A stretch of 48,402 nucleotides of DNA. It comes from Candidatus Marsarchaeota G1 archaeon BE_D. GTDB lineage: Archaea > Thermoproteota > Thermoprotei_A > Marsarchaeales > Marsarchaeaceae. Shown one piece after another: positions 1 to 48,402 of this stretch (position 1 is the first letter of the stretch; each line of letters begins with the position of its first letter). The notes under the pieces are model-generated. The model saw nothing but the letters and a program-made list of their open reading frames with translations, was not told where the DNA came from and ran no database searches. The stretch is from NCBI GenBank assembly GCA_003019595.1, contig NEXD01000004.1:1-48402 (forward strand). Reading direction: 5' to 3'. The translations under genes were made by a program, and so were the position numbers.

Positions 1-352
1 TAACATGCACATCCTCTTTAGGCTCTTCAATCGCTTTTAGCGTGCAAGCCACCGCGGTTGCGGCAACTTCATAGCAACCCAAAAAAGCGGGTGTGTCGCC
101 TTGATCCAAATATCCAGAGCCAATTTTTGACATTCTTTTTACAAATTCTAGATATTCGTTTGAGTGGAAGCTCAAAATGTCCTCTTCGCTTGCGCTTTGA
201 GTGACTTCTATTAAATCGAGTTTGCTTAGCGCGCCAACCGAGTCAAGCGTTTTAAGTGTTAAATTCAATCTGTCTTTTCTAAATGGATGTGGTGGAGGAA
301 AACCGTAACTCAACTCTTTGGCCACTTTAATGAAGCGAACAGCGCAACTCAT
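1..352 (-). CDS. AcuC / class I histone deacetylase-like protein, N-terminal part
   Basis: This gene is cut by the left edge; about 117 N-terminal residues are visible, starting at ATG 352. The translation has the features of the AcuC/histone deacetylase family: a PPHPFRKDRL segment near the start, a LSFHSNEYLEFV helix region and the conserved GDTPAF segment. Family members are Zn-dependent amidohydrolases that remove acyl groups from lysines of proteins or from small molecules. The catalytic His-Asp residues lie beyond the visible part, so activity cannot be judged. In an Alba-containing archaeon, chromatin or acetyl-CoA synthetase deacetylation are both possible roles (inference). Confidence 0.85.
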   Translation of the reverse strand, partial: MSCAVRFIKVAKELSYGFPPPHPFRKDRLNLTLKTLDSVGALSKLDLIEVTQSASEEDILSFHSNEYLEFVKRMSKIGSGYLDQGDTPAFLGCYEVAATAVACTLKAIEEPKEDVHV

Positions 353-407
353 AAAGTATAGCAAGTAAGAGATAAATTAATTATTTACTAGCTGATTTAA
401 AGATTAA

Positions 408-481
408 GCGGCCGTCGTCCAGCCTGGTCTAGGACATTGGCCCCCCGCGCCAACAACCCGGGTTCAAATCCCGGCGGCCGC
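408..481 (+). tRNA. tRNA-Gly(CCC)
   Basis: A complete 74-nt cloverleaf can be folded. The acceptor stem GCGGCCG/CGGCCGC has 7 perfect pairs. The D stem GTCC/GGAC, the anticodon stem TTGGC/GCCAA and the T stem CCGGG/CCCGG with loop TTCAAAT are also perfect. The 7-nt anticodon loop is CCCCCGC, giving anticodon CCC (positions 444-446) for glycine GGG codons. Position 33 is C instead of the almost universal U. No intron is present and CCA is not encoded. Confidence 0.93.
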
Positions 482-1318
482 ATTTTAACATAGTGATGAG
501 GTGAAAGAGTAGACTCATCTAAGTTTGGGTTGCGCTCAACTCACGAATAAACCATTCTGCTTTTGGGTTTCACTCACTTCACACAAAACGCGGCGCATTT
601 CAATGTGAGCTAGCTTAGAGTGTATGACCGACAATATCTGGAATTTTTCACGTTTGATTGCTATGCTCACCACTGCTTATCCAGACACAATCATCGTTGA
701 TAATACCACAATATTTTTGAAACACACACCACCGTTTTTAGCTAGGCATGATGAATTCATATTTTAACTAATAAATAATATTAATTGATATTTTTCAAGA
801 ATTCATTAACATAGCATGGGCTTTGAGATGTGAGTAACAAAATGATAAAAATTGAGAATTACAACTAATTTTACAGTTTGATTAGTGAGTATCAATAGCG
901 CTTTTAGGAATTGCAAGCAATGTTTGCCAAAAAACACTTTTTAAAATATTTTTAGAGGCGTTAAAGTTTGATATGGAATGCAAAAACAAGTTCTTGAAAG
1001 TGGTGACGCAGTCACACAGAGGTATCATTACATAGCCGCGATACACCCTATGGGTCATATTTTTATTTGCACACAGTCCTATGGAAGCGTCATATCCTCG
1101 TACGATTAGGTGTGAAACTAAATGAATCAGCAACTCAAATAAACTTCCACTCCTTTTTTGATTTAGTTTCTCCAAACATCATTTTTTACTACGGCTTAGA
1201 ACTGTGCAATGATTTAACAACGATCAGTGTGATATCTAAATTATTAAACCAAATTTACAAGCTCGCCTCGTATGTTTTTGATGTTACCAAAATAAGACCT
1301 TTTTGGAGGGTATTTGCT
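482..1318. other. Long A/T-rich stretch without a recognisable gene
   Basis: About 840 bases hold no convincing gene. Part of it (roughly 740-850) is very A/T-rich and includes the palindrome ATGAATTCAT. Open frames on both strands around 880-1300 have no coherent composition, no promoter and no recognisable motif, and look accidental. A TATA-like element CAAAATAAG near 1287-1295 sits about 27 nt before ATG 1319. The stretch follows a tRNA gene, a common integration site, but I found no repeat of the tRNA 3' end that would mark an attachment site. Confidence 0.5.
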
Positions 1319-1880
1319 ATGAAAAGTAATGAATATTTGATTTACAACCCAGAAAGAGCGTTCAGAGATATAGCTACGGCTTGGGCAATAGTCATAGAAA
1401 CTGAACTTAACGTGTTAAGATGCGCGCATTCATTGGCAAAAAACACGTTGAGAAAAACTGTGATTCAAGACTTGCCCAGCTTTCTCTTGATTGGATGCTC
1501 CTTATGGATCTCGGTACAAGTGTTACAAAACATAATTGGTACAGAAAAATCGCGTAAAGTTTTGGAAGAGTTTTCAGGCTTAGCTCTTATACCATTAAAT
1601 GACTTGCTTTTTGGAAGTCACAAAACAAAGAAACATAGTGTCACCGGTGTCCGTGCTTGGCGACGAAAGATTGAAAGAAAAAGTAAATGAAGTGTTTGAC
1701 AAAGATTTTAGAAGTATGCCTCAAGAATTATCGTGGCACGAATACATAACTTCTTTTTTGATCGTGGATTCAATAATTAACAAATCAGGTTTGTCGATGG
1801 AAAAGTTTTTAGCTAAACTTATAGAAATTGCTAATAGCATTCCAAGGGGTATTCACGATTTCAAGTCATTCAAACACTAG
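1319..1880 (+). pseudogene. Unrecognised protein gene, probably frameshifted
   Basis: Two overlapping frames appear to be halves of one gene. The first starts at ATG 1319, about 27 nt after a TATA-like element, and reads into an off-frame basic tail ending at 1690. The second frame, shifted by one base, continues from about 1640 to TAA 1880 with a normal composition (LGDERLKEKVNEVFDKDF and onwards). A one-base indel near 1630-1660 would join them into about 187 residues. The product would be largely alpha-helical with a hydrophobic central part; I do not recognise the family. The broken transporter just downstream supports decay of this locus. Two separate overlapping genes remain possible. 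Confidence 0.45.
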
Positions 1881-1974
1881 ATGCTATCACACAAATTTGT
1901 GACGATAATCTGTATAAGATATACACAACTTTAAGAACAAAATGAATATTAACTAAATATAGGAAAGATTATCG

Positions 1975-2913
1975 ATGATCGTTAGCATTAGCAAAGTTTC
2001 AAAACGTTACAATACCCTTTGGGTTTTAAAAGAAGTCTCTGTCAAGTTTTTATCGCAGAATGTTATAGCAGTAATTGGACGAAACGGAGAAGGAAAATCA
2101 ACGCTTGTGAAAATTGTTTCGGGCGTGATTAAAGCCGATAGCGGAAGAGTTTCCATAGACGGCGAACAACCACACGATCCACGCGCAAAAGCGAGAATGG
2201 CCGTGAGCTTCCAAAGCCCTTCCCTTTTTTCTGGTTTTTCTTTAAAAGGAAAACTTGATTTATCACGCCAAGTTTTTTGGTTTAAAACCAAGCGCTTCAG
2301 AAATTAACGAAGTTTTAAGCGACGTGGGTTTGTTGGATTTTTCAAATAAGAAATTTGAGAGCCTTTAAGAAGGCACAAGGAAAAAAGCGGAAATTGCTAA
2401 AATTTTGCTTACGAAAAAAGATGTGTGCGACCTTTTCTTACTTGACGAACCCTTTTCGGGTGTGGACCCCAGCTGGCAGGGACACTATAAAGCGCTTATT
2501 AAAAGCAATCTCGAAAGAAAGTGGCAAGCTTATCGTATACGTGACTCACACACTCACTGAAATCGAAGAGTTGGCAACACGAGTGTGTTTACTTGCTAAT
2601 GGTAGATTTGCACACGAGTGGAGCGGTCAAGAATTTTCTCAAGAAAAACTGCTAACGGTATTTTAATACACGTTCCTCGCGTCTATGAAATCGACGACAA
2701 ACATGTAAGGGCGTTAAATGGTGTGCTCGGCATCTATACTGAATAATGAAAACACGGTGATACAGCTAGAGTCTCAGAGAAACCTGCCTGAGTTGTTTGA
2801 AGCTCTTAAGAGCTTTTCGATAAGACCTTGAAGCTATAGAGATCAAGCGGGCTGGTTTAGAAGAAGCTCTTGTATCGATTTATCGTGAGGTGATGCAAAA
2901 CGAACACGCTTAA
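1975..2913 (+). pseudogene. Broken ABC transporter ATP-binding protein
   Basis: The N-terminus (from ATG 1975) contains Walker A GRNGEGKST and a Q-loop region SFQSPSLFSGFS. The frame is then lost near 2250. The continuation in another frame carries the signature motif and Walker B LLDEPFSGVDP. Within the signature, the expected LSEG reads L-stop-EG, because codon 2366-2368 is TAA. A further frame change near 2475-2490 leads to the D-loop/H-loop part (VYVTHTLTEIEELATRV). Fragments of the C-terminal domain can be followed across more frame changes to TAA 2911-2913. With at least three lesions this ATPase cannot be made by normal decoding. It would have energised the membrane partner encoded immediately downstream. 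Confidence 0.85.
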
Positions 2914-2986
2914 GCTCGTTGTCTACTTTACGAAGACCACTTTTAGACCCTCTCTAGTTCCTTTTCTCACGTCTCTTGCCGCTGTA

Positions 2987-3733
2987 GTGGTTTTGCCTCT
3001 TGAGCTTCATTTAAGCGGGGCGCCTTTTTCTATTTACGTATCTATTGGAGTTGGATGGATGGGTCTAGCCATTCTTCTTATATCAGATGTTTTGGTTACG
3101 ATAACCGCTTTTCAAATAAGAGGTGTTTACGGTCTTTACCTTAAAACGCTTCCGTTTACACCTTTACGGCTATCAATAACAAGATTTGTCGCTCAAGCTC
3201 TTAGCTCATTACCTTATGTATCGGTCTTCTTGATATTAAACGATGCTTTCTTTTTCTCGTTTAGAATGCACCCCTTTACGTTAGTTATGACAATAGTTTT
3301 GCTAACAATTTCTTCGTTTGGGATGGCTGGATTCACGGCTACTTTAGTTTTGTTCGTCAAAAGTCCAACTTTCTTTTTGGTGTCTTTTCTGGGCACAATC
3401 GTGACTTACATGTCACCAGTTTACTATCAGCTTTCTAGCTTACCTATGTTGGCGCAGCTCTTTGTGCTAGCCATCCCCACAACTCCAGCAATTCAGCTAG
3501 CTCGGGGATTAATCGGACTTGGGACAATAAACTTCTTAGAGGTGGCTGAGTGGATAGCTGTCGAAGTTTTGTGGACAATTCTTGGAATACTAAAATTGAG
3601 TAATCTCTTAAACCGCAGCTTACGTAATTTGAATCCTCAAGATGTAAAAATAAAAAGTATAAAAAACAAAAGTCTAATGTCGATTAAAGTAAGCGCTGTC
3701 ACCATATTTCAAAAGAAGGACACATATGTTTGA
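2987..3733 (+). CDS. ABC-2 type transporter permease, start uncertain, probably non-functional
   Basis: A hydrophobic protein with about six membrane segments follows the broken ATPase, as expected for the permease of a two-gene ABC-2 exporter. The first usable start in frame is GTG 2987. However, the frame is open back to 2894 and encodes LVVYFTKTTFRPSLVPFLTSLAAVV, so GTG 2987 would cut off part of the first membrane helix. No ATG, GTG or TTG lies in that extension, so the original start seems lost. The remaining membrane segments are intact up to a basic tail. Without a working ATPase the system is likely dead; substrate is unknown. Confidence 0.65.
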   Translation: MVLPLELHLSGAPFSIYVSIGVGWMGLAILLISDVLVTITAFQIRGVYGLYLKTLPFTPLRLSITRFVAQALSSLPYVSVFLILNDAFFFSFRMHPFTLVMTIVLLTISSFGMAGFTATLVLFVKSPTFFLVSFLGTIVTYMSPVYYQLSSLPMLAQLFVLAIPTTPAIQLARGLIGLGTINFLEVAEWIAVEVLWTILGILKLSNLLNRSLRNLNPQDVKIKSIKNKSLMSIKVSAVTIFQKKDTYV

Positions 3734-4170
3734 TTTACAGGAATAGGATAAATCTATTCTTAATTCTGGGGTCTTAAATGTGTTATTGAAGATTGAATTA
3801 CAAGCTTACCCTAAGCTTTTTGATATTTTGTTCTTTAATTAATAATCGTAGTAATAGTTTGTATTTTAATAATTAATAAGCTTAATCCAATTATTCACAT
3901 ATCTTTTTTTAATTTTATCTCTGAAAGCCCTCTACATAACGACAAGGTTGATTGAAGCAGGAATTGCAAAGAGTGTGTAACGCACACGTCTTATTCCGTA
4001 TACAATCAAAAGCTTTACGCCCAAAGTACTTCGTAAGCGGGAATGGAAAACACGGGATGAATTTGTTGGATAAATGAAAATCCGTTGATAAAAGAGCGAT
4101 TGGCTCATATGTGGAAACTGAATAAAAGTGAACAGATCTTTTTTTGAGTTATTGTTGAAGTTTGCGCAAA
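3734..4170. other. Intergenic A/T-rich stretch, no gene seen
   Basis: About 440 bases between the permease and the gamma-glutamyltransferase gene. The first 200 bases are strongly A/T-rich. The rest has a more balanced composition with short, interrupted frames on both strands, none resembling a known protein. It may be the remains of a further decayed gene. Confidence 0.45.
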
Positions 4171-4180
4171 CATTATATCT
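4171..4180 (+). promoter_or_regulatory. TATA element of the ggt gene
   Basis: CATTATATCT is centred about 26 nt before ATG 4202. This spacing predicts transcription starting at the start codon, that is a leaderless mRNA. Confidence 0.55.
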
Positions 4181-4201
4181 GGTCAGCCCATCACACAAAC
4201 G

Positions 4202-5932
4202 ATGAGCTCAAACTTTACTTCAAGACCTGTGATTGTCGGTCGAAATGGTGTTGTAACTTCATCTCATTATCTTGCGACATTAAGCGGTATCAGGGTTTTG
4301 GAAAAAGGGGGTAATGCGTTCGATGCCGCAGCAGCTGTGGGCTTTAGCATGGCTGTTTTAGAGCCTCACATGAACAGTTTAGGCGGCGAAGTTCCAGTTA
4401 TATTTTATTCGGCAAAAGAAGACAGGGTGGTAGTGGTTAGTGGCCAAGGTCCAGCCCCTCAAAACGCAAAGATCGAATGGTTTAAAGCGCAAGGTCTTCG
4501 ATTAATTCCTGGTGACGGTTTTCTTCCATTAGTCGTGCCTTCAATGGTCGCGACATGGATTGAAATTCTTAAGAGATACGGAACAATGAGTTTAAAAGAG
4601 GTCGCTTCTTTTGCGCTCGAACTAGCAGAGAATGGAATTCCGATGAGCTCAAAATTAAGGGATTATATTCTTGAGTACAAAGAAAGATTCCTAAAAGAAT
4701 GGCCTACTACAGCTAAAACCTTTTTGCCAAATGGAAAAGTGCCAGAAATTAATGAAATTTTTGTACAACCTGAGCTTGCAAACACGTTAAGATTATTAAT
4801 TGAAGCTGAAAGAAGCGCCTCAGAGTATGACAGAATAGCCGGCCTTGAAGCAGCAAGAAGTGCCTTTTATGAAGGCATAATAGCACAAAAAACTTCAGAG
4901 TTTGTGCAAAAACCAGTGTTGGACGCAAGCGGAAAACCACATCAAGGATTTATAACAGAAGATGATTTTGCCCGTTACAAAGTCAAATTCGAAGAGCCTG
5001 TTTGTGTGAACTATGGTGAGTACACCGTTTTCAAATGTGGTCCTTGGACGCAAGGTCCTGTGTTTCTTCAGCAGTTAAACATATTAGAGGAGTTTGAGCT
5101 CTCAAAAATCGGACATAACTCAGCAGATTACATTCACCTTCTTGTTGAGGCTGCTAAGCTCGCGTTTGCAGATCGTGAGAAGTATTACGGCGATCCAGAG
5201 TTTGATCACGTGCCGCTTGAAACGCTTCTATCCAAAAAGTACGCCGCTTTACAAGGAAACAAAATAGACATGAACTGCGCTTCGGATTTGCCAATCGAAG
5301 GCGCGGAAGCGAATTGGGAGTTTGAGCAAAAAGGCGGTGACACAACTCACTTTGATGTGATAGACAAGTGGGGTAATATGGTTTCCGCAACTCAGAGCGG
5401 AGGTTGGATTTGGTCTTCTCCACTAATCGAAGGACTTGGGTTTGCTCTTAGTACGCGCGCTCAAATGTTTTATTTAGACCCTAGAAGAAACAATTGCCTC
5501 GCTCCAAACAAAAGGCCACGCACCACTCTAACTCCTACACTGGTTTACAAAAATAACAAACCGTTTATGATATTTGGAACACCTGGGGGAGACCAGCAGG
5601 ATCAGTGGACTTTACAATTCTTTTTGAATTACACAACATTCGGTATGAATCTACAGCAAGCGCTCGATGCACCTTCATTTCATACTTTACACTTTCCTAG
5701 TTCGTTTTATCCAAGGCGCGCTCATCCTAAAACCGTTGTGATTGAAGACCGAGTGAAATCTTCGGTTATCGAAGAACTAAGAAAGAGAGGTCACGTTGTT
5801 AAGCTAACTGGTGGATGGCAAAACGGTCGGCTGACAGCGGCAGTGCGAGATTTCGAAAAAGGCGTTCTTCTTGCTGCGGCTTCACCAAAAGCGGACGACG
5901 GAGGAAGCACAGCATACGCATTCGGCTGGTGA
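4202..5932 (+). CDS. ggt: Gamma-glutamyltransferase family protein (Ntn hydrolase)
   Basis: A 576-residue member of the gamma-glutamyltranspeptidase family. The N-terminal region has the family pattern GGNAFDAAAAVGFSMAVLEPHMNSLGG. The autoprocessing site is GGDTTHFDVIDKWGN, with the expected nucleophile Thr381 starting the small subunit. A glycine-rich segment TPGGDQQDQWTLQ near the C-terminus completes the fold. Such enzymes cleave gamma-glutamyl amides and transfer the glutamyl group. No signal peptide is seen, so the protein is probably cytoplasmic, and the substrate is uncertain because archaea rarely make glutathione; related family members act on other amides. The gene appears intact, in contrast to the decayed region before it. 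Confidence 0.92.
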   Translation: MSSNFTSRPVIVGRNGVVTSSHYLATLSGIRVLEKGGNAFDAAAAVGFSMAVLEPHMNSLGGEVPVIFYSAKEDRVVVVSGQGPAPQNAKIEWFKAQGLRLIPGDGFLPLVVPSMVATWIEILKRYGTMSLKEVASFALELAENGIPMSSKLRDYILEYKERFLKEWPTTAKTFLPNGKVPEINEIFVQPELANTLRLLIEAERSASEYDRIAGLEAARSAFYEGIIAQKTSEFVQKPVLDASGKPHQGFITEDDFARYKVKFEEPVCVNYGEYTVFKCGPWTQGPVFLQQLNILEEFELSKIGHNSADYIHLLVEAAKLAFADREKYYGDPEFDHVPLETLLSKKYAALQGNKIDMNCASDLPIEGAEANWEFEQKGGDTTHFDVIDKWGNMVSATQSGGWIWSSPLIEGLGFALSTRAQMFYLDPRRNNCLAPNKRPRTTLTPTLVYKNNKPFMIFGTPGGDQQDQWTLQFFLNYTTFGMNLQQALDAPSFHTLHFPSSFYPRRAHPKTVVIEDRVKSSVIEELRKRGHVVKLTGGWQNGRLTAAVRDFEKGVLLAAASPKADDGGSTAYAFGW

Positions 5933-6007
5933 TCATATTAGTGTAATAAACCCTTTTAGAGTCTCCTAACAACAAATCCAAAATATTTGTTTTTCGTTAA
6001 TGCACTT

Positions 6008-6307
6008 ATGCAAGAGCTGAAAGTTACTCTATCTAAGCTTCTTAAATACACCAATGAAAACAAGCTTTTCCAAGTTTCGCAAAATGGTTCAGAACTCAAT
6101 CTTGTTTTTGTTCCGAATTTTCCCGAGGCAGAAGCACACTCAAGAGGCGAACCAGTGAGAATAATCATGAAAGGAAAAGTAAAAGAGGACAAAGTGGTTT
6201 TTGAAAAAATCTATGTCGACGAAGGCACCTCTTATTACGAAAAAGACATGGAAGAAGCGGTGCACGCATATTCGGCGTGGTTAGAATTCATAGAAGAGAA
6301 TTACTGA
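6008..6307 (+). CDS. Small conserved-looking protein of unknown function
   Basis: 99 residues from ATG 6008. AAATATTT at 5981-5988 lies about 24 nt upstream, fitting a leaderless start; an in-frame TTG at 5987 would lie inside that element. The product is soluble, with alternating strands (LNLVFVPNF, VRIIMKGKVKEDKVVFEKIYV) and an acidic C-terminal helix. No known motif is visible. The gene converges on the minus-strand ATP-cone gene. Confidence 0.7.
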   Translation: MQELKVTLSKLLKYTNENKLFQVSQNGSELNLVFVPNFPEAEAHSRGEPVRIIMKGKVKEDKVVFEKIYVDEGTSYYEKDMEEAVHAYSAWLEFIEENY

Positions 6308-6313
6308 TTTTTT
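6308..6313 (+). terminator. Possible T-tract terminator
   Basis: Six consecutive T residues begin immediately after the stop codon of the preceding gene. Oligo-T tracts are sufficient to terminate archaeal RNA polymerase, but this one is untested. Confidence 0.3.
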
Positions 6314-6334
6314 CAGTCATTTGTAAAATGCTTA

Positions 6335-7597
6335 TCATTTTGTTTTTTCTATTTGTGACGAAACTTCAAGCTTCTGAACGGTGCGCACATACATTCTGAC
6401 ATTTGTGTTTGGTAGTCGAATTTTCTTTGTTATTATCAAAGACGCATCTGAAAAAACCCTACCTGTGGGTAGAATTCCTTTTTTGAGAAGCAAAGCCTGT
6501 AAGACGCTCTCAATCGCTTCAAAAAGTTTTTTTGTGGCGAGTTTTGTGGAAACATCTTGTTCAATGAGTAACAAACAGCTTTTCGCTGAACTTTTTGAAG
6601 AATTTAGCAATTCTCGAATTATTTCAGCTTTTGTTTTTGAAAGTAAGCGTGACACTAGGGGCAAATTCGCCACCCTTTCATGCACAATTCTTTCAAGAAG
6701 CTCTCTACTTATTTCGAAATATGGTCCGCTTGAAGTGATCGACAACCTTCTCAATGCTTCAAACACATCATCGGAAAGCTCGCCGATTTGCGTTCTGCTT
6801 GCCGTAAGCCCCACTTTTTTTATTGTCTTATTTATCATGTTTTTAATTTGTGATCGAGTTAACGCACGGCCTTCGATAAGTAGATATCCTCCACCTAAAA
6901 ATCTTGAGTATCTCAAGCTTGAATCGCCAGACGGGTCAAGTTCGTTCAACCGTTGCACAACAAACTCAGCGATTTCTCGTGAACTCAGAAATTTGCCAAA
7001 AACGAACTTAGTAAGTTCTGAAAGCTCTTGTGAAACCTTAAGCGAAAGAGGTAGTTTAACGCCCGCTTTAAGCAAAGACTCCATGACAACGGACGAATCG
7101 AATTTGCTAATTGACCCGTCTTCCTGAATCACAAAGATTTCTTTGCGTTTATGAAAATCATGTTTTGTGAAGGTTTGTCGTTCTTTTAATCCAAGTCTTT
7201 GGAGAACGTCTCGTATTTCATCTTTTTCAGTGAAACCCTTTTCTTGTAATAGTCTTAATATCTCAATTTTTTGAAACTTGCTATGACTTTCTTTAAAAAG
7301 TATCAGTGGATTCACACCACTAATGTATTTAATTACTATGTTAGACGAATCGACAAAACCTTTGTTTTCAAAAAGCTCAGTTATCATTTTTCTTACATCT
7401 TTTTCTGAAGATAAAACCACAATACGTAGCATCAATTCCTTTTCGTCAGAAGAGTACCTGATAACTTCGAACTTCTCACTTCCTTTGGCAAAGGACAAAT
7501 TCCTTAAAGCCGCTCTGAACGCCTGATAATCATCAAAGTGCACTGTGATAAAGTGCAAACTCTCGTTAGATGAAAAAGAGTAAGTTTTCTTCATCAT
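6335..7597 (-). CDS. ATP-cone domain protein of unknown function
   Basis: 420 residues from ATG 7597, with GGAGGG at 7606-7611 as a well-placed Shine-Dalgarno sequence. The gene starts inside the 3' end of the SerK-like gene (32-nt overlap), so the two are probably coupled. Residues about 152-235 match the ATP-cone pattern: IFVIQEDGSISKFDSSVVMESLLKAG, then a SSREIAEFVVQRLNELD helix and a final LRYSRF. ATP-cones bind ATP/dATP and usually regulate ribonucleotide reductases or NrdR repressors. Neither the 150 residues before it nor the helical region after it is familiar. A nucleotide-sensing regulator of the adjacent serine genes is a guess. Confidence 0.8.
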   Translation of the reverse strand: MMKKTYSFSSNESLHFITVHFDDYQAFRAALRNLSFAKGSEKFEVIRYSSDEKELMLRIVVLSSEKDVRKMITELFENKGFVDSSNIVIKYISGVNPLILFKESHSKFQKIEILRLLQEKGFTEKDEIRDVLQRLGLKERQTFTKHDFHKRKEIFVIQEDGSISKFDSSVVMESLLKAGVKLPLSLKVSQELSELTKFVFGKFLSSREIAEFVVQRLNELDPSGDSSLRYSRFLGGGYLLIEGRALTRSQIKNMINKTIKKVGLTASRTQIGELSDDVFEALRRLSITSSGPYFEISRELLERIVHERVANLPLVSRLLSKTKAEIIRELLNSSKSSAKSCLLLIEQDVSTKLATKKLFEAIESVLQALLLKKGILPTGRVFSDASLIITKKIRLPNTNVRMYVRTVQKLEVSSQIEKTK

Positions 7598-8369
7598 AGC
7601 GTCTTCCCTCCAGCATCGATTTTCCCTTAACCAAGACGAGATCCAAAGATCTGAAGTAAGCGCTTACCGCATCATCAGCGCTTTCTTGGTCTAACTTTTT
7701 GTTTGCCAAAAGCTTAATTGGGATTTGGGCAAGTAGTAGCCTTACGGGAAATACGTGCCTTGTTGATTTGGGTGGAAATAGCTTACCCTGTTGCGCTGAT
7801 TGGATGACGTCAATCTTTGTTATAGGGGGAGGTACCAAAACTATCTCGTCTTTTTTTGACTTTGTACTAGTGGCAAATCTTGGTTCACCAAAGTTCTGTT
7901 TGAAAAGTTCAACCAGTTTAGAGAATTTTCTGTATTGTGTCACTTTATCACCACTTAGTTCAAATTTTATCGAAAAGCTTTTCGACTTTAATAAGAAGTC
8001 ACCTTTTCCGACCTGCTCAGCATTTTGCTCAACTATACGAAGCGCTTCTTTCAATTCACAATCAAATACTCTGTTCCAAGTTTTGACTTCAATACCTTTA
8101 AAAAAGTAGTCAACGCACATCGCAAGAACAAACTCTAGTCCAATCTTTTTTGCAACTTCAAACCTGTGCATTCCATCAAGAATCGTGAGTGAAGATTCGT
8201 CGACTATTATCGGATTTTTTTGAACGCCATTTTTTTGAAATCCTTTAATGAGCTTTTCGGTTTCTTGTGGTATAGTTTCTTCGTGAGGTCTTAAGCTAGA
8301 AATTTTAATCGGCAGAATTTTGAAACTGAATTTTCCACTTTTTGTGGGTAAGGTGTACACTAAAGGCAT
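7566..8369 (-). CDS. serK: SerK-like ADP-dependent free serine kinase (ParB/Srx fold)
   Basis: 267 residues that I match from memory to the Thermococcus free L-serine kinase SerK. Shared points are the PHE motif with the catalytic glutamate at position 30 in both proteins, the DGMHRF nucleotide/substrate motif (DGHHRW in SerK), the VDYFFKGIEVKTWNRVF segment and GKLFPPKSTRHVFP near the C-terminus. SerK makes O-phospho-L-serine from serine and ADP for cysteine synthesis. The C-terminal 50 residues extend beyond SerK. The start ATG 8369 is 2 nt after the serA stop, and the next gene starts within this one, so it lies in a four-gene operon. Confidence 0.8.
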   Translation of the reverse strand: MPLVYTLPTKSGKFSFKILPIKISSLRPHEETIPQETEKLIKGFQKNGVQKNPIIVDESSLTILDGMHRFEVAKKIGLEFVLAMCVDYFFKGIEVKTWNRVFDCELKEALRIVEQNAEQVGKGDFLLKSKSFSIKFELSGDKVTQYRKFSKLVELFKQNFGEPRFATSTKSKKDEIVLVPPPITKIDVIQSAQQGKLFPPKSTRHVFPVRLLLAQIPIKLLANKKLDQESADDAVSAYFRSLDLVLVKGKSMLEGRRYDEENLLFFI

Positions 8370-8371
8370 TT

Positions 8372-9271
8372 TTATCCAAGGTTTTGTAGTATAAGTTCTA
8401 CAAGTTGTTGTGCCGATCGTCTTTGAGCTTCAAAGGTGTTAGCGCCTATATGTGGTGTTAATACGACGTTTTCAAGCTTTGTGAGTGGCCCTTCATACGG
8501 TTCTTTTGAAAAAACGTCGAGCGCCGCACCTGCGAGTTTTCCAGTCACAAGCGCCTCATACAAAGCTTCCTCGTCAACAACCTCTCCTCTTGAGGCGTTA
8601 ATAAGAAATGCGCCATTTTTCATTTTTGCGATTCTTTCTCGATTTAAGAACTTTCTTGTTTCATTTGTGAGTGGTACGTGAAGTGTTACTATATCTGACG
8701 ATCCCAAAAGCCCATCGAGTTCCACATAAAGCGCTGGTGCTTTGACAATTTCTGGGCCAAGTATGTCCCAAGCGTAAACTTTCATTCCAAAACAGTTGGC
8801 GTAAGTAGCCACTTGTGAGCCTATTCGACCATATCCTACTATTCCCAAAATCTTACCTTTAAGCTCATAGCCCATGATGTCGTTCTTTAGCCATTTACCC
8901 TGTCTAATCCCTCTATCACCTCTACTTATTCCTCGCAATAAATCCAATATCAGGCCGAAAGTTAGCTCTGCAGCAGACGTTGTAGGCGCGGCAGGTGTGT
9001 TGATCACTTTTATTCCTCTACGCTGAGCGATTTCAATGTCTATATTATCCAGCCCAACACCGGCACGAGCTATCAATTCCAAGTTTTTCGCTCTATTAAT
9101 GAATTGCGCGTCAACCTTTGTTCTACTCCTTACAACGATGCAATGCGCATCTTCCACTTCTTTTAAAAGCTCTTCTTTAGAAAAAGAGCTAGCGTCCACA
9201 ACCAAAAATTTGTCCTTAAGAGGTTTTATTGTTTCTTCATCCACTTTGTCACACAAAACTATTTTTTTCAA
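8372..9271 (-). CDS. serA: D-3-phosphoglycerate dehydrogenase, short form
   Basis: 299 residues of the D-isomer 2-hydroxyacid dehydrogenase family. The NAD-binding motif is GIVGYGRIGS (about 143-152). The catalytic triad is visible as Arg228 in NASRGEVVDEEAL, Glu257 in DVFSKEP and His274 in TPHIGANT. There is no C-terminal ACT or ASB domain, so feedback by serine through that route is absent. It would oxidise 3-phosphoglycerate to 3-phosphohydroxypyruvate. Position between an aminotransferase and a serine kinase supports this over other hydroxyacid substrates, though a glyoxylate or hydroxypyruvate reductase role is possible. Confidence 0.88.
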   Translation of the reverse strand: MKKIVLCDKVDEETIKPLKDKFLVVDASSFSKEELLKEVEDAHCIVVRSRTKVDAQFINRAKNLELIARAGVGLDNIDIEIAQRRGIKVINTPAAPTTSAAELTFGLILDLLRGISRGDRGIRQGKWLKNDIMGYELKGKILGIVGYGRIGSQVATYANCFGMKVYAWDILGPEIVKAPALYVELDGLLGSSDIVTLHVPLTNETRKFLNRERIAKMKNGAFLINASRGEVVDEEALYEALVTGKLAGAALDVFSKEPYEGPLTKLENVVLTPHIGANTFEAQRRSAQQLVELILQNLG

Positions 9272-9286
9272 TTAGTACACCCCTTT

Positions 9287-10435
9287 CTATGAATTTTGTG
9301 CGTAAAACTCTAAAGCGGCGTTAACTCCACTTCCAAGTGGACGCTTTAACAAACCGTTAATTTTTAGGCTAAGCTCTAGCGCTGAAAGTGTCGATATTAT
9401 GTCCTTTTCGTCCACTCTTCCCATATGGCCAATTCTTATCATGTTGTCCCTGTATGCGCCCATGCCTGGCGCAACCACCACACCAAATTTTTCGTCCATG
9501 GTTTTTACAACATCTTTTGCTTTTCCATCAAGCGCTATTGCGGTCACGGTGTTTGAAGCAAGCTCTTTTTCGGCAAATAGCTTAAGCCCAAGCGCTTCTA
9601 CTCCTCTCCTTAAAGCCTCTGCATTTAAATAATGTCTTTTCACAAATTTTTCAATGCCTTCATCGAAAATCAAGTCAAGCGCTTTGTTTAAAGCATACAC
9701 TATGCTAATTGCTGGTGTGGCCGGAGTCGAATTTTCTTTTGCGCTCTTTTCGTACCATTCTAAGTTAAAGTATAAAGAGCGTTTAGGAGTTTTGAGAGCT
9801 TTCTCTCTCGCTTTCTCGGAAAAAGCGACGAAAGCCATTCCTGGTGGAGCGGCTATCCCTTTTTGTGTCGCAATAACCGTTACGTCTATTCCCCAAGGGT
9901 CCATTTCATACGCGTTACCTATTCCTGAAACGTTGTCGACCACGCAAAGGGCGCCTGCTTTGTGTGCAATTTCTGCGACATTTCTCACTTGATTCAAAAC
10001 TCCTGTGCTTGTTTCATTGAAAACAAGAGCCACCAAACTCGCCCCCTCAACTTTTTCTTTTAACTCGCTTAGGTTGATACCTTTTCCCCATTCCGATCTT
10101 ACCTCGACGACTTGTGCTCCAATTAGCTTATACGTGTCGCACAACCTTTCCGCAAAGAAACCATTGCTACATACAACAACCTTTTCATGTGGAGAAACCA
10201 AATTAGCCGCAGCAAACTCGTTTCCAGCCGTTCCCGATCCTGTTATAAAGTACACCTCACCTTTTGTGTTTAGTAGTTTTCTTAGTTTTTCTTTGACTTC
10301 TGCATAGAGTCTAAAGAATTTTGGGCCTCTATGGTTAAACATAGCTGTGCCCATTGCCAGAAGAACGTTGTGATCTACGTTCACAGGACCTGGTAACATA
10401 ATTAGTTCTTTTGTGGTCATTAACTCACAATTCAT
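9287..10435 (-). CDS. Class V aminotransferase (alanine-glyoxylate / serine / phosphoserine type)
   Basis: About 382 residues of the small class V PLP aminotransferases. The PLP lysine is in IATQKGIAAPPG (residue about 192), preceded by CVVDNVSGIGN, and the N-terminus has LPGPVNVDHNVL. Archaeal members are broad-specificity enzymes that use alanine, serine, glyoxylate or 3-phosphohydroxypyruvate. Placement 15 nt upstream of serA suggests it supplies the phosphoserine transamination step, since no separate SerC is seen here. ATG 10435 is used; ATG 10420 is a good alternative and TTG 10438 is unlikely. It is the first gene of the minus-strand operon. Confidence 0.85.
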   Translation of the reverse strand: MNCELMTTKELIMLPGPVNVDHNVLLAMGTAMFNHRGPKFFRLYAEVKEKLRKLLNTKGEVYFITGSGTAGNEFAAANLVSPHEKVVVCSNGFFAERLCDTYKLIGAQVVEVRSEWGKGINLSELKEKVEGASLVALVFNETSTGVLNQVRNVAEIAHKAGALCVVDNVSGIGNAYEMDPWGIDVTVIATQKGIAAPPGMAFVAFSEKAREKALKTPKRSLYFNLEWYEKSAKENSTPATPAISIVYALNKALDLIFDEGIEKFVKRHYLNAEALRRGVEALGLKLFAEKELASNTVTAIALDGKAKDVVKTMDEKFGVVVAPGMGAYRDNMIRIGHMGRVDEKDIISTLSALELSLKINGLLKRPLGSGVNAALEFYAQNS

Positions 10436-10481
10436 CAAAACCTATGAATAAGCCTTTTCCTTACAAAATTGTGTTTTTTAT

Positions 10482-11885
10482 TTACTGATTTTTTATTTTC
10501 CAACGTGGGCCAAAAGGAGTATCTTCAACAATCACGCCTAGTTGGGCAAGTTCTAGTCTTATTCTGTCGGCTATTTGGTAATCTTTTCTTTTCCGTGCTT
10601 CTTCTCGAATTTCAAGTAGTAAGGATATGAGCTTTCGAACAAGCTCGTCTTCTGCCATGATTTTTTCAAATCTAATTCCAATAAGTTCGCACATGCGTTC
10701 TAGCGTCTGTCTAAAGCTTTTCAAATCAGACTGAGAGCACTCTCTTTCAGAGACGGCTTTGTTTATGACTCTAACTGCTTCAAAAAGCTTGCTCAAAGCA
10801 TTAGGCAAATCAAGGTCGTTTTCTAAGTCATAAACGAACGCCGAAAAAATTTTGTCAATCTTAAGGGTAAACTCTGTTTGTTTTGTTTGTTGGGTTTTTA
10901 ACGATTCGGTGGCAAGCAAAGAGAACACGTTTTCAATTTTGCTTATGTTACTACCTGCTTGTCTTAAGACGTCCTCGTTAAATTCTAGCGGACTGCGATA
11001 ATGAGCGCCCAAAAGCGCAAGTCTTATCGTGTTAGGATTCCATTCTTTTAACAAGTCTATTAAATTAATAACATTGCCTACGCTTTTTGACATCTTTACA
11101 TTACCCATTGTTACGTACCCTACATGAACCCAAAATCTTGCAAAGGGCTTTCCAGTTAAAGCTTCACTTTGTGCTATTTCGTTTTCGTGGTGAGGAAATA
11201 TAAGATCCTGTCCACCGCCGTGTATGTCCAAAGTTTCCCCAAGATATTTGATAGAAAGAGTGCTACACTCGATGTGCCAGCCCGGTCTTCCCTTGCCCCA
11301 AGGAGAGAGCCAGCCTACTTCACCGGCTGGTACCGCTTTCCAGAGAGCAAAATCTTCTGGGCTACGCTTTTTTTCGCTTGGTTCAACTCTTGCGCCAGCA
11401 ATCAACTCTTCGACTTTTTGGTGTGAAAGCTTTCCATATTCAGGAAAACTGCTTACGTCAAAGTACACATCACCGTCTGAAACATACGCTTTTCCCTTTT
11501 CTATTAATCGCTCTATAAAGTGTAATATATCTTCTATGTGTTCAGTTACTTTGGGGTATAGTTGTGCCCTTTTGACGTTCAGTTTGTCCATCACCTCAAA
11601 ATATTCTACTGTATACTTTTCGGCAACTTCGCTTGGTTGAATGCCAAGCTCTTTTGCTTTTGTGATTATTTTGTCATCAATATCTGTAAAGTTCTGAACG
11701 TGCAAAACGTTAAATCCTTTGAATTCAAGCACACGTTTTAATACATCAAAAACCACAAATGTTCTTGCATGTCCAACATGAGTAGAACCTTGTGGGGTAA
11801 GACCACACACGTACATCTTGACAGTTCTACCATCAAGCGGGACAAACTCCTCAACATTTCTTGTAAGCGTGTTATAGAGCTTCGT
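10482..11885 (-). CDS. cysS: Cysteinyl-tRNA synthetase; natural start position reads ACG
   Basis: Class I CysRS. It has the zinc/HIGH region MYVCGLTPQGSTHVGHARTF, the GWHIECS zinc segment, HHENEIAQSEAL and the KMSKS motif (VKMSKSVGN). The first standard start in frame is ATG 11816, but the frame continues upstream with KLYNTLTRNVEEFVPLDGR, which is the normal CysRS N-terminus. The codon in the position of the usual initiator Met is ACG (11883-11885), three codons after an in-frame TGA at 11892-11894. Either translation starts at ACG, or an ATG was mutated or miscalled, or a truncated enzyme is made from 11816. It attaches cysteine to tRNA-Cys and sits beside the phosphoserine genes, which may feed cysteine synthesis. 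Confidence 0.93.
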   Translation of the reverse strand, partial: TKLYNTLTRNVEEFVPLDGRTVKMYVCGLTPQGSTHVGHARTFVVFDVLKRVLEFKGFNVLHVQNFTDIDDKIITKAKELGIQPSEVAEKYTVEYFEVMDKLNVKRAQLYPKVTEHIEDILHFIERLIEKGKAYVSDGDVYFDVSSFPEYGKLSHQKVEELIAGARVEPSEKKRSPEDFALWKAVPAGEVGWLSPWGKGRPGWHIECSTLSIKYLGETLDIHGGGQDLIFPHHENEIAQSEALTGKPFARFWVHVGYVTMGNVKMSKSVGNVINLIDLLKEWNPNTIRLALLGAHYRSPLEFNEDVLRQAGSNISKIENVFSLLATESLKTQQTKQTEFTLKIDKIFSAFVYDLENDLDLPNALSKLFEAVRVINKAVSERECSQSDLKSFRQTLERMCELIGIRFEKIMAEDELVRKLISLLLEIREEARKRKDYQIADRIRLELAQLGVIVEDTPFGPRWKIKNQ

Positions 11886-11966
11886 TTCAGGTCAATTGTA
11901 TAATTCTTAGAGTAATATTTTTTTATCGGATTACGCAAATGTAGCACTTTGATTCTCCTTGTAGCG

Positions 11967-11976
11967 TTTAAATAAG
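11967..11976 (+). promoter_or_regulatory. TATA element
   Basis: TTTAAATAAG lies about 25 nt before ATG 11997, predicting a leaderless transcript. It is in the divergent gap with cysS. Confidence 0.55.
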
Positions 11977-11996
11977 AAATCGAAATTAAGAAATTG

Positions 11997-12362
11997 ATGA
12001 TTCATATTTCGAAACAAATGACTGTAAAAGGTGTACAAACCAGGGTATATGAATATATCACAAACTATCTTGAAAAGCTTGGTTACGAAATTGTTCAAAA
12101 AAATGAGCCCTTTATAGTAATTTCAAGAAAGAAGGGCCAGTATCTTCTGAATAACGCAAGCTACGAGCTTTGGCTAACGATTGCCTTAGCGGGTGAAAGT
12201 TTTGTGAATGTGTTTTTGGACTATCAACTCAGAAAAGCCGACGAAGCGAAAAAATCTAATAATGGTCATGTGATGATTTCTAATTCCAATGAAATATTGA
12301 GCGAAATAGAAAAACAATATGAATATCTTTGGACACTTCTTACAAAATACTATACCGATTAA
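11997..12362 (+). CDS. Small protein of unknown function
   Basis: 121 residues from ATG 11997, chosen over TTG 11994 because of the TATA spacing. The protein is helix-rich and hydrophilic with a mixed strand region (EIVQKNEPFIVISRKKGQYLL) in the middle. No known domain is recognised. The last 4 nt overlap the 3' end of the convergent icd gene. Composition and codon use look like its neighbours, so I regard it as a real gene. Confidence 0.7.
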   Translation: MIHISKQMTVKGVQTRVYEYITNYLEKLGYEIVQKNEPFIVISRKKGQYLLNNASYELWLTIALAGESFVNVFLDYQLRKADEAKKSNNGHVMISNSNEILSEIEKQYEYLWTLLTKYYTD

Positions 12363-13579
12363 AGCGAATCCATTATTTCGATTAAGGTGTCTGCATACTC
12401 TTTTGTGCCTAAAGGAGTTACATTCATGTATCTTGCCAAGTCTTGTGTCACTCGTTTTTGTTTTACACTTTCAATAATCGCCTTGTCAATCAGATTCTCC
12501 GCCTCTATCCATCCCATAAATCTTAGCATAAGTTGCGCGCCTCTAATCACCCCAGTTGGATTTGCGACATTTTTTCCTGCGTATTTAGGAGCGGTTCCGT
12601 GCACTGCTTCAAACATACCAGCCCAATCTCCTACGTTTGCACCTCCTAAAACGCCAATGTCCCCAATTAACGCGCCAGCAGCATCCGAAATATAATCACC
12701 GTTTAAATTCGGCGCAAGTATAACATCGTATGATTCAGGTCTTGTTATTATTTGCTGAAACATGTTGTCCGCGATTCTGTCGTTCACAAGCACTTTGTTT
12801 TGTGGTGGTGTCGCTCCCCCCAAATCTTCTTCAAAAACCACGTCATTTCCGAACTCACGTCTTGCGACTTCGTACGCCCATTCTCTGAATGCGCCTTCGG
12901 TGTACTTCATAATGTTTCCCTTGTGCATTATTGTGACGACTCTTCTTTTGTTTTGAATTGCGAATTTCAGCGCAATTCTTGTGATTCTTTCTGTTTTGCT
13001 TTTACTAATGGGTTTAATCCCTATGCCCGTGTCCTCTTCTAGTTCAATCCCTAGTTCGTTTTTCAGAAATTGTCTGAGTTTGAACGCTTCTTTGCTGTTA
13101 TATTCCCATTCTATTCCGCGATAAAGATCGTCTGTGTTTTCTCTAAAAATCACAAGGTCAACTTTTTCGGGGTTTGTGAGCGGGGACTTCAAACCTTCCA
13201 TATACTTTACTGGTCTAATATTTGCGTACAAATCTAGTAGCATTCTTATTTCAACGTTTATTGATCTAAACCCTTCGCCAACTGGAGTCTGTAGCGGTCC
13301 TTTAAGAACAACTTTATATCGTAGAAGCGCTTCTTTCGTTTCTTTGGGAAATCTAGAACCGCTTTCTTTTTCTGCCTCCTCTCCAGCAAGAACTTTAACC
13401 CAAGAAATCGATCTACTTGAGCCATACACCTTTTCGACGGCTTTGTCTACTACTCTAATCGCTTGTGTTGTCACTTCTGGTCCGATTCCATCGCCCGTTA
13501 TGTACAAAACGATAGGTCGTTTTGGTACTTTCCACTCGCCTTTCTCTATTGATATAGGCTCTCCCTCAATTTTTTGCAT
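12359..13579 (-). CDS. icd: NADP-dependent isocitrate dehydrogenase
   Basis: 406 residues from ATG 13579. It belongs to the beta-decarboxylating dehydrogenase family: YITGDGIGPEV near the start, the isocitrate loop GEGFRSINVEIR, RENTDDLYRGIEW, the metal aspartates in NLNGDYISDAAGA, and AVHGTAPKYAGKNVANPTG. The REN-TDD-LYRG and GFRSIN patterns fit isocitrate rather than isopropylmalate. The frame opens further upstream (TTG 13672), but a TATA-like element (13671-13682) lies right at that point, so transcription should begin later. GGAG just before ATG 13579 also supports the shorter start. It converts isocitrate to 2-oxoglutarate, a glutamate precursor. Confidence 0.93.
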   Translation of the reverse strand: MQKIEGEPISIEKGEWKVPKRPIVLYITGDGIGPEVTTQAIRVVDKAVEKVYGSSRSISWVKVLAGEEAEKESGSRFPKETKEALLRYKVVLKGPLQTPVGEGFRSINVEIRMLLDLYANIRPVKYMEGLKSPLTNPEKVDLVIFRENTDDLYRGIEWEYNSKEAFKLRQFLKNELGIELEEDTGIGIKPISKSKTERITRIALKFAIQNKRRVVTIMHKGNIMKYTEGAFREWAYEVARREFGNDVVFEEDLGGATPPQNKVLVNDRIADNMFQQIITRPESYDVILAPNLNGDYISDAAGALIGDIGVLGGANVGDWAGMFEAVHGTAPKYAGKNVANPTGVIRGAQLMLRFMGWIEAENLIDKAIIESVKQKRVTQDLARYMNVTPLGTKEYADTLIEIMDSL

Positions 13580-13689
13580 ACACTCCAAGCTTAATAATGG
13601 GACAGTATTAAGGTTTCTAACTTTGTAGCGCTTGGGCAAAGAGTCAAACCATAAAGCGCGCAAATTGTACAAAATATTTAGTTATCAGT

Positions 13690-14823
13690 TTACCTTTTTA
13701 ACACAGAGGCGTATACGTTAAACAGGCGCTCAATGACATTCTTCCAATCGTATAAGAATGCCTTCTTTAGGCAACAATTTCTCATCATTTGTTTTTCTGA
13801 ATTTTCGCATTCTTTCATTTTTCTTAAAGCGTGTGTAAGCGAATTAACGTCGCCACGAGGAACTATATAGCCTGTTTTTTCGTTTTCTACGAGTTCGCAA
13901 AGAGAGCCTGAGTCGTACACTATGCTCGGTGTGCCACACGCAGCGGCTTCTAAAACCGTTAACCCGAATCCTTCGCTCACACTTGGCAAAACGAGCACAT
14001 CTAGGTCGCAGTAAGCACATGCAAGTTCTTCGTCTCTTAAAGGAGGTAAATAAAACACTTTGTTTTTCAATCCCAACTTTTCAGAAAGATATTTGATTGC
14101 ACTGAAAGCACTCCTTTGACCACTAGTGGACACAGTGTCTTTAGGCCCTATATAAACTAGTTGTGCATTACCCTCTTTTAGTAGAGGAACTGACGCCTTA
14201 AAGGCGTCAAGCGCACCCTTTCCTATCGCAATTCTTCCCACAAATCCTATCACAAAGTCTTTTCGGTCAACTCCAATCCTTTTTCTAAGCCAACCCCTTT
14301 CTCTTGGGTGAAAAATTTTGAGATCAACGCCGTTAGGAACAATCCAAATTTGAGCTTTCGTACCCACAATTTTCCTTAATTTTTTAAAAGTGGAATAGCT
14401 TGGTACTATATAATACCCAAAGCCCTTTACCAAGAACCTTTCTAATGTGGACATGAGATTTGTGTTGATAAACGAAAAATAATTTTTTGATAGCTCACCG
14501 TACACATCATGTATGTGTCTTAAAACAGGAGCGTTACTTTTAGTAAAGAGTGGCGAAGAAAGGTAGCTATTTAAGTGAATTAAATCTGGAGAAAAACTCA
14601 ATGCAAAAGTTCTGCTGTAGATCGGAAATATAGCCCTGGGCACTTTTAAGTATCTCACACCATCTTTTTCGATCTTTAAGACGCTCTTAGAAAACGTCTC
14701 AAGTTGAGAAATCACAACAACTTCATGGCCAAGTTCAACTTGCCTTTTTGAAATTTCATGAACAACTCTTTCAACACCACCTATATTTGGGTAAGAGTTG
14801 TCGCTAACATGGAGTATGCGCAT
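13690..14823 (-). CDS. GT4-family glycosyltransferase
   Basis: 377 residues with the GT-B fold of family GT4. The N-terminal acceptor domain starts RILHVSDNSYPNIGGVERVVHEIS, with the glycine-rich loop IGGVE. The C-terminal donor domain has GFVGRIAIGKGALD and the EX7E motif SEGFGLTVLEAAACGTP (Glu284 and Glu292). A retaining transferase using a nucleotide sugar, probably for a lipid-linked glycan, glycolipid or compatible solute. No membrane segment is evident. It stands alone among housekeeping genes, so the substrate cannot be predicted. Confidence 0.88.
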   Translation of the reverse strand: MRILHVSDNSYPNIGGVERVVHEISKRQVELGHEVVVISQLETFSKSVLKIEKDGVRYLKVPRAIFPIYSRTFALSFSPDLIHLNSYLSSPLFTKSNAPVLRHIHDVYGELSKNYFSFINTNLMSTLERFLVKGFGYYIVPSYSTFKKLRKIVGTKAQIWIVPNGVDLKIFHPRERGWLRKRIGVDRKDFVIGFVGRIAIGKGALDAFKASVPLLKEGNAQLVYIGPKDTVSTSGQRSAFSAIKYLSEKLGLKNKVFYLPPLRDEELACAYCDLDVLVLPSVSEGFGLTVLEAAACGTPSIVYDSGSLCELVENEKTGYIVPRGDVNSLTHALRKMKECENSEKQMMRNCCLKKAFLYDWKNVIERLFNVYASVLKR

Positions 14824-14910
14824 GCGTCAATACACCCTTTATTGATGTAGTCAATTGCGTTTTCCGCAAAACGCTTAATAAGCGGGTTGTTCTTAATTTT
14901 ACGACCAAAA

Positions 14911-15228
14911 ATGTCCACCGAAGAAAAAAAGACTACTGGTGAGGAGAAAAAGGTCAGTAAAGCACAGGAAAATGTAGTTTTAATAGGACAGAAGCCTGTC
15001 ATGAATTACGTCACGGCCACGTTGGTGCAGTTCAATGGCGGTTCAAAAGAAGTTGTGCTAAAAGCAAGGGGAAAAGCGATAACTAGAGCGGTTGACACGG
15101 CTGAAATTTTGAGGAACAGATTTCTAAAGGACGTAAAAGTAAAGGACATAAAAATTGGGTCAGAAGCTGTCACCATAGACAATCAAACCAAAAACGTGTC
15201 CACCATAGAAATAGTACTAAGTAGATAA
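14911..15228 (+). CDS. alba: Alba chromatin / RNA-binding protein
   Basis: 105 residues from ATG 14911 (an upstream in-frame TTG 14887 is less likely). After a lysine- and glutamate-rich N-terminal tail the Alba core is clear: [44 protein letters not shown], and a final STIEIVLSR strand. The lysine in GQKPVMNYV corresponds to the acetylatable, DNA-contacting lysine of Alba. Dimers coat DNA and also bind RNA. The presence of an AcuC-like deacetylase at the left edge may or may not be related. The gene converges exactly on the 226-residue protein gene. Confidence 0.95.
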
Positions 15229-15909
15229 TCACACTTCGCGTATTTTACCGCTTACGGCGTCTTCTACCACAATCCCTGCATCACGTAGTGTGTCAAGTAG
15301 TCGCCTTTCTTTCGGTTCCAATTTTTGTTTTTCGCTTAGAGGAATAGGTAGTTTTTTTAGTAGCTGGTCAATGGCTGGCCTATAAACCACAAGCTCTTGC
15401 CCGTTTACTGTCATGATTTCAATCTGCTTTTCTTTGACAAGTTTTTCTATTTGATCGCGTGGTTTTCTTAGTTTGTCCAATGGATAAACAAATACGTTCT
15501 GCATGAACTCCAAAAATCTGTCCTTTGGTTGTTCTTGACCCTTTTGGGTTTCCTGTTTTTGCGTGACCGGTTTTGTTGGGACTGCCACAACTGGTGTGCC
15601 ACTTTCCTGCTTTGACTTTTTGGCGGCTTCAATCTGCGTCGCTTTTACTGGTTGTTCTTGAACCTGTTGCGAGCTACTTTCTTTTTCAAGTTTTTCTATT
15701 CTTTTTTCAAGTGAATCTAAACGCCCCCACACATCAATTAACATATCTATGCGTGAAGGATCGACATTTGCACTTTTTGTGTACACCTCAATTAGCGCCA
15801 CAAGAACTTGTTCAATTGATGGTCTTTTACCTGTTAGACTTTCAATATTTTTTGCAATCTCCTCAAGTTTTCCGTGTACTTCCTTACTGATCTGAATGTT
15901 TACAGACAT
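15229..15909 (-). CDS. Unknown protein with helical N-terminus and coiled coil
   Basis: 226 residues from ATG 15909. The first 50 residues (SVNIQISKEVHGKLEEIAKNIESLTGKRPSIEQVL) resemble a ribbon-helix-helix-like fold, a strand followed by two helices, which suggests DNA or protein binding. A short coiled coil follows (residues about 60-80), then a low-complexity Gln/Lys/Pro linker. The C-terminal 90 residues are more ordered (FVYPLDKLRKPRDQIEKLVKE). I do not recognise the family. The stop codon abuts that of the convergent alba gene. Confidence 0.7.
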   Translation of the reverse strand: MSVNIQISKEVHGKLEEIAKNIESLTGKRPSIEQVLVALIEVYTKSANVDPSRIDMLIDVWGRLDSLEKRIEKLEKESSSQQVQEQPVKATQIEAAKKSKQESGTPVVAVPTKPVTQKQETQKGQEQPKDRFLEFMQNVFVYPLDKLRKPRDQIEKLVKEKQIEIMTVNGQELVVYRPAIDQLLKKLPIPLSEKQKLEPKERRLLDTLRDAGIVVEDAVSGKIREV

Positions 15910-15944
15910 CAATTAATAAAACGCAATGGTAGAAATAATGTTTG

Positions 15945-16151
15945 CTAATAATTTGTGCGTTCTGAAAACGAGCTTTTTAGCTTCGAAAACTTTTTCAGTC
16001 TTAAATACAGCTTGGCTTCTAAAGTGTCTCTTTCAACTATTTTGATTGTGTATTTGTCCTTTTTGGTGACGCTCTTCGCAAACCTTTTGCTACTACGGTA
16101 ATACGGGATCGCAACAAATCGATAAGATTCATCCGTCGTGTTACTGACACC
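15945..16151 (-). other. Coding-like frame without a standard start codon
   Basis: The minus strand is open for 68 codons from 16151 to TAG 15945, with protein-like content (SYRFVAIPYYRSSKRFAKSV, KYTIKIVERDTLEAKLYLRL). No ATG, GTG or TTG lies in frame after the preceding TGA at 16152-16154. A GAGGTG sequence lies at the start of the open stretch. It could be a small basic protein whose start was lost by an indel, one using a rare start, or chance. The gap between the two flanking genes holds nothing else. Confidence 0.3.
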
Positions 16152-16206
16152 TCAAAAAAGCATGCTGTTAGGTATTATTAAGTGTTAACTTGTGCGCCAC
16201 GTTGTG

Positions 16207-16458
16207 TCAAACGACTCCTGAAGCTAGCAAAGTGAACAAGAGTAGCAACACCAAAATCACCACCCCAAAAACTAGCATCCATAGCGTTATTCTTTTATTT
16301 GAACCAAACACAATTGGGAAAGGGCCTATAAAAATTACACCGCCACTTTCAATCTTTGTGTTCCCTTTTTCTCCGCTAACACTTTGCACAATAAGGAGTG
16401 CAATTCCTATAAAAATAAGCAAAAAACCCAATAACAACAAGTAATTGAAAAGAGGCAT
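16207..16458 (-). CDS. DUF131 / TIGR00304 family small membrane protein
   Basis: 83 residues from ATG 16458, chosen because the longer frame adds an unlikely tail upstream. Two membrane helices (LLLLGFLLIFIGIALLIVQS and LWMLVFGVVILVLLLLFTLL) flank the family signature GGVIFIGPFPIVFGSNKR. This short protein is widespread in archaea and has no known function. It is divergent from the acetyltransferase gene. Confidence 0.8.
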   Translation of the reverse strand: MPLFNYLLLLGFLLIFIGIALLIVQSVSGEKGNTKIESGGVIFIGPFPIVFGSNKRITLWMLVFGVVILVLLLLFTLLASGVV

Positions 16459-16556
16459 AATTAAGTGTATAATATTTTTGAATATAATCGTTACTCTTTC
16501 ACTAAAACGTTTCACGCTTTCGATAGTGATAAATTTGGGTAAAAAGTTGCAATTGT

Positions 16557-17042
16557 GTGTTAAGTATTGAGATAAGACCAGCAAATTTGACTGATATAGA
16601 CGATGTGATAAGACTTAATCGGCTCACATTGCCAGAGAACTATCCTCCGCAGTTCTTTTATGATGTTTTTATGCAGTATCCCAAAGCGTTTATAGTGGCG
16701 CGTAGTGCGTCGATGCTGGTCGGTTATGTCATGACAAGAATAGAAAAGACGTTGACGGTTATAAAATGGATTAACAGGGCTCACATAATTTCGGTTGCTG
16801 TGCATCCAGCGTATAGGCGCCAAGGCATTGCAAGAAAGATGATGATCGAAGCCTGCAAAGCCTCATACGAATTTTACAAAGCTTCAGAAGTTTACTTAGA
16901 AGTACGTGTGACAAATGAACCAGCGATCAACCTTTACAAAGGGCTTGGTTTTGAGATAAAAGAAATTAATCGAGGTTATTATTCAGATGGCGAAGACGCT
17001 TATGTGATGCATTCTCCTTTACCACTTAAAGTTAGCGACTAA
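16557..17042 (+). CDS. GNAT N-acetyltransferase, RimI/Ard1 (N-alpha) type
   Basis: 161 residues from GTG 16557; GATAAATTT at about 16529-16537 is placed for a leaderless start. The acetyl-CoA loop is RRQGIARKM after the strand IISVAVHPAY. The C-terminal part YLEVRVTNEPAINLYKGLGFE followed by GYYSDGEDAYVM is typical of protein N-alpha-acetyltransferases of the RimI/Naa10 kind. Archaeal members acetylate N-termini of many proteins after Met removal, and Alba is one known substrate in Sulfolobus; alba lies nearby. Confidence 0.9.
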   Translation: MLSIEIRPANLTDIDDVIRLNRLTLPENYPPQFFYDVFMQYPKAFIVARSASMLVGYVMTRIEKTLTVIKWINRAHIISVAVHPAYRRQGIARKMMIEACKASYEFYKASEVYLEVRVTNEPAINLYKGLGFEIKEINRGYYSDGEDAYVMHSPLPLKVSD

Positions 17043-17145
17043 AATTTTCGTGTATTTGAGTTGGTCAATAAGAATTGTGATTAATTGTAACAGGCTGAAC
17101 ATTTGTTCATCTTTGTCTCTCTCTTACCCACTAAGGCTGGTAGAG

Positions 17146-17154
17146 TTTAAATAT
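17146..17154 (+). promoter_or_regulatory. TATA element of the thermosome gene
   Basis: TTTAAATAT, centred about 39-45 nt before the two candidate start codons, predicts a short leader of about 13-19 nt that contains GGTGA. Confidence 0.6.
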
Positions 17155-17188
17155 TAGGCAAAACGCCTTCATATATCGGTGAACAAGA

Positions 17189-18859
17189 GTGGCAATGGCA
17201 TCTCAGGGCATTCCTGTTTTGATTCTTAAGGAAGGTTCAAGAAGAACCACTGGTAGAGAAGCCTTGCGAACCAACATCCTTGCGGCCGCTGCTATAGCAG
17301 AAGTTTTAAGAAGTTCCCTTGGGCCTCGTGGCCTCGATAAAATGCTAATAGACAGCTTTGGTGACGTCACAATAACCAACGACGGAGCAACGATTGTTAA
17401 AGACATGGAAGTGGAACAGCCTGCGGCCAAGATGTTGGTTGAGGTCGCTAAGGCGCAAGATGCTGAAGTTGGAGACGGTACTACGACTGCAGTGGTTCTT
17501 GCAGGCGAGCTTCTTACCAAAGCCAATATGCTACTTGAAGACAACGTGCATCCTTCTATCATCATTGAGGGCTATAGAAAAGCCGCCTCTCAGGCGAGCA
17601 AGCTTCTTAATGAAGTAGCAAGAAAAGTCGACGCTCAAAACACAGAAGCTTTAAAAGAAATCGCGAAAACCGCTCTTTCAAGCAAGATTGTTTCAAGTGG
17701 CGCCGCGCTAGACAAACTTGCCGAGCTTTCAGTTAAGGCGGTGTTACAAGTTCAAGAAAAACAGGACGATCAACTGAAAATAGACTTGGACAATGTCAAA
17801 ATCGAAAAGAGGAAAGGTGAAAGCCTACTTGATACCGAGCTCATAATGGGTGTTGTGATCGACAAAGAAGTGGTACACCCTGGTATGCCAAAGAGGGTTG
17901 AAAACGCAAAGATCGCGTTGCTCGACACACCACTGGAAATCGAAAAAACTGAAATTACCGCTAAAATCCAGATTTCTTCACCAGAACAAATGAAGGCGTT
18001 CTTGGACCAAGAAACGCAAATACTAAGAGAGATGGTTGAGAAGCTCGCGAAGGTTGGCGTAAATGTGGTGATTTGTCAAAAAGGAATAGACGACGTGGCG
18101 CAGCACTTCCTCGCTAAGAAGGGCATCCTCGCTGTAAGAAGGGCAAAAAGAAGCGATATGGAAAAGCTTGCGCGCGCAACTGGCGCAAGAATTGTGACAA
18201 ACATAGACGACCTTACTCCTCAGGACTTGGGAGAAGCGCAGCTTGTGGAAGAGAGACGCGTCGCCAACGAAAAGATGGTGTTCGTTGAAGGTTGCAAGAA
18301 CCCGCGGGCTGTAACAATACTAGTACGTGGTTCTGGTGAAATGGTTCTTGATGAAATTGAAAGAAGCCTTAACGACAGCCTTAATGTCGTAAGAAATGTC
18401 GTGCTTGATCCAAAAATAGTCCCAGGAGGAGGAGCAACAGAAACGTATCTTGCTGTGAAGCTTAAGGAATTCGCAAACACCGTAGGTGGCAAAGAGCAGC
18501 TGGCAGTTCAGCAATTTGCAGAAGCTTTGCTCGTTGTGCCCGAGGTTCTTGCTGAAACGGCTGGTCTTGACACTGTTGAAACGCTGGCAGAGCTTAAGGC
18601 GAAGCACGAAAGTGGTAAAACGTCGTACGGAATAGACGCAGTTAGCGCAAAGATAACTGACATGTTCGAAGCAGGCGTGATCGAACCTCTTCGAGTAAAA
18701 CAACAAATTCTAAAGTCCGCTACGGAAGCTGCTTTGATGATACTAAAGATCGACGACGTGATTGCGGCTTCACCACCAAAACCAGAAAAGAAAGGTGAAG
18801 GAAAAGAAGGAGGAAAAGAAGGCGGCTTTGAAGGTGGCGGAATGAGTGGCCTCGACTAA
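17189..18859 (+). CDS. thsA: Thermosome (group II chaperonin) subunit
   Basis: 556 residues from GTG 17189, or 554 from ATG 17195. GGTGA lies about 6 nt before GTG 17189, while the [11 protein letters not shown] start at 17195 is typical of homologues. ATP-binding motifs are [22 protein letters not shown] and [15 protein letters not shown]; the C-terminal part has VPGGGATE. The tail is rich in Gly, Glu and Lys and ends EGGGMSGLD, as in other thermosome subunits. The product forms an ATP-driven double-ring chamber that folds proteins without a separate lid. The last 14 nt overlap rpoK, so RNA polymerase subunit K is co-expressed with the chaperonin. Confidence 0.97.
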
Positions 18860-19097
18860 AGTGGCACGAGTAGGACCAAAAAAACTAACGAGATTTGAAA
18901 AAGCAAGAATTCTCGGAGGTCGGGCCCTTCAACTTTCTTTAGGGGCCCCACCTTTAATCCCTGAAAAAGAAATTGACACTGATGATGTATTAGAAATAGC
19001 AAAAAAAGAGCTTGAAAGAGGAGTTCTTCCTATAACCGTGGTAAGAAGAACACCGAAGGGTGAGGAGTATAGAATTCCATTGCAAGATTTGCTATGA
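18846..19097 (+). CDS. rpoK: DNA-directed RNA polymerase subunit K (Rpo6)
   Basis: 83 residues from GTG 18846, inside the end of the thermosome gene. The core [25 protein letters not shown] is the hallmark of the RpoK/Rpb6/omega family, followed by [21 protein letters not shown]. The subunit helps assemble and stabilise RNA polymerase. Its stop overlaps the stop of the convergent TBP gene by 6 nt. Confidence 0.96.
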
Positions 19098-19670
19098 TTT
19101 TGGTTTAAGTACTCCCAAGTCCAAAAGCCTCTTATAGATTTTTTCTACAGCAATTCTAACGTCTTCTTCTTTTTTTGCACCAGTGCAAACCATTTTTCCA
19201 CTACTAAAGATAAGCAGAACAACTTTTGGGTCATCCATTCTGTATATCAAGCCAGGAAACTGCTCTGGTTCGTACAAAACGTTTTCCAATAAAAGCGCAA
19301 GGCTTTCCAAGTTTACTTCAGCGTAAAGATTAGCAGAAGCCACAACGTTTTGGATTTGATATTCTGGCTTCCCATCCTTTATAACACCTTTGTTTTGTAG
19401 AGCAGAAACTATTTGTTTTACAGTTTTTTTCACATCTTCCTCGCTTTTTGCACCAGTGCAAACCATTTTTCCACTACTAAAGATAAGTGTCGCAGTTTTT
19501 GGTCTAGAAAGACGGTAAACAAGTCCAGGAAACTGCTCTGGTTCATATTCCACAGTAGAAATCAGTTCAGCGGTTTTTGAAAGATTAATTGGTTGACCCA
19601 ACGCCACTGAAGCCACTACGTTCTCGATTTTTACTGTAGGTTTTGGCAAAACGCTCACCAACCTATTCAC
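19092..19670 (-). CDS. tbp: TATA-box binding protein
   Basis: 192 residues from GTG 19670, or 188 from GTG 19658. Two direct repeats of about 90 residues are plain: KIENVVASVALGQPINLSK with YEPEQFPGLVYRL and IFSSGKMVCTGAKSEEDV, then IQNVVASANLYAEVNLESL with YEPEQFPGLIYRM and IFSSGKMVCTGAKKEEDV. TBP recruits TFB and RNA polymerase to promoters. A TATA-like element (19683-19689) sits about 28 nt before GTG 19658, which may be the true leaderless start. The gene converges on rpoK. Confidence 0.97.
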   Translation of the reverse strand: MNRLVSVLPKPTVKIENVVASVALGQPINLSKTAELISTVEYEPEQFPGLVYRLSRPKTATLIFSSGKMVCTGAKSEEDVKKTVKQIVSALQNKGVIKDGKPEYQIQNVVASANLYAEVNLESLALLLENVLYEPEQFPGLIYRMDDPKVVLLIFSSGKMVCTGAKKEEDVRIAVEKIYKRLLDLGVLKPKS

Positions 19671-19682
19671 ATATTTAAAACA

Positions 19683-19689
19683 TATAAAT
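19683..19689 (-). promoter_or_regulatory. TATA element of the tbp gene
   Basis: The minus strand reads TATTTAT here, with a second A/T box (TTTAAATAT) at about 19673-19681. Spacing fits initiation near 19658-19660. Confidence 0.45.
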
Positions 19690-20102
19690 AATTGTTTCTA
19701 TTAGTTGGAGACCATGTCCGGATAAGAGTTCATGCAAGTCCCCTCCACTCGGTGTACCAGTGAACAGCTTCAATTTGAGGGCGTGAAGAGCTTTTTCTTG
19801 GGTGTTGTAAAAAACGTTCCTTAAGGCACCCAAATGCTCGACAGAACTTTGTGACCCAAAGGCACGCGTGGTTTTTGAAACTCTTGTAACGTGTGGTATC
19901 ATGTTCTACGATCTGTGAGAACAACGGGGTCATTAAGACATCTTCTTTGAGTCTCTAAGAAAGCGCATTTTGTGTAGTTCACTAAATCGCTTTCCTTGTT
20001 TTTGCATTAGCCACAACTCACACGTAAAGCGGTTTGTAGAAGCTTGGTTTTAAAAGCTACCCATAAATAGAATCTTAAGTACTGGTGAGCATTTTGAGCA
20101 TA
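19690..20102. other. Intergenic region with balanced composition, content unknown
   Basis: About 410 bases between tbp and tRNA-Arg(GCG). The part 19710-19930 has more G and C than typical spacers here and contains small inverted repeats, for example TTGGGTG (19798-19804) with CACCCAA (19827-19833). The minus strand is open for 75 codons (19902 to 19675), but no promoter precedes it and it ends within the tbp promoter. I looked for conserved RNase P RNA and SRP RNA core sequences and did not find them. It could be an unrecognised structured RNA or a small gene. Confidence 0.4.
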
Positions 20103-20177
20103 GGGCCCGTAGCTCAGCATGGACAGAGCGGCGGCCTGCGGAGCCGTAGGTCGAGGGTTCAAATCCCTCCGGGCCCG
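20103..20177 (+). tRNA. tRNA-Arg(GCG)
   Basis: A 75-nt cloverleaf: acceptor GGGCCCG/CGGGCCC, D stem GCTC/GAGC, anticodon stem GCGGC/GCCGT (with one G-U pair), T stem GAGGG/CCCTC. The loop CTGCGGA gives anticodon GCG for CGC codons. The discriminator is G20177 and CCA is not encoded. Its last 19 nt are antisense to the 3' end of queC. It differs at only three positions from the tRNA at 47881-47955. Confidence 0.95.
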
Positions 20178-20803
20178 CGTTTGGTTAAAGGATCTGGCAC
20201 ACCGACAATTTTGAATGCTTTACTTCTTTCAATACACGCTTCGCATTTTCCGCAAGGTTCAGGACCTTCTTCGTAACAACTCCAGCAAAGCTCAAAGGGC
20301 ACCTTCAAAGAAATACCAAGTTTAATCACATCACTTTTCGACATTTGTATAAAAGGTGTTAGAACTTTGATTTTTGAATCGCCAAGCGCGCACCTTAATA
20401 ATCTATTGAGTTCACGGAAAAATTCTTTTGATGCATCAGGGAATTTGCTCTTGTCGGAGCGTAAGTGGCCTCCTATTATGACACTTGCACCAACCCTTTC
20501 AGCGAAGTGTGCCGCTATTCCGTAAAATATAACATTTCTTGCTGGAATAAAAGAGGAAGGAGTTTTGTTCTTAAAAGCTTTAATTGGGGCATCAGATATT
20601 TCTTTAAGAAATCCTAAGTCAATGCTAATCAAGTTAACACCTGCTTTTTTGGCCAGTCTTTGCGAGGCGATTCTTTCTGCTTCCCTTCTTCCAAAATAAT
20701 CAAACGTTATTGCTATCACCTCGTACTCCTTTATGGAGTAGTAAAGGCAAACAGCGGAGTCCAAACCACCTGAGAGCAGTAAAAGCGCCTTCTCTTTTCT
20801 CAT
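20159..20803 (-). CDS. queC: 7-cyano-7-deazaguanine synthase QueC
   Basis: 214 residues of the QueC family. The PP-loop ATP pyrophosphatase motif LSGGLDSAV is at residues 10-18. The zinc-binding cysteines appear in CWSCYEEGPEPCGKCEAC. The enzyme turns 7-carboxy-7-deazaguanine into preQ0, the precursor inserted at position 15 of archaeal tRNAs to give archaeosine. ATG 20803 overlaps the end of the upstream gene (ATGA). The C-terminal tail KRGPGGI is encoded on the strand opposite the 3' end of tRNA-Arg(GCG), so the two genes overlap by 19 nt. Confidence 0.95.
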   Translation of the reverse strand: MRKEKALLLLSGGLDSAVCLYYSIKEYEVIAITFDYFGRREAERIASQRLAKKAGVNLISIDLGFLKEISDAPIKAFKNKTPSSFIPARNVIFYGIAAHFAERVGASVIIGGHLRSDKSKFPDASKEFFRELNRLLRCALGDSKIKVLTPFIQMSKSDVIKLGISLKVPFELCWSCYEEGPEPCGKCEACIERSKAFKIVGVPDPLTKRGPGGI

Positions 20804-21339
20804 TCACTTAACCCCCTCTTACCGATCACTAGAAACCACGAATTTGACACGATTCCCTTAACGCTGTATCCCATCTCGCGTGTGCATGAAAGTATAGCTT
20901 TTGGTTTCTTAAGAAAGAATGCCAAAAAAGAAAGTGATGGAAGATCAAGCGCTCTTTTAAACATTGGTGGATATATGTTTAAGATTATTAAGTGTTCAAA
21001 AACCGCTTTTTTAAAAGGCGGTTGTGAGAAATCGCACACAACAGCATTAACTTTTCTTCTTCTAATTTTTGAAATTTCTAAAAGCGTTTTTTCAAGGTCT
21101 GCGCTATTTGACGCGAGTGTTATCTGAGCTAGCTTTGCGTGCGCCGTAAGAAGGCGTAACGTTTCTCGTAAAAGAAAGTGATCATTTCCTAAAATAAGTA
21201 TTCTTTTGGAATTTGCGGGTATGCATTCTTCAATAACATAACCAGCTTGTGAAATATACGTGTCGTTTGAAGGATTATGAGAAACATGTTTTTCTGTGAT
21301 ACTTCTAGTTCTGTATTGTTGCCAAAAAAGTTTGTTCAT
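20800..21339 (-). CDS. Unknown protein coupled to queC
   Basis: 179 residues from ATG 21339. It overlaps queC by 4 nt (ATGA), so the two are translated together. The segment SKRILILGNDHFLLRETLRLLTAHAKLAQITLASNS resembles the first strand-loop-helix and second strand of a Rossmann-type methyltransferase or nucleotide-binding fold, followed by KVNAVVCDFSQPPF, a plausible fourth strand. The C-terminal half matches nothing I know. The pairing suggests a link to tRNA modification (inference). Confidence 0.65.
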   Translation of the reverse strand: MNKLFWQQYRTRSITEKHVSHNPSNDTYISQAGYVIEECIPANSKRILILGNDHFLLRETLRLLTAHAKLAQITLASNSADLEKTLLEISKIRRRKVNAVVCDFSQPPFKKAVFEHLIILNIYPPMFKRALDLPSLSFLAFFLKKPKAILSCTREMGYSVKGIVSNSWFLVIGKRGLSE

Positions 21340-21383
21340 TAAGCGTTAAAGAAGAAATTAAAAATATAAACTTCACACAAAAG

Positions 21384-21440
21384 ATGGAGCACGAAACAAA
21401 AGCAAAGATTAAGTCAAACAAGCGAAAGGTAATCTTATGA
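21384..21440 (+). CDS. Short upstream ORF overlapping nadE
   Basis: An 18-codon ORF, very rich in lysine (MEHETKAKIKSNKRKVIL), begins at ATG 21384 and ends with TGA 21438-21440, overlapping the nadE ATG as ATGA. The A/T block at 21355-21370 could place the transcription start at or near ATG 21384. It may be a translated leader that couples into nadE. With so few codons, chance cannot be excluded. Confidence 0.35.
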   Translation: MEHETKAKIKSNKRKVIL

Positions 21441-22201
21441 ATTCACTGAATATTCCAAATGTTGATAGTGTAAGACTTCAGAGTATTGCTCGAAGACTAA
21501 AAGAATTTGCGCAAGGAAAAAAACTAGTGCTCGGTGTAAGCGGAGGCGTCGACTCTTCAGTTACGCTTGCAATTTCAGTTGAAGCTGTCGGAAAAGACAG
21601 CGTTCTGGCTTTAATAATGCCGGATTCAAGGGTAACACCAGTTGAAGACATAGAAGACGCAAAAAATCTTGTGACAAACTTTGGCGTGCAGTTTAAAGAG
21701 CACAAAATAGACGCAATTGTTGATCAGTTTTCAAAAGAGTTGGGCGCAAAGGATGAACGTTCAATTGGAAACATTAGAGCAAGATGCAGAATGACCCTTT
21801 TGTATTATTATGCAAATGTGTTAAACGGTATTGTCGTTGGAACGGGTGATCGTTCAGAAATTCTTCTTGGTTATTTCACAAAGTATGGTGACGGTGGGGT
21901 CGACGTATTGCCAATAGGTTCTCTTTACAAAACACAAGTAAGAGCCGCCGCTATTCTTCTTGGCTTACCAGAACGCATAGCAAAAAAGCCTAGTAGTCCA
22001 AGGTTATGGGCTGGACAAACCGCTGAATCGGAATTGGGTTTGAGTTACGAAATCGCAGACAAAATACTTTATGGTTTAACCGAATTAGGCTTGTCTAAAG
22101 AACAGCTTATCTCATTGGGCTTTCTTGAGAAGGATGTACAAAGAGTAAAGGAACTAATAGAAAAGTCTTTTCACAAAAGACAGATGCCCGTGGTGCTTTA
22201 A
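21437..22201 (+). CDS. nadE: NAD+ synthetase (ammonia-dependent)
   Basis: 254 residues. The PP-loop is SGGVDSS at 35-41. Other family marks are MPDSRVTP, NIRARCRMTLLYYYAN, GTGDRSEILLGYFTKYGDGGVD and PIGSLYKTQVRAAA. It adenylates and amidates nicotinate adenine dinucleotide to NAD+. There is no glutaminase domain, so ammonia is the likely nitrogen donor. ATG 21437 has AAGGT about 6 nt upstream. It is divergent from the queC pair. Confidence 0.95.
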   Translation: MNSLNIPNVDSVRLQSIARRLKEFAQGKKLVLGVSGGVDSSVTLAISVEAVGKDSVLALIMPDSRVTPVEDIEDAKNLVTNFGVQFKEHKIDAIVDQFSKELGAKDERSIGNIRARCRMTLLYYYANVLNGIVVGTGDRSEILLGYFTKYGDGGVDVLPIGSLYKTQVRAAAILLGLPERIAKKPSSPRLWAGQTAESELGLSYEIADKILYGLTELGLSKEQLISLGFLEKDVQRVKELIEKSFHKRQMPVVL

Positions 22202-22211
22202 ATCAAGTTCA

Positions 22212-22664
22212 TCACTCGTTCTTTTTTAGCCAATCAAGATTCTCTTTAGTTTTGAACACGAGCAATCCCGTGTTTTTATCTTTGACTTTTATCAACTCTG
22301 TTCCTGCTACTTCAAGTATGTAAACCTCAGCGGCGTATCCAACATACGCTTCGACAAGGTGACCACCAAAACATTCGAAATTTTTGTTGGACATGCTGGC
22401 GTGTAAATGTGCCACTCTTTTTCCTTCTTCGTCTTTTGCGAGAGAGCCAATACAAGAAAGCAGTTCAATATCTCCTTCAAAAGTGTTCTTTACGTACTCT
22501 TTTCCATTATAATATGCGACAACAGCTTTGCTAAACGTTCCTATTGCGTTGACCACACCAAAGTCGATGTTGTTTTCATCCGCAATCTTTATGACTTCTT
22601 GAATAAAGTTTGTGCCAGGTTTTAAACCTTCTACGACAATTCTTCCTAATGCTCCAACTGTCAT
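22212..22664 (-). CDS. PPC domain (DUF296) protein
   Basis: 150 residues covering one PPC/DUF296 domain: GRIVVEGLKPGTNFIQEVIKIADENNIDFGVVNAIGTF, then AHLHASMSNKNFECFGGHLVEAYVGYAAEVYILEV with the conserved His-containing HLHAS and GGHL motifs. Such domains form trimers; in plants they accompany AT-hooks, while prokaryotic stand-alone forms have no firmly established role. The gene converges on nadE with a 10-nt gap and is divergent from the ACT-domain gene. Confidence 0.88.
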   Translation of the reverse strand: MTVGALGRIVVEGLKPGTNFIQEVIKIADENNIDFGVVNAIGTFSKAVVAYYNGKEYVKNTFEGDIELLSCIGSLAKDEEGKRVAHLHASMSNKNFECFGGHLVEAYVGYAAEVYILEVAGTELIKVKDKNTGLLVFKTKENLDWLKKNE

Positions 22665-22781
22665 TTTCTATGCTAATTGTTAACATCAATTTTTTCTTTA
22701 CTCTTAAGTCGCAAAAACCTCGTTGCATTATAGTTGCATCTAGCAAAACGCTTAAGAAATCTTTTATGCCAATATTACTTC

Positions 22782-23249
22782 ATGCGATTTCGTGTAACGC
22801 TGGCATTGCTCGATAAGCCTGGCCAATTGCTGAGGGCTTTGGACCCAATTGCAAGAAACGGTGGTAACATAATCTCTATTTTTCATGAAAGAGAAAGGAG
22901 AGCTGGCGATTACGTGCCTGTAAGCCTCGTTATAGACTTTTCCAGCAATGAAAGCTTTAATCAAGCGTTTGAGGGTATAAAAAGAGCTGGCATAGAAATC
23001 ATAGAATCAGAACAAATTTTTGAAAAGAAAAATTTGACATGTCTTTTTGTTGGGTTAGACCCGCAAAACGCTATCAAAATTGGCATAAATGGCGCTGAAA
23101 TAAAAGCCATAGAAGCAATTAAACCGCTTTCAAACAAGGGCTGTGTCAAAATTGAATTCTCTATAATTCCAGAGAGATTAGAAGAAGTGCTAGAAGAATT
23201 GAGAAAGTTCGCGGAACAATCAAACGCGCTTCTTATTCCTTCGATTTAG
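22782..23249 (+). CDS. ACT-domain protein, probable regulator of homoserine dehydrogenase
   Basis: 155 residues from ATG 22782, with CTTAAGAAA about 26 nt upstream; the longer frame from 22734 is unlikely. The first 75 residues form an ACT domain (FRVTLALLDKPGQLLRALDPIARNGGNIISIFHER), and the second half may be another (CVKIEFSIIPERLEEVLEELRKF). ACT domains bind amino acids. Homoserine dehydrogenase follows after 13 nt and lacks an ACT domain itself, so this protein probably senses threonine, methionine or isoleucine for it (inference). Confidence 0.8.
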   Translation: MRFRVTLALLDKPGQLLRALDPIARNGGNIISIFHERERRAGDYVPVSLVIDFSSNESFNQAFEGIKRAGIEIIESEQIFEKKNLTCLFVGLDPQNAIKIGINGAEIKAIEAIKPLSNKGCVKIEFSIIPERLEEVLEELRKFAEQSNALLIPSI

Positions 23250-23262
23250 AGGTGTGTGTCAA

Positions 23263-24264
23263 TTGGACGTGGCTATACTAGGGTTTGGTTTTCTTGGTAA
23301 AAACCTTGTCAAATATTTGACTATCAGATGGGACGAGCTTAAGCGAATCGACCCTAATTTCAAAGTGACAGCAATAGCGAATAGTAAGGGATATATTTAT
23401 GATTCAAACGGAATAGATCTTTTTCAACTAAGCGAGACTCAAGATTTAACAAGCTACTCCAAAGCCCCTTTTTGTTTTGAACAAGCGGCTACACTTATAG
23501 AAAGAGAGTTTTTCGATTGTGTGTTCGAGCTCACACCAACGAATGTCAAAAACGGTGAACCAGGATTATCCCATATCAGAAAAAGTTTAAGCCGAGGAAT
23601 GAATGTCATAACGGCAAACAAAGGCCCGCTCGTCTTGGCTTATAACGAGCTTGTTTCTTTAGCTAAAACAAGCGATTGTTTATTGCTTTTTGAAGCGACT
23701 GTCGCTGGTGCCGTACCCGTTTTTTCTCTTGTAAGAGAAAGCTTGCAAGGGGATAAGGTGATTAGAATTCAGGGAATTCTTAATGGAACCACGAACTATA
23801 TACTTTCGAGAATGTATTATGAAGGAGTGAGTTTTGATATTGCGCTCAGGGAAGCCCAAGAAAAAGGCTTGACTGAAAGAGACTTTGCGTATGACATCGA
23901 CGGCATAGACGCTGCTTGTAAAGTAGTAATTCTTGCTAACGCCATAATGGGACGAAAGGCTGTGCTAAGTGATGTGAAAATCAGTGGGATTCGGGGTATA
24001 AATGAAGAAGCGATTTCATTGGCCAAAAAGTCTGGTTATGCGATAAAGCTTATTGGTGAGGTGGAAAAAGATTTGCGTGTATCACCAAGACTTGTACCAC
24101 TAAATCATCCACTTTGTGTGAACGGAACGTTGAATTCAGTTCAATTCATATGTGATATAGCAGGAGAAATAACGCTTGTTGGGCATGGAAGTGGTAAAGA
24201 AACTGTCTCTGCACTTCTTAACGACCTTTATACAACACTACGCGCTCAAGCCATTAAGAGCTAA
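23263..24264 (+). CDS. hom: Homoserine dehydrogenase
   Basis: About 333 residues from TTG 23263, preceded by GAGGTG (23249-23254) at good spacing; GTG 23254 is possible but would overlap that site. The nucleotide-binding motif is VAILGFGFLGKNLVKYL. Family marks are GMNVITANKGPLVLAYNEL, FEATVAGAVPVFSLVRESL, GILNGTTNYILSRM and the D-rich DFAYDIDGIDAACKVVILAN. It reduces aspartate semialdehyde to homoserine on the way to threonine, methionine and isoleucine. It sits directly before the ilv/leu operon. Confidence 0.94.
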   Translation: MDVAILGFGFLGKNLVKYLTIRWDELKRIDPNFKVTAIANSKGYIYDSNGIDLFQLSETQDLTSYSKAPFCFEQAATLIEREFFDCVFELTPTNVKNGEPGLSHIRKSLSRGMNVITANKGPLVLAYNELVSLAKTSDCLLLFEATVAGAVPVFSLVRESLQGDKVIRIQGILNGTTNYILSRMYYEGVSFDIALREAQEKGLTERDFAYDIDGIDAACKVVILANAIMGRKAVLSDVKISGIRGINEEAISLAKKSGYAIKLIGEVEKDLRVSPRLVPLNHPLCVNGTLNSVQFICDIAGEITLVGHGSGKETVSALLNDLYTTLRAQAIKS

Positions 24265-24322
24265 TATCGCGATACGGAAACCATTATTCTCCTTGCCAAG
24301 ATCAGCAGTCTTTTGCGAAATA

Positions 24323-24330
24323 TTTAAATA
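24323..24330 (+). promoter_or_regulatory. TATA element of the ilvB operon
   Basis: TTTAAATA within AAATATTTAAATAG, preceded by CGAAA as a possible BRE. Its centre is about 27 nt before ATG 24354, so the mRNA should begin at or next to the first codon of the leader peptide ORF. Confidence 0.7.
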
Positions 24331-24353
24331 GATGTTTGTTTATTTCTTGAACT

Positions 24354-24425
24354 ATGTCAAGAACAACCAGCATAGCCCAGAACATCATTTTGATTGTACT
24401 AGGGCTACTGGTTGTTCTAGTATAG
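24354..24425 (+). CDS. Branched-chain-rich leader peptide upstream of ilvB
   Basis: A 23-codon ORF from ATG 24354 to TAG 24423-24425. After an N-terminal MSRTTSIAQ the rest reads NIILIVLGLLVVLV. Twelve of the last 13 residues are Ile, Leu or Val (3 Ile, 5 Leu, 4 Val). The codons used are ATC, ATT, TTG, GTA, CTA, CTG and GTT. The TATA box spacing predicts a leaderless start. It precedes the first gene of branched-chain synthesis, as leader peptides do in bacterial ilv attenuators, and overlaps a strong inverted repeat. A short membrane peptide is the main alternative explanation for the hydrophobic run. Confidence 0.65.
   Translation: MSRTTSIAQNIILIVLGLLVVLV
24360..24418 (+). promoter_or_regulatory. 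Stem-loop inside the ilvB leader ORF
   Basis: AGAACAACCAG (24360-24370) pairs with CTGGTTGTTCT (24408-24418), and TAGCCC (24373-24378) pairs with GGGCTA (24402-24407). Together they make a 17-bp helix with a 2-nt bulge (24371-24372) and a 23-nt loop. All of it lies within the leader peptide codons, so a translating ribosome would open it and a stalled one would decide which arm is free. Confidence 0.7.
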
Positions 24426-24452
24426 CCCTCTTCAGATTTTTGGGGAGGGCTT
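24423..24452 (+). promoter_or_regulatory. Second stem-loop, masking the GGAGG before ilvB
   Basis: AGCCCTC (24424-24430) pairs with GAGGGCT (24445-24451) around a 14-nt loop containing TTTTT. The right arm includes GGAGG (24444-24448), the best Shine-Dalgarno sequence in the ilvB leader. The left arm TAGCCCT (24423-24429) can instead pair with AGGGCTA (24401-24407), part of the first stem. The two folds exclude each other. Confidence 0.55.
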
Positions 24453-24476
24453 GTGGGGGTGTTGTGTTTGGTTGTC

Positions 24477-26180
24477 ATGTCAGGTTCTCAGGCCCTTATT
24501 ACCGCTTTAGAACAACACAAAGTAAAGCATGTATTCGGTATCCCTGGCGGGGCGAATCTACCAATTTACGATTCACTTTTTGATTCAGATATGCATCACA
24601 TTCTTGCAAGACATGAGCAAATAGCCGCCCATATGGCCGACGGATACGCGCGTGCTTCAGGAAAAGCTGGTGTGTGCATTGCGACCTCTGGCCCTGGAGC
24701 AACAAACTTTGTTACGGGTCTCGCCACAGCGTACGCAGATTCTTCAGCAGTTATCGCGATAACAGGACAGGTTCCCAAAGCGATGATTGGAAGAGACGCT
24801 TTTCAAGAAACGGATATTTTGGGTGTTGTCGCTCCCATAACAAAATACGCTCTTCAACCTTTAAAAGCGGAAGACATTCCAAAAGCCGTCGCAAAGGCTT
24901 TTTATATTGCCACAACTGGAAGACCCGGTCCTGTTCTTTTAGACATACCAAAGGACGTTCAGCAAGAAATGGCCGACATTGAGTTCCCCGAGCGTGTTGA
25001 CGTAGAAGGATATTGTGCCGAACACCCAATCGATGAACTTGAAATAAAAAGAGCCACAGAAATATTGCTTAATGCGAAAAAACCCGTTTTACTTGGAGGA
25101 GGTGGAGTACGCATTTCTGGTGCGTTTCAAGCTTTTCGTGCTATTGCCGAACTTCTTATGGCCCCCGTTGTCACCACCCTACAAGGAAAAGGAGTTTTTC
25201 CTGAAGATCATCCACTTTCACTGGGAGCTATTGGGATGCACGGCAGGGCGGAAGCCAACCGGGTTGTTGCCGAGTGTGACGCACTGCTAGCAGTAGGCGT
25301 AAGATTTTCAGATAGAACCACAGGCGTGTTTTCTGAATTTTGTAAAGATGCGAAAATTATTCACATAGACACTGACCCCTCAGAATTCAATAAAAACAAA
25401 CTTGTTGATGTGCACATACTTGGAGACGCAAACAAAGCTCTTACACTCCTTTATCAATCTCTTGTTCAAAGAATATCACAAAACCCAGAAAATCCTTGGT
25501 TGAAAAGAGTGAATGAAATCAGGGAATCACTAAGAAACATTCCAGCTTATTCAGAAATCCCACAAGAGCTATCTGGGCCAAACATTGTAAAGAGAATGAG
25601 GGAAGTTCTGCCTCGTAATGCTATCCTCACCACAGGTGTTGGAAGACACCAGATGTGGTGTGAGATTCACTATAAAGTGTTAGAACCAAGAACATGGATA
25701 ACATCAACTGGTTTGGGCACGATGGGATTTGGCCTTCCTGCTGCAATTGGCGCAAAACTTGCACGTCCAGAAGTTCCAGTTGTGGACTTTGACGGTGATG
25801 GTAGCTTTGTAATGACAGAGAGCGCGCTTGCGACCGCGGTAGAAGAAGGAATTCCTGTAATTTCGGTGATACTTAATGACGGAAGCCTTGGAATGGTTGA
25901 ACAGTGGCAAAGACTCATGTACAACAGGCGATACATAGGAGTTAAGCTTAGACGAAATCCAGATTTTGTCAAACTTGCCGAAGCTTATGGCGCAGAAGGT
26001 ATAAGGGTGGACTCACTCGATGAGTTTGAAAAGGCTCTTAGAAGCGCACTAAAAAATGATTTTCCAACGGTTATAGAAGTACCAGTTTCTTCAGAGCACG
26101 ACGTGTTTCCATTCATGCCACCTGGTAAGACGCTTGGAGAAACGCTTTATGGGCCAAAAAAGGAGGCGTCAATTTTTTGA
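24477..26180 (+). CDS. ilvB: Acetolactate synthase, large catalytic subunit
   Basis: 567 residues from ATG 24477. GTG 24453, GTG 24459 and two TTG codons are in-frame alternatives nearer to GGAGG at 24444-24448; homologues begin close to the MSGSQALI of the ATG. The ThDP-activating glutamate is Glu47 in HILARHEQIAAHMADGYARA. The ThDP/Mg motif runs GDGSFVMTESALATA to ILNDGSLGM. The FAD region and GRPGPVLLDIPKDVQ are typical. It condenses two pyruvates, or pyruvate and 2-oxobutyrate, to start valine, leucine and isoleucine synthesis. The next gene starts within its stop codon (TTGA). Confidence 0.95.
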   Translation: MSGSQALITALEQHKVKHVFGIPGGANLPIYDSLFDSDMHHILARHEQIAAHMADGYARASGKAGVCIATSGPGATNFVTGLATAYADSSAVIAITGQVPKAMIGRDAFQETDILGVVAPITKYALQPLKAEDIPKAVAKAFYIATTGRPGPVLLDIPKDVQQEMADIEFPERVDVEGYCAEHPIDELEIKRATEILLNAKKPVLLGGGGVRISGAFQAFRAIAELLMAPVVTTLQGKGVFPEDHPLSLGAIGMHGRAEANRVVAECDALLAVGVRFSDRTTGVFSEFCKDAKIIHIDTDPSEFNKNKLVDVHILGDANKALTLLYQSLVQRISQNPENPWLKRVNEIRESLRNIPAYSEIPQELSGPNIVKRMREVLPRNAILTTGVGRHQMWCEIHYKVLEPRTWITSTGLGTMGFGLPAAIGAKLARPEVPVVDFDGDGSFVMTESALATAVEEGIPVISVILNDGSLGMVEQWQRLMYNRRYIGVKLRRNPDFVKLAEAYGAEGIRVDSLDEFEKALRSALKNDFPTVIEVPVSSEHDVFPFMPPGKTLGETLYGPKKEASIF

Positions 26181-26638
26181 AGTTGCTTGTTGCAAAAATT
26201 TCAGACGATCCCTATACTTTGCTCAAGGTCGTGCGTTACATTACACAACTTCCTGTCAATCTTCAATCTTTTAATTTACAAAAAATTGGAAAGATTCTAC
26301 ATTTAGAAGCTTTTATAGAAGGCGATGATTCCGTGTTGCAGCTTTTGCACAAAAGAGTCAAAAAAGTGATAGGTGTGCTCGAAGTCTGTGTGTTAGACGA
26401 AAAAGAGTTTGAAATAAAAAAAGTTGTTGTTTTGAACACCAAAAAAGAAGACTTGGTCAAAACTTACGAGTTTGAGCATTATAGGATTCTGACAAAAAAC
26501 TTGGACGGTTCAAAAATTCAGCTTTTGGATAACGATAAAAGAATTGCGCCCCTTCTTGCATCTCAAGATGTGAATTTGATTTCAATCTCTAGTTTTTTTG
26601 TTTCTAAAAATGGAGGAAATGAAAATGAGAAGAATTAG
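26177..26638 (+). CDS. ilvN: Acetolactate synthase small (regulatory) subunit, divergent
   Basis: 153 residues from TTG 26177, overlapping the ilvB stop by 4 nt. The N-terminal 75 residues are a diverged ACT domain (KLLVAKISDDPYTLLKVVRYITQLPVNLQSFNLQKIGK, then EAFIEGDDSVLQLLHKRVKKVIGVLEV). The C-terminal part is shorter and less conserved than in bacterial IlvH. Position directly after ilvB supports the regulatory-subunit call, with valine as the usual effector. It overlaps leuA by 14 nt. Confidence 0.82.
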   Translation: MKLLVAKISDDPYTLLKVVRYITQLPVNLQSFNLQKIGKILHLEAFIEGDDSVLQLLHKRVKKVIGVLEVCVLDEKEFEIKKVVVLNTKKEDLVKTYEFEHYRILTKNLDGSKIQLLDNDKRIAPLLASQDVNLISISSFFVSKNGGNENEKN

Positions 26639-28139
26639 AGTTTTTGACACAACTTTAAGAGACGGCGAGCAAACACCTGGCGTGTCGCTCACACCACAAG
26701 AGAAACTTACGATAGCAGAAGCTCTTGATAAGCTTGGGGTGGACGTGATAGAAGGTGGATTTCCGATAAGCTCCAAAAGTGAAGAAGAAGCGTTGCGTGC
26801 TATGTGTCAAGCGGGCTTTAGAGCGGAGGTATGCGGACTTGCTAGAGCCAACAAGGAAGACATTGAACGTGTGGTAAACTGTGGTGCACGCACAGTACAC
26901 GTTTTTCTTGCGTCGTCTGACATTCATCTAAAGCACAAGCTCAAGATGTCAAGAGACGAAATGTTAAAGCGTTGTGATGAGATGATCAGGTATGCCAAAA
27001 GCTTTGGTGTTAAAGTCGAATTTTCGGCCGAAGATTCTACAAGAACTGACATAGATTTCTTTAAGAAAGTTGTAAAAGTGGCTTATGAAGCAGGAGCGGA
27101 CAGATTTGACATTGCGGACACTGTTGGTGTGGCTACACCAGAAAAAATGGCGGATTATGTAAGGGCGGCGAAATCCGCCGCCCCTATTCTTGTGAGCGTT
27201 CACTGTCATAACGATTTTGGACTGGCAGTCGCCAATAGTCTTTCTGCAGTAGTGGCAGGAGCAGAACAAGCCCATGTAACAGTAAACGGAATCGGTGAAA
27301 GGGCTGGAAACGCCTCATTAGAAGAGTTTGTTATGGCGTGTAAAAGTCTTTATGGTTTTGACGTAAACATCAATACCAAATTGCTGTATGACGTGTCAGT
27401 GCTCGTTTCACGTCTTACAGGCGTTATCGTTCAACCAAACAAGGCAATCGTTGGCAGAAACTCATTCGGCCACGAGTCAGGAATACACACGCACGGTATT
27501 CTCTCAAACCCTCTTACATATGAGCCTTTTGACCCATCACTGGTAGGAAGAAGCCGCTGGTTCCAAGCAGGAAAACACTCTGGAAGACATGGCATTTTTG
27601 AGCAAGTAAAAAGCATGGGATTTGAGCCTACGCGCGAACAGTTGGATGAAATAGTAAAGAGGGTAAAGGCGCTCGGTGACCAAGGAATTACAGTCACAGA
27701 AAGCGACCTCTTTCAGATAGCCTCACAAGTAGTTGGCGAATCTGAGTTAAACAGCTTGCTTTTAGAGTTAAAAGACTTTGAAGTTTCGACAGGACTTGGC
27801 AGACCTGCTAGGGTGCAATTAAGATTGGTTTATAACGGGAAAGAGACATTGCTTTCAGGCATGGGCAAGAACTCAATACAAGCTTGTTTCGATGCGTTAA
27901 AGAGTTTTATAGGTGATAGAATTGAAGATATAAAAAGCTATACCATCAAAGCTTTGGTGACTGACGTGGGTGTTGACGTCACCGCTGAATTTGTGCACAA
28001 AAACGGTGAATTTTCATCTAGTCGTGGTGAAAGTGATGAATTGGTCAGCGCTAGCATACAAGCAATTGTTTCGGCGTTAAATCTTTCTATAATCAAAGCT
28101 TTAAGAAATCGTCCTCTCAAAACGAGGCAAAGCGGATGA
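26625..28139 (+). CDS. leuA: 2-isopropylmalate synthase family enzyme
   Basis: 504 residues from ATG 26625, with GGAGG at 26612-26616 as ribosome site. The TIM-barrel start is IRVFDTTLRDGEQTPGVSLT. Metal ligands are in VSVHCHNDFGLAVANSL and the loop NGIGERAGNASLEE is conserved. The C-terminal regulatory domain (from about residue 380) is present. It condenses acetyl-CoA with 2-oxoisovalerate. Archaeal citramalate synthase, which uses pyruvate, is very similar, so that role cannot be excluded from motifs alone. The end overlaps leuB by ATGA. Confidence 0.9.
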   Translation: MRRIRVFDTTLRDGEQTPGVSLTPQEKLTIAEALDKLGVDVIEGGFPISSKSEEEALRAMCQAGFRAEVCGLARANKEDIERVVNCGARTVHVFLASSDIHLKHKLKMSRDEMLKRCDEMIRYAKSFGVKVEFSAEDSTRTDIDFFKKVVKVAYEAGADRFDIADTVGVATPEKMADYVRAAKSAAPILVSVHCHNDFGLAVANSLSAVVAGAEQAHVTVNGIGERAGNASLEEFVMACKSLYGFDVNINTKLLYDVSVLVSRLTGVIVQPNKAIVGRNSFGHESGIHTHGILSNPLTYEPFDPSLVGRSRWFQAGKHSGRHGIFEQVKSMGFEPTREQLDEIVKRVKALGDQGITVTESDLFQIASQVVGESELNSLLLELKDFEVSTGLGRPARVQLRLVYNGKETLLSGMGKNSIQACFDALKSFIGDRIEDIKSYTIKALVTDVGVDVTAEFVHKNGEFSSSRGESDELVSASIQAIVSALNLSIIKALRNRPLKTRQSG

Positions 28140-29173
28140 ACAAATATTTAGTGGCCATAATGGAAGGAGATGGAATAGGACCGGAGATATCCAAAGTGGC
28201 TGTGGATGTACTTGAAACCTTGAATGAACTATTCGATTTAGGCATATCGCTCCAAAACGTGGAAGGTGGCGATGGTGCGCTAAAAAATTTCGGTAAAGCG
28301 CTTCCGCCTTATACCGTAGAAGTTTTGAAAAATTGCCACGCGTGTCTAAAGGCTCCAGTTGGCGAAAGCGCAGCGGATGTGATTGTCAAATTAAGACAAA
28401 TTTTTGATCTCTATGCGAACGTCAGACCATCTAGGGTTTTTCCTAGTGTGCGCGCGTTAAAGCCAAACATAGACTTAGTGATCGTACGAGAGAACACTGA
28501 GGATGTTTATAAAGGAGTTGAATTAGACTTGGGTGATGCTGTTGTCGCTTTGAGACCAATAACCAAAAAAGCTTGTGAAAGAATTGCGGAATACGCTTTT
28601 AACTTGGCTAAAACAAGAGCAAAGCGAAAAGTTACAGCAGTTCACAAGGCCAACGTGCTCAGAAAAAGCGATGGGCTGTTTCTTGAAACTTGTAGGCGCG
28701 TGGCCAAGCGTTATCAAGACATCAATTTCGATGACATGCTTGTTGACGCAGCAGCGATGAGCCTTATTCGTGACCCAGAAAGGTTTGACGTTATCGTCAC
28801 TACGAATCTTTACGGTGATATACTCTCTGATGAAGCGTCCCAAGTGGTAGGAGGATTAGGACTTGCGCCCTCTGCGAACATCGGTGAAAACTTTGCGATT
28901 TTTGAGCCTGTTCACGGCTCTGCGCCTGATATAGCTGGTAAGGGTATAGCGAACCCACTTGGAATGGTTTTAAGCGTTTCGATGATGCTAGACTGGTTCT
29001 TTACACGATTTTCTGATCAAAACTCTAAAAGCGCGTCAGAAGTTTTGGTGAGCGCGGTGTATTCCATTTTAAAAAAAGGCGTCAAAACTCCTGATTTAGG
29101 CGGAAATTACACGACGAATCAGGTGGGAGAAGAGTTGAAAAGAGAGCTAATCAGGCTTAGTAAACCCATGTGA
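28136..29173 (+). CDS. leuB: 3-isopropylmalate dehydrogenase
   Basis: 345 residues. It has MEGDGIGPEI, the substrate loop with LRQIFDLYANVRPSR, VIVRENTEDVYKGVE, the metal site TTNLYGDILSDEASQVVGGLGLAPSANIG, and EPVHGSAPDIAGKGIANPLG. The LRQIFDLYANVRP loop lacks the phosphate-binding serine context of isocitrate dehydrogenase, fitting isopropylmalate, or methylmalate if leuA is citramalate synthase. The ATGA overlap couples it to leuA. Its 3' end overlaps that of the convergent ilvE by 17 nt. Confidence 0.92.
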   Translation: MNKYLVAIMEGDGIGPEISKVAVDVLETLNELFDLGISLQNVEGGDGALKNFGKALPPYTVEVLKNCHACLKAPVGESAADVIVKLRQIFDLYANVRPSRVFPSVRALKPNIDLVIVRENTEDVYKGVELDLGDAVVALRPITKKACERIAEYAFNLAKTRAKRKVTAVHKANVLRKSDGLFLETCRRVAKRYQDINFDDMLVDAAAMSLIRDPERFDVIVTTNLYGDILSDEASQVVGGLGLAPSANIGENFAIFEPVHGSAPDIAGKGIANPLGMVLSVSMMLDWFFTRFSDQNSKSASEVLVSAVYSILKKGVKTPDLGGNYTTNQVGEELKRELIRLSKPM

Positions 29174-30098
29174 CCCAATCTTCATGACCTTTTACGCTCG
29201 ATTTGCCTGTCACAACAAGTTCGTACTTTTGCACGATTTTCTTTGTAATTGGACCAACTTCTCCATTACCCACTTTTTTTCTGTCAACTGACAAAACAGG
29301 AACAACACCTGCGGCGCTACCCGTAAGAAAGATTTCGTCAGCGTTGTAAAGCTCTGCTCTTGCGACCTCACGTTCAATTACGTTCAGTCTTTCTTCCGTT
29401 GCAATTTTGACCACTGTGTCCCTAGTTATTCCTTGTAATATGGACGAACTTATCGGAGGTGTTATAAGCGAATTGTTCTTAACCAAAAACACGTTTTCGC
29501 CAGTGCCCTCAGACACTTTTCCTTCAGCGTTTAACATTATCGCTTCATCATAGCCATTTCGTAGCGCTTCACGTTTTGCGAGAACAGAATTCACGTAATT
29601 GCCACATATTTTTGCGAGTGGTGGAGTGACAGGGTCGTAGAGTCTTGTCCAGCTTGAAACGCAAACATCAAGACCACTCTTTGAAAAATAGTGTCTAAAA
29701 GGAAAGGCGATTATCGCAGCTTCTATAGGATAATCTTTAAAACCCAAGTCTATTCCAGAATATCCCACGAACACAATTGGTCTAATGTAACAGTCTTCTT
29801 TTAAATCGTTCGCTTTAAGTAGATCAATACAAGCTTTTTCAAGTTCGTTCACATTGTAATCCAACTCTAAATCCAAAACTTTTGCAGACTCGTAAAGACG
29901 AATGATGTGATCATGTAATCTAAAAACAGCTAGGTTGTTATCAGCGGCAAACGCTCTGATTCCCTCAAACACGCCAGTCCCGTAGTGTAACGCGTGTGTC
30001 ATCACGTGGATCTTCGCTTGATCCCATTCCACAATTTTTCCATTCATCCAGATGTATTTACTCTTTTGAATTTGCGGTGTGATAGAGGCCTTTTGCAT
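29157..30098 (-). CDS. ilvE: Branched-chain amino acid aminotransferase
   Basis: 313 residues, fold-type IV PLP enzyme. The N-terminal motif is IWMNGKIVEWDQAKIHVMTHALHYGTGVFEGIRAF; the PLP lysine is Lys163 in PLAKICGNYVNSVLAKREAL; EGTGENVFLV and FLTGSAAGVVPV complete the family marks. It makes the final transamination to Val, Leu and Ile. GGAGG at 30106-30110 lies 7 nt before ATG 30098. It follows ilvC by 117 nt; CTAAAATAT in that gap could be its own TATA element, so it may be transcribed both with ilvC and separately. Confidence 0.95.
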   Translation of the reverse strand: MQKASITPQIQKSKYIWMNGKIVEWDQAKIHVMTHALHYGTGVFEGIRAFAADNNLAVFRLHDHIIRLYESAKVLDLELDYNVNELEKACIDLLKANDLKEDCYIRPIVFVGYSGIDLGFKDYPIEAAIIAFPFRHYFSKSGLDVCVSSWTRLYDPVTPPLAKICGNYVNSVLAKREALRNGYDEAIMLNAEGKVSEGTGENVFLVKNNSLITPPISSSILQGITRDTVVKIATEERLNVIEREVARAELYNADEIFLTGSAAGVVPVLSVDRKKVGNGEVGPITKKIVQKYELVVTGKSSVKGHEDWVTWVY

Positions 30099-30215
30099 CT
30101 TTTTCCCTCCTAGCTGGATACCGCTAACCGATTTTTCGGATATTTTAGTGTTTCGTTAAAAAATGTTTTAGCTTTATTCGCTTTTGAAAAGAGCTTTGTT
30201 TAACACAAACTTTTG

Positions 30216-31202
30216 TCACTTCCACATAAGCTCTCTTAATTCTTTTCCCACTTTTTCAATAGGGTGCTCTTCTAATTCGGCTAACATCTTTTCGAGTCCT
30301 TTTACACCTTCTTTTGAATAGAAAGATTGCCACTCCTTTGCAAACTCTCCGCTTTGAATGTCTGCCAAAACCCTTTTCATTGATTCTTTGACGTGCTCGT
30401 CTATTACCATGCCACCTCGTGTTAGTCCGCCATATCTTGCAGTTTCACTAACTCCTTGGTACATACCAGAAATTCCCTTTCTTTGGATAAGATCAACTAT
30501 CAGCTTTAGCTCGTGTAGGCACTCAAAGTAAGCAACCTCTGGCTGATAACCCGCCTCAATTAGCGTTTCAAACGCACTTCTAATTAGTCTGTCAACACCA
30601 CCACAAAGATCAACTTGTTCGCCAAACCAATCAGTCTCAACCTCCTCTTTGAAGGTTGTTTGTATTACACCAGCTCTTGTACAGCCTACCGCTTTTGCCA
30701 TTCCAAGCACCCTTTCCCATGCGCGACCCGTAAAATTTTGTTGAACCGCAACTAATGCAGGAACACCAAAGTTTTCAAGATAAAGCTCCCTCATTCTTTG
30801 GCCAGGCGCTTTTGGCGCTAGCATAATCACGTCAACCCATTCAGGCGGTTTTATCCAACCCCAATGTATTGCCGCACCATGAGAAAAACTAAGCGCTTGA
30901 CCTTTTTTCAAATATGGCTCGATTTGGTTTTTGTACACATTAGCTTGCTCCATATCAGGAATAAGTATGTGAATCACATCAGCGCGCTTTACCGCTTCAG
31001 GAATTTCAAAAACTGTGTGTCCGTCTTTTTGGGCAATTTCCCAGCTTTTTCCATCTTTTCGAAGACCCAGTATAACTTTAAGCCCAGAGTCCTTCATGTT
31101 GCACGCTTGGGCTCTGCCTTGAATTCCATAGCCTATCACCGCAAAAGTTTCGTTTTTAACACTTTCAAGGCTAACATCGCTATCTCGCCATATTTTTGCC
31201 AT
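30216..31202 (-). CDS. ilvC: Ketol-acid reductoisomerase, class I
   Basis: 328 residues from ATG 31202, preceded by GAGGAG; ATG 31229 is in frame but lies too close to the TATAAA at about 31238-31246. The nucleotide-binding motif is VIGYGIQGRAQACNMKDSG with cofactor loop LRKDGKSWEIA. Catalytic segments are LAPKAPGQRMRELY, EEVETDWFGEQVDLCGG, AYFECLHELKLIVDLI and SETARYGG. It rearranges and reduces acetolactate and acetohydroxybutyrate. ilvC and ilvD are transcribed divergently from a shared gap of about 110 nt. Confidence 0.95.
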   Translation of the reverse strand: MAKIWRDSDVSLESVKNETFAVIGYGIQGRAQACNMKDSGLKVILGLRKDGKSWEIAQKDGHTVFEIPEAVKRADVIHILIPDMEQANVYKNQIEPYLKKGQALSFSHGAAIHWGWIKPPEWVDVIMLAPKAPGQRMRELYLENFGVPALVAVQQNFTGRAWERVLGMAKAVGCTRAGVIQTTFKEEVETDWFGEQVDLCGGVDRLIRSAFETLIEAGYQPEVAYFECLHELKLIVDLIQRKGISGMYQGVSETARYGGLTRGGMVIDEHVKESMKRVLADIQSGEFAKEWQSFYSKEGVKGLEKMLAELEEHPIEKVGKELRELMWK

Positions 31203-31311
31203 TTGTAACTCCTCTTGGATATCATTCATTGTTTTTATAAATTTATTGATAACTTTATGCGTTTAGGTCATTTTTCAAAAACATAAATATAACGGCATGA
31301 TTTGTGAATTT
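31203..31311. promoter_or_regulatory. Divergent promoter region of ilvC and ilvD
   Basis: The gap holds TATA-like TTTATAAA reading towards ilvC (about 31238-31246) and ATAAATAT (31283-31290) reading towards ilvD, the latter about 26 nt before ATG 31312. No leader peptide or hairpin like that of ilvB is seen. Confidence 0.55.
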
Positions 31312-32973
31312 ATGAGATCCAAAGAATTTTACAGCGGCGTTGAACGCGCCCCTAACAGAGCGTTTCTAAAAGCCGTAGGACTGACAGATGAAGATCTAGA
31401 AAAACCACTACTTGGTGTTGCTGTTGCATGGAACGAAGCTGGTCCTTGTAACATTCACACCCTTAGCCTTGCTCAAGAAACAAAAAGGGGAATAGCCGAG
31501 GCGGGAGGTACACCACGACTTTTTGTAACGCCAGTGGTGATAGATGGCATTGCGATGGGCACAGAAGGCATGCGCTATTCTCTAATTAGCAGGGAGCTTA
31601 CTGCTAATACCATTGAGCTCACCGTGAACGCTCACGGTTACGATGGTTTTGCGGCGCTTTCAGGTTGTGATAAGACCACACCCGGTATGCTTATGGCAAT
31701 GGCACGGCTCAACATTCCGTCGATAATAATGTATTCGGGTACAACGCTTCCTGGTAACTTTAAGGGGAAACGTGTGGCAATAGGGGACGTATATGAGGCA
31801 GTTGGAGCTTACACCGCCGGTAGCCTTTCATTGGATGATCTTGTTTACCTCGAAAACCACGCAATTCCTACCGCTGGTGCTTGCGGAGGTCTTTATACGG
31901 CAAACACGATGGCTCTTATCACTGAAGCACTTGGTGTAGCTCTACCAGGTAGCGCGTCACCGCCAGCAGTGGACGCGGAAAGGCGTAAGTTCGCTTATCT
32001 TACTGGTAAAACGCTTTTGAAATTGATTGAAAACGGAATAAAACCGCGTGACGTTCTAACTTTTGAGGCTTTTGAAAACGCGATAACAGCGCTTATGGCT
32101 TCTGGGGGTTCTACTAATGCCGTTCTTCATTTACTTGCAGTAGCGCACGAAGCGGGCGTAAAACTCACGCTTGACGATTTTGAAAGAATAGGAAAAAAAG
32201 TTCCAGAAATAGTAGACATGAAACCAGCGGGTCGCTTCACCATGGCTGATCTTTACGAAGTAGGAGGAGTTCCACTGATTTTGAAAAAGTTGCTTAATGC
32301 GCATTTGCTTCACGGTAACGCGCTCACAGTTACTGGAAAAAGCCTACAGGAAAACCTGCGTGAGTATCAAATCCCGCAATTAACACAAGAGATCGTAAGA
32401 GATGTGAACGATCCGATTTACCCTTTAGGAGGAATAAAGATCTTAAAGGGAAGCTTGGCACCAGAAGGAGCGGTTGTAAAGGTTTCTGCCACAAAAAGAA
32501 AAACACACACAGGAAAAGCAAAAGTTTTCGATTCGGAAAAACAAGCCTTTCAGGCGGTTCTTAGCAAAGAAGTAAAGCCTGAAGAAATTGTAGTGATTAG
32601 ATACGAAGGCCCAAAGGGCGCCCCAGGAATGCCAGAGATGCTATCTGTGACTGCTGCGATCGTTGGCGAAGGATTAGCAGAAAGCGTGTCTTTGGTGACC
32701 GATGGTAGGTTTTCAGGTGCCACAAGGGGACTCATGGTTGGTCATGTATCACCAGAAGCGTTTGTAGGCGGTCCCATTGCACTCGTAGAAGACGGTGATA
32801 AAATAAGAATTGACACACAACTTGGTTTTCTTGATTTACTTGTTGATACCAACGAGCTTGAAAGAAGACGGAAAATCTGGGAACCCCCTAAGCGAAACTT
32901 TACAACTGGTTTGCTAGCACAGTACGCCTCGATGGTTTCATCCGCTTCTGAAGGTGCAGTGCTCAAGCCTTAA
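31312..32973 (+). CDS. ilvD: Dihydroxy-acid dehydratase
   Basis: 553 residues from ATG 31312, chosen because the TATA element predicts transcription starting there; ATG 31297 is in frame but would lie upstream of that start. Iron-sulfur ligands are in [17 protein letters not shown] and PTAGACGG. The C-terminal domain has [23 protein letters not shown]. It dehydrates dihydroxyisovalerate and dihydroxymethylvalerate in valine and isoleucine synthesis. Confidence 0.95.
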
Positions 32974-33004
32974 CTCTTTTAAACGTGGTTTACAATCTAA
33001 TTTT

Positions 33005-33307
33005 ATGCAAAAAAAGATCGTGCTTGTGACAGCGCCTTGGGATAGCGTAAGAAAGTATGTTGAGCCAATTTGCAAAGTGGTAGCTGAGCAACTAGGAGTT
33101 GAGCTTGAAATAAGAGAAGAAGACTACTCTTTTCTTGTTGACTATGGCGAAAAGGACGACTTTGGTGGAGTTGAAATTCCGCAGGTTTTTGTAGTTTCAA
33201 ATGGAAAAGTGACACACGTGTTCACAAGAATTCCTCTTAATGAAAAGGGGCAACCTGACATCACTGGTGCCACAGAAATGCTTAAAAAAGCTGTGGCACA
33301 AGCTTAA
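33005..33307 (+). CDS. Thioredoxin-fold protein lacking the CXXC pair
   Basis: 100 residues from ATG 33005; TTTTAAAC near 32977-32983 fits a leaderless start. The order of elements is that of thioredoxin: KIVLVTAPWDSVRKYVEPICKVVAEQLGVELEI, then EIPQVFVVSNGKVTHVF with the cis-proline Pro59. The positions of the redox cysteines read DSVR, so the usual dithiol chemistry is absent. A binding or structural role is likely (inference). The next gene begins within a few nucleotides. Confidence 0.65.
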   Translation: MQKKIVLVTAPWDSVRKYVEPICKVVAEQLGVELEIREEDYSFLVDYGEKDDFGGVEIPQVFVVSNGKVTHVFTRIPLNEKGQPDITGATEMLKKAVAQA

Positions 33308-33317
33308 ACGATTAGCT

Positions 33318-33743
33318 TTGGCCGAAAACTTGGTGATATACTGCTCCGATGGGAAAATAACGAAAGAGCAAATCGTGAGCGGTGATTTGGATAAAGTGGT
33401 AAAGGAGCACGTTGTGAAAGCGCTTGAGCTTTGGCAGCCAAATGAATCAGACCTTATGGTTTTTATGACAAAGAATGAGGCAGAGCTTTCAGCACCTCTT
33501 AGCAAAGAGTTGCTAGAAAGGGTTCGGGCATACGCACCAGTAAGGAAGGGAGACAAAGTGATGTTTGACCTTCCTGTTTACGTGATATCCTATAAAATAG
33601 AGCAACGTTCACAAAATGAATACAAAGACAGAGCGATCATAATGATTTCGCCTTATATAAACGAAGAACTGAAAAGGCAAGTTGAGGAATGGTCAAAAGA
33701 GTTCACGACTTCAAGTCTTGCGGCCGAGCGGATGTCCGAATGA
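33318..33743 (+). CDS. Unknown protein following the thioredoxin-fold gene
   Basis: About 141 residues if it starts at TTG 33318; TTG 33330 and GTG 33333 are alternatives. The frame is open further upstream but would overlap the previous gene. It is a mixed alpha/beta hydrophilic protein (LVIYCSDGKITKEQIVSGDLDKVVKEHVVKALELW, then KVMFDLPVYVISYKIEQ and DRAIIMISPYINEELKRQVEEW). No known motif is found. The stop lies 3 nt from that of the convergent polymerase gene. Its close spacing suggests joint expression with the thioredoxin-fold protein. Confidence 0.65.
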   Translation: MAENLVIYCSDGKITKEQIVSGDLDKVVKEHVVKALELWQPNESDLMVFMTKNEAELSAPLSKELLERVRAYAPVRKGDKVMFDLPVYVISYKIEQRSQNEYKDRAIIMISPYINEELKRQVEEWSKEFTTSSLAAERMSE

Positions 33744-33746
33744 TTC

Positions 33747-36224
33747 TTATGATCCCATGAAAAATGACTCGAGTGTTCTTTCTCCCATTACCTCATCGAA
33801 TTCTAAACCCAGTGCGTCAAGAACTTGTTCGAAAGTGGATCGAAGAAGCTCAATGTACTTATTTGTGTCTATATCTTCTGGTTTTGCAAGTTCGACTGGG
33901 AGAACACCGTCCCGCGTTTTTACGTACTGAATAACATCACCCGCAAACACTTTTTTGTGAAGTTTGGCCTCAAGAATTCTTGCTGCCTTTATGTGCTGCG
34001 GGGTGTTCTTTGTGTATTTTTCAGGATTCTTGTTGAGCATTACACTTATTGCCAAATCTTTTGTGTCAAACTTTCTAGTCTTTATTGTAAGATAAGTTGA
34101 CCGAAGTATTTCGCGGATCTTGGCCTTTGCATCTTGAAATTCTTGAGGAGACTTTACGTTGCTAAGTTCAGCGAGAGCCTGTTGGAAAGTGCGCTGAATG
34201 AGCGGTGGGGTGTTTCGCTTTTTGCCAAGTAAACCCTTTATTTCAACGCTTCCATCTGGTTTTACGCCAAAGTAGTTCTTTTTCCTTTCGCTAAAAGCTA
34301 CATATCTGAACACTTTGTCCACATCTAGGTCAACTTTGAGCTCCTGTCTTGCCCAGCCTACCAATTCATCAATTTGGTTTTTTGTTGGATTCAAAACAAA
34401 AAGCGAATCAGTGTCACCATAAAGAACGTTCATGCCAAGCTCCTGTGCTTTGCTGATTGTAGAAGTGATCACGTATCTTGCCATTGCAGCGGTGCTTTCT
34501 GCAACGGGTAAGCAGTAAAATGGAAAAGTATCAGCGCCAAACACACCATAAGAGGCGTTAACGAAAACTTTGAGCGCTCTTTGGGCAACGTCATACCACG
34601 ATCTGTATTCATTTGACAGACTAGCGTCTTTTGATTTCGGTTTGAACCATAACACCCTAAGGTCTCTAAAGAGCCCGACTAGCTCAGAAGCCACACCCTT
34701 TCGCTTTTTGCAAACCCAGTGGTTCGTCTCAGGCACAAGGTTATCCCTACACTCTTCATGCGGACATCTCACTGTTTCATAGCTTAAGTTATACTCTTTA
34801 AGTATAGAAGGATAAAGAGACGCAAAGTCAAGAACCACCACATTAAAGTAAACTCCAGTTTTTGGATTTATCACAATCGCTCCTTTGTACTTTTTGCCTT
34901 TGATCACAGCCGTTGTTGAGGCGATGCTTTTTCTTTGCGTAATGTCTTCAGGGTTGGGAATGAGGTAATTTCTTTCTCTGTGTATCGCATACATCAAGTT
35001 CTTTATCCAAGTTGAAACGCCTGTCCTTACAAGATCGTCCATGCCTGTCCTTGAAGTTCTCATCATGAGAACTATTAACTTCATCACTAGGCTGTCGTTG
35101 AAGCTTGTGAGTTCGTAAGTGATTTGCGCATCTCTAAAACAGTAGTTGGCTAGCTCATAAGGAGTAAGGTTGGTTATGAACTTTCCACCCAAGTCAACCT
35201 TTGATTTACCAAGTAGAACGGATGATATTACATCCAAATTGAACTCTTTGTACTTGCCATCGAAAGCGTAAATTTGAACCGCCTTGTTTTTAAAGAAGTG
35301 GTAAAGGTCCAAGTGAATACCAGTGGAAAGTCTTGCTTCTCTATGTCCCAAAACGATCGGAATTTGTGACTTCGGAATTCCAAGCTTTAAAGCTCTGTGA
35401 TAGAGGTATTTGAAATCGAAGTTATCACCGTTAAAGGTGAGCACAATTGGGTACATAGCAAGAATTTTGAAGCACTGTCTAAGCATTTCAACTTCGTCTG
35501 TAAAGAAATCCACCTGTAGGTCGTTTGGCATGTCCTTAACGTCACCAGGCTCCGAGTCGTTTCTCATCAAAACAAAGGCTTTCTTGAGACCGTCACTACC
35601 GCAAAAAGAAATTGCGATCACTCTTTCGTTTGCTTCCTCTACGTTGGGCAAACGCCCTTCTATTGTTTCTACCTCAATGTCCAGTGCAACGCGTTTAAAG
35701 TTTGGTGCGGGTTCTGAAAGAACGTTGAACCAAGCCAAAATTGTGTCTGTGCTTGTGCCGCTTTCCGAGAAAACTTCCATAACTTGTTTGATATTTTCTG
35801 ATGATTTTGGTGCTACCGGAATCAAATTCCCGTTGCTGATCTTATACACAGCACCTGGTATAAGCGCCCTATCATACATAAAAGAATTTGCGTAACGTAT
35901 TCTTGCTTCCCATGCCGCTGGAAGCTTTTCTCGAAGGCTGTGCGCCCTCCCTCCAATAGTCAAAGGATCCTTTGCGATCACTTTTGTCATTTTTACAAAT
36001 TTGTCATCAAGAGCGTGATACTTATTTACGTATTCAAGCCTTAAAATAGAAGGGTTGCCAGCTATTTCTGGAAGCTGTTTTAATTTGTCTATCGGTATAT
36101 CAGTAAGCAAATAAGGACGATGGTTTGTGTTGTCGTACCATGCAAAAAGCTTCTCACTCTTTTTTTCGTACAAAAGCGCCACCGCTTTTTCGGCATTTCC
36201 ATCGTAAATAACCGTCAAAAGCAC
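33747..36224 (-). CDS. polB1: DNA polymerase, family B, PolB1/Dpo1 type
   Basis: 825 residues from GTG 36224, the first start in this frame. It is the replicative B-family polymerase: Exo I VALDIEVET, Exo II LTFNGDNFDFKYLYHRAL, Exo III YCFRDAQITYEL; motif A VVLDFASLYPSILKEYNLSYETV; motif B ALKVFVNASYGVFGA; motif C YGDTDSLFV. Sequence along the protein closely resembles Sulfolobus Dpo1, including the end STFEQVLDALGLEFDEV. A CPHEEC...CKK insert follows motif A. The frame continues 40 codons upstream without a start codon and encodes SIPVRLETPSELDDS, which fits the Dpo1 N-terminus. The intact N-terminus therefore probably needs a frameshift from the frame at 36343. Confidence 0.96.
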   Translation of the reverse strand: MLLTVIYDGNAEKAVALLYEKKSEKLFAWYDNTNHRPYLLTDIPIDKLKQLPEIAGNPSILRLEYVNKYHALDDKFVKMTKVIAKDPLTIGGRAHSLREKLPAAWEARIRYANSFMYDRALIPGAVYKISNGNLIPVAPKSSENIKQVMEVFSESGTSTDTILAWFNVLSEPAPNFKRVALDIEVETIEGRLPNVEEANERVIAISFCGSDGLKKAFVLMRNDSEPGDVKDMPNDLQVDFFTDEVEMLRQCFKILAMYPIVLTFNGDNFDFKYLYHRALKLGIPKSQIPIVLGHREARLSTGIHLDLYHFFKNKAVQIYAFDGKYKEFNLDVISSVLLGKSKVDLGGKFITNLTPYELANYCFRDAQITYELTSFNDSLVMKLIVLMMRTSRTGMDDLVRTGVSTWIKNLMYAIHRERNYLIPNPEDITQRKSIASTTAVIKGKKYKGAIVINPKTGVYFNVVVLDFASLYPSILKEYNLSYETVRCPHEECRDNLVPETNHWVCKKRKGVASELVGLFRDLRVLWFKPKSKDASLSNEYRSWYDVAQRALKVFVNASYGVFGADTFPFYCLPVAESTAAMARYVITSTISKAQELGMNVLYGDTDSLFVLNPTKNQIDELVGWARQELKVDLDVDKVFRYVAFSERKKNYFGVKPDGSVEIKGLLGKKRNTPPLIQRTFQQALAELSNVKSPQEFQDAKAKIREILRSTYLTIKTRKFDTKDLAISVMLNKNPEKYTKNTPQHIKAARILEAKLHKKVFAGDVIQYVKTRDGVLPVELAKPEDIDTNKYIELLRSTFEQVLDALGLEFDEVMGERTLESFFMGS

Positions 36225-36256
36225 AGAATCGTCTAACTCGCTCGGCGTTTCAAGTC

Positions 36257-36343
36257 TTACAGGTATTGAAACCTCTTCCTCCTCTTCTCCTCTTTTTCCT
36301 CTGTTTCGATTAACTCCTCCTCTATTTCCATTTCCTCTGACAT
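36257..36343 (-). other. Acidic start frame of polB1, out of frame with the polymerase
   Basis: ATG 36343 (or ATG 36331) opens a 28-codon frame (MSEEMEIEEELIETEEKEEK and on) that ends at TAA 36257. A TATA-like GTATATTAT lies at about 36351-36359. The frame is offset by one base from the polymerase frame, and they overlap across a purine-rich stretch with five A residues (36293-36297). Slippage by -1 there, or one missing base in the sequence, would fuse an acidic N-terminal tail to the polymerase. Confidence 0.5.
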
Positions 36344-36470
36344 TCTATAGAATAATATACGCAAACCATAGTTAAACTCTTTGGGTTTGCGAAAGTCCCT
36401 TCAACAGAAACCTGATTTACAAAATATCAAAAGCTTCGTCTGGAGAAGTCAGAAATAAGCTACAGCCGTC

Positions 36471-37004
36471 TTAAAAGTCCCTTCTTCTTATTTCAATTAC
36501 AAAGTACAAAATCGCAAGAAAAACCACGAAGGCAAAGCCAGCTGGTTGCTTCAAAAAGATCACCAAAAAGCCTACTAGTGGTATCACAAAAATCACTTTG
36601 CCCACTACGTCTTGTGGAGGTATTCCACTTGGCGGTTCAAGTCCAGCTTGATTGTCAGTTACGTAATTGTTGTCACCCTTTGTGACAAAACCTACGATCT
36701 GTCCGTTGACACGAGTGATGTAAACTATTCTGTGCACGATTAGGCAATCTTTGAGCGCAGGATCAGTTGAACAATAAACGATTATGTTACCAATCTTAAG
36801 CGTATTGGGGTTGACACCACTAATCACAAGTAAATCACCTTCTTTTATTGCGGGCGTCATGCTTCCACTTGTGACGGCGGCAAGCGGAACGTTTGTGTGT
36901 AACACTCTACCTAAACCGAAAACCGCAAGTAATGCGAGCACAATGCCCAAAACAAAATAAAAAACTTCTCTATTGCGGATATTACGCTCTTTTTCACGCT
37001 CCAA
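36471..37004 (-). CDS. Archaeal-type signal peptidase I
   Basis: 177 residues with an N-terminal membrane helix (about 14-34) and a C-terminal hydrophobic pair. The catalytic serine is Ser48 in TSGSMTP. The bacterial general-base lysine is replaced by His91 in IVHRIV, as in archaeal/ER-type peptidases, and Asp111 is in TKGDNN. It removes signal peptides from Sec-exported proteins on the outer face of the membrane. The start overlaps the upstream membrane protein gene by 11 nt. Confidence 0.93.
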   Translation of the reverse strand: MEREKERNIRNREVFYFVLGIVLALLAVFGLGRVLHTNVPLAAVTSGSMTPAIKEGDLLVISGVNPNTLKIGNIIVYCSTDPALKDCLIVHRIVYITRVNGQIVGFVTKGDNNYVTDNQAGLEPPSGIPPQDVVGKVIFVIPLVGFLVIFLKQPAGFAFVVFLAILYFVIEIRRRDF

Positions 37005-37341
37005 TTTTTAACCCTCCAATTATTACAACAAAGCTCGCGGTGATCACGAATGGAAGCACGTAAAGCGCGTTGTTCAGCGTATACGCGCACAAAAATCCCA
37101 TCATACAAACAACACTTACCACCAACACTTCAAAAGCGGCAATTTCTTGGATTGTATGATATTCAGAAAGAACAACCTTGTGCGCAAAAACAAGCACTAT
37201 AGAGCAAACGAAGAGAAATGCGTAAAGTGGTTCAAGAATGCCAGTAGCCGTTATCTGTTCTGTCTTAAAACTAACACTCGTTGTGAATAGAAGCGTGAGT
37301 GCCTCATAGAAGCGTAACGCCACCAAACGCTTTTGACACAC
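36994..37341 (-). CDS. Small membrane protein coupled to signal peptidase
   Basis: Up to 115 residues from GTG 37341; TTG 37326 after AGGTG is an alternative start. Three to four hydrophobic helices are present (ILEPLYAFLFVCSIVLVFA, VLVVSVVCMMGFLCAYTL, LYVLPFVITASFVVIIGGL). No family is recognised. The 11-nt overlap with the signal peptidase gene suggests joint expression and possibly a role in export (inference). Confidence 0.65.
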   Translation of the reverse strand: MCQKRLVALRFYEALTLLFTTSVSFKTEQITATGILEPLYAFLFVCSIVLVFAHKVVLSEYHTIQEIAAFEVLVVSVVCMMGFLCAYTLNNALYVLPFVITASFVVIIGGLKIGA

Positions 37342-37420
37342 CTTTTTGCTTTTTGTTTACCACTTATAGGTTTTAGTAGCTTCCCAAGCCTTAAATTGGT
37401 ATTTTGAGAACGCTTCTTTA

Positions 37421-38368
37421 ATGGACAAACTCAGAGTGGCAGTAGTGGGCGTTGGATTTTGGGGTAGAAACCATGCAAGAGTTTACTCCACTATTGAAGG
37501 AGTAGAGCTTGTAGCGGTTGTAGACACAAATGAAAGTATAGCGCAGAGCGTTGCAAAGTCGTTGAGTTGCGAGCACTTTTCGAGTATAGACGAAATGTTA
37601 AGACAAAAAAAGATTGACGCGGCGAGCGTGTGCACACCAAGTTCCACACACGCAACAGTTTCTCTTGAATTGCTAAAACACGGTGTCAATTTGTTGATCG
37701 AAAAGCCTCTCACCACAACTCTTGCCGAAGGTTTTAGACTACTTGAAGAAGTGAAAAAAAGTGGTGCGATAGTAAGTGTTGGTTTTATTGAACGTTTTAA
37801 TCCAGCAGTTAGAATAATAAAGGAATGGGTGGAAAAGGGTGCGCTAGGAAAACTCACCCTTTTTTATTCACGTAGAGTGAGCAACTGGCCAGAAAGAATT
37901 GGAGACGTTGGGGTGGTGAAGGACTTGTCAATTCACGACTTAGACTTGGCGCGCTATATAATAGGAAAGGAAGCGATAAACGTTTACGCCGTTATTGGTA
38001 AAGCGAGAAGAGGTCTGTATGAGGATTATGCAAACATTCTTGCAAGATTTGACGACTCTACGGCGTTTGTTGAGTCCAACTGGCTCACCCCGTACAAAGA
38101 GCGTCTGTTGATCGTCACTGGTTCTAATGCGACTGCGACTGCAAACTATTTGACACAAGAGGTAACCTTTGCCAATGCGGATGGCAAATTTATGCCAGTG
38201 GTAAGACCTACAGAACCTCTTAAACTAGAGCTTGAAAATTTTGTAAAGTGTGTCAAGACAAACACCCAACCTTCTCCCTCAATAGAAGATGGCTTAAAAG
38301 CCCTAGCGCTTGCGGAAGCCGCGATCGAAAGCTCAAACACAGGCTTACCAGTAAGACCTGCGTATTGA
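37421..38368 (+). CDS. Gfo/Idh/MocA family sugar oxidoreductase
   Basis: 315 residues. The Rossmann motif is VAVVGVGFWGRNHARVY; the EKP motif is in LLIEKPLTTTLAEG; the catalytic-region pattern is VVKDLSIHDLDLARYIIG. This family oxidises or reduces sugars, often UDP-activated N-acetyl sugars. Closest by memory are archaeal UDP-GlcNAc 3-dehydrogenase-like proteins. CTTAAATTGG (37390-37399) is placed for a leaderless start at ATG 37421. No sugar genes adjoin it, so the substrate is open. Confidence 0.88.
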   Translation: MDKLRVAVVGVGFWGRNHARVYSTIEGVELVAVVDTNESIAQSVAKSLSCEHFSSIDEMLRQKKIDAASVCTPSSTHATVSLELLKHGVNLLIEKPLTTTLAEGFRLLEEVKKSGAIVSVGFIERFNPAVRIIKEWVEKGALGKLTLFYSRRVSNWPERIGDVGVVKDLSIHDLDLARYIIGKEAINVYAVIGKARRGLYEDYANILARFDDSTAFVESNWLTPYKERLLIVTGSNATATANYLTQEVTFANADGKFMPVVRPTEPLKLELENFVKCVKTNTQPSPSIEDGLKALALAEAAIESSNTGLPVRPAY

Positions 38369-38478
38369 GCTCGGCTAGTCCTTTCTCATCACAACGTCCT
38401 TAACCCGGATTCCTCGTCACAGCTCAACAAACAAAAATCAACTAAAAGATATAAAGCCAACTGCAAATATAATTTAAA

Positions 38479-39261
38479 GTGTTTTATTCTGTTATTCCTG
38501 TGGTCAGTTGTGCTTTGATGCTAGGAATTGGAGCGTATCAAGACCTCAAAAAAAGGGAAATAGACGATTGGGTTTGGTTCATAGCTACTGCGGGTTTTGG
38601 TACAAACTTGTACTTACTAGAAAAACATTCTCTTCTAATAACTCCTTTACAGTGGGCTATAGAAGTGGTTGTGCTCAGCGCACTAGGCATTTCTCTTTAC
38701 TACCTTCAACTTTTTGGCGGCGCTGATGCAAAAGCGCTTTTTGCGATAGCGCTAGCTTTGCCAAGTGCGCTTCCGCCGTTTAGTTCACAAATACCTTTCT
38801 TTGGTTTAACGATTTTTGATAACGCCGTCGTGATCTCCGTGCTTTATTCATTTTCGCTTTTCTTATCAAATATTTGTAAAGCGTTGTTGTCTCCCAATTA
38901 TTTTGGGAGATATTCTCGCTCAAGCTTTTTTACAAAATTGGGTCTTGCTTTTTCTTCTTACAAAACAACACTCGGAAAGTACATCAAAGAGTCTTACAAA
39001 CTTTTTCCCTCGGAAATTCCAAAACTTAGCGAAGGAAAGGTGGTGCTCACACCTATTTTAAAAAGGATGACGATTGATGCAACTGAATTAGAAGAAAAAT
39101 ACGCAAACTTGTTGAAACAGGGTTTGCTCAACGAAAACGATGAAATTTGGGTTTCGCCAGGTATTCCATTGGTTACGTTTATGTTCCTTGGATACGTTTT
39201 AACACCTCTTTTCGGTGATCTGATTTTTAGGCTTGTGAGTGTAATCGTGTTGCACATCTGA
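38479..39261 (+). CDS. Class III prepilin/preflagellin peptidase (PibD/FlaK type)
   Basis: 260 residues from GTG 38479, with GATATAAAG about 27 nt upstream. It is an aspartic membrane protease: the first aspartate is Asp22 in YQDLKKREIDDWVW and the second is Asp83 in FGGADAKAL (the GxGD-type motif). Membrane helices surround both. A soluble segment of about 90 residues (130-220) is inserted before the last helix and is longer than in small PibD proteins. It cleaves class III signal peptides of pilins and archaellins. Confidence 0.9.
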   Translation: MFYSVIPVVSCALMLGIGAYQDLKKREIDDWVWFIATAGFGTNLYLLEKHSLLITPLQWAIEVVVLSALGISLYYLQLFGGADAKALFAIALALPSALPPFSSQIPFFGLTIFDNAVVISVLYSFSLFLSNICKALLSPNYFGRYSRSSFFTKLGLAFSSYKTTLGKYIKESYKLFPSEIPKLSEGKVVLTPILKRMTIDATELEEKYANLLKQGLLNENDEIWVSPGIPLVTFMFLGYVLTPLFGDLIFRLVSVIVLHI

Positions 39262-39270
39262 AAAAAGAAC

Positions 39271-39280
39271 ATCTTATATA
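39271..39280 (+). promoter_or_regulatory. TATA element of the spt5-ribosomal stalk operon
   Basis: ATCTTATATA is centred about 27 nt before ATG 39304, predicting a leaderless mRNA. Confidence 0.55.
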
Positions 39281-39303
39281 ATTCTTTAAAGAAGCGAATT
39301 TGA

Positions 39304-39831
39304 ATGTCGATGAGTTCGGCCGACTCACGCTTTTTTGCGTACAAAATTCGTGAAGGACAAGAAGTTAACGTTGCTCTATTCATAGATGAGGTTATACACG
39401 CTTATGAGCGTATGCAAAATAGAACCGAAGAGCAAGAGGAAGTGATAAAATCGAAACCAAAATCACTTATAGTCATTCCAAGCATGAAGGGTGTTATACT
39501 TGCCGAAACCAAAAACCCAAGAATTCTAGAGTATGTTTTGAGTGGTCAGCGTCACTATCGAGGCAGAATATTTGGAACTGTCAAGTTCGAAGAAATAGAA
39601 CCATTCATAAGACCGAAAAGCGTAATTGAAGTGCTCAACGTTGGAGACGAAATAGAAGTTGTGAGTGGTCCATTAAGAGGTAGTAGAGGTAAAGTGCTTA
39701 GAATAGACAAGACGAAGAATGAAGTGACATTCCAACCAGCAGAAGTGTCGATCCCAATGCCAATGACAATCAGTATGGATGCGGTAAAAATAGTCTCTTC
39801 CGTAAAAGAGGTGAATGCGAAGAATGGGTAA
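39304..39831 (+). CDS. spt5: Transcription elongation factor Spt5
   Basis: 175 residues (ATG 39304, or ATG 39310). The NGN domain spans about residues 10-110 (FFAYKIREGQEVNVALFIDEVI, SLIVIPSMKGVILAE) and one KOW domain follows (IEVLNVGDEIEVVSGPLRGSRGKVLRIDKTKNEVTF). With Spt4 it binds the RNA polymerase clamp and increases processivity; it can also link ribosomes to polymerase. It heads the operon for ribosomal proteins and overlaps rpl11. No secE gene precedes it here. Confidence 0.95.
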   Translation: MSMSSADSRFFAYKIREGQEVNVALFIDEVIHAYERMQNRTEEQEEVIKSKPKSLIVIPSMKGVILAETKNPRILEYVLSGQRHYRGRIFGTVKFEEIEPFIRPKSVIEVLNVGDEIEVVSGPLRGSRGKVLRIDKTKNEVTFQPAEVSIPMPMTISMDAVKIVSSVKEVNAKNG

Positions 39832-40309
39832 AGTAAGGACGTTTAAGTTTCTCGTTCCTGCTGGCAAAGCAAGCCCAGGTCCACCTATCGGTCCTGCGCT
39901 AGGCCCAACTGGTGCAAGAACTCCACAAGTGGTGCAAAAAATAAATGAACTCACAAAAAAATATGAAGGAATGAGTGTCAATGTGCTTGTGCACATCGAC
40001 CTTGAGACCAAAGAATTCAACGTCGAAGTGCTCCCTCCATCTGTGAGCTCGCTTTTACTAAAAAAAGTTGGCGCAGAAAAAGGGCCGGCAACACCTCACA
40101 CGACAAAAGTGGGAGACGTAAACTTCTCTTATATAGTAGAGCTAGCAAAACAAAATATCGATAGAATGAATACCACCTCATTAAAGAGCGCCGTAAAAAG
40201 CATTCTTGGGACGTGTAGGTCTATAGGAATCACAGTAGAAGGAAAAGACCCAAAAGAAATCTTGGCAAAAGTGGAAAGCGGAGAATTTAAGGAGCTTATT
40301 GGTGAGTGA
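39824..40309 (+). CDS. rpl11: Ribosomal protein L11 (uL11)
   Basis: 161 residues from ATG 39824, chosen over ATG 39815 because GAGGTGA (39808-39814) lies 9 nt before it. The conserved core is PAGKASPGPPIGPALGPTG, and the C-terminal RNA-binding domain includes KSAVKSILGTCRSIGITVEGKDP. It binds the GTPase centre of 23S rRNA at the base of the stalk. Its start overlaps spt5 by 8 nt. Confidence 0.97.
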   Translation: MGKVRTFKFLVPAGKASPGPPIGPALGPTGARTPQVVQKINELTKKYEGMSVNVLVHIDLETKEFNVEVLPPSVSSLLLKKVGAEKGPATPHTTKVGDVNFSYIVELAKQNIDRMNTTSLKSAVKSILGTCRSIGITVEGKDPKEILAKVESGEFKELIGE

Positions 40310-40311
40310 TA

Positions 40312-40968
40312 GTGCTCGTAAAAGAAGATATTATAGAGGCTATAAAGCAAGCAAAGAACTCTGAAAAAAGGCGCTTTATTCAGTCGATAGACTTAGAGAT
40401 AAAACTAAAGGGAATAGACGCTACGAAGCAAGAAAACACCTTTAGCGAAATTTACACCTTGCCTAAGGGTTTGGGCTCAAAAAAGCGTTCAGTTTGTATT
40501 ATCGCCGACACTCCCACGATCACCAAAGCCAGAGAATCCAACGCAGATGGTCTTTTAACAAAGGAGCAACTCGAAAGCCTTTCTGGTGATAAAAAGTCTA
40601 TTCGAAAACTCGCAAGAAAATACGATTTCTTTATAGCCGATGTGTCTTTAATGCCTCTTGTTGGTAGAATTATGGGTCAAATCCTTGGCCCACGAAATAA
40701 AATACCCGTTCCATTGCCGCCGAACGTTGATCCAAAGTCGCTTGTTGAAAAACTAAGAAACTCGGTCCGAATAAAGCTCAAAGGGCAACCTGTAGTGCGT
40801 AGTTTGGTTGGTTCTGAAGACATGAAAGAAGAGGACGTTGCGGAAAACGTGTTAGCGCTTACAGACTTTGTGATGCAAAAGATTAGAGGAGGACCTTCTT
40901 CCATACATTCGCTTGTGATAAAACTTACAATGGGTAGTCCTGTGGTTGTAAAGAGTAGGGAGGTGTGA
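40312..40968 (+). CDS. rpl1: Ribosomal protein L1 (uL1)
   Basis: 218 residues from GTG 40312, with GGTGA at 40301-40305; GTG 40306 is an alternative overlapping the rpl11 stop. Conserved segments are LPKGLGSKKRSVCIIAD, DFFIADVSLMPLVGRIMGQILGPRNKIPVPLPP and KIRGGPSSIHSLVIKLTMGSP. L1 binds the 23S rRNA stalk near the E site and in archaea also represses translation of its own operon. Confidence 0.96.
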   Translation: MLVKEDIIEAIKQAKNSEKRRFIQSIDLEIKLKGIDATKQENTFSEIYTLPKGLGSKKRSVCIIADTPTITKARESNADGLLTKEQLESLSGDKKSIRKLARKYDFFIADVSLMPLVGRIMGQILGPRNKIPVPLPPNVDPKSLVEKLRNSVRIKLKGQPVVRSLVGSEDMKEEDVAENVLALTDFVMQKIRGGPSSIHSLVIKLTMGSPVVVKSREV

Positions 40969-40973
40969 TTCGA

Positions 40974-41846
40974 ATGTCTCTTACGATTTACGCAAAAAGA
41001 AAAGAAAGAAAGAAGAAACAACTTGAGGAACTTGGAAATCTGCTTTCCAAATACTCAAACTTCGTGGTGCTGAGCATTGCTGGCGTTGAAACACCGACTT
41101 TACAAAAGTTGCGTAATTCGATACGTGGGAAGGCGGAATTAAAGGTTGTTAAAAACACGCTTTTTTCAAAAGCGCTCGATCGAACAAACCTATCAGAAGA
41201 CATCAAAACTCGCATAAAAAAGAATCTTGAACGCGAAACAGCGGTTTTGTTCACAAACTCTTCGACTTTTGAAATAGTGGCGCTTCTTGACAGGTTCAAG
41301 AAGCCTGTGTATCTTAAACCCAATAGGATTTCTCCGGTGGACGTAGTTATACCCGCTGGTGTGACGACTCTTCAACCAGGCCCATTTACGGATTCACTCA
41401 CAGCTTTAGGCGTTCCGTTCGATGTGAAAAAGAACTTGGTGTACATAAGACAAGACACGGTTGTCTTAAAAAAGGGAGAATTTGTGAACACCAGGCTAGC
41501 AGACTTATTAAGAGAAATGGGCTTAGCTCCGGTTATTTCTTCTATTAAAGCTAAGTGTGCAGTGGACGAAGGGCTTTTTATAGAGGGCGAAAAGCTCACG
41601 CTCAATCTAGAACAATACAAGAAAGAAATTGAAAGCGCCTATGAAAACGCCTTCTCTTTGGCGTTTAATTCGGCGCTTCCTGAACCAGAAGTGATGCCGT
41701 TACTTGTGACAAAGGCTTATTACGATTCGCTTTCTATCGCGGTCGAATGCGGCATAGTTAATGAACAGACAGCACCTTTGGTGTTCGCCAAAGCGCTTTC
41801 CATAGCAAACGCTTTAGATCAAGAAATAAAAAAAGCTAGCAAATAG
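40974..41846 (+). CDS. rpl10: Ribosomal protein L10 / P0 (uL10)
   Basis: 290 residues from ATG 40974, preceded by GGAGGTG (40957-40963), a full match to the archaeal anti-Shine-Dalgarno. The N-terminal rRNA-binding domain contains VVLSIAGVETPTLQKLRNSIRGKAELKVVKNTL. The C-terminal helices bind P1 dimers. The usual archaeal acidic C-terminal tail is missing; the protein ends SIANALDQEIKKASK, so only P1 carries the factor-binding tail here, unless the sequence was lost. Confidence 0.95.
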   Translation: MSLTIYAKRKERKKKQLEELGNLLSKYSNFVVLSIAGVETPTLQKLRNSIRGKAELKVVKNTLFSKALDRTNLSEDIKTRIKKNLERETAVLFTNSSTFEIVALLDRFKKPVYLKPNRISPVDVVIPAGVTTLQPGPFTDSLTALGVPFDVKKNLVYIRQDTVVLKKGEFVNTRLADLLREMGLAPVISSIKAKCAVDEGLFIEGEKLTLNLEQYKKEIESAYENAFSLAFNSALPEPEVMPLLVTKAYYDSLSIAVECGIVNEQTAPLVFAKALSIANALDQEIKKASK

Positions 41847-41853
41847 GCAACAA

Positions 41854-41862
41854 CTTAAATAA
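41854..41862 (+). promoter_or_regulatory. TATA element of the P1/L12 gene
   Basis: CTTAAATAA predicts a start of transcription near 41881-41884, giving the stalk protein gene its own promoter inside the operon. This would help make the several copies of P1 needed per ribosome. Confidence 0.6.
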
Positions 41863-41894
41863 CCGTAAGAAGCACCAAAAATGGGTGTAAAATA

Positions 41895-42206
41895 ATGCTC
41901 TATGTTTACGCAAGTCTTTTGCTACATTCTGCTGGAAAAGAGATCAACGAAGAGAACCTGAAAAGAGTTATAGAAGCCACAGGTGTAGAAGCTGATCTTG
42001 TGCAGATTAAGGCGATCGTAGCCGCTCTAAAAAACGTTAACATTGACGAAGTGATAAAGAAAGGGGTGAGCTTAGCGGCACCAGTTGCTCCTACCGCACA
42101 ACCTCAGCCACAACCTCAACAAGTAGAAGCCGCAAAACCAAAGGAGGAAAAGAAAGAGGAAGAAGAGGAAGTTTCAGCAGAAGGGTTGAGCGCTCTGTTT
42201 GGCTAA
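41895..42206 (+). CDS. rpl12: Ribosomal stalk protein P1 (archaeal L12)
   Basis: 103 residues from ATG 41895. It has the N-terminal dimerisation domain ([34 protein letters not shown]), a Pro/Gln/Ala hinge and an acidic tail ending EGLSALFG, the archaeal factor-binding motif. Directly before it is a tiny frame ATG-GGT-GTA-AAA-TAA (41881-41895) whose stop shares its last A with the start codon (TAATG); GGTG in it may act as the ribosome site. The product recruits translation factors. Confidence 0.96.
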
Positions 42207-42230
42207 ATTTTTCGCAACACTTTTTTGTTT
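42207..42230 (+). terminator. Possible T-tract terminator after rpl12
   Basis: Two T runs (42208-42212 and 42221-42226) follow the stop codon. Archaeal termination commonly uses such tracts without a hairpin. If functional it separates the stalk genes from alaS. Confidence 0.4.
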
Positions 42231-42247
42231 CCTATCAAAATCAACTT

Positions 42248-44962
42248 TTGGTTTCCGCTTTGTCTGAAATAAATCCACAAGCGTATATAGTGGATTTCTT
42301 TTCTGAGCGTGGATTTTACAGAAAAAGGTGTAGCGTCTGTTCTTCTTATTTTTGGACACTTGATCCAAATAGACAAACTTGTGGGGATTCGCCGTGCGAA
42401 GAATACAAATTCTTTGAACGCGAATTTATAAAAAAAAGGATGAGCCTTAAAGAAACAAGAGAGTACTTTCTGAATTATTTCCAAGAGAGAGGTCATAAAG
42501 TTTTGCCACCTCGTGGCGTTGCAGCTAGATGGAGAGATGATCTTTACCTTGTAATTGCAAGTATAGTTTTGTTTCAGCCCTTTGTCACAAGTGGTGAGGT
42601 CCCTCCTCCTGCAAATCCACTAGTGATAAGCCAACCCTGTATAAGGCTAAACGATGTTGATAACGTGGGTCTCACAGCTGGACGACACATGACAATATTT
42701 GAAATGGGCGGTCATCACGCGTTTAACAGCAGTGAGAAAAGGGTGTACTGGAAAGATGAAACTGTTAGATATTGTTACGATTTCTTTTCCAGACTTGGCG
42801 TGAAACCAGAAGAAATAACTCTCAAAGAGAGCGTATGGATAGGCGGTGGGAACGCTGGCCCATGCTTTGAAGTGGCTATAGGAGGCCTTGAAGTCGCAAC
42901 GCTAGTGTTTATGGAGTATGACGTTAAAGACAACACCTGGACACCTCTTCCGCTTAAAATAGTCGACACAGGATACGGTATAGAAAGGATTTCATGGCTC
43001 TCACAACGTTCTCCTACAGCATTTCATGCGGTGTACGGTTCTTTGGTCACAAAGTTTGCAGAACTGCTGAGTGTGGAGTTACCAGAAGAAAAGCTGCTTT
43101 TCGAGCTCGCAAAACAATCCGCTTTGATGAAGGTAGAAGGGGGTGAAAGCGTCAAGCAATTAAGAAGTATCGTGGCAAAAAAAGTGGGACTTGACGTGTC
43201 ACAGCTTGAAAGAATAATGCTACCAGTAGAATCGATGTTTGGTTTGCTAGATCACACGAAAACCCTAAGCTTTATGCTTGCTGACGGAATTGTGCCATCC
43301 AATTCTGGCGAGGGTTATCTCGCACGGCTTTTAATCAGGAGATCTTTACGACTTAGAAGACGCTTATCTCAAGTGCCTTTAGCAGAGCTAGTGTCTTTGC
43401 AAATTGACTACTGGGGTGAAGACTTTAGGCAGCTCACAAAGATGCGTGATATAGTTTTAGAAGAAATTGAACTAGAGGAAAAGAGGTATCAAGAAAACGT
43501 TTTGAAGTCGTCACAACTAATTTCTACATTGATTCAAAAATATCCACAGGGCAATGTGCCTGTAGAAGAGTTGGTCAAACTTTACGATTCTAATGGTATT
43601 GATCCATACTTAGTTTCTGATGAATTTCAAAAAAGAGGGTTAAGCGTGGATGTGCCAAGCAATTTCTATACACTCGTTGCGCAAGCACATTCGTATGCAA
43701 AACCAAAAGAACAAAAGAAGCCATTGTTAGAAAAATCGCTATTAGAGCAACCAGAAACGATAAAACTTTACTATGATGATCCTAATCAGCTTGAGTTCAA
43801 TGCAAGGGTGCTTGCATCCTTAGAAGGCGTGGTGATTCTTGATCGCACGTGTTTTTATCCAGAAGGTGGGGGACAACCGGCTGACACTGGTGTAATAAAA
43901 CTGGAAGATTCTACCCAGTTTAGAGTTAAAGACGTTCAGTCTTATCAAGGCGTGATCGTTCACTTTCTTGAAGAAAAAGTGCGACTAGAGCCTGGAACGC
44001 TAATTAAGGGAATTGTGGACAGCGAAAGAAGACTCAGGCATACTCAGCATCATGACGCGACTCATGTTCTACTTGCTTCAATAAGACGCATTTTGGGAGA
44101 ACACATTTGGCAAGCTGGTGCGCAAAAAGGATTTTACTATTCTCGCTTGGACGTGACACACTACAAAAAAGTGACAAAAGAGCAGGTTGTCGCAATTGAG
44201 CAGCTGGCCAACACGATTGTGCAAGAGGATAGAAAAATAAGCGCGCGCTTTATGGACAGGAACCTCGCAGAGGAAACTTACGGTTTTACGATTTACCAAG
44301 GAGGAGTCGTTCCAGGCGCAAAAATAAGGGTGGTCGAAATACAAAATTTTGATACTGAAGCGTGCGGAGGGACGCACAGCGAATCTACTGGTAGAATAGG
44401 TTATATCAAAATACTCAAAGTCGAACAACCTCAAGATGGTATTTTGCGTTTTATTTTCGCAGCTGGAAAATCAGCAGTCGAACAAGCAAGAAAGGAAACG
44501 GAAATCTTAGAGGCGCTTTCAGAAAGGCTTAATGTCACCAAAGAACAAATACAAACAAAATTAAACTCATTAATCGAAGAACGAGATTCGTTAAGACGAG
44601 AAGTGTCTGAGTTACGTCAGGCTTACATGAATTCACTACTGGAAAAGGTAAAAGTTGTCGAAAAAGGAAAAGAAAAACTCGCTTATATCTTTTTGGGTAC
44701 AAACTTAATTTCCGCATCGGAATTTGCGGTGTTCGTCACAAACAAACTCGGTGGTGTTGCGATCGTATGTGGCAAGAACAAAATAGTGGTTTCAACACCG
44801 AAAAACAAGAACATCGACGCATCAAAAATTCTATTAGAAGTAAAGGCGAAATTTTCAGGAAAGGGCGGGGGTGGCAAATTTTATGCGGAGTATCTTGCCG
44901 AGCAAGAGTTGACCGAAAGCGAGTTTACTCAGCTAGTGCAAGAAGTTGTTAAGCTTTTATAG
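42248..44962 (+). CDS. alaS: Alanyl-tRNA synthetase, archaeal type
   Basis: 904 residues from TTG 42248; TTG 42260 is possible and no ATG lies near the expected start. An archaeal zinc-containing N-terminal extension (CSVCSSYFWTLDPNRQTCGDSPCEEY) precedes the class II catalytic core (ARWRDDLYLVIASIVLFQPFV, RHMTIFEMGGHHAF, GGGNAGPCFEV, GYGIERISWL). The editing domain has HHDATHVLL and the zinc residues CGGTH. A C-terminal coiled coil and a C-Ala domain (KGGGGKFYAEYL) complete it. It charges tRNA-Ala and hydrolyses mischarged Ser/Gly. Confidence 0.96.
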   Translation: MVSALSEINPQAYIVDFFSERGFYRKRCSVCSSYFWTLDPNRQTCGDSPCEEYKFFEREFIKKRMSLKETREYFLNYFQERGHKVLPPRGVAARWRDDLYLVIASIVLFQPFVTSGEVPPPANPLVISQPCIRLNDVDNVGLTAGRHMTIFEMGGHHAFNSSEKRVYWKDETVRYCYDFFSRLGVKPEEITLKESVWIGGGNAGPCFEVAIGGLEVATLVFMEYDVKDNTWTPLPLKIVDTGYGIERISWLSQRSPTAFHAVYGSLVTKFAELLSVELPEEKLLFELAKQSALMKVEGGESVKQLRSIVAKKVGLDVSQLERIMLPVESMFGLLDHTKTLSFMLADGIVPSNSGEGYLARLLIRRSLRLRRRLSQVPLAELVSLQIDYWGEDFRQLTKMRDIVLEEIELEEKRYQENVLKSSQLISTLIQKYPQGNVPVEELVKLYDSNGIDPYLVSDEFQKRGLSVDVPSNFYTLVAQAHSYAKPKEQKKPLLEKSLLEQPETIKLYYDDPNQLEFNARVLASLEGVVILDRTCFYPEGGGQPADTGVIKLEDSTQFRVKDVQSYQGVIVHFLEEKVRLEPGTLIKGIVDSERRLRHTQHHDATHVLLASIRRILGEHIWQAGAQKGFYYSRLDVTHYKKVTKEQVVAIEQLANTIVQEDRKISARFMDRNLAEETYGFTIYQGGVVPGAKIRVVEIQNFDTEACGGTHSESTGRIGYIKILKVEQPQDGILRFIFAAGKSAVEQARKETEILEALSERLNVTKEQIQTKLNSLIEERDSLRREVSELRQAYMNSLLEKVKVVEKGKEKLAYIFLGTNLISASEFAVFVTNKLGGVAIVCGKNKIVVSTPKNKNIDASKILLEVKAKFSGKGGGGKFYAEYLAEQELTESEFTQLVQEVVKLL

Positions 44963-44992
44963 TTTAAAAGCGTTAAAAAACTTACACCAAGG

Positions 44993-47890
44993 GTGGATGA
45001 ATTGAGTGAAGCAGAGTACGCAAAAAAGATAGCAAGAATAAAGCAAATAGAAGAGAAAATCCAACCGTTATGGGAAGAAAAAAAGGTTTATGAAGCTGAA
45101 CCAGTTGAGGGAAAGCCGAAAAAGTTTGTGACTTTCCCTTACCCCTACATGAATGGTCCCTTGCACGTTGGGCACGCTCTTAGCTCGACTCGCGTAGACG
45201 TTTACGCACGCTATATGAGGTTACAAGGTTATAACGTGCTTTACCCTTTCGCTTGGCACTGGACTGGTGAGCCGATTGTTGGCTTGGCCAAACGTGTCGC
45301 AAAAGGCGAGCAAAAAACGATTGACATTCTCACAAAGGTAGACGGTGTGCCAACGGAACATCTTTCAAAGTTCACCGACCCATTTTACGTAGCTAATTAC
45401 TATACCGCTGAAGGAAAAAAGGTTGTGAAGAGACTTGGGCTTTCCATCGATTGGAGAAGAGAGTTCACAACAGCTCACAACGAAGGTTACTCGCGTTTCG
45501 TGGCTTGGCAGTATCTCACCCTTCGAGAAAAGGGTTATATTGTAAAAGGAACACACCCAGTCGTTTGGTGTCCAAACGACAAAAGCCCAACTGGAGACCA
45601 TGATAGGGCAGAGGGCGAGGGGGTTTCACCTGATGAAATGAGCCTTGTAAAGTTCAGGCTCTTAAAAGAAGACGCTTTTCTTGTCGCCGCAACCTATAGG
45701 CCTGAGACTATATTTGGCGCTACTAACCTTTGGGTAAATCCAAAAGCGCTTTATGTCGAGGCACTCGTTGACGGAGAAAGGTGGATAGTTTCTGAGTATG
45801 CGGCGAAGGTTTTACCTGAACAAAAGCACGTCGTAAAAGTCATAAGAAGCTTTTTGGGAGAAGAGTTACTTCTTAAAGAAGTGGAGACGCCTTTAACTGC
45901 TCGTCGCTTACCAGTTCTACCGGCCGAATTCGTGGACCCCACTTTCGGAACGGGTGTAGTTTACAGCGTTCCAGCACACGCGCCTTATGACTATCTCGCG
46001 CTAAATGACCTTAAAAACAAAGAGCTTTCAAGCGAATTAAGAAAAGTAGTTGAAGAAATAAGACCAATTTCAATAATTAGCGTTAGTGGTTACGGCGATT
46101 TTCCTGCAATCGAAGAGTGTAAAAGGCTTGGTGTTGAAAGTCAAAAAGATCCCAAAGCCGAAAAAGCCACGGAAAACGTGTACAAACTGGAGTACAACAA
46201 AGGTGTGATGAAAGAAAACTGCGGTAAGTATTCAGGTAAAAGAGTTTCAGACGCCAAAGTGGAAATCTTTAATGAATTACTGAAGATGGGGCTTGGTGCA
46301 GTCTTTTACGACACACCAAAGCCCGTAATTTGTAGATGCGGTACAAGGTGCATTGTAAAAATCTTAGAAGATCAGTGGTTTCTTAAGTACGGTGATCCAA
46401 GTTGGAAGGCTCAAGCGCGAAAGGCTTTGTCATTAATGAAGATTTTTCCAGAAGAAGCAAGGCAGTGGTTTTTGGACGTAATAGAATGGCTCCAGGACAA
46501 ACCGTGCACCAGAAAATCAGGTATGGGCACCCCACTTCCTTGGGACACCGAATGGATCATCGAAACTTTAAGCGACTCAACCGTTTACATGGCGTACTAT
46601 ACAGTTTCGAAATACGTCAATCAAAACTTGATCAAACCTTCGCAACTCACAAAGGAGTTCTTTGATTATGTGTTTCTTGGTGTCGGCGACTTAACGCAAT
46701 TGTCAACCCAAATTGGATTGTCGAAAGAGCTGATACAAAAAGTCAGGCAGGAGTTTCTTTACTGGTATCCTGTAGATTTAAGGAACTCCGCAAAGGAGCT
46801 TATCGCTAACCATTTGACATTCTTTATATTTCATCACTGTGCACTCTTTCCTGAAAACCTTTGGCCAAAAGCGATCTCTGTAAACGGTCTTATAACCGTA
46901 AACGGGGAGCCAATGCACAAATCAAAAGGAAATTACGTGTCGATTAAGGCCGCACTAGAAAAATACGGAGCTGATGTGTCAAGGTGTACGCTGATTAACG
47001 GAACCGAAAGCTTGGACGACCCAGATTGGAATGACAAAGCAGCTCTTAACATGCTCGATAAAATTCATTCTTTCATAGAGTTGGTGGCTCATATAGGTAA
47101 TGGTGAACCTGTAGAAACGTTAGATATAGACAAATGGCTTCTTGCAAGACTTAAGCAAAGAGCCAAAGAAGTCGCGCAACATTTAGAAGAAATGAGAACG
47201 CGCTCAGCATTTAACATCGCTTTCTTTGAGGTGTGGGAAGACTACAAGAGATACCTCAAAAGATGCGCAAAGCCAAACACAAGCGTTCAGAGAATGTTTA
47301 TAGCGGAATGGTCAAAGCTTTTACACCCTTTTATGCCGCATGTTGCACAATGGGCGTATAACGAGCTTGGTTTTCATGGATTGATAGAACAAGCCAAATA
47401 TCCCGATACACAAATTACCGACGAAGAAGCGCTTTTGTTAATAAGAGAAGAATATCTTATTAAAATCGAAGAGGACTTGACCAATCTTATGAGGATGATG
47501 CAAGGCTCAAATGAGCTTGAAATAGCATACGCAACATCAAAAAAAAGGTATGTTGTGCTTTCTATGATCAACTCTAAATTGGGCGACAACTTAAGAGTAA
47601 CACCAGAAATGATCGAAAGGTTATCCGAAATTACTAAAGAAAAATCAAAGGCTGGCGCAATTGCACAAAAAATCATAAAGCTCATTGCCGAGTGGAAAGC
47701 CTATCCAAGAGAGTGGGTTGCAAAAATGATAGAGCGAGAAAGCGAGGCGCTCTGTTCTTTCGCACCTTATTTGGAAAGAGTGTACGGCCTAAAAGTAAAA
47801 GTTGTGGATGAAGAACACTCAGAAGACCAAAAAAGAGCATCACTATCACTCCCTCTCAAACCATCACTCACACTTAAAAAGGGCCCGTAG
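44993..47890 (+). CDS. leuS: Leucyl-tRNA synthetase, archaeal type
   Basis: 965 residues from GTG 44993; TTTAAAAG about 27 nt upstream suggests a leaderless mRNA. The HIGH motif is YPYMNGPLHVGHALS (HVGH at 58-61); tryptophan-rich WHWTGEPIVG follows; the editing (CP1) domain has TYRPETIFGATNLWV and GTGVVYSVPAHAPYD; the KMSKS motif is degenerate (MHKSKGN). The last codons read into tRNA-Arg(TCG): the stop TAG is 47888-47890 while the tRNA starts at 47881, a 10-nt overlap on the same strand. Confidence 0.96.
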   Translation: MDELSEAEYAKKIARIKQIEEKIQPLWEEKKVYEAEPVEGKPKKFVTFPYPYMNGPLHVGHALSSTRVDVYARYMRLQGYNVLYPFAWHWTGEPIVGLAKRVAKGEQKTIDILTKVDGVPTEHLSKFTDPFYVANYYTAEGKKVVKRLGLSIDWRREFTTAHNEGYSRFVAWQYLTLREKGYIVKGTHPVVWCPNDKSPTGDHDRAEGEGVSPDEMSLVKFRLLKEDAFLVAATYRPETIFGATNLWVNPKALYVEALVDGERWIVSEYAAKVLPEQKHVVKVIRSFLGEELLLKEVETPLTARRLPVLPAEFVDPTFGTGVVYSVPAHAPYDYLALNDLKNKELSSELRKVVEEIRPISIISVSGYGDFPAIEECKRLGVESQKDPKAEKATENVYKLEYNKGVMKENCGKYSGKRVSDAKVEIFNELLKMGLGAVFYDTPKPVICRCGTRCIVKILEDQWFLKYGDPSWKAQARKALSLMKIFPEEARQWFLDVIEWLQDKPCTRKSGMGTPLPWDTEWIIETLSDSTVYMAYYTVSKYVNQNLIKPSQLTKEFFDYVFLGVGDLTQLSTQIGLSKELIQKVRQEFLYWYPVDLRNSAKELIANHLTFFIFHHCALFPENLWPKAISVNGLITVNGEPMHKSKGNYVSIKAALEKYGADVSRCTLINGTESLDDPDWNDKAALNMLDKIHSFIELVAHIGNGEPVETLDIDKWLLARLKQRAKEVAQHLEEMRTRSAFNIAFFEVWEDYKRYLKRCAKPNTSVQRMFIAEWSKLLHPFMPHVAQWAYNELGFHGLIEQAKYPDTQITDEEALLLIREEYLIKIEEDLTNLMRMMQGSNELEIAYATSKKRYVVLSMINSKLGDNLRVTPEMIERLSEITKEKSKAGAIAQKIIKLIAEWKAYPREWVAKMIERESEALCSFAPYLERVYGLKVKVVDEEHSEDQKRASLSLPLKPSLTLKKGP

Positions 47891-47955
47891 CTCAGCATGG
47901 ACAGAGCGGCGGCCTTCGGAGCCGACGGTCGAGGGTTCAAATCCCTCCGGGCCCG
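47881..47955 (+). tRNA. tRNA-Arg(TCG)
   Basis: A 75-nt cloverleaf nearly identical to tRNA-Arg(GCG) at 20103-20177. Acceptor GGGCCCG/CGGGCCC, D stem GCTC/GAGC, anticodon loop CTTCGGA with anticodon TCG for CGA (and probably other CGN) codons, T stem GAGGG/CCCTC. Only three positions differ: 34 (anticodon), 43 and 44. Position 43 is A opposite G27, so the top pair of the anticodon stem is a mismatch. It overlaps the end of leuS and is probably cut from a longer transcript. Confidence 0.95.
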
Positions 47956-48049
47956 CCTGTGACCCATAGAGGTTTTAAAAGCACGAGATAAAAATTCATT
48001 CTTTTGTGGATCGCAAATAGCTTATAGGTTTGTTCAAGTCCCCAAATTT

Positions 48050-48402
48050 GTGCCCAAACTTATAGTTGGTAAAAAGCGTGCGGAGTTTCCCTACCTTACG
48101 CCTTTAGATGTCGCGCTGTATTCACTTGGCGAAAGAGCGCTTTATTCCAGTGTAAAGTTTGGAAGAGCAAGAGGAATAATGGACGATTCTATGCGTTATG
48201 GTCACAACAAAAGAGTGTATGTTGAGGGACGCGGTTTAGTCGACCCAACCTGTTTTTTGCTTGAAAAAGACACGAGTGTCAAGCTAGAAAAAGGCGCGAC
48301 AATTGGATCGCGAATCGCGAAGCGCTTTTCTGAACACTTTGGTGCTGGTTTTCAAAATTCATTTCTTTTGAGAATTGCATGGAAACTCGCGCAAAATCTT
48401 GT
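48050..48402 (+). CDS. Unknown protein, N-terminal part, cut by window end
   Basis: About 117 residues are visible from GTG 48050. CTTATAGGT (about 48020-48028) is centred 26 nt upstream, so a leaderless start is likely; the frame is open further back but holds no start codon. The text begins MPKLIVGKKRAEFPYLTPLDVA and continues without a stop to the window end (RARGIMDDSMRYGHNKRVYVEGRGLVDPTCFLLEK). I do not recognise the family. Confidence 0.7.
   Translation, partial: MPKLIVGKKRAEFPYLTPLDVALYSLGERALYSSVKFGRARGIMDDSMRYGHNKRVYVEGRGLVDPTCFLLEKDTSVKLEKGATIGSRIAKRFSEHFGAGFQNSFLLRIAWKLAQNL

What the first reader, a model, noticed from the sequence alone, without database searches (positions are those of the whole stretch)
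24354..24425. Candidate ribosome-sensing leader peptide for branched-chain amino acids in an archaeon
Seen: TATA box at 24323-24330, a 23-codon ORF starting about 27 nt later, 12 of its last 13 residues Ile/Leu/Val, then ilvB 52 nt after its stop. Known: bacterial ilv operons are attenuated through leader peptides rich in Ile, Leu and Val. Inference: stalling of the ribosome on these codons reports a shortage of charged tRNAs and controls ilvB-ilvN-leuA-leuB. I know of no described case of ribosome-mediated attenuation by a leader peptide in Archaea, and a leaderless leader peptide would be a new variant.
Basis: partly seen in the sequence, partly recalled or inferred. Interest (0 to 1): 0.92.

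Follow-up and report, generated by a model that had tools for sequence, protein, structure and literature searches.

The report
Amino-acid-sensing leader peptide in archaea
In front of the genes that make leucine, isoleucine and valine, this archaeon and most of its sampled relatives in one large archaeal class carry a tiny gene rich in exactly those three amino acids, the hallmark of a device that lets the ribosome sense amino-acid shortage, which I could not find described in archaea before.

Summary
The 23-codon ORF (24354-24425) lies 31 nt behind a TATA box and just before ilvB. A position-only rule finds them in 106 of 149 regions, against 1.2% of shuffled ones. The bias is for I/L/V, not hydrophobicity. 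The RNA has a hairpin inside the ORF and one at its stop codon; in the window, segments 1:2, 2:3 and 3:4 can all pair. Hairpins followed by a U-tract occur after the leader stop in 27 of 109 leaders (2.3 expected), but not in the window. The cassette was probably acquired from a Nitrososphaeria relative. Best reading: ribosome-mediated attenuation by a (near-)leaderless leader peptide. Stalling, direction and output are inferred, not shown. Leaderless leader peptides are known in Actinobacteria; I found no archaeal case. Side finding: trpE in the same class looks as if it is made by a +1 frameshift at a Trp codon.

The parts
24323..24330 (+). TATA box TTTAAATA of the leader/ilvB promoter
   Evidence: Sequence. 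47 of 49 representative leaders with a TATA-like box have it 29-42 nt before the leader ATG.
24354..24425 (+). Leader ORF MSRTTSIAQNIILIVLGLLVVLV*, (near-)leaderless; proposed control codons I/L/V from about codon 11 to the end
   Evidence: conserved ORF type in at least 108 ilvB upstream regions; composition.
24360..24378 (+). RNA segment 1 (AGAACAACCAGcaTAGCCC), pairs with segment 2
   Evidence: Inverted repeats I1 and I7; fold; 1:2 pairing is class-wide.
24401..24418 (+). RNA segment 2 (AGGGCTACTGGTTGTTCT), pairs with segment 1 or, through AGGGCTA, with segment 3
   Evidence: I1, I7, I4 and direct repeat D1.
24423..24430 (+). RNA segment 3 (TAGCCCTC), begins with the leader stop codon; pairs with segment 2 or 4
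   Evidence: I4, I5 and direct repeat D2.
24445..24451 (+). RNA segment 4 (GAGGGCT), pairs with segment 3; not followed by a U-tract
   Evidence: I5; no terminator-like site in the window leader.
24455..24461 (+). Shine-Dalgarno-like GGGGGTG of ilvB
   Evidence: Sequence, 6 nt before TTG 24468; 33 of 51 leaders have an SD before ilvB, 4 of 51 before the leader ATG.
24468..26180 (+). ilvB, acetolactate synthase large subunit (start TTG 24468 or ATG 24477)
   Evidence: TIGR00118, 716 bits; nests among Gagatemarchaeum-like Nitrososphaeria.
26177..26638 (+). Small ORF between ilvB and leuA, probable ACT-type regulatory subunit (ilvN position)
   Evidence: ACT_5 E 0.042, below the cut-off; gap of similar size between ilvB and leuA in relatives.
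26598..28139 (+). leuA, 2-isopropylmalate synthase
   Evidence: NF002085/TIGR02090 over cut-off; same order in relatives.
28136..29173 (+). leuB, isopropylmalate dehydrogenase
   Evidence: TIGR02088 over cut-off.

Best explanation
The ORF is a leader peptide through which the translating ribosome reports the supply of charged Leu, Ile and Val tRNAs to the ilvB-(ilvN)-leuA-leuB operon. The transcript starts at or a few bases before the leader ATG, so a ribosome loads at once without a Shine-Dalgarno site (inferred from promoter geometry). With ample Leu/Ile/Val it runs to the stop codon and leaves; hairpins 1:2 (inside the ORF) and 3:4 (at the stop) form and expression of ilvB falls. When these amino acids are short it stalls in the I/L/V codons, which in the window lie between segments 1 and 2 and on into segment 2; segment 1 is then partly covered, segment 2 is free to pair with segment 3, 3:4 cannot form, and ilvB is expressed. 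Shown: the ORF type, its conserved I/L/V composition with unconserved sequence, the promoter geometry, the hairpins, and in some families a terminator-like hairpin plus U-tract at the leader stop. Inferred: translation, stalling, direction of control, and that the output is premature transcription end (about 60%) rather than control of ilvB translation (about 30%).
For: Class-wide conservation of position and I/L/V bias: 106 of 149 regions against 1.2% in shuffles; 108 curated leaders, e.g. MAGSNAATTVILQLRALLLLA, MLSTYSETTSLPVGLLLLVVLLD, MKLGGSASISSILLLVDLML, MKVMSGCQPNIHLGLTVVVGLAPLVLVVV. Over 51 representatives the last 12 residues are 65% I/L/V; I/L/V make up 0.90 of I+L+V+F+M+A there, 0.66 in the rest. 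N-terminal codons change without codon-position bias; some excess of synonymous change overall, 63 against 44 expected. TATA 29-42 nt upstream in 47 of 49, SD before the leader in only 4 of 51. Hairpins: whole leader z mean -1.26, ORF -0.96, stop region -1.21 over 52 representatives; segment 1 pairs better with its own segment 2 than with other loci's (z -1.28, p 3e-7). Window has 1:2, 2:3 and 3:4. Hairpin plus U-tract after the stop in 27 of 109 against 2.3 expected, e.g. L284 AGCGGCC-TCCTCTCTC-GGGCCGCTTTTTT.
Against: No expression, ribosome profiling or 5'-end data. The window's 3:4 hairpin lacks a U-tract. The 2:3 pairing is not enriched class-wide (mean z 0.08; -0.04), so a textbook antiterminator is not a conserved part. 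A simple fold gives no systematic change of ilvB ribosome-site exposure with ribosome position. Within-group changes at I/L/V codons leave the I/L/V/M set about as often as they stay in it (27 against 20). Some genomes (several Nitrososphaeraceae-like, a few Nitrosopumilaceae-like) show no clear leader. Counts include related genomes.
Confidence: 0.8

Rival explanations
1. Same sensor, different output: the leader controls ilvB translation (coupling, re-initiation or exposure of its ribosome site), not transcription.
For: No U-tract after the window hairpin. In family f70 the ilvB SD follows the leader stop directly. In the window segment 1 has 7 nt complementary to the ilvB start (24363-24369/24469-24475).
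Against: Pairing of the ilvB ribosome site with the leader ORF is not enriched over 50 representatives (mean z 0.18 and -0.09) and predicted exposure does not depend on ribosome position. Terminator-like sites are enriched about 12-fold class-wide.
Confidence: 0.3
2. A small hydrophobic (membrane) protein encoded next to ilvB, not a sensor.
For: Apolar C-terminus, conserved location.
Against: Longest apolar run has median 6 and maximum 13 residues, none of 51 reaches 15; F 12, M 3, W 0 of 612 residues; sequence and length drift freely.
Confidence: 0.03
3. The conserved thing is only RNA or DNA structure (operator, riboswitch or T-box-like element) and the ORF is incidental.
For: Strong inverted repeats in the window and significant folding.
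Against: Stem sequences differ totally between families while I/L/V content and start position stay; no Rfam match even at E up to 5.
Confidence: 0.07
4. Chance ORF in an AT-rich 5' untranslated region.
For: Short ORFs are common.
Against: About 1.2% expected against 71% observed; about 20 families.
Confidence: 0.01

Closest known systems
Corynebacterium glutamicum ilvBNC attenuator (PMC11857589; Morbach et al. 2000)
   Same: Same operon type, leader peptide with Leu/Val control codons, reported to be formed without a ribosome binding site, three hairpins with short overlapping alternatives (GCCC/GGGC there; TAGCCC/AGGGCT in the window).
   Different: Bacterial; proven terminator and mutational data. 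Here archaeal RNA polymerase and TATA promoter, longer I/L/V runs at the C-terminus, no U-tract in the window, no conserved 2:3 pairing across the class.
Enterobacterial ilvGMEDA, ilvBN, leu and his leader peptides (own knowledge)
   Same: Short leader ORF rich in the regulated amino acids between promoter and operon; alternative hairpins.
   Different: Those have SD sites and intrinsic terminators; the window has no SD before its leader and no U-tract after it.
Leaderless polycysteine sORF attenuators of mycobacteria (Canestrari et al. 2020, via PMC9031893)
   Same: Leaderless short ORF with a run of the sensed amino acid controls the downstream operon.
   Different: Cysteine, bacteria; I did not compare the RNA structures.
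T-box riboswitches (own knowledge)
   Same: Report charged tRNA supply to amino-acid genes.
   Different: Bind tRNA directly, no ORF; no Rfam T-box match here.

Membership tests
Ribosome-mediated attenuators with leader peptide (trp/his/ilv type) | Short ORF between promoter and first structural gene | tested here: met
Ribosome-mediated attenuators with leader peptide (trp/his/ilv type) | ORF enriched in codons of the regulated amino acids, conserved across relatives | tested here: met
Ribosome-mediated attenuators with leader peptide (trp/his/ilv type) | Mutually exclusive RNA structures overlapping the ORF | tested here: inconclusive
   1:2, 2:3 and 3:4 all possible in the window; class-wide 1:2 and 3:4 significant, 2:3 not.
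Ribosome-mediated attenuators with leader peptide (trp/his/ilv type) | Intrinsic terminator between leader and structural gene | tested here: not met
   Not met in the window; met in 27 of 109 leaders, 2.3 expected. The window is therefore filed as working like an attenuator, not as a proven transcription attenuator.
Ribosome-mediated attenuators with leader peptide (trp/his/ilv type) | Ribosome stalling and derepression on starvation | not testable with these tools
   Needs Ribo-seq and reporters.
Leaderless leader peptides (C. glutamicum ilvB, mycobacterial polyCys) | Transcript begins at or near the leader ATG, no SD | tested here: inconclusive
   TATA distance and absence of SD fit; start site not measured. 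G002/G004 in the own family have TATA 50 nt upstream, so probably not leaderless there.
T-box or other Rfam RNA family | Covariance-model match | tested here: not met
   No match with E up to 5 in 22000-32000.
Small membrane proteins | Transmembrane segment of about 15 or more apolar residues | tested here: not met
   Maximum run 13, median 6.

The most novel reading that the evidence does not exclude
Leader-peptide control by the ribosome is an old, class-wide regulatory system in Archaea with its own output: no conserved antiterminator, but a ribosome parked on or released from a leaderless ORF decides whether the archaeal polymerase is stopped at the leader stop codon (U-tract or aCPSF1/FttA type termination). 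The same lineages extend ribosome sensing to Trp (trpE by a +1 frameshift at a hungry UGG) and His.
Probability: 0.4. Interest if true: 0.95.

Novelty: new variant of a known kind. Interest (0 to 1): 0.86.

Why it matters
Ribosome-mediated attenuation is a textbook bacterial mechanism that depends on tight transcription-translation coupling; I found no described archaeal case. A leader peptide conserved in most sampled Nitrososphaeria, a class that includes cultivated ammonia oxidisers, makes the question of such coupling in Archaea directly testable, suggests how these archaea tune branched-chain amino acid synthesis, and shows the device apparently travelling with its operon between archaeal classes.

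Tried and rejected
Rfam search: nothing. Sequestration of the ilvB ribosome site by the leader as the general mechanism: no support. Class-wide antiterminator 2:3: no support. Frameshift or read-through from leader into ilvB: ilvB lies in all three frames relative to the leader and its frame is closed in 48 of 51; that leader and ilvB are in frame in the window is chance. Mis-binned contig: rejected, AlaRS on the same contig is 60% identical to the own family and about 36% to Nitrososphaeria. Membrane peptide: rejected. An E. coli look-up served no purpose. Covariation inside families is weak, 0-6 two-sided pairs per group, because sequences within a group are too alike and those of different groups cannot be aligned.

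Full report
OBSERVATION. TTTAAATA at 24323-24330 starts 31 nt before the ATG. ilvB has ATG 24477, but relatives and the Shine-Dalgarno-like GGGGGTG (24455-24461) favour the in-frame TTG 24468. TAGCCC and AGGGCT alternate, so each inner segment has two possible partners.

RELATIVES. The closest IlvB proteins in the genome collection are those of Gagatemarchaeum-like Thaumarchaeota (67-71% identity). Each of the eleven of these with enough upstream sequence has a short ORF behind a TATA-like box with an I/L/V-rich end and otherwise different sequence. Searches of the phylum and of the class Nitrososphaeria and retrieval of upstream regions gave 192 regions in all. Leaders are found throughout Nitrososphaeria-type families, including the large family f16 (in most of the regions examined; clear exceptions) and part of f52, and in f1 (own family), f47, f29, f55 and f76. 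Outside these, ilvB is often inside an operon behind another gene, or no such leader is seen.

STATISTICS. A rule that uses position only (first ATG 26-42 nt after a TATA-like hexamer, 14-40 codons) finds an ORF with at least 50% I/L/V in its last ten codons in 106 of 149 regions, against 1.2% of dinucleotide-shuffled regions; in whole loci on both strands the rule's I/L/V-rich hits are almost only the leaders. Relatedness inflates the count, but about 20 families are involved. In 51 representatives, I/L/V are 65% of the last 12 residues; among I, L, V, F, M, A they make up 0.90, against 0.66 in the rest of the peptides; F is 12, M 3, W 0 of 612 residues; the longest apolar run has median 6 and maximum 13. 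That is the signature of codons for particular amino acids, not of a membrane helix. Within alignable groups the early codons change at all three positions alike, and synonymous single-base changes overall are 63 against 44 expected: composition, not sequence, is kept.

INITIATION. The TATA-like box is 29-42 nt before the leader ATG in 47 of 49 representatives; an SD-like motif precedes the leader in 4 of 51 and ilvB in 33 of 51. This fits a transcript that starts at or a few bases before the leader ATG. It is inference until start sites are mapped. G002 and G004 of the own family have the TATA box about 50 nt upstream.

RNA STRUCTURE. Over 52 representatives, folding energy is lower than in shuffles for the whole leader (mean z -1.26, p 1e-8), the ORF (-0.96; -1.00 against codon-order shuffles) and the stop region (-1.21). 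The two halves of an ORF pair with each other better than with other loci's halves (z -1.28, p 3e-7). The 5' arm of the second hairpin begins between the last two codons and 12 nt after the stop in 39 of 44, so a ribosome at the stop would cover it. Pairing 2:3, pairing of segment 1 with the region after the stop, and pairing of the ilvB ribosome site with the ORF are not enriched, and computed exposure of the ilvB ribosome site does not depend on ribosome position. A hairpin followed by a U-tract right after the leader stop occurs in 27 of 109 leaders, 2.3 expected: all six of f81, twelve of f16, and a textbook example in f76 (L284: AGCGGCC TCCTCTCTC GGGCCGC TTTTTT, then the ilvB SD). The window is not among them.

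MECHANISM. The I/L/V codons, the nested hairpins, and the stop codon inside or next to the 5' arm of the second hairpin form the anatomy of an attenuator. In the window a ribosome stalled at codons 11-16 would cover part of segment 1, leave segment 2 free to pair with segment 3 and so prevent 3:4; a ribosome that runs through allows 1:2 and 3:4. For the class as a whole the 2:3 step is not supported, so the switch may work differently elsewhere. I give 0.8 to a branched-chain amino acid leader-peptide sensor, and within that about 60:30 for transcription against translation as the output.

HISTORY. Alanyl-tRNA synthetase on the same contig groups with the own family (60% to G002/G004, about 36% to Nitrososphaeria), whereas IlvB nests inside the Gagatemarchaeum-like Nitrososphaeria (98/96 support for the enclosing clade), apart from G002/G004. 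Gene order ilvB-small ORF-leuA is shared with them. The cassette was therefore most likely acquired with its leader from a Nitrososphaeria relative.

KNOWN SYSTEMS. C. glutamicum ilvBNC is the closest: leader peptide reported without a ribosome binding site (Morbach et al. 2000, reference list of PMC13158618) and three overlapping hairpins with a proven terminator (PMC11857589). Mycobacteria have leaderless Cys-rich sORF attenuators (Canestrari et al. 2020, described in PMC9031893). Searches for an archaeal leader-peptide attenuator found none in the open library; subscription papers are largely absent, so absence is not proof.

SIDE FINDING. Upstream of trpE in the same class a TATA box is followed by ATG GGT G(A/G)N NNN (C/G/T)TT TGG, and trpE continues in the +1 frame exactly at (C/G/T)TT|TGG to TTT GGN, the geometry of the bacterial prfB frameshift site (comparison from own knowledge). 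In L348 (f80), L350 (f81) and L386 (f72) the trpE frame has a stop directly before TTT GGN and no start codon, and in L371 (f79) no start before -33. In many others a GTG in the trpE frame could be a start, so only these four argue for a frameshift by themselves. hisG has leaders of the same shape with His at the Trp place.

Noticed in passing
L348, L350, L386, L371 (trpE loci, about 40-85 nt upstream of the TrpE match); same motif in L343, L345, L346, L349, L351-L353, L356-L362, L364-L366, L372-L379, L381-L384, L387-L390: Candidate programmed +1 frameshift at a Trp codon for trpE: ATG GGT GRN NNN NTT|TGG with trpE resuming as TTT GGN; in four families the trpE frame has no usable start of its own there. 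Would be a Trp sensor built like the RF2 (prfB) UGA sensor. No literature hit.
   Followed up: partly
hisG loci L335, L325, L320, L321, L331, L329, L323: Short leaders with a His codon at the same place after a GGTGA-like motif: MGDYVHKL*, MRDYLHTR*, GDSVHKR.., GDRLHSR.., GDRLHW...
   Followed up: partly
ilvB upstream regions of Sulfolobales-like genomes (L007, L008, L010-L012, L014, L015, L017), f12 (L019, L020, L022), f43 (L138), f37 (L311): A different, sequence-conserved TATA-proximal mini-ORF with L-Q-V near its end (MIGGYTLQV*, MRDGTLQV*, MSGGTLQVH*, MELQVR*) and a nearly invariant CTCCAAGT, hinting at an RNA motif or arrest peptide.
   Followed up: no
L025, L026, L028 (about 60-130 nt upstream of ilvB): Tandem mini-ORFs each with its own SD (GGAGGTGGTC..ATGTCAAACGTCCC.. 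and ..ATGTCAAACATT..), peptides MSNVP. and MSNI..
   Followed up: no
window 24453-29173 against 42248-44962: IlvB of the window groups with Nitrososphaeria while alanyl-tRNA synthetase on the same contig groups with the own family: horizontal transfer of the ilv/leu cassette with its leader.
   Followed up: yes
L186, L154, L241 and other f16 loci, about 45 nt upstream of ilvB: In many f16 (Nitrosopumilaceae-like) genomes a second mini-ORF such as ATGGAGAAAGATTTGATTGAATAA with conserved TTAAAATTATGG lies between leader and ilvB and stops next to the ilvB start.
   Followed up: no
window 22734-24264: An ACT-domain protein followed by homoserine dehydrogenase lies directly upstream of the leader, ending about 60 nt before the TATA box.
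   Followed up: no

Follow-up and report, generated by a model that had tools for sequence, protein, structure and literature searches.

A missing base probably explains the frame break at the 5' end of an archaeal PolB1 gene that encodes an acidic N-terminal tail

Acidic extensions at the N-terminus of the replicative polymerase PolB1 have been described by Yan et al. (2017) for the Thermoproteales, which lack PBP1; the extension was reported in all but one of the members examined, and the authors offer the speculation that it takes the place of the acidic tail with which PBP1 limits strand displacement (PMC5418573). For the joining of two overlapping reading frames by a -1 slip, a system described in archaea is the fucA1 gene of S. 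solfataricus, for which an A-AAA-AAT slip sequence, a stem-loop and rare codons are reported, together with a frame break that is kept in two strains (PMC8211752). Frame breaks seen in one genome only were treated by the authors of GeneTack, who expect that singleton frameshifts validated by BLAST are sequencing errors (PMC3711429). The PolB1 gene analysed here combines an acidic tail with a break of frame, and can be compared with all three of these descriptions.

The window, meaning the whole stretch of 48,402 nucleotides under analysis, is an entire contig (C4) of a source genome (G000) of 2.19 Mb in 195 contigs, with a completeness of 91.17% and a contamination of 5.66%. Its minus strand carries the gene for PolB1, a crenarchaeal-type B-family replicative DNA polymerase I (33747..36224), with exonuclease and polymerase domains (PF03104 and PF00136) in a catalytic ORF that is intact and stop-free from GTG 36224 to its stop codon. 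The protein scores 1087.8 bits with the NCBIfam model NF004417, 'DNA-directed DNA polymerase I', whose cut-off is 780, and matches PDB entry 1s5j with an E-value of 3e-241. Two features that the initial annotation had pointed out upstream of GTG 36224 were found exactly as described. The polymerase frame continues upstream without a start codon for 40 codons (36225..36344, minus strand), containing no ATG, GTG or TTG, and is bounded by an in-frame TAG at 36347-36345; the 3' half of this region encodes EEEEEVSIPVRLETPSELDDS, the conserved segment that joins on to the acidic tail, and a similar joint is present in five relatives. In addition, ATG 36343 opens an acidic frame that is offset by one base from the polymerase frame and runs on the same strand for 28 codons to a TAA at 36259-36257 (36257..36343), encoding the peptide MSEEMEIEEELIETEEKEEKRRKRFQYL.

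The family set consists of six genomes including the source genome, so that five relatives could be compared. In all five, the acidic N-terminal tail is unbroken from the start codon into the polymerase. Upstream of ATG 36343, at a distance of 25 nt, lies a family-conserved promoter-like element, TTTAACTA (36369..36376, minus strand), and elements of this type are located 24-26 nt upstream of the start codon (ATG or TTG) in all six genomes, with TTTTAATT as the variant in relative G001. This spacing fits a TATA-like element that serves a leaderless mRNA. The start downstream of the element is in the polymerase frame in the five relatives and out of frame in the window alone. Since both the spacing and the in-frame position of the start are conserved among the relatives, ATG 36343 is the inherited start, and the frame that it opens represents start and acidic tail displaced from the polymerase frame. 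Elements of the TTTAA type were also found 25-34 nt before other starts, with 21 of 85 occurrences at this distance for 84 genes of G000 and 29 of 74 for 95 genes of the related genome G004, a visible and modest enrichment. The upstream out-of-frame part and the downstream in-frame part of the window's gene both match the single continuous N-terminus of the relatives, which indicates that the frame offset exceeds chance.

Within the overlap of the two frames, the run AAAAA at 36293..36297 (minus strand; 0-frame codons GAG GAA AAA GAG) is the sole run of at least four identical bases. The initial annotation had proposed that a slip at this run joins the frames; the run is present, and is one candidate site for the absent base. 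Both frames keep their acidic character throughout the purine run, and therefore the exact site of the base cannot be placed.

The occurrence of similar breaks elsewhere in the assembly was surveyed by frameshift-aware alignment (protein-to-DNA) of relatives' ORFs to 448 kb of G000; as controls, 800 kb from G004 and 348 kb from G003 were treated in the same way. This alignment was written because a plain tblastn survey missed most of the breaks in an ABC-transporter gene of the window. Any query with matches at more than four places was excluded on both sides, and a strict break was defined by 12 codons on each side, at least five of them identical. The GC content was 0.426 in the G000 sample, 0.498 in G004 and 0.512 in G003. 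Any break at all was found in 11 of 145 genes of G000, versus 5 of 158 in G004 and none of 62 in G003 (p 0.016), while strict breaks were found in 8 of 145 genes versus 3 of 158 and 0 of 62 (3/220; p 0.026). After removal of mobile and unnamed genes the strict counts became 5/145, 0/158 and 0/62, respectively (one-sided Fisher p 0.0095). The removed G000 genes were L124, which has a TnpB-like TNB domain, and two genes without a Pfam hit, L051 and L047; control rows were also dropped when the query was a broken, mobile or unnamed fragment of G000 itself, namely two L093 rows (queried with the window's broken fragments), L067 (query L124) and L085 (query L047), all in G004. The excess of breaks in G000 over the controls is modest. 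The polymerase break is not part of the five, as it fails the strict filter: on the side of the tail, 4 of 12 residues are identical. Two further candidates were set aside: the break at L048 is probably spurious, being situated by eye upstream of the likely start, and the one at L053 appeared in tblastn, was absent from the later survey rows and was left uncounted. Several of the G000 breaks are located near contig ends, and these say little about contig interiors; in the window, the polymerase gene lies 12 kb from one end and the broken ABC ATPase gene 2-3 kb from the opposite end.

The five counted genes encode SBDS, a HIT-domain protein, a DHDPS-family protein, the window's ABC ATPase and an LPG-synthase-like protein, whose gene sits at a contig end. 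Among them, SBDS and the ABC ATPase carry the greatest weight. SBDS (L046, G000:C2 near 12037, minus strand) is split across two frames at an A7 run and represents a single locus, no other copy being found. About 1.3 kb away on the same contig, the HIT-domain gene (L046, near 13370, minus strand) shows one frame change near an A6 run. Unlike these two, the DHDPS-family gene (G000:C9 near 6738) is not broken at a homopolymer. The ABC-transporter ATPase gene (2167..2907, plus strand) is interrupted five times by a change of frame and also by an in-frame TAA at about 2368, which looks like low sequence quality near the end of this contig. Nevertheless, 196 of its 245 residues (80%) match the G004 orthologue, and the differences are distributed 32/25/97 over the three codon positions, which suggests a gene that is constrained and not decayed. 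As six true lesions should have erased such constraint, it is the sequence that seems to be at fault, at least in this gene. A 4Fe-4S ferredoxin is present in two copies, of which L119 (G000:C12) is broken near 11195 at the last cluster motif, below the strict filter with 11 codons on one side, while the other copy (G000:C77:575-1042) is open. The intact second copy means that some of the breaks in G000 may be genuine pseudogenes.

The three options offered initially for the polymerase gene were a missing base, programmed frameshifting and decay at the 5' end, of which the first is best supported and the other two are disfavoured; the continuous frame in all five family relatives speaks against programmed frameshifting. 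Programmed -1 ribosomal frameshifting at the AAA codon, or transcriptional slippage, would join tail and polymerase and set the level of the replicase. A Lys-AAA codon preceded by A permits a P-site slip of one tRNA, an SD-like purine-rich sequence lies upstream, and S. solfataricus fucA1 provides one archaeal case (PMC8211752). However, no X-XXY-YYZ slippery heptamer is found among the 0-frame codons of the overlap, which contain only the half-matches GGAAAAA and AAAAGAG, and a stable RNA fold was sought just downstream and not found (z +0.84; the folds of 159 of 200 shuffles are at least as good). The A run is absent from all five family relatives, in which conservation of a slip site or A run was sought and not found, and with five bases it is shorter than the runs of at least eight cited for transcriptional slippage (PMC3711429). 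A programmed event is thus very improbable. Still less can be said for translation truly starting at GTG 36224, with the upstream acidic frame as a separate leader peptide. This GTG is the first in-frame start codon of the polymerase frame, but three relatives have GTC or GTT at the same codon and the other two GGG, although the surrounding stretch is conserved, and the residues above it are conserved in frame (SIPVRLETPSELDDS in the window, SAKLETPANLDES and VSLRLPTPSELSES in relatives). It is an ordinary codon, and initiation there, which the initial annotation had considered, is disfavoured. Least credible of all is incipient decay of the gene from the 5' side. The one break of frame could be read in this way, but the catalytic ORF is intact, third positions account for most of the differences from G004 (220/131/566 at codon positions 1/2/3 over 875 codons), and a search for a PolD-type replicase that could take over detected none in the family.

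A true deletion of one base that arose recently, either in the strain sampled or in a fraction of the population, is unlikely and yet the most probable of the rivals. The polymerase would then be made at a lower level by internal initiation or leaky frame slippage. Purine runs and A runs commonly mutate by gain or loss of one base, and the source genome is dense in A/T runs; those of at least five bases are about 3-8 times denser in the G000 sample than in the G004 and G003 controls, so that true slippage mutations are also expected to be commoner. Furthermore, the loss would be limited to the tail and would spare the catalytic domains. Against such a deletion stands the apparent role of PolB1 as sole replicase: the N-terminal domain of PolD DP2 was detected in none of the six family genomes, while the positive control was detected in three euryarchaea, and PolB1 is therefore probably the only replicase. 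In addition, the next start after the TAA at 36259-36257 is GTG 36224, for which no Shine-Dalgarno sequence is evident by eye, and the same special pleading would be required for several further conserved genes. Extending the idea to all of them, with real breaks in several core genes, including SBDS and what is probably the only replicase, tolerated through widespread transcriptional or translational slippage, yields a reading that is more doubtful by far and ranks just below a programmed frameshift in probability.

The best reading is that the window lacks one base in the PolB1 gene through an error of sequencing or assembly, with a probability of roughly 0.77. It is preferred because the gene is unbroken in the relatives and this assembly has similar breaks in further conserved genes, the polymerase break itself being confined to one assembly. 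A novel regulatory frameshift at this gene is much less likely than a sequence error. The locus would then hold a PolB1 gene of the usual, uninterrupted kind that encodes an acidic N-terminal tail. Its transcription would start from TTTAACTA, and translation would probably begin at ATG 36343, on an mRNA that we infer to be leaderless. The lost base would belong somewhere in the purine run that separates this start from the SIPVRLETP joint, an error of sequencing or assembly being the likeliest cause, and the fault would lie in the sequence and not in the cell. The frame breaks of this assembly should accordingly not be taken as biology without reads; if the break were real, it would represent a rare archaeal recoding in an essential replicase.

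The acidic tail of the window's PolB1 is readable only across the break. N-termini of PolB1 were examined in 29 relatives of the 60 searched. In all eight order relatives, five of the same family (L004-L007 and L012; f1) and three of a sister family (L010, L011 and L014; f2), the 45 residues that immediately precede the core contain 14-17 D/E and 1-4 K/R, and a PIP-like motif was found at none of these eight N-termini. In contrast, of the 21 other genomes examined, 14 show a PIP-like pattern, one of them (G041) as a weak match; the QxTLxDF-type motifs at these N-termini are taken here as PIP-like on the basis of the PIP-box consensus. As a by-product, the analysis therefore describes a Thermoproteales-like acidic PolB1 N-terminus in a separate order, without the PIP-like motif of many relatives. 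By analogy, the tail may act on strand displacement. A PBP1 gene was sought beside the ribokinase genes of two Sulfolobales-like genomes; nothing fitting was found there, and no PBP1 query was obtained.

Compared with the described systems, the window's PolB1 resembles fucA1, as reported for S. solfataricus, in having two overlapping frames related by -1, and differs from that account in having neither heptamer nor fold and in a break that occurs in no relative (PMC8211752). It corresponds more closely to the singletons of GeneTack, as these are characterized by their authors: a single break validated by similarity and present in one genome only, with no substantive difference from their description (PMC3711429). 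At the protein level, PolB1 of the window belongs to the same family as PolB1/Dpo1 of the Sulfolobales (PDB 1s5j) across the whole catalytic region, while the window's family is set apart by an acidic N-terminal tail without a PIP-like motif. With PolB1 of the Thermoproteales, as presented by Yan et al., it shares an acid-rich N-terminal extension ahead of the catalytic core, and unlike the case reported there, the extension is carried here by another order-level group (PMC5418573).
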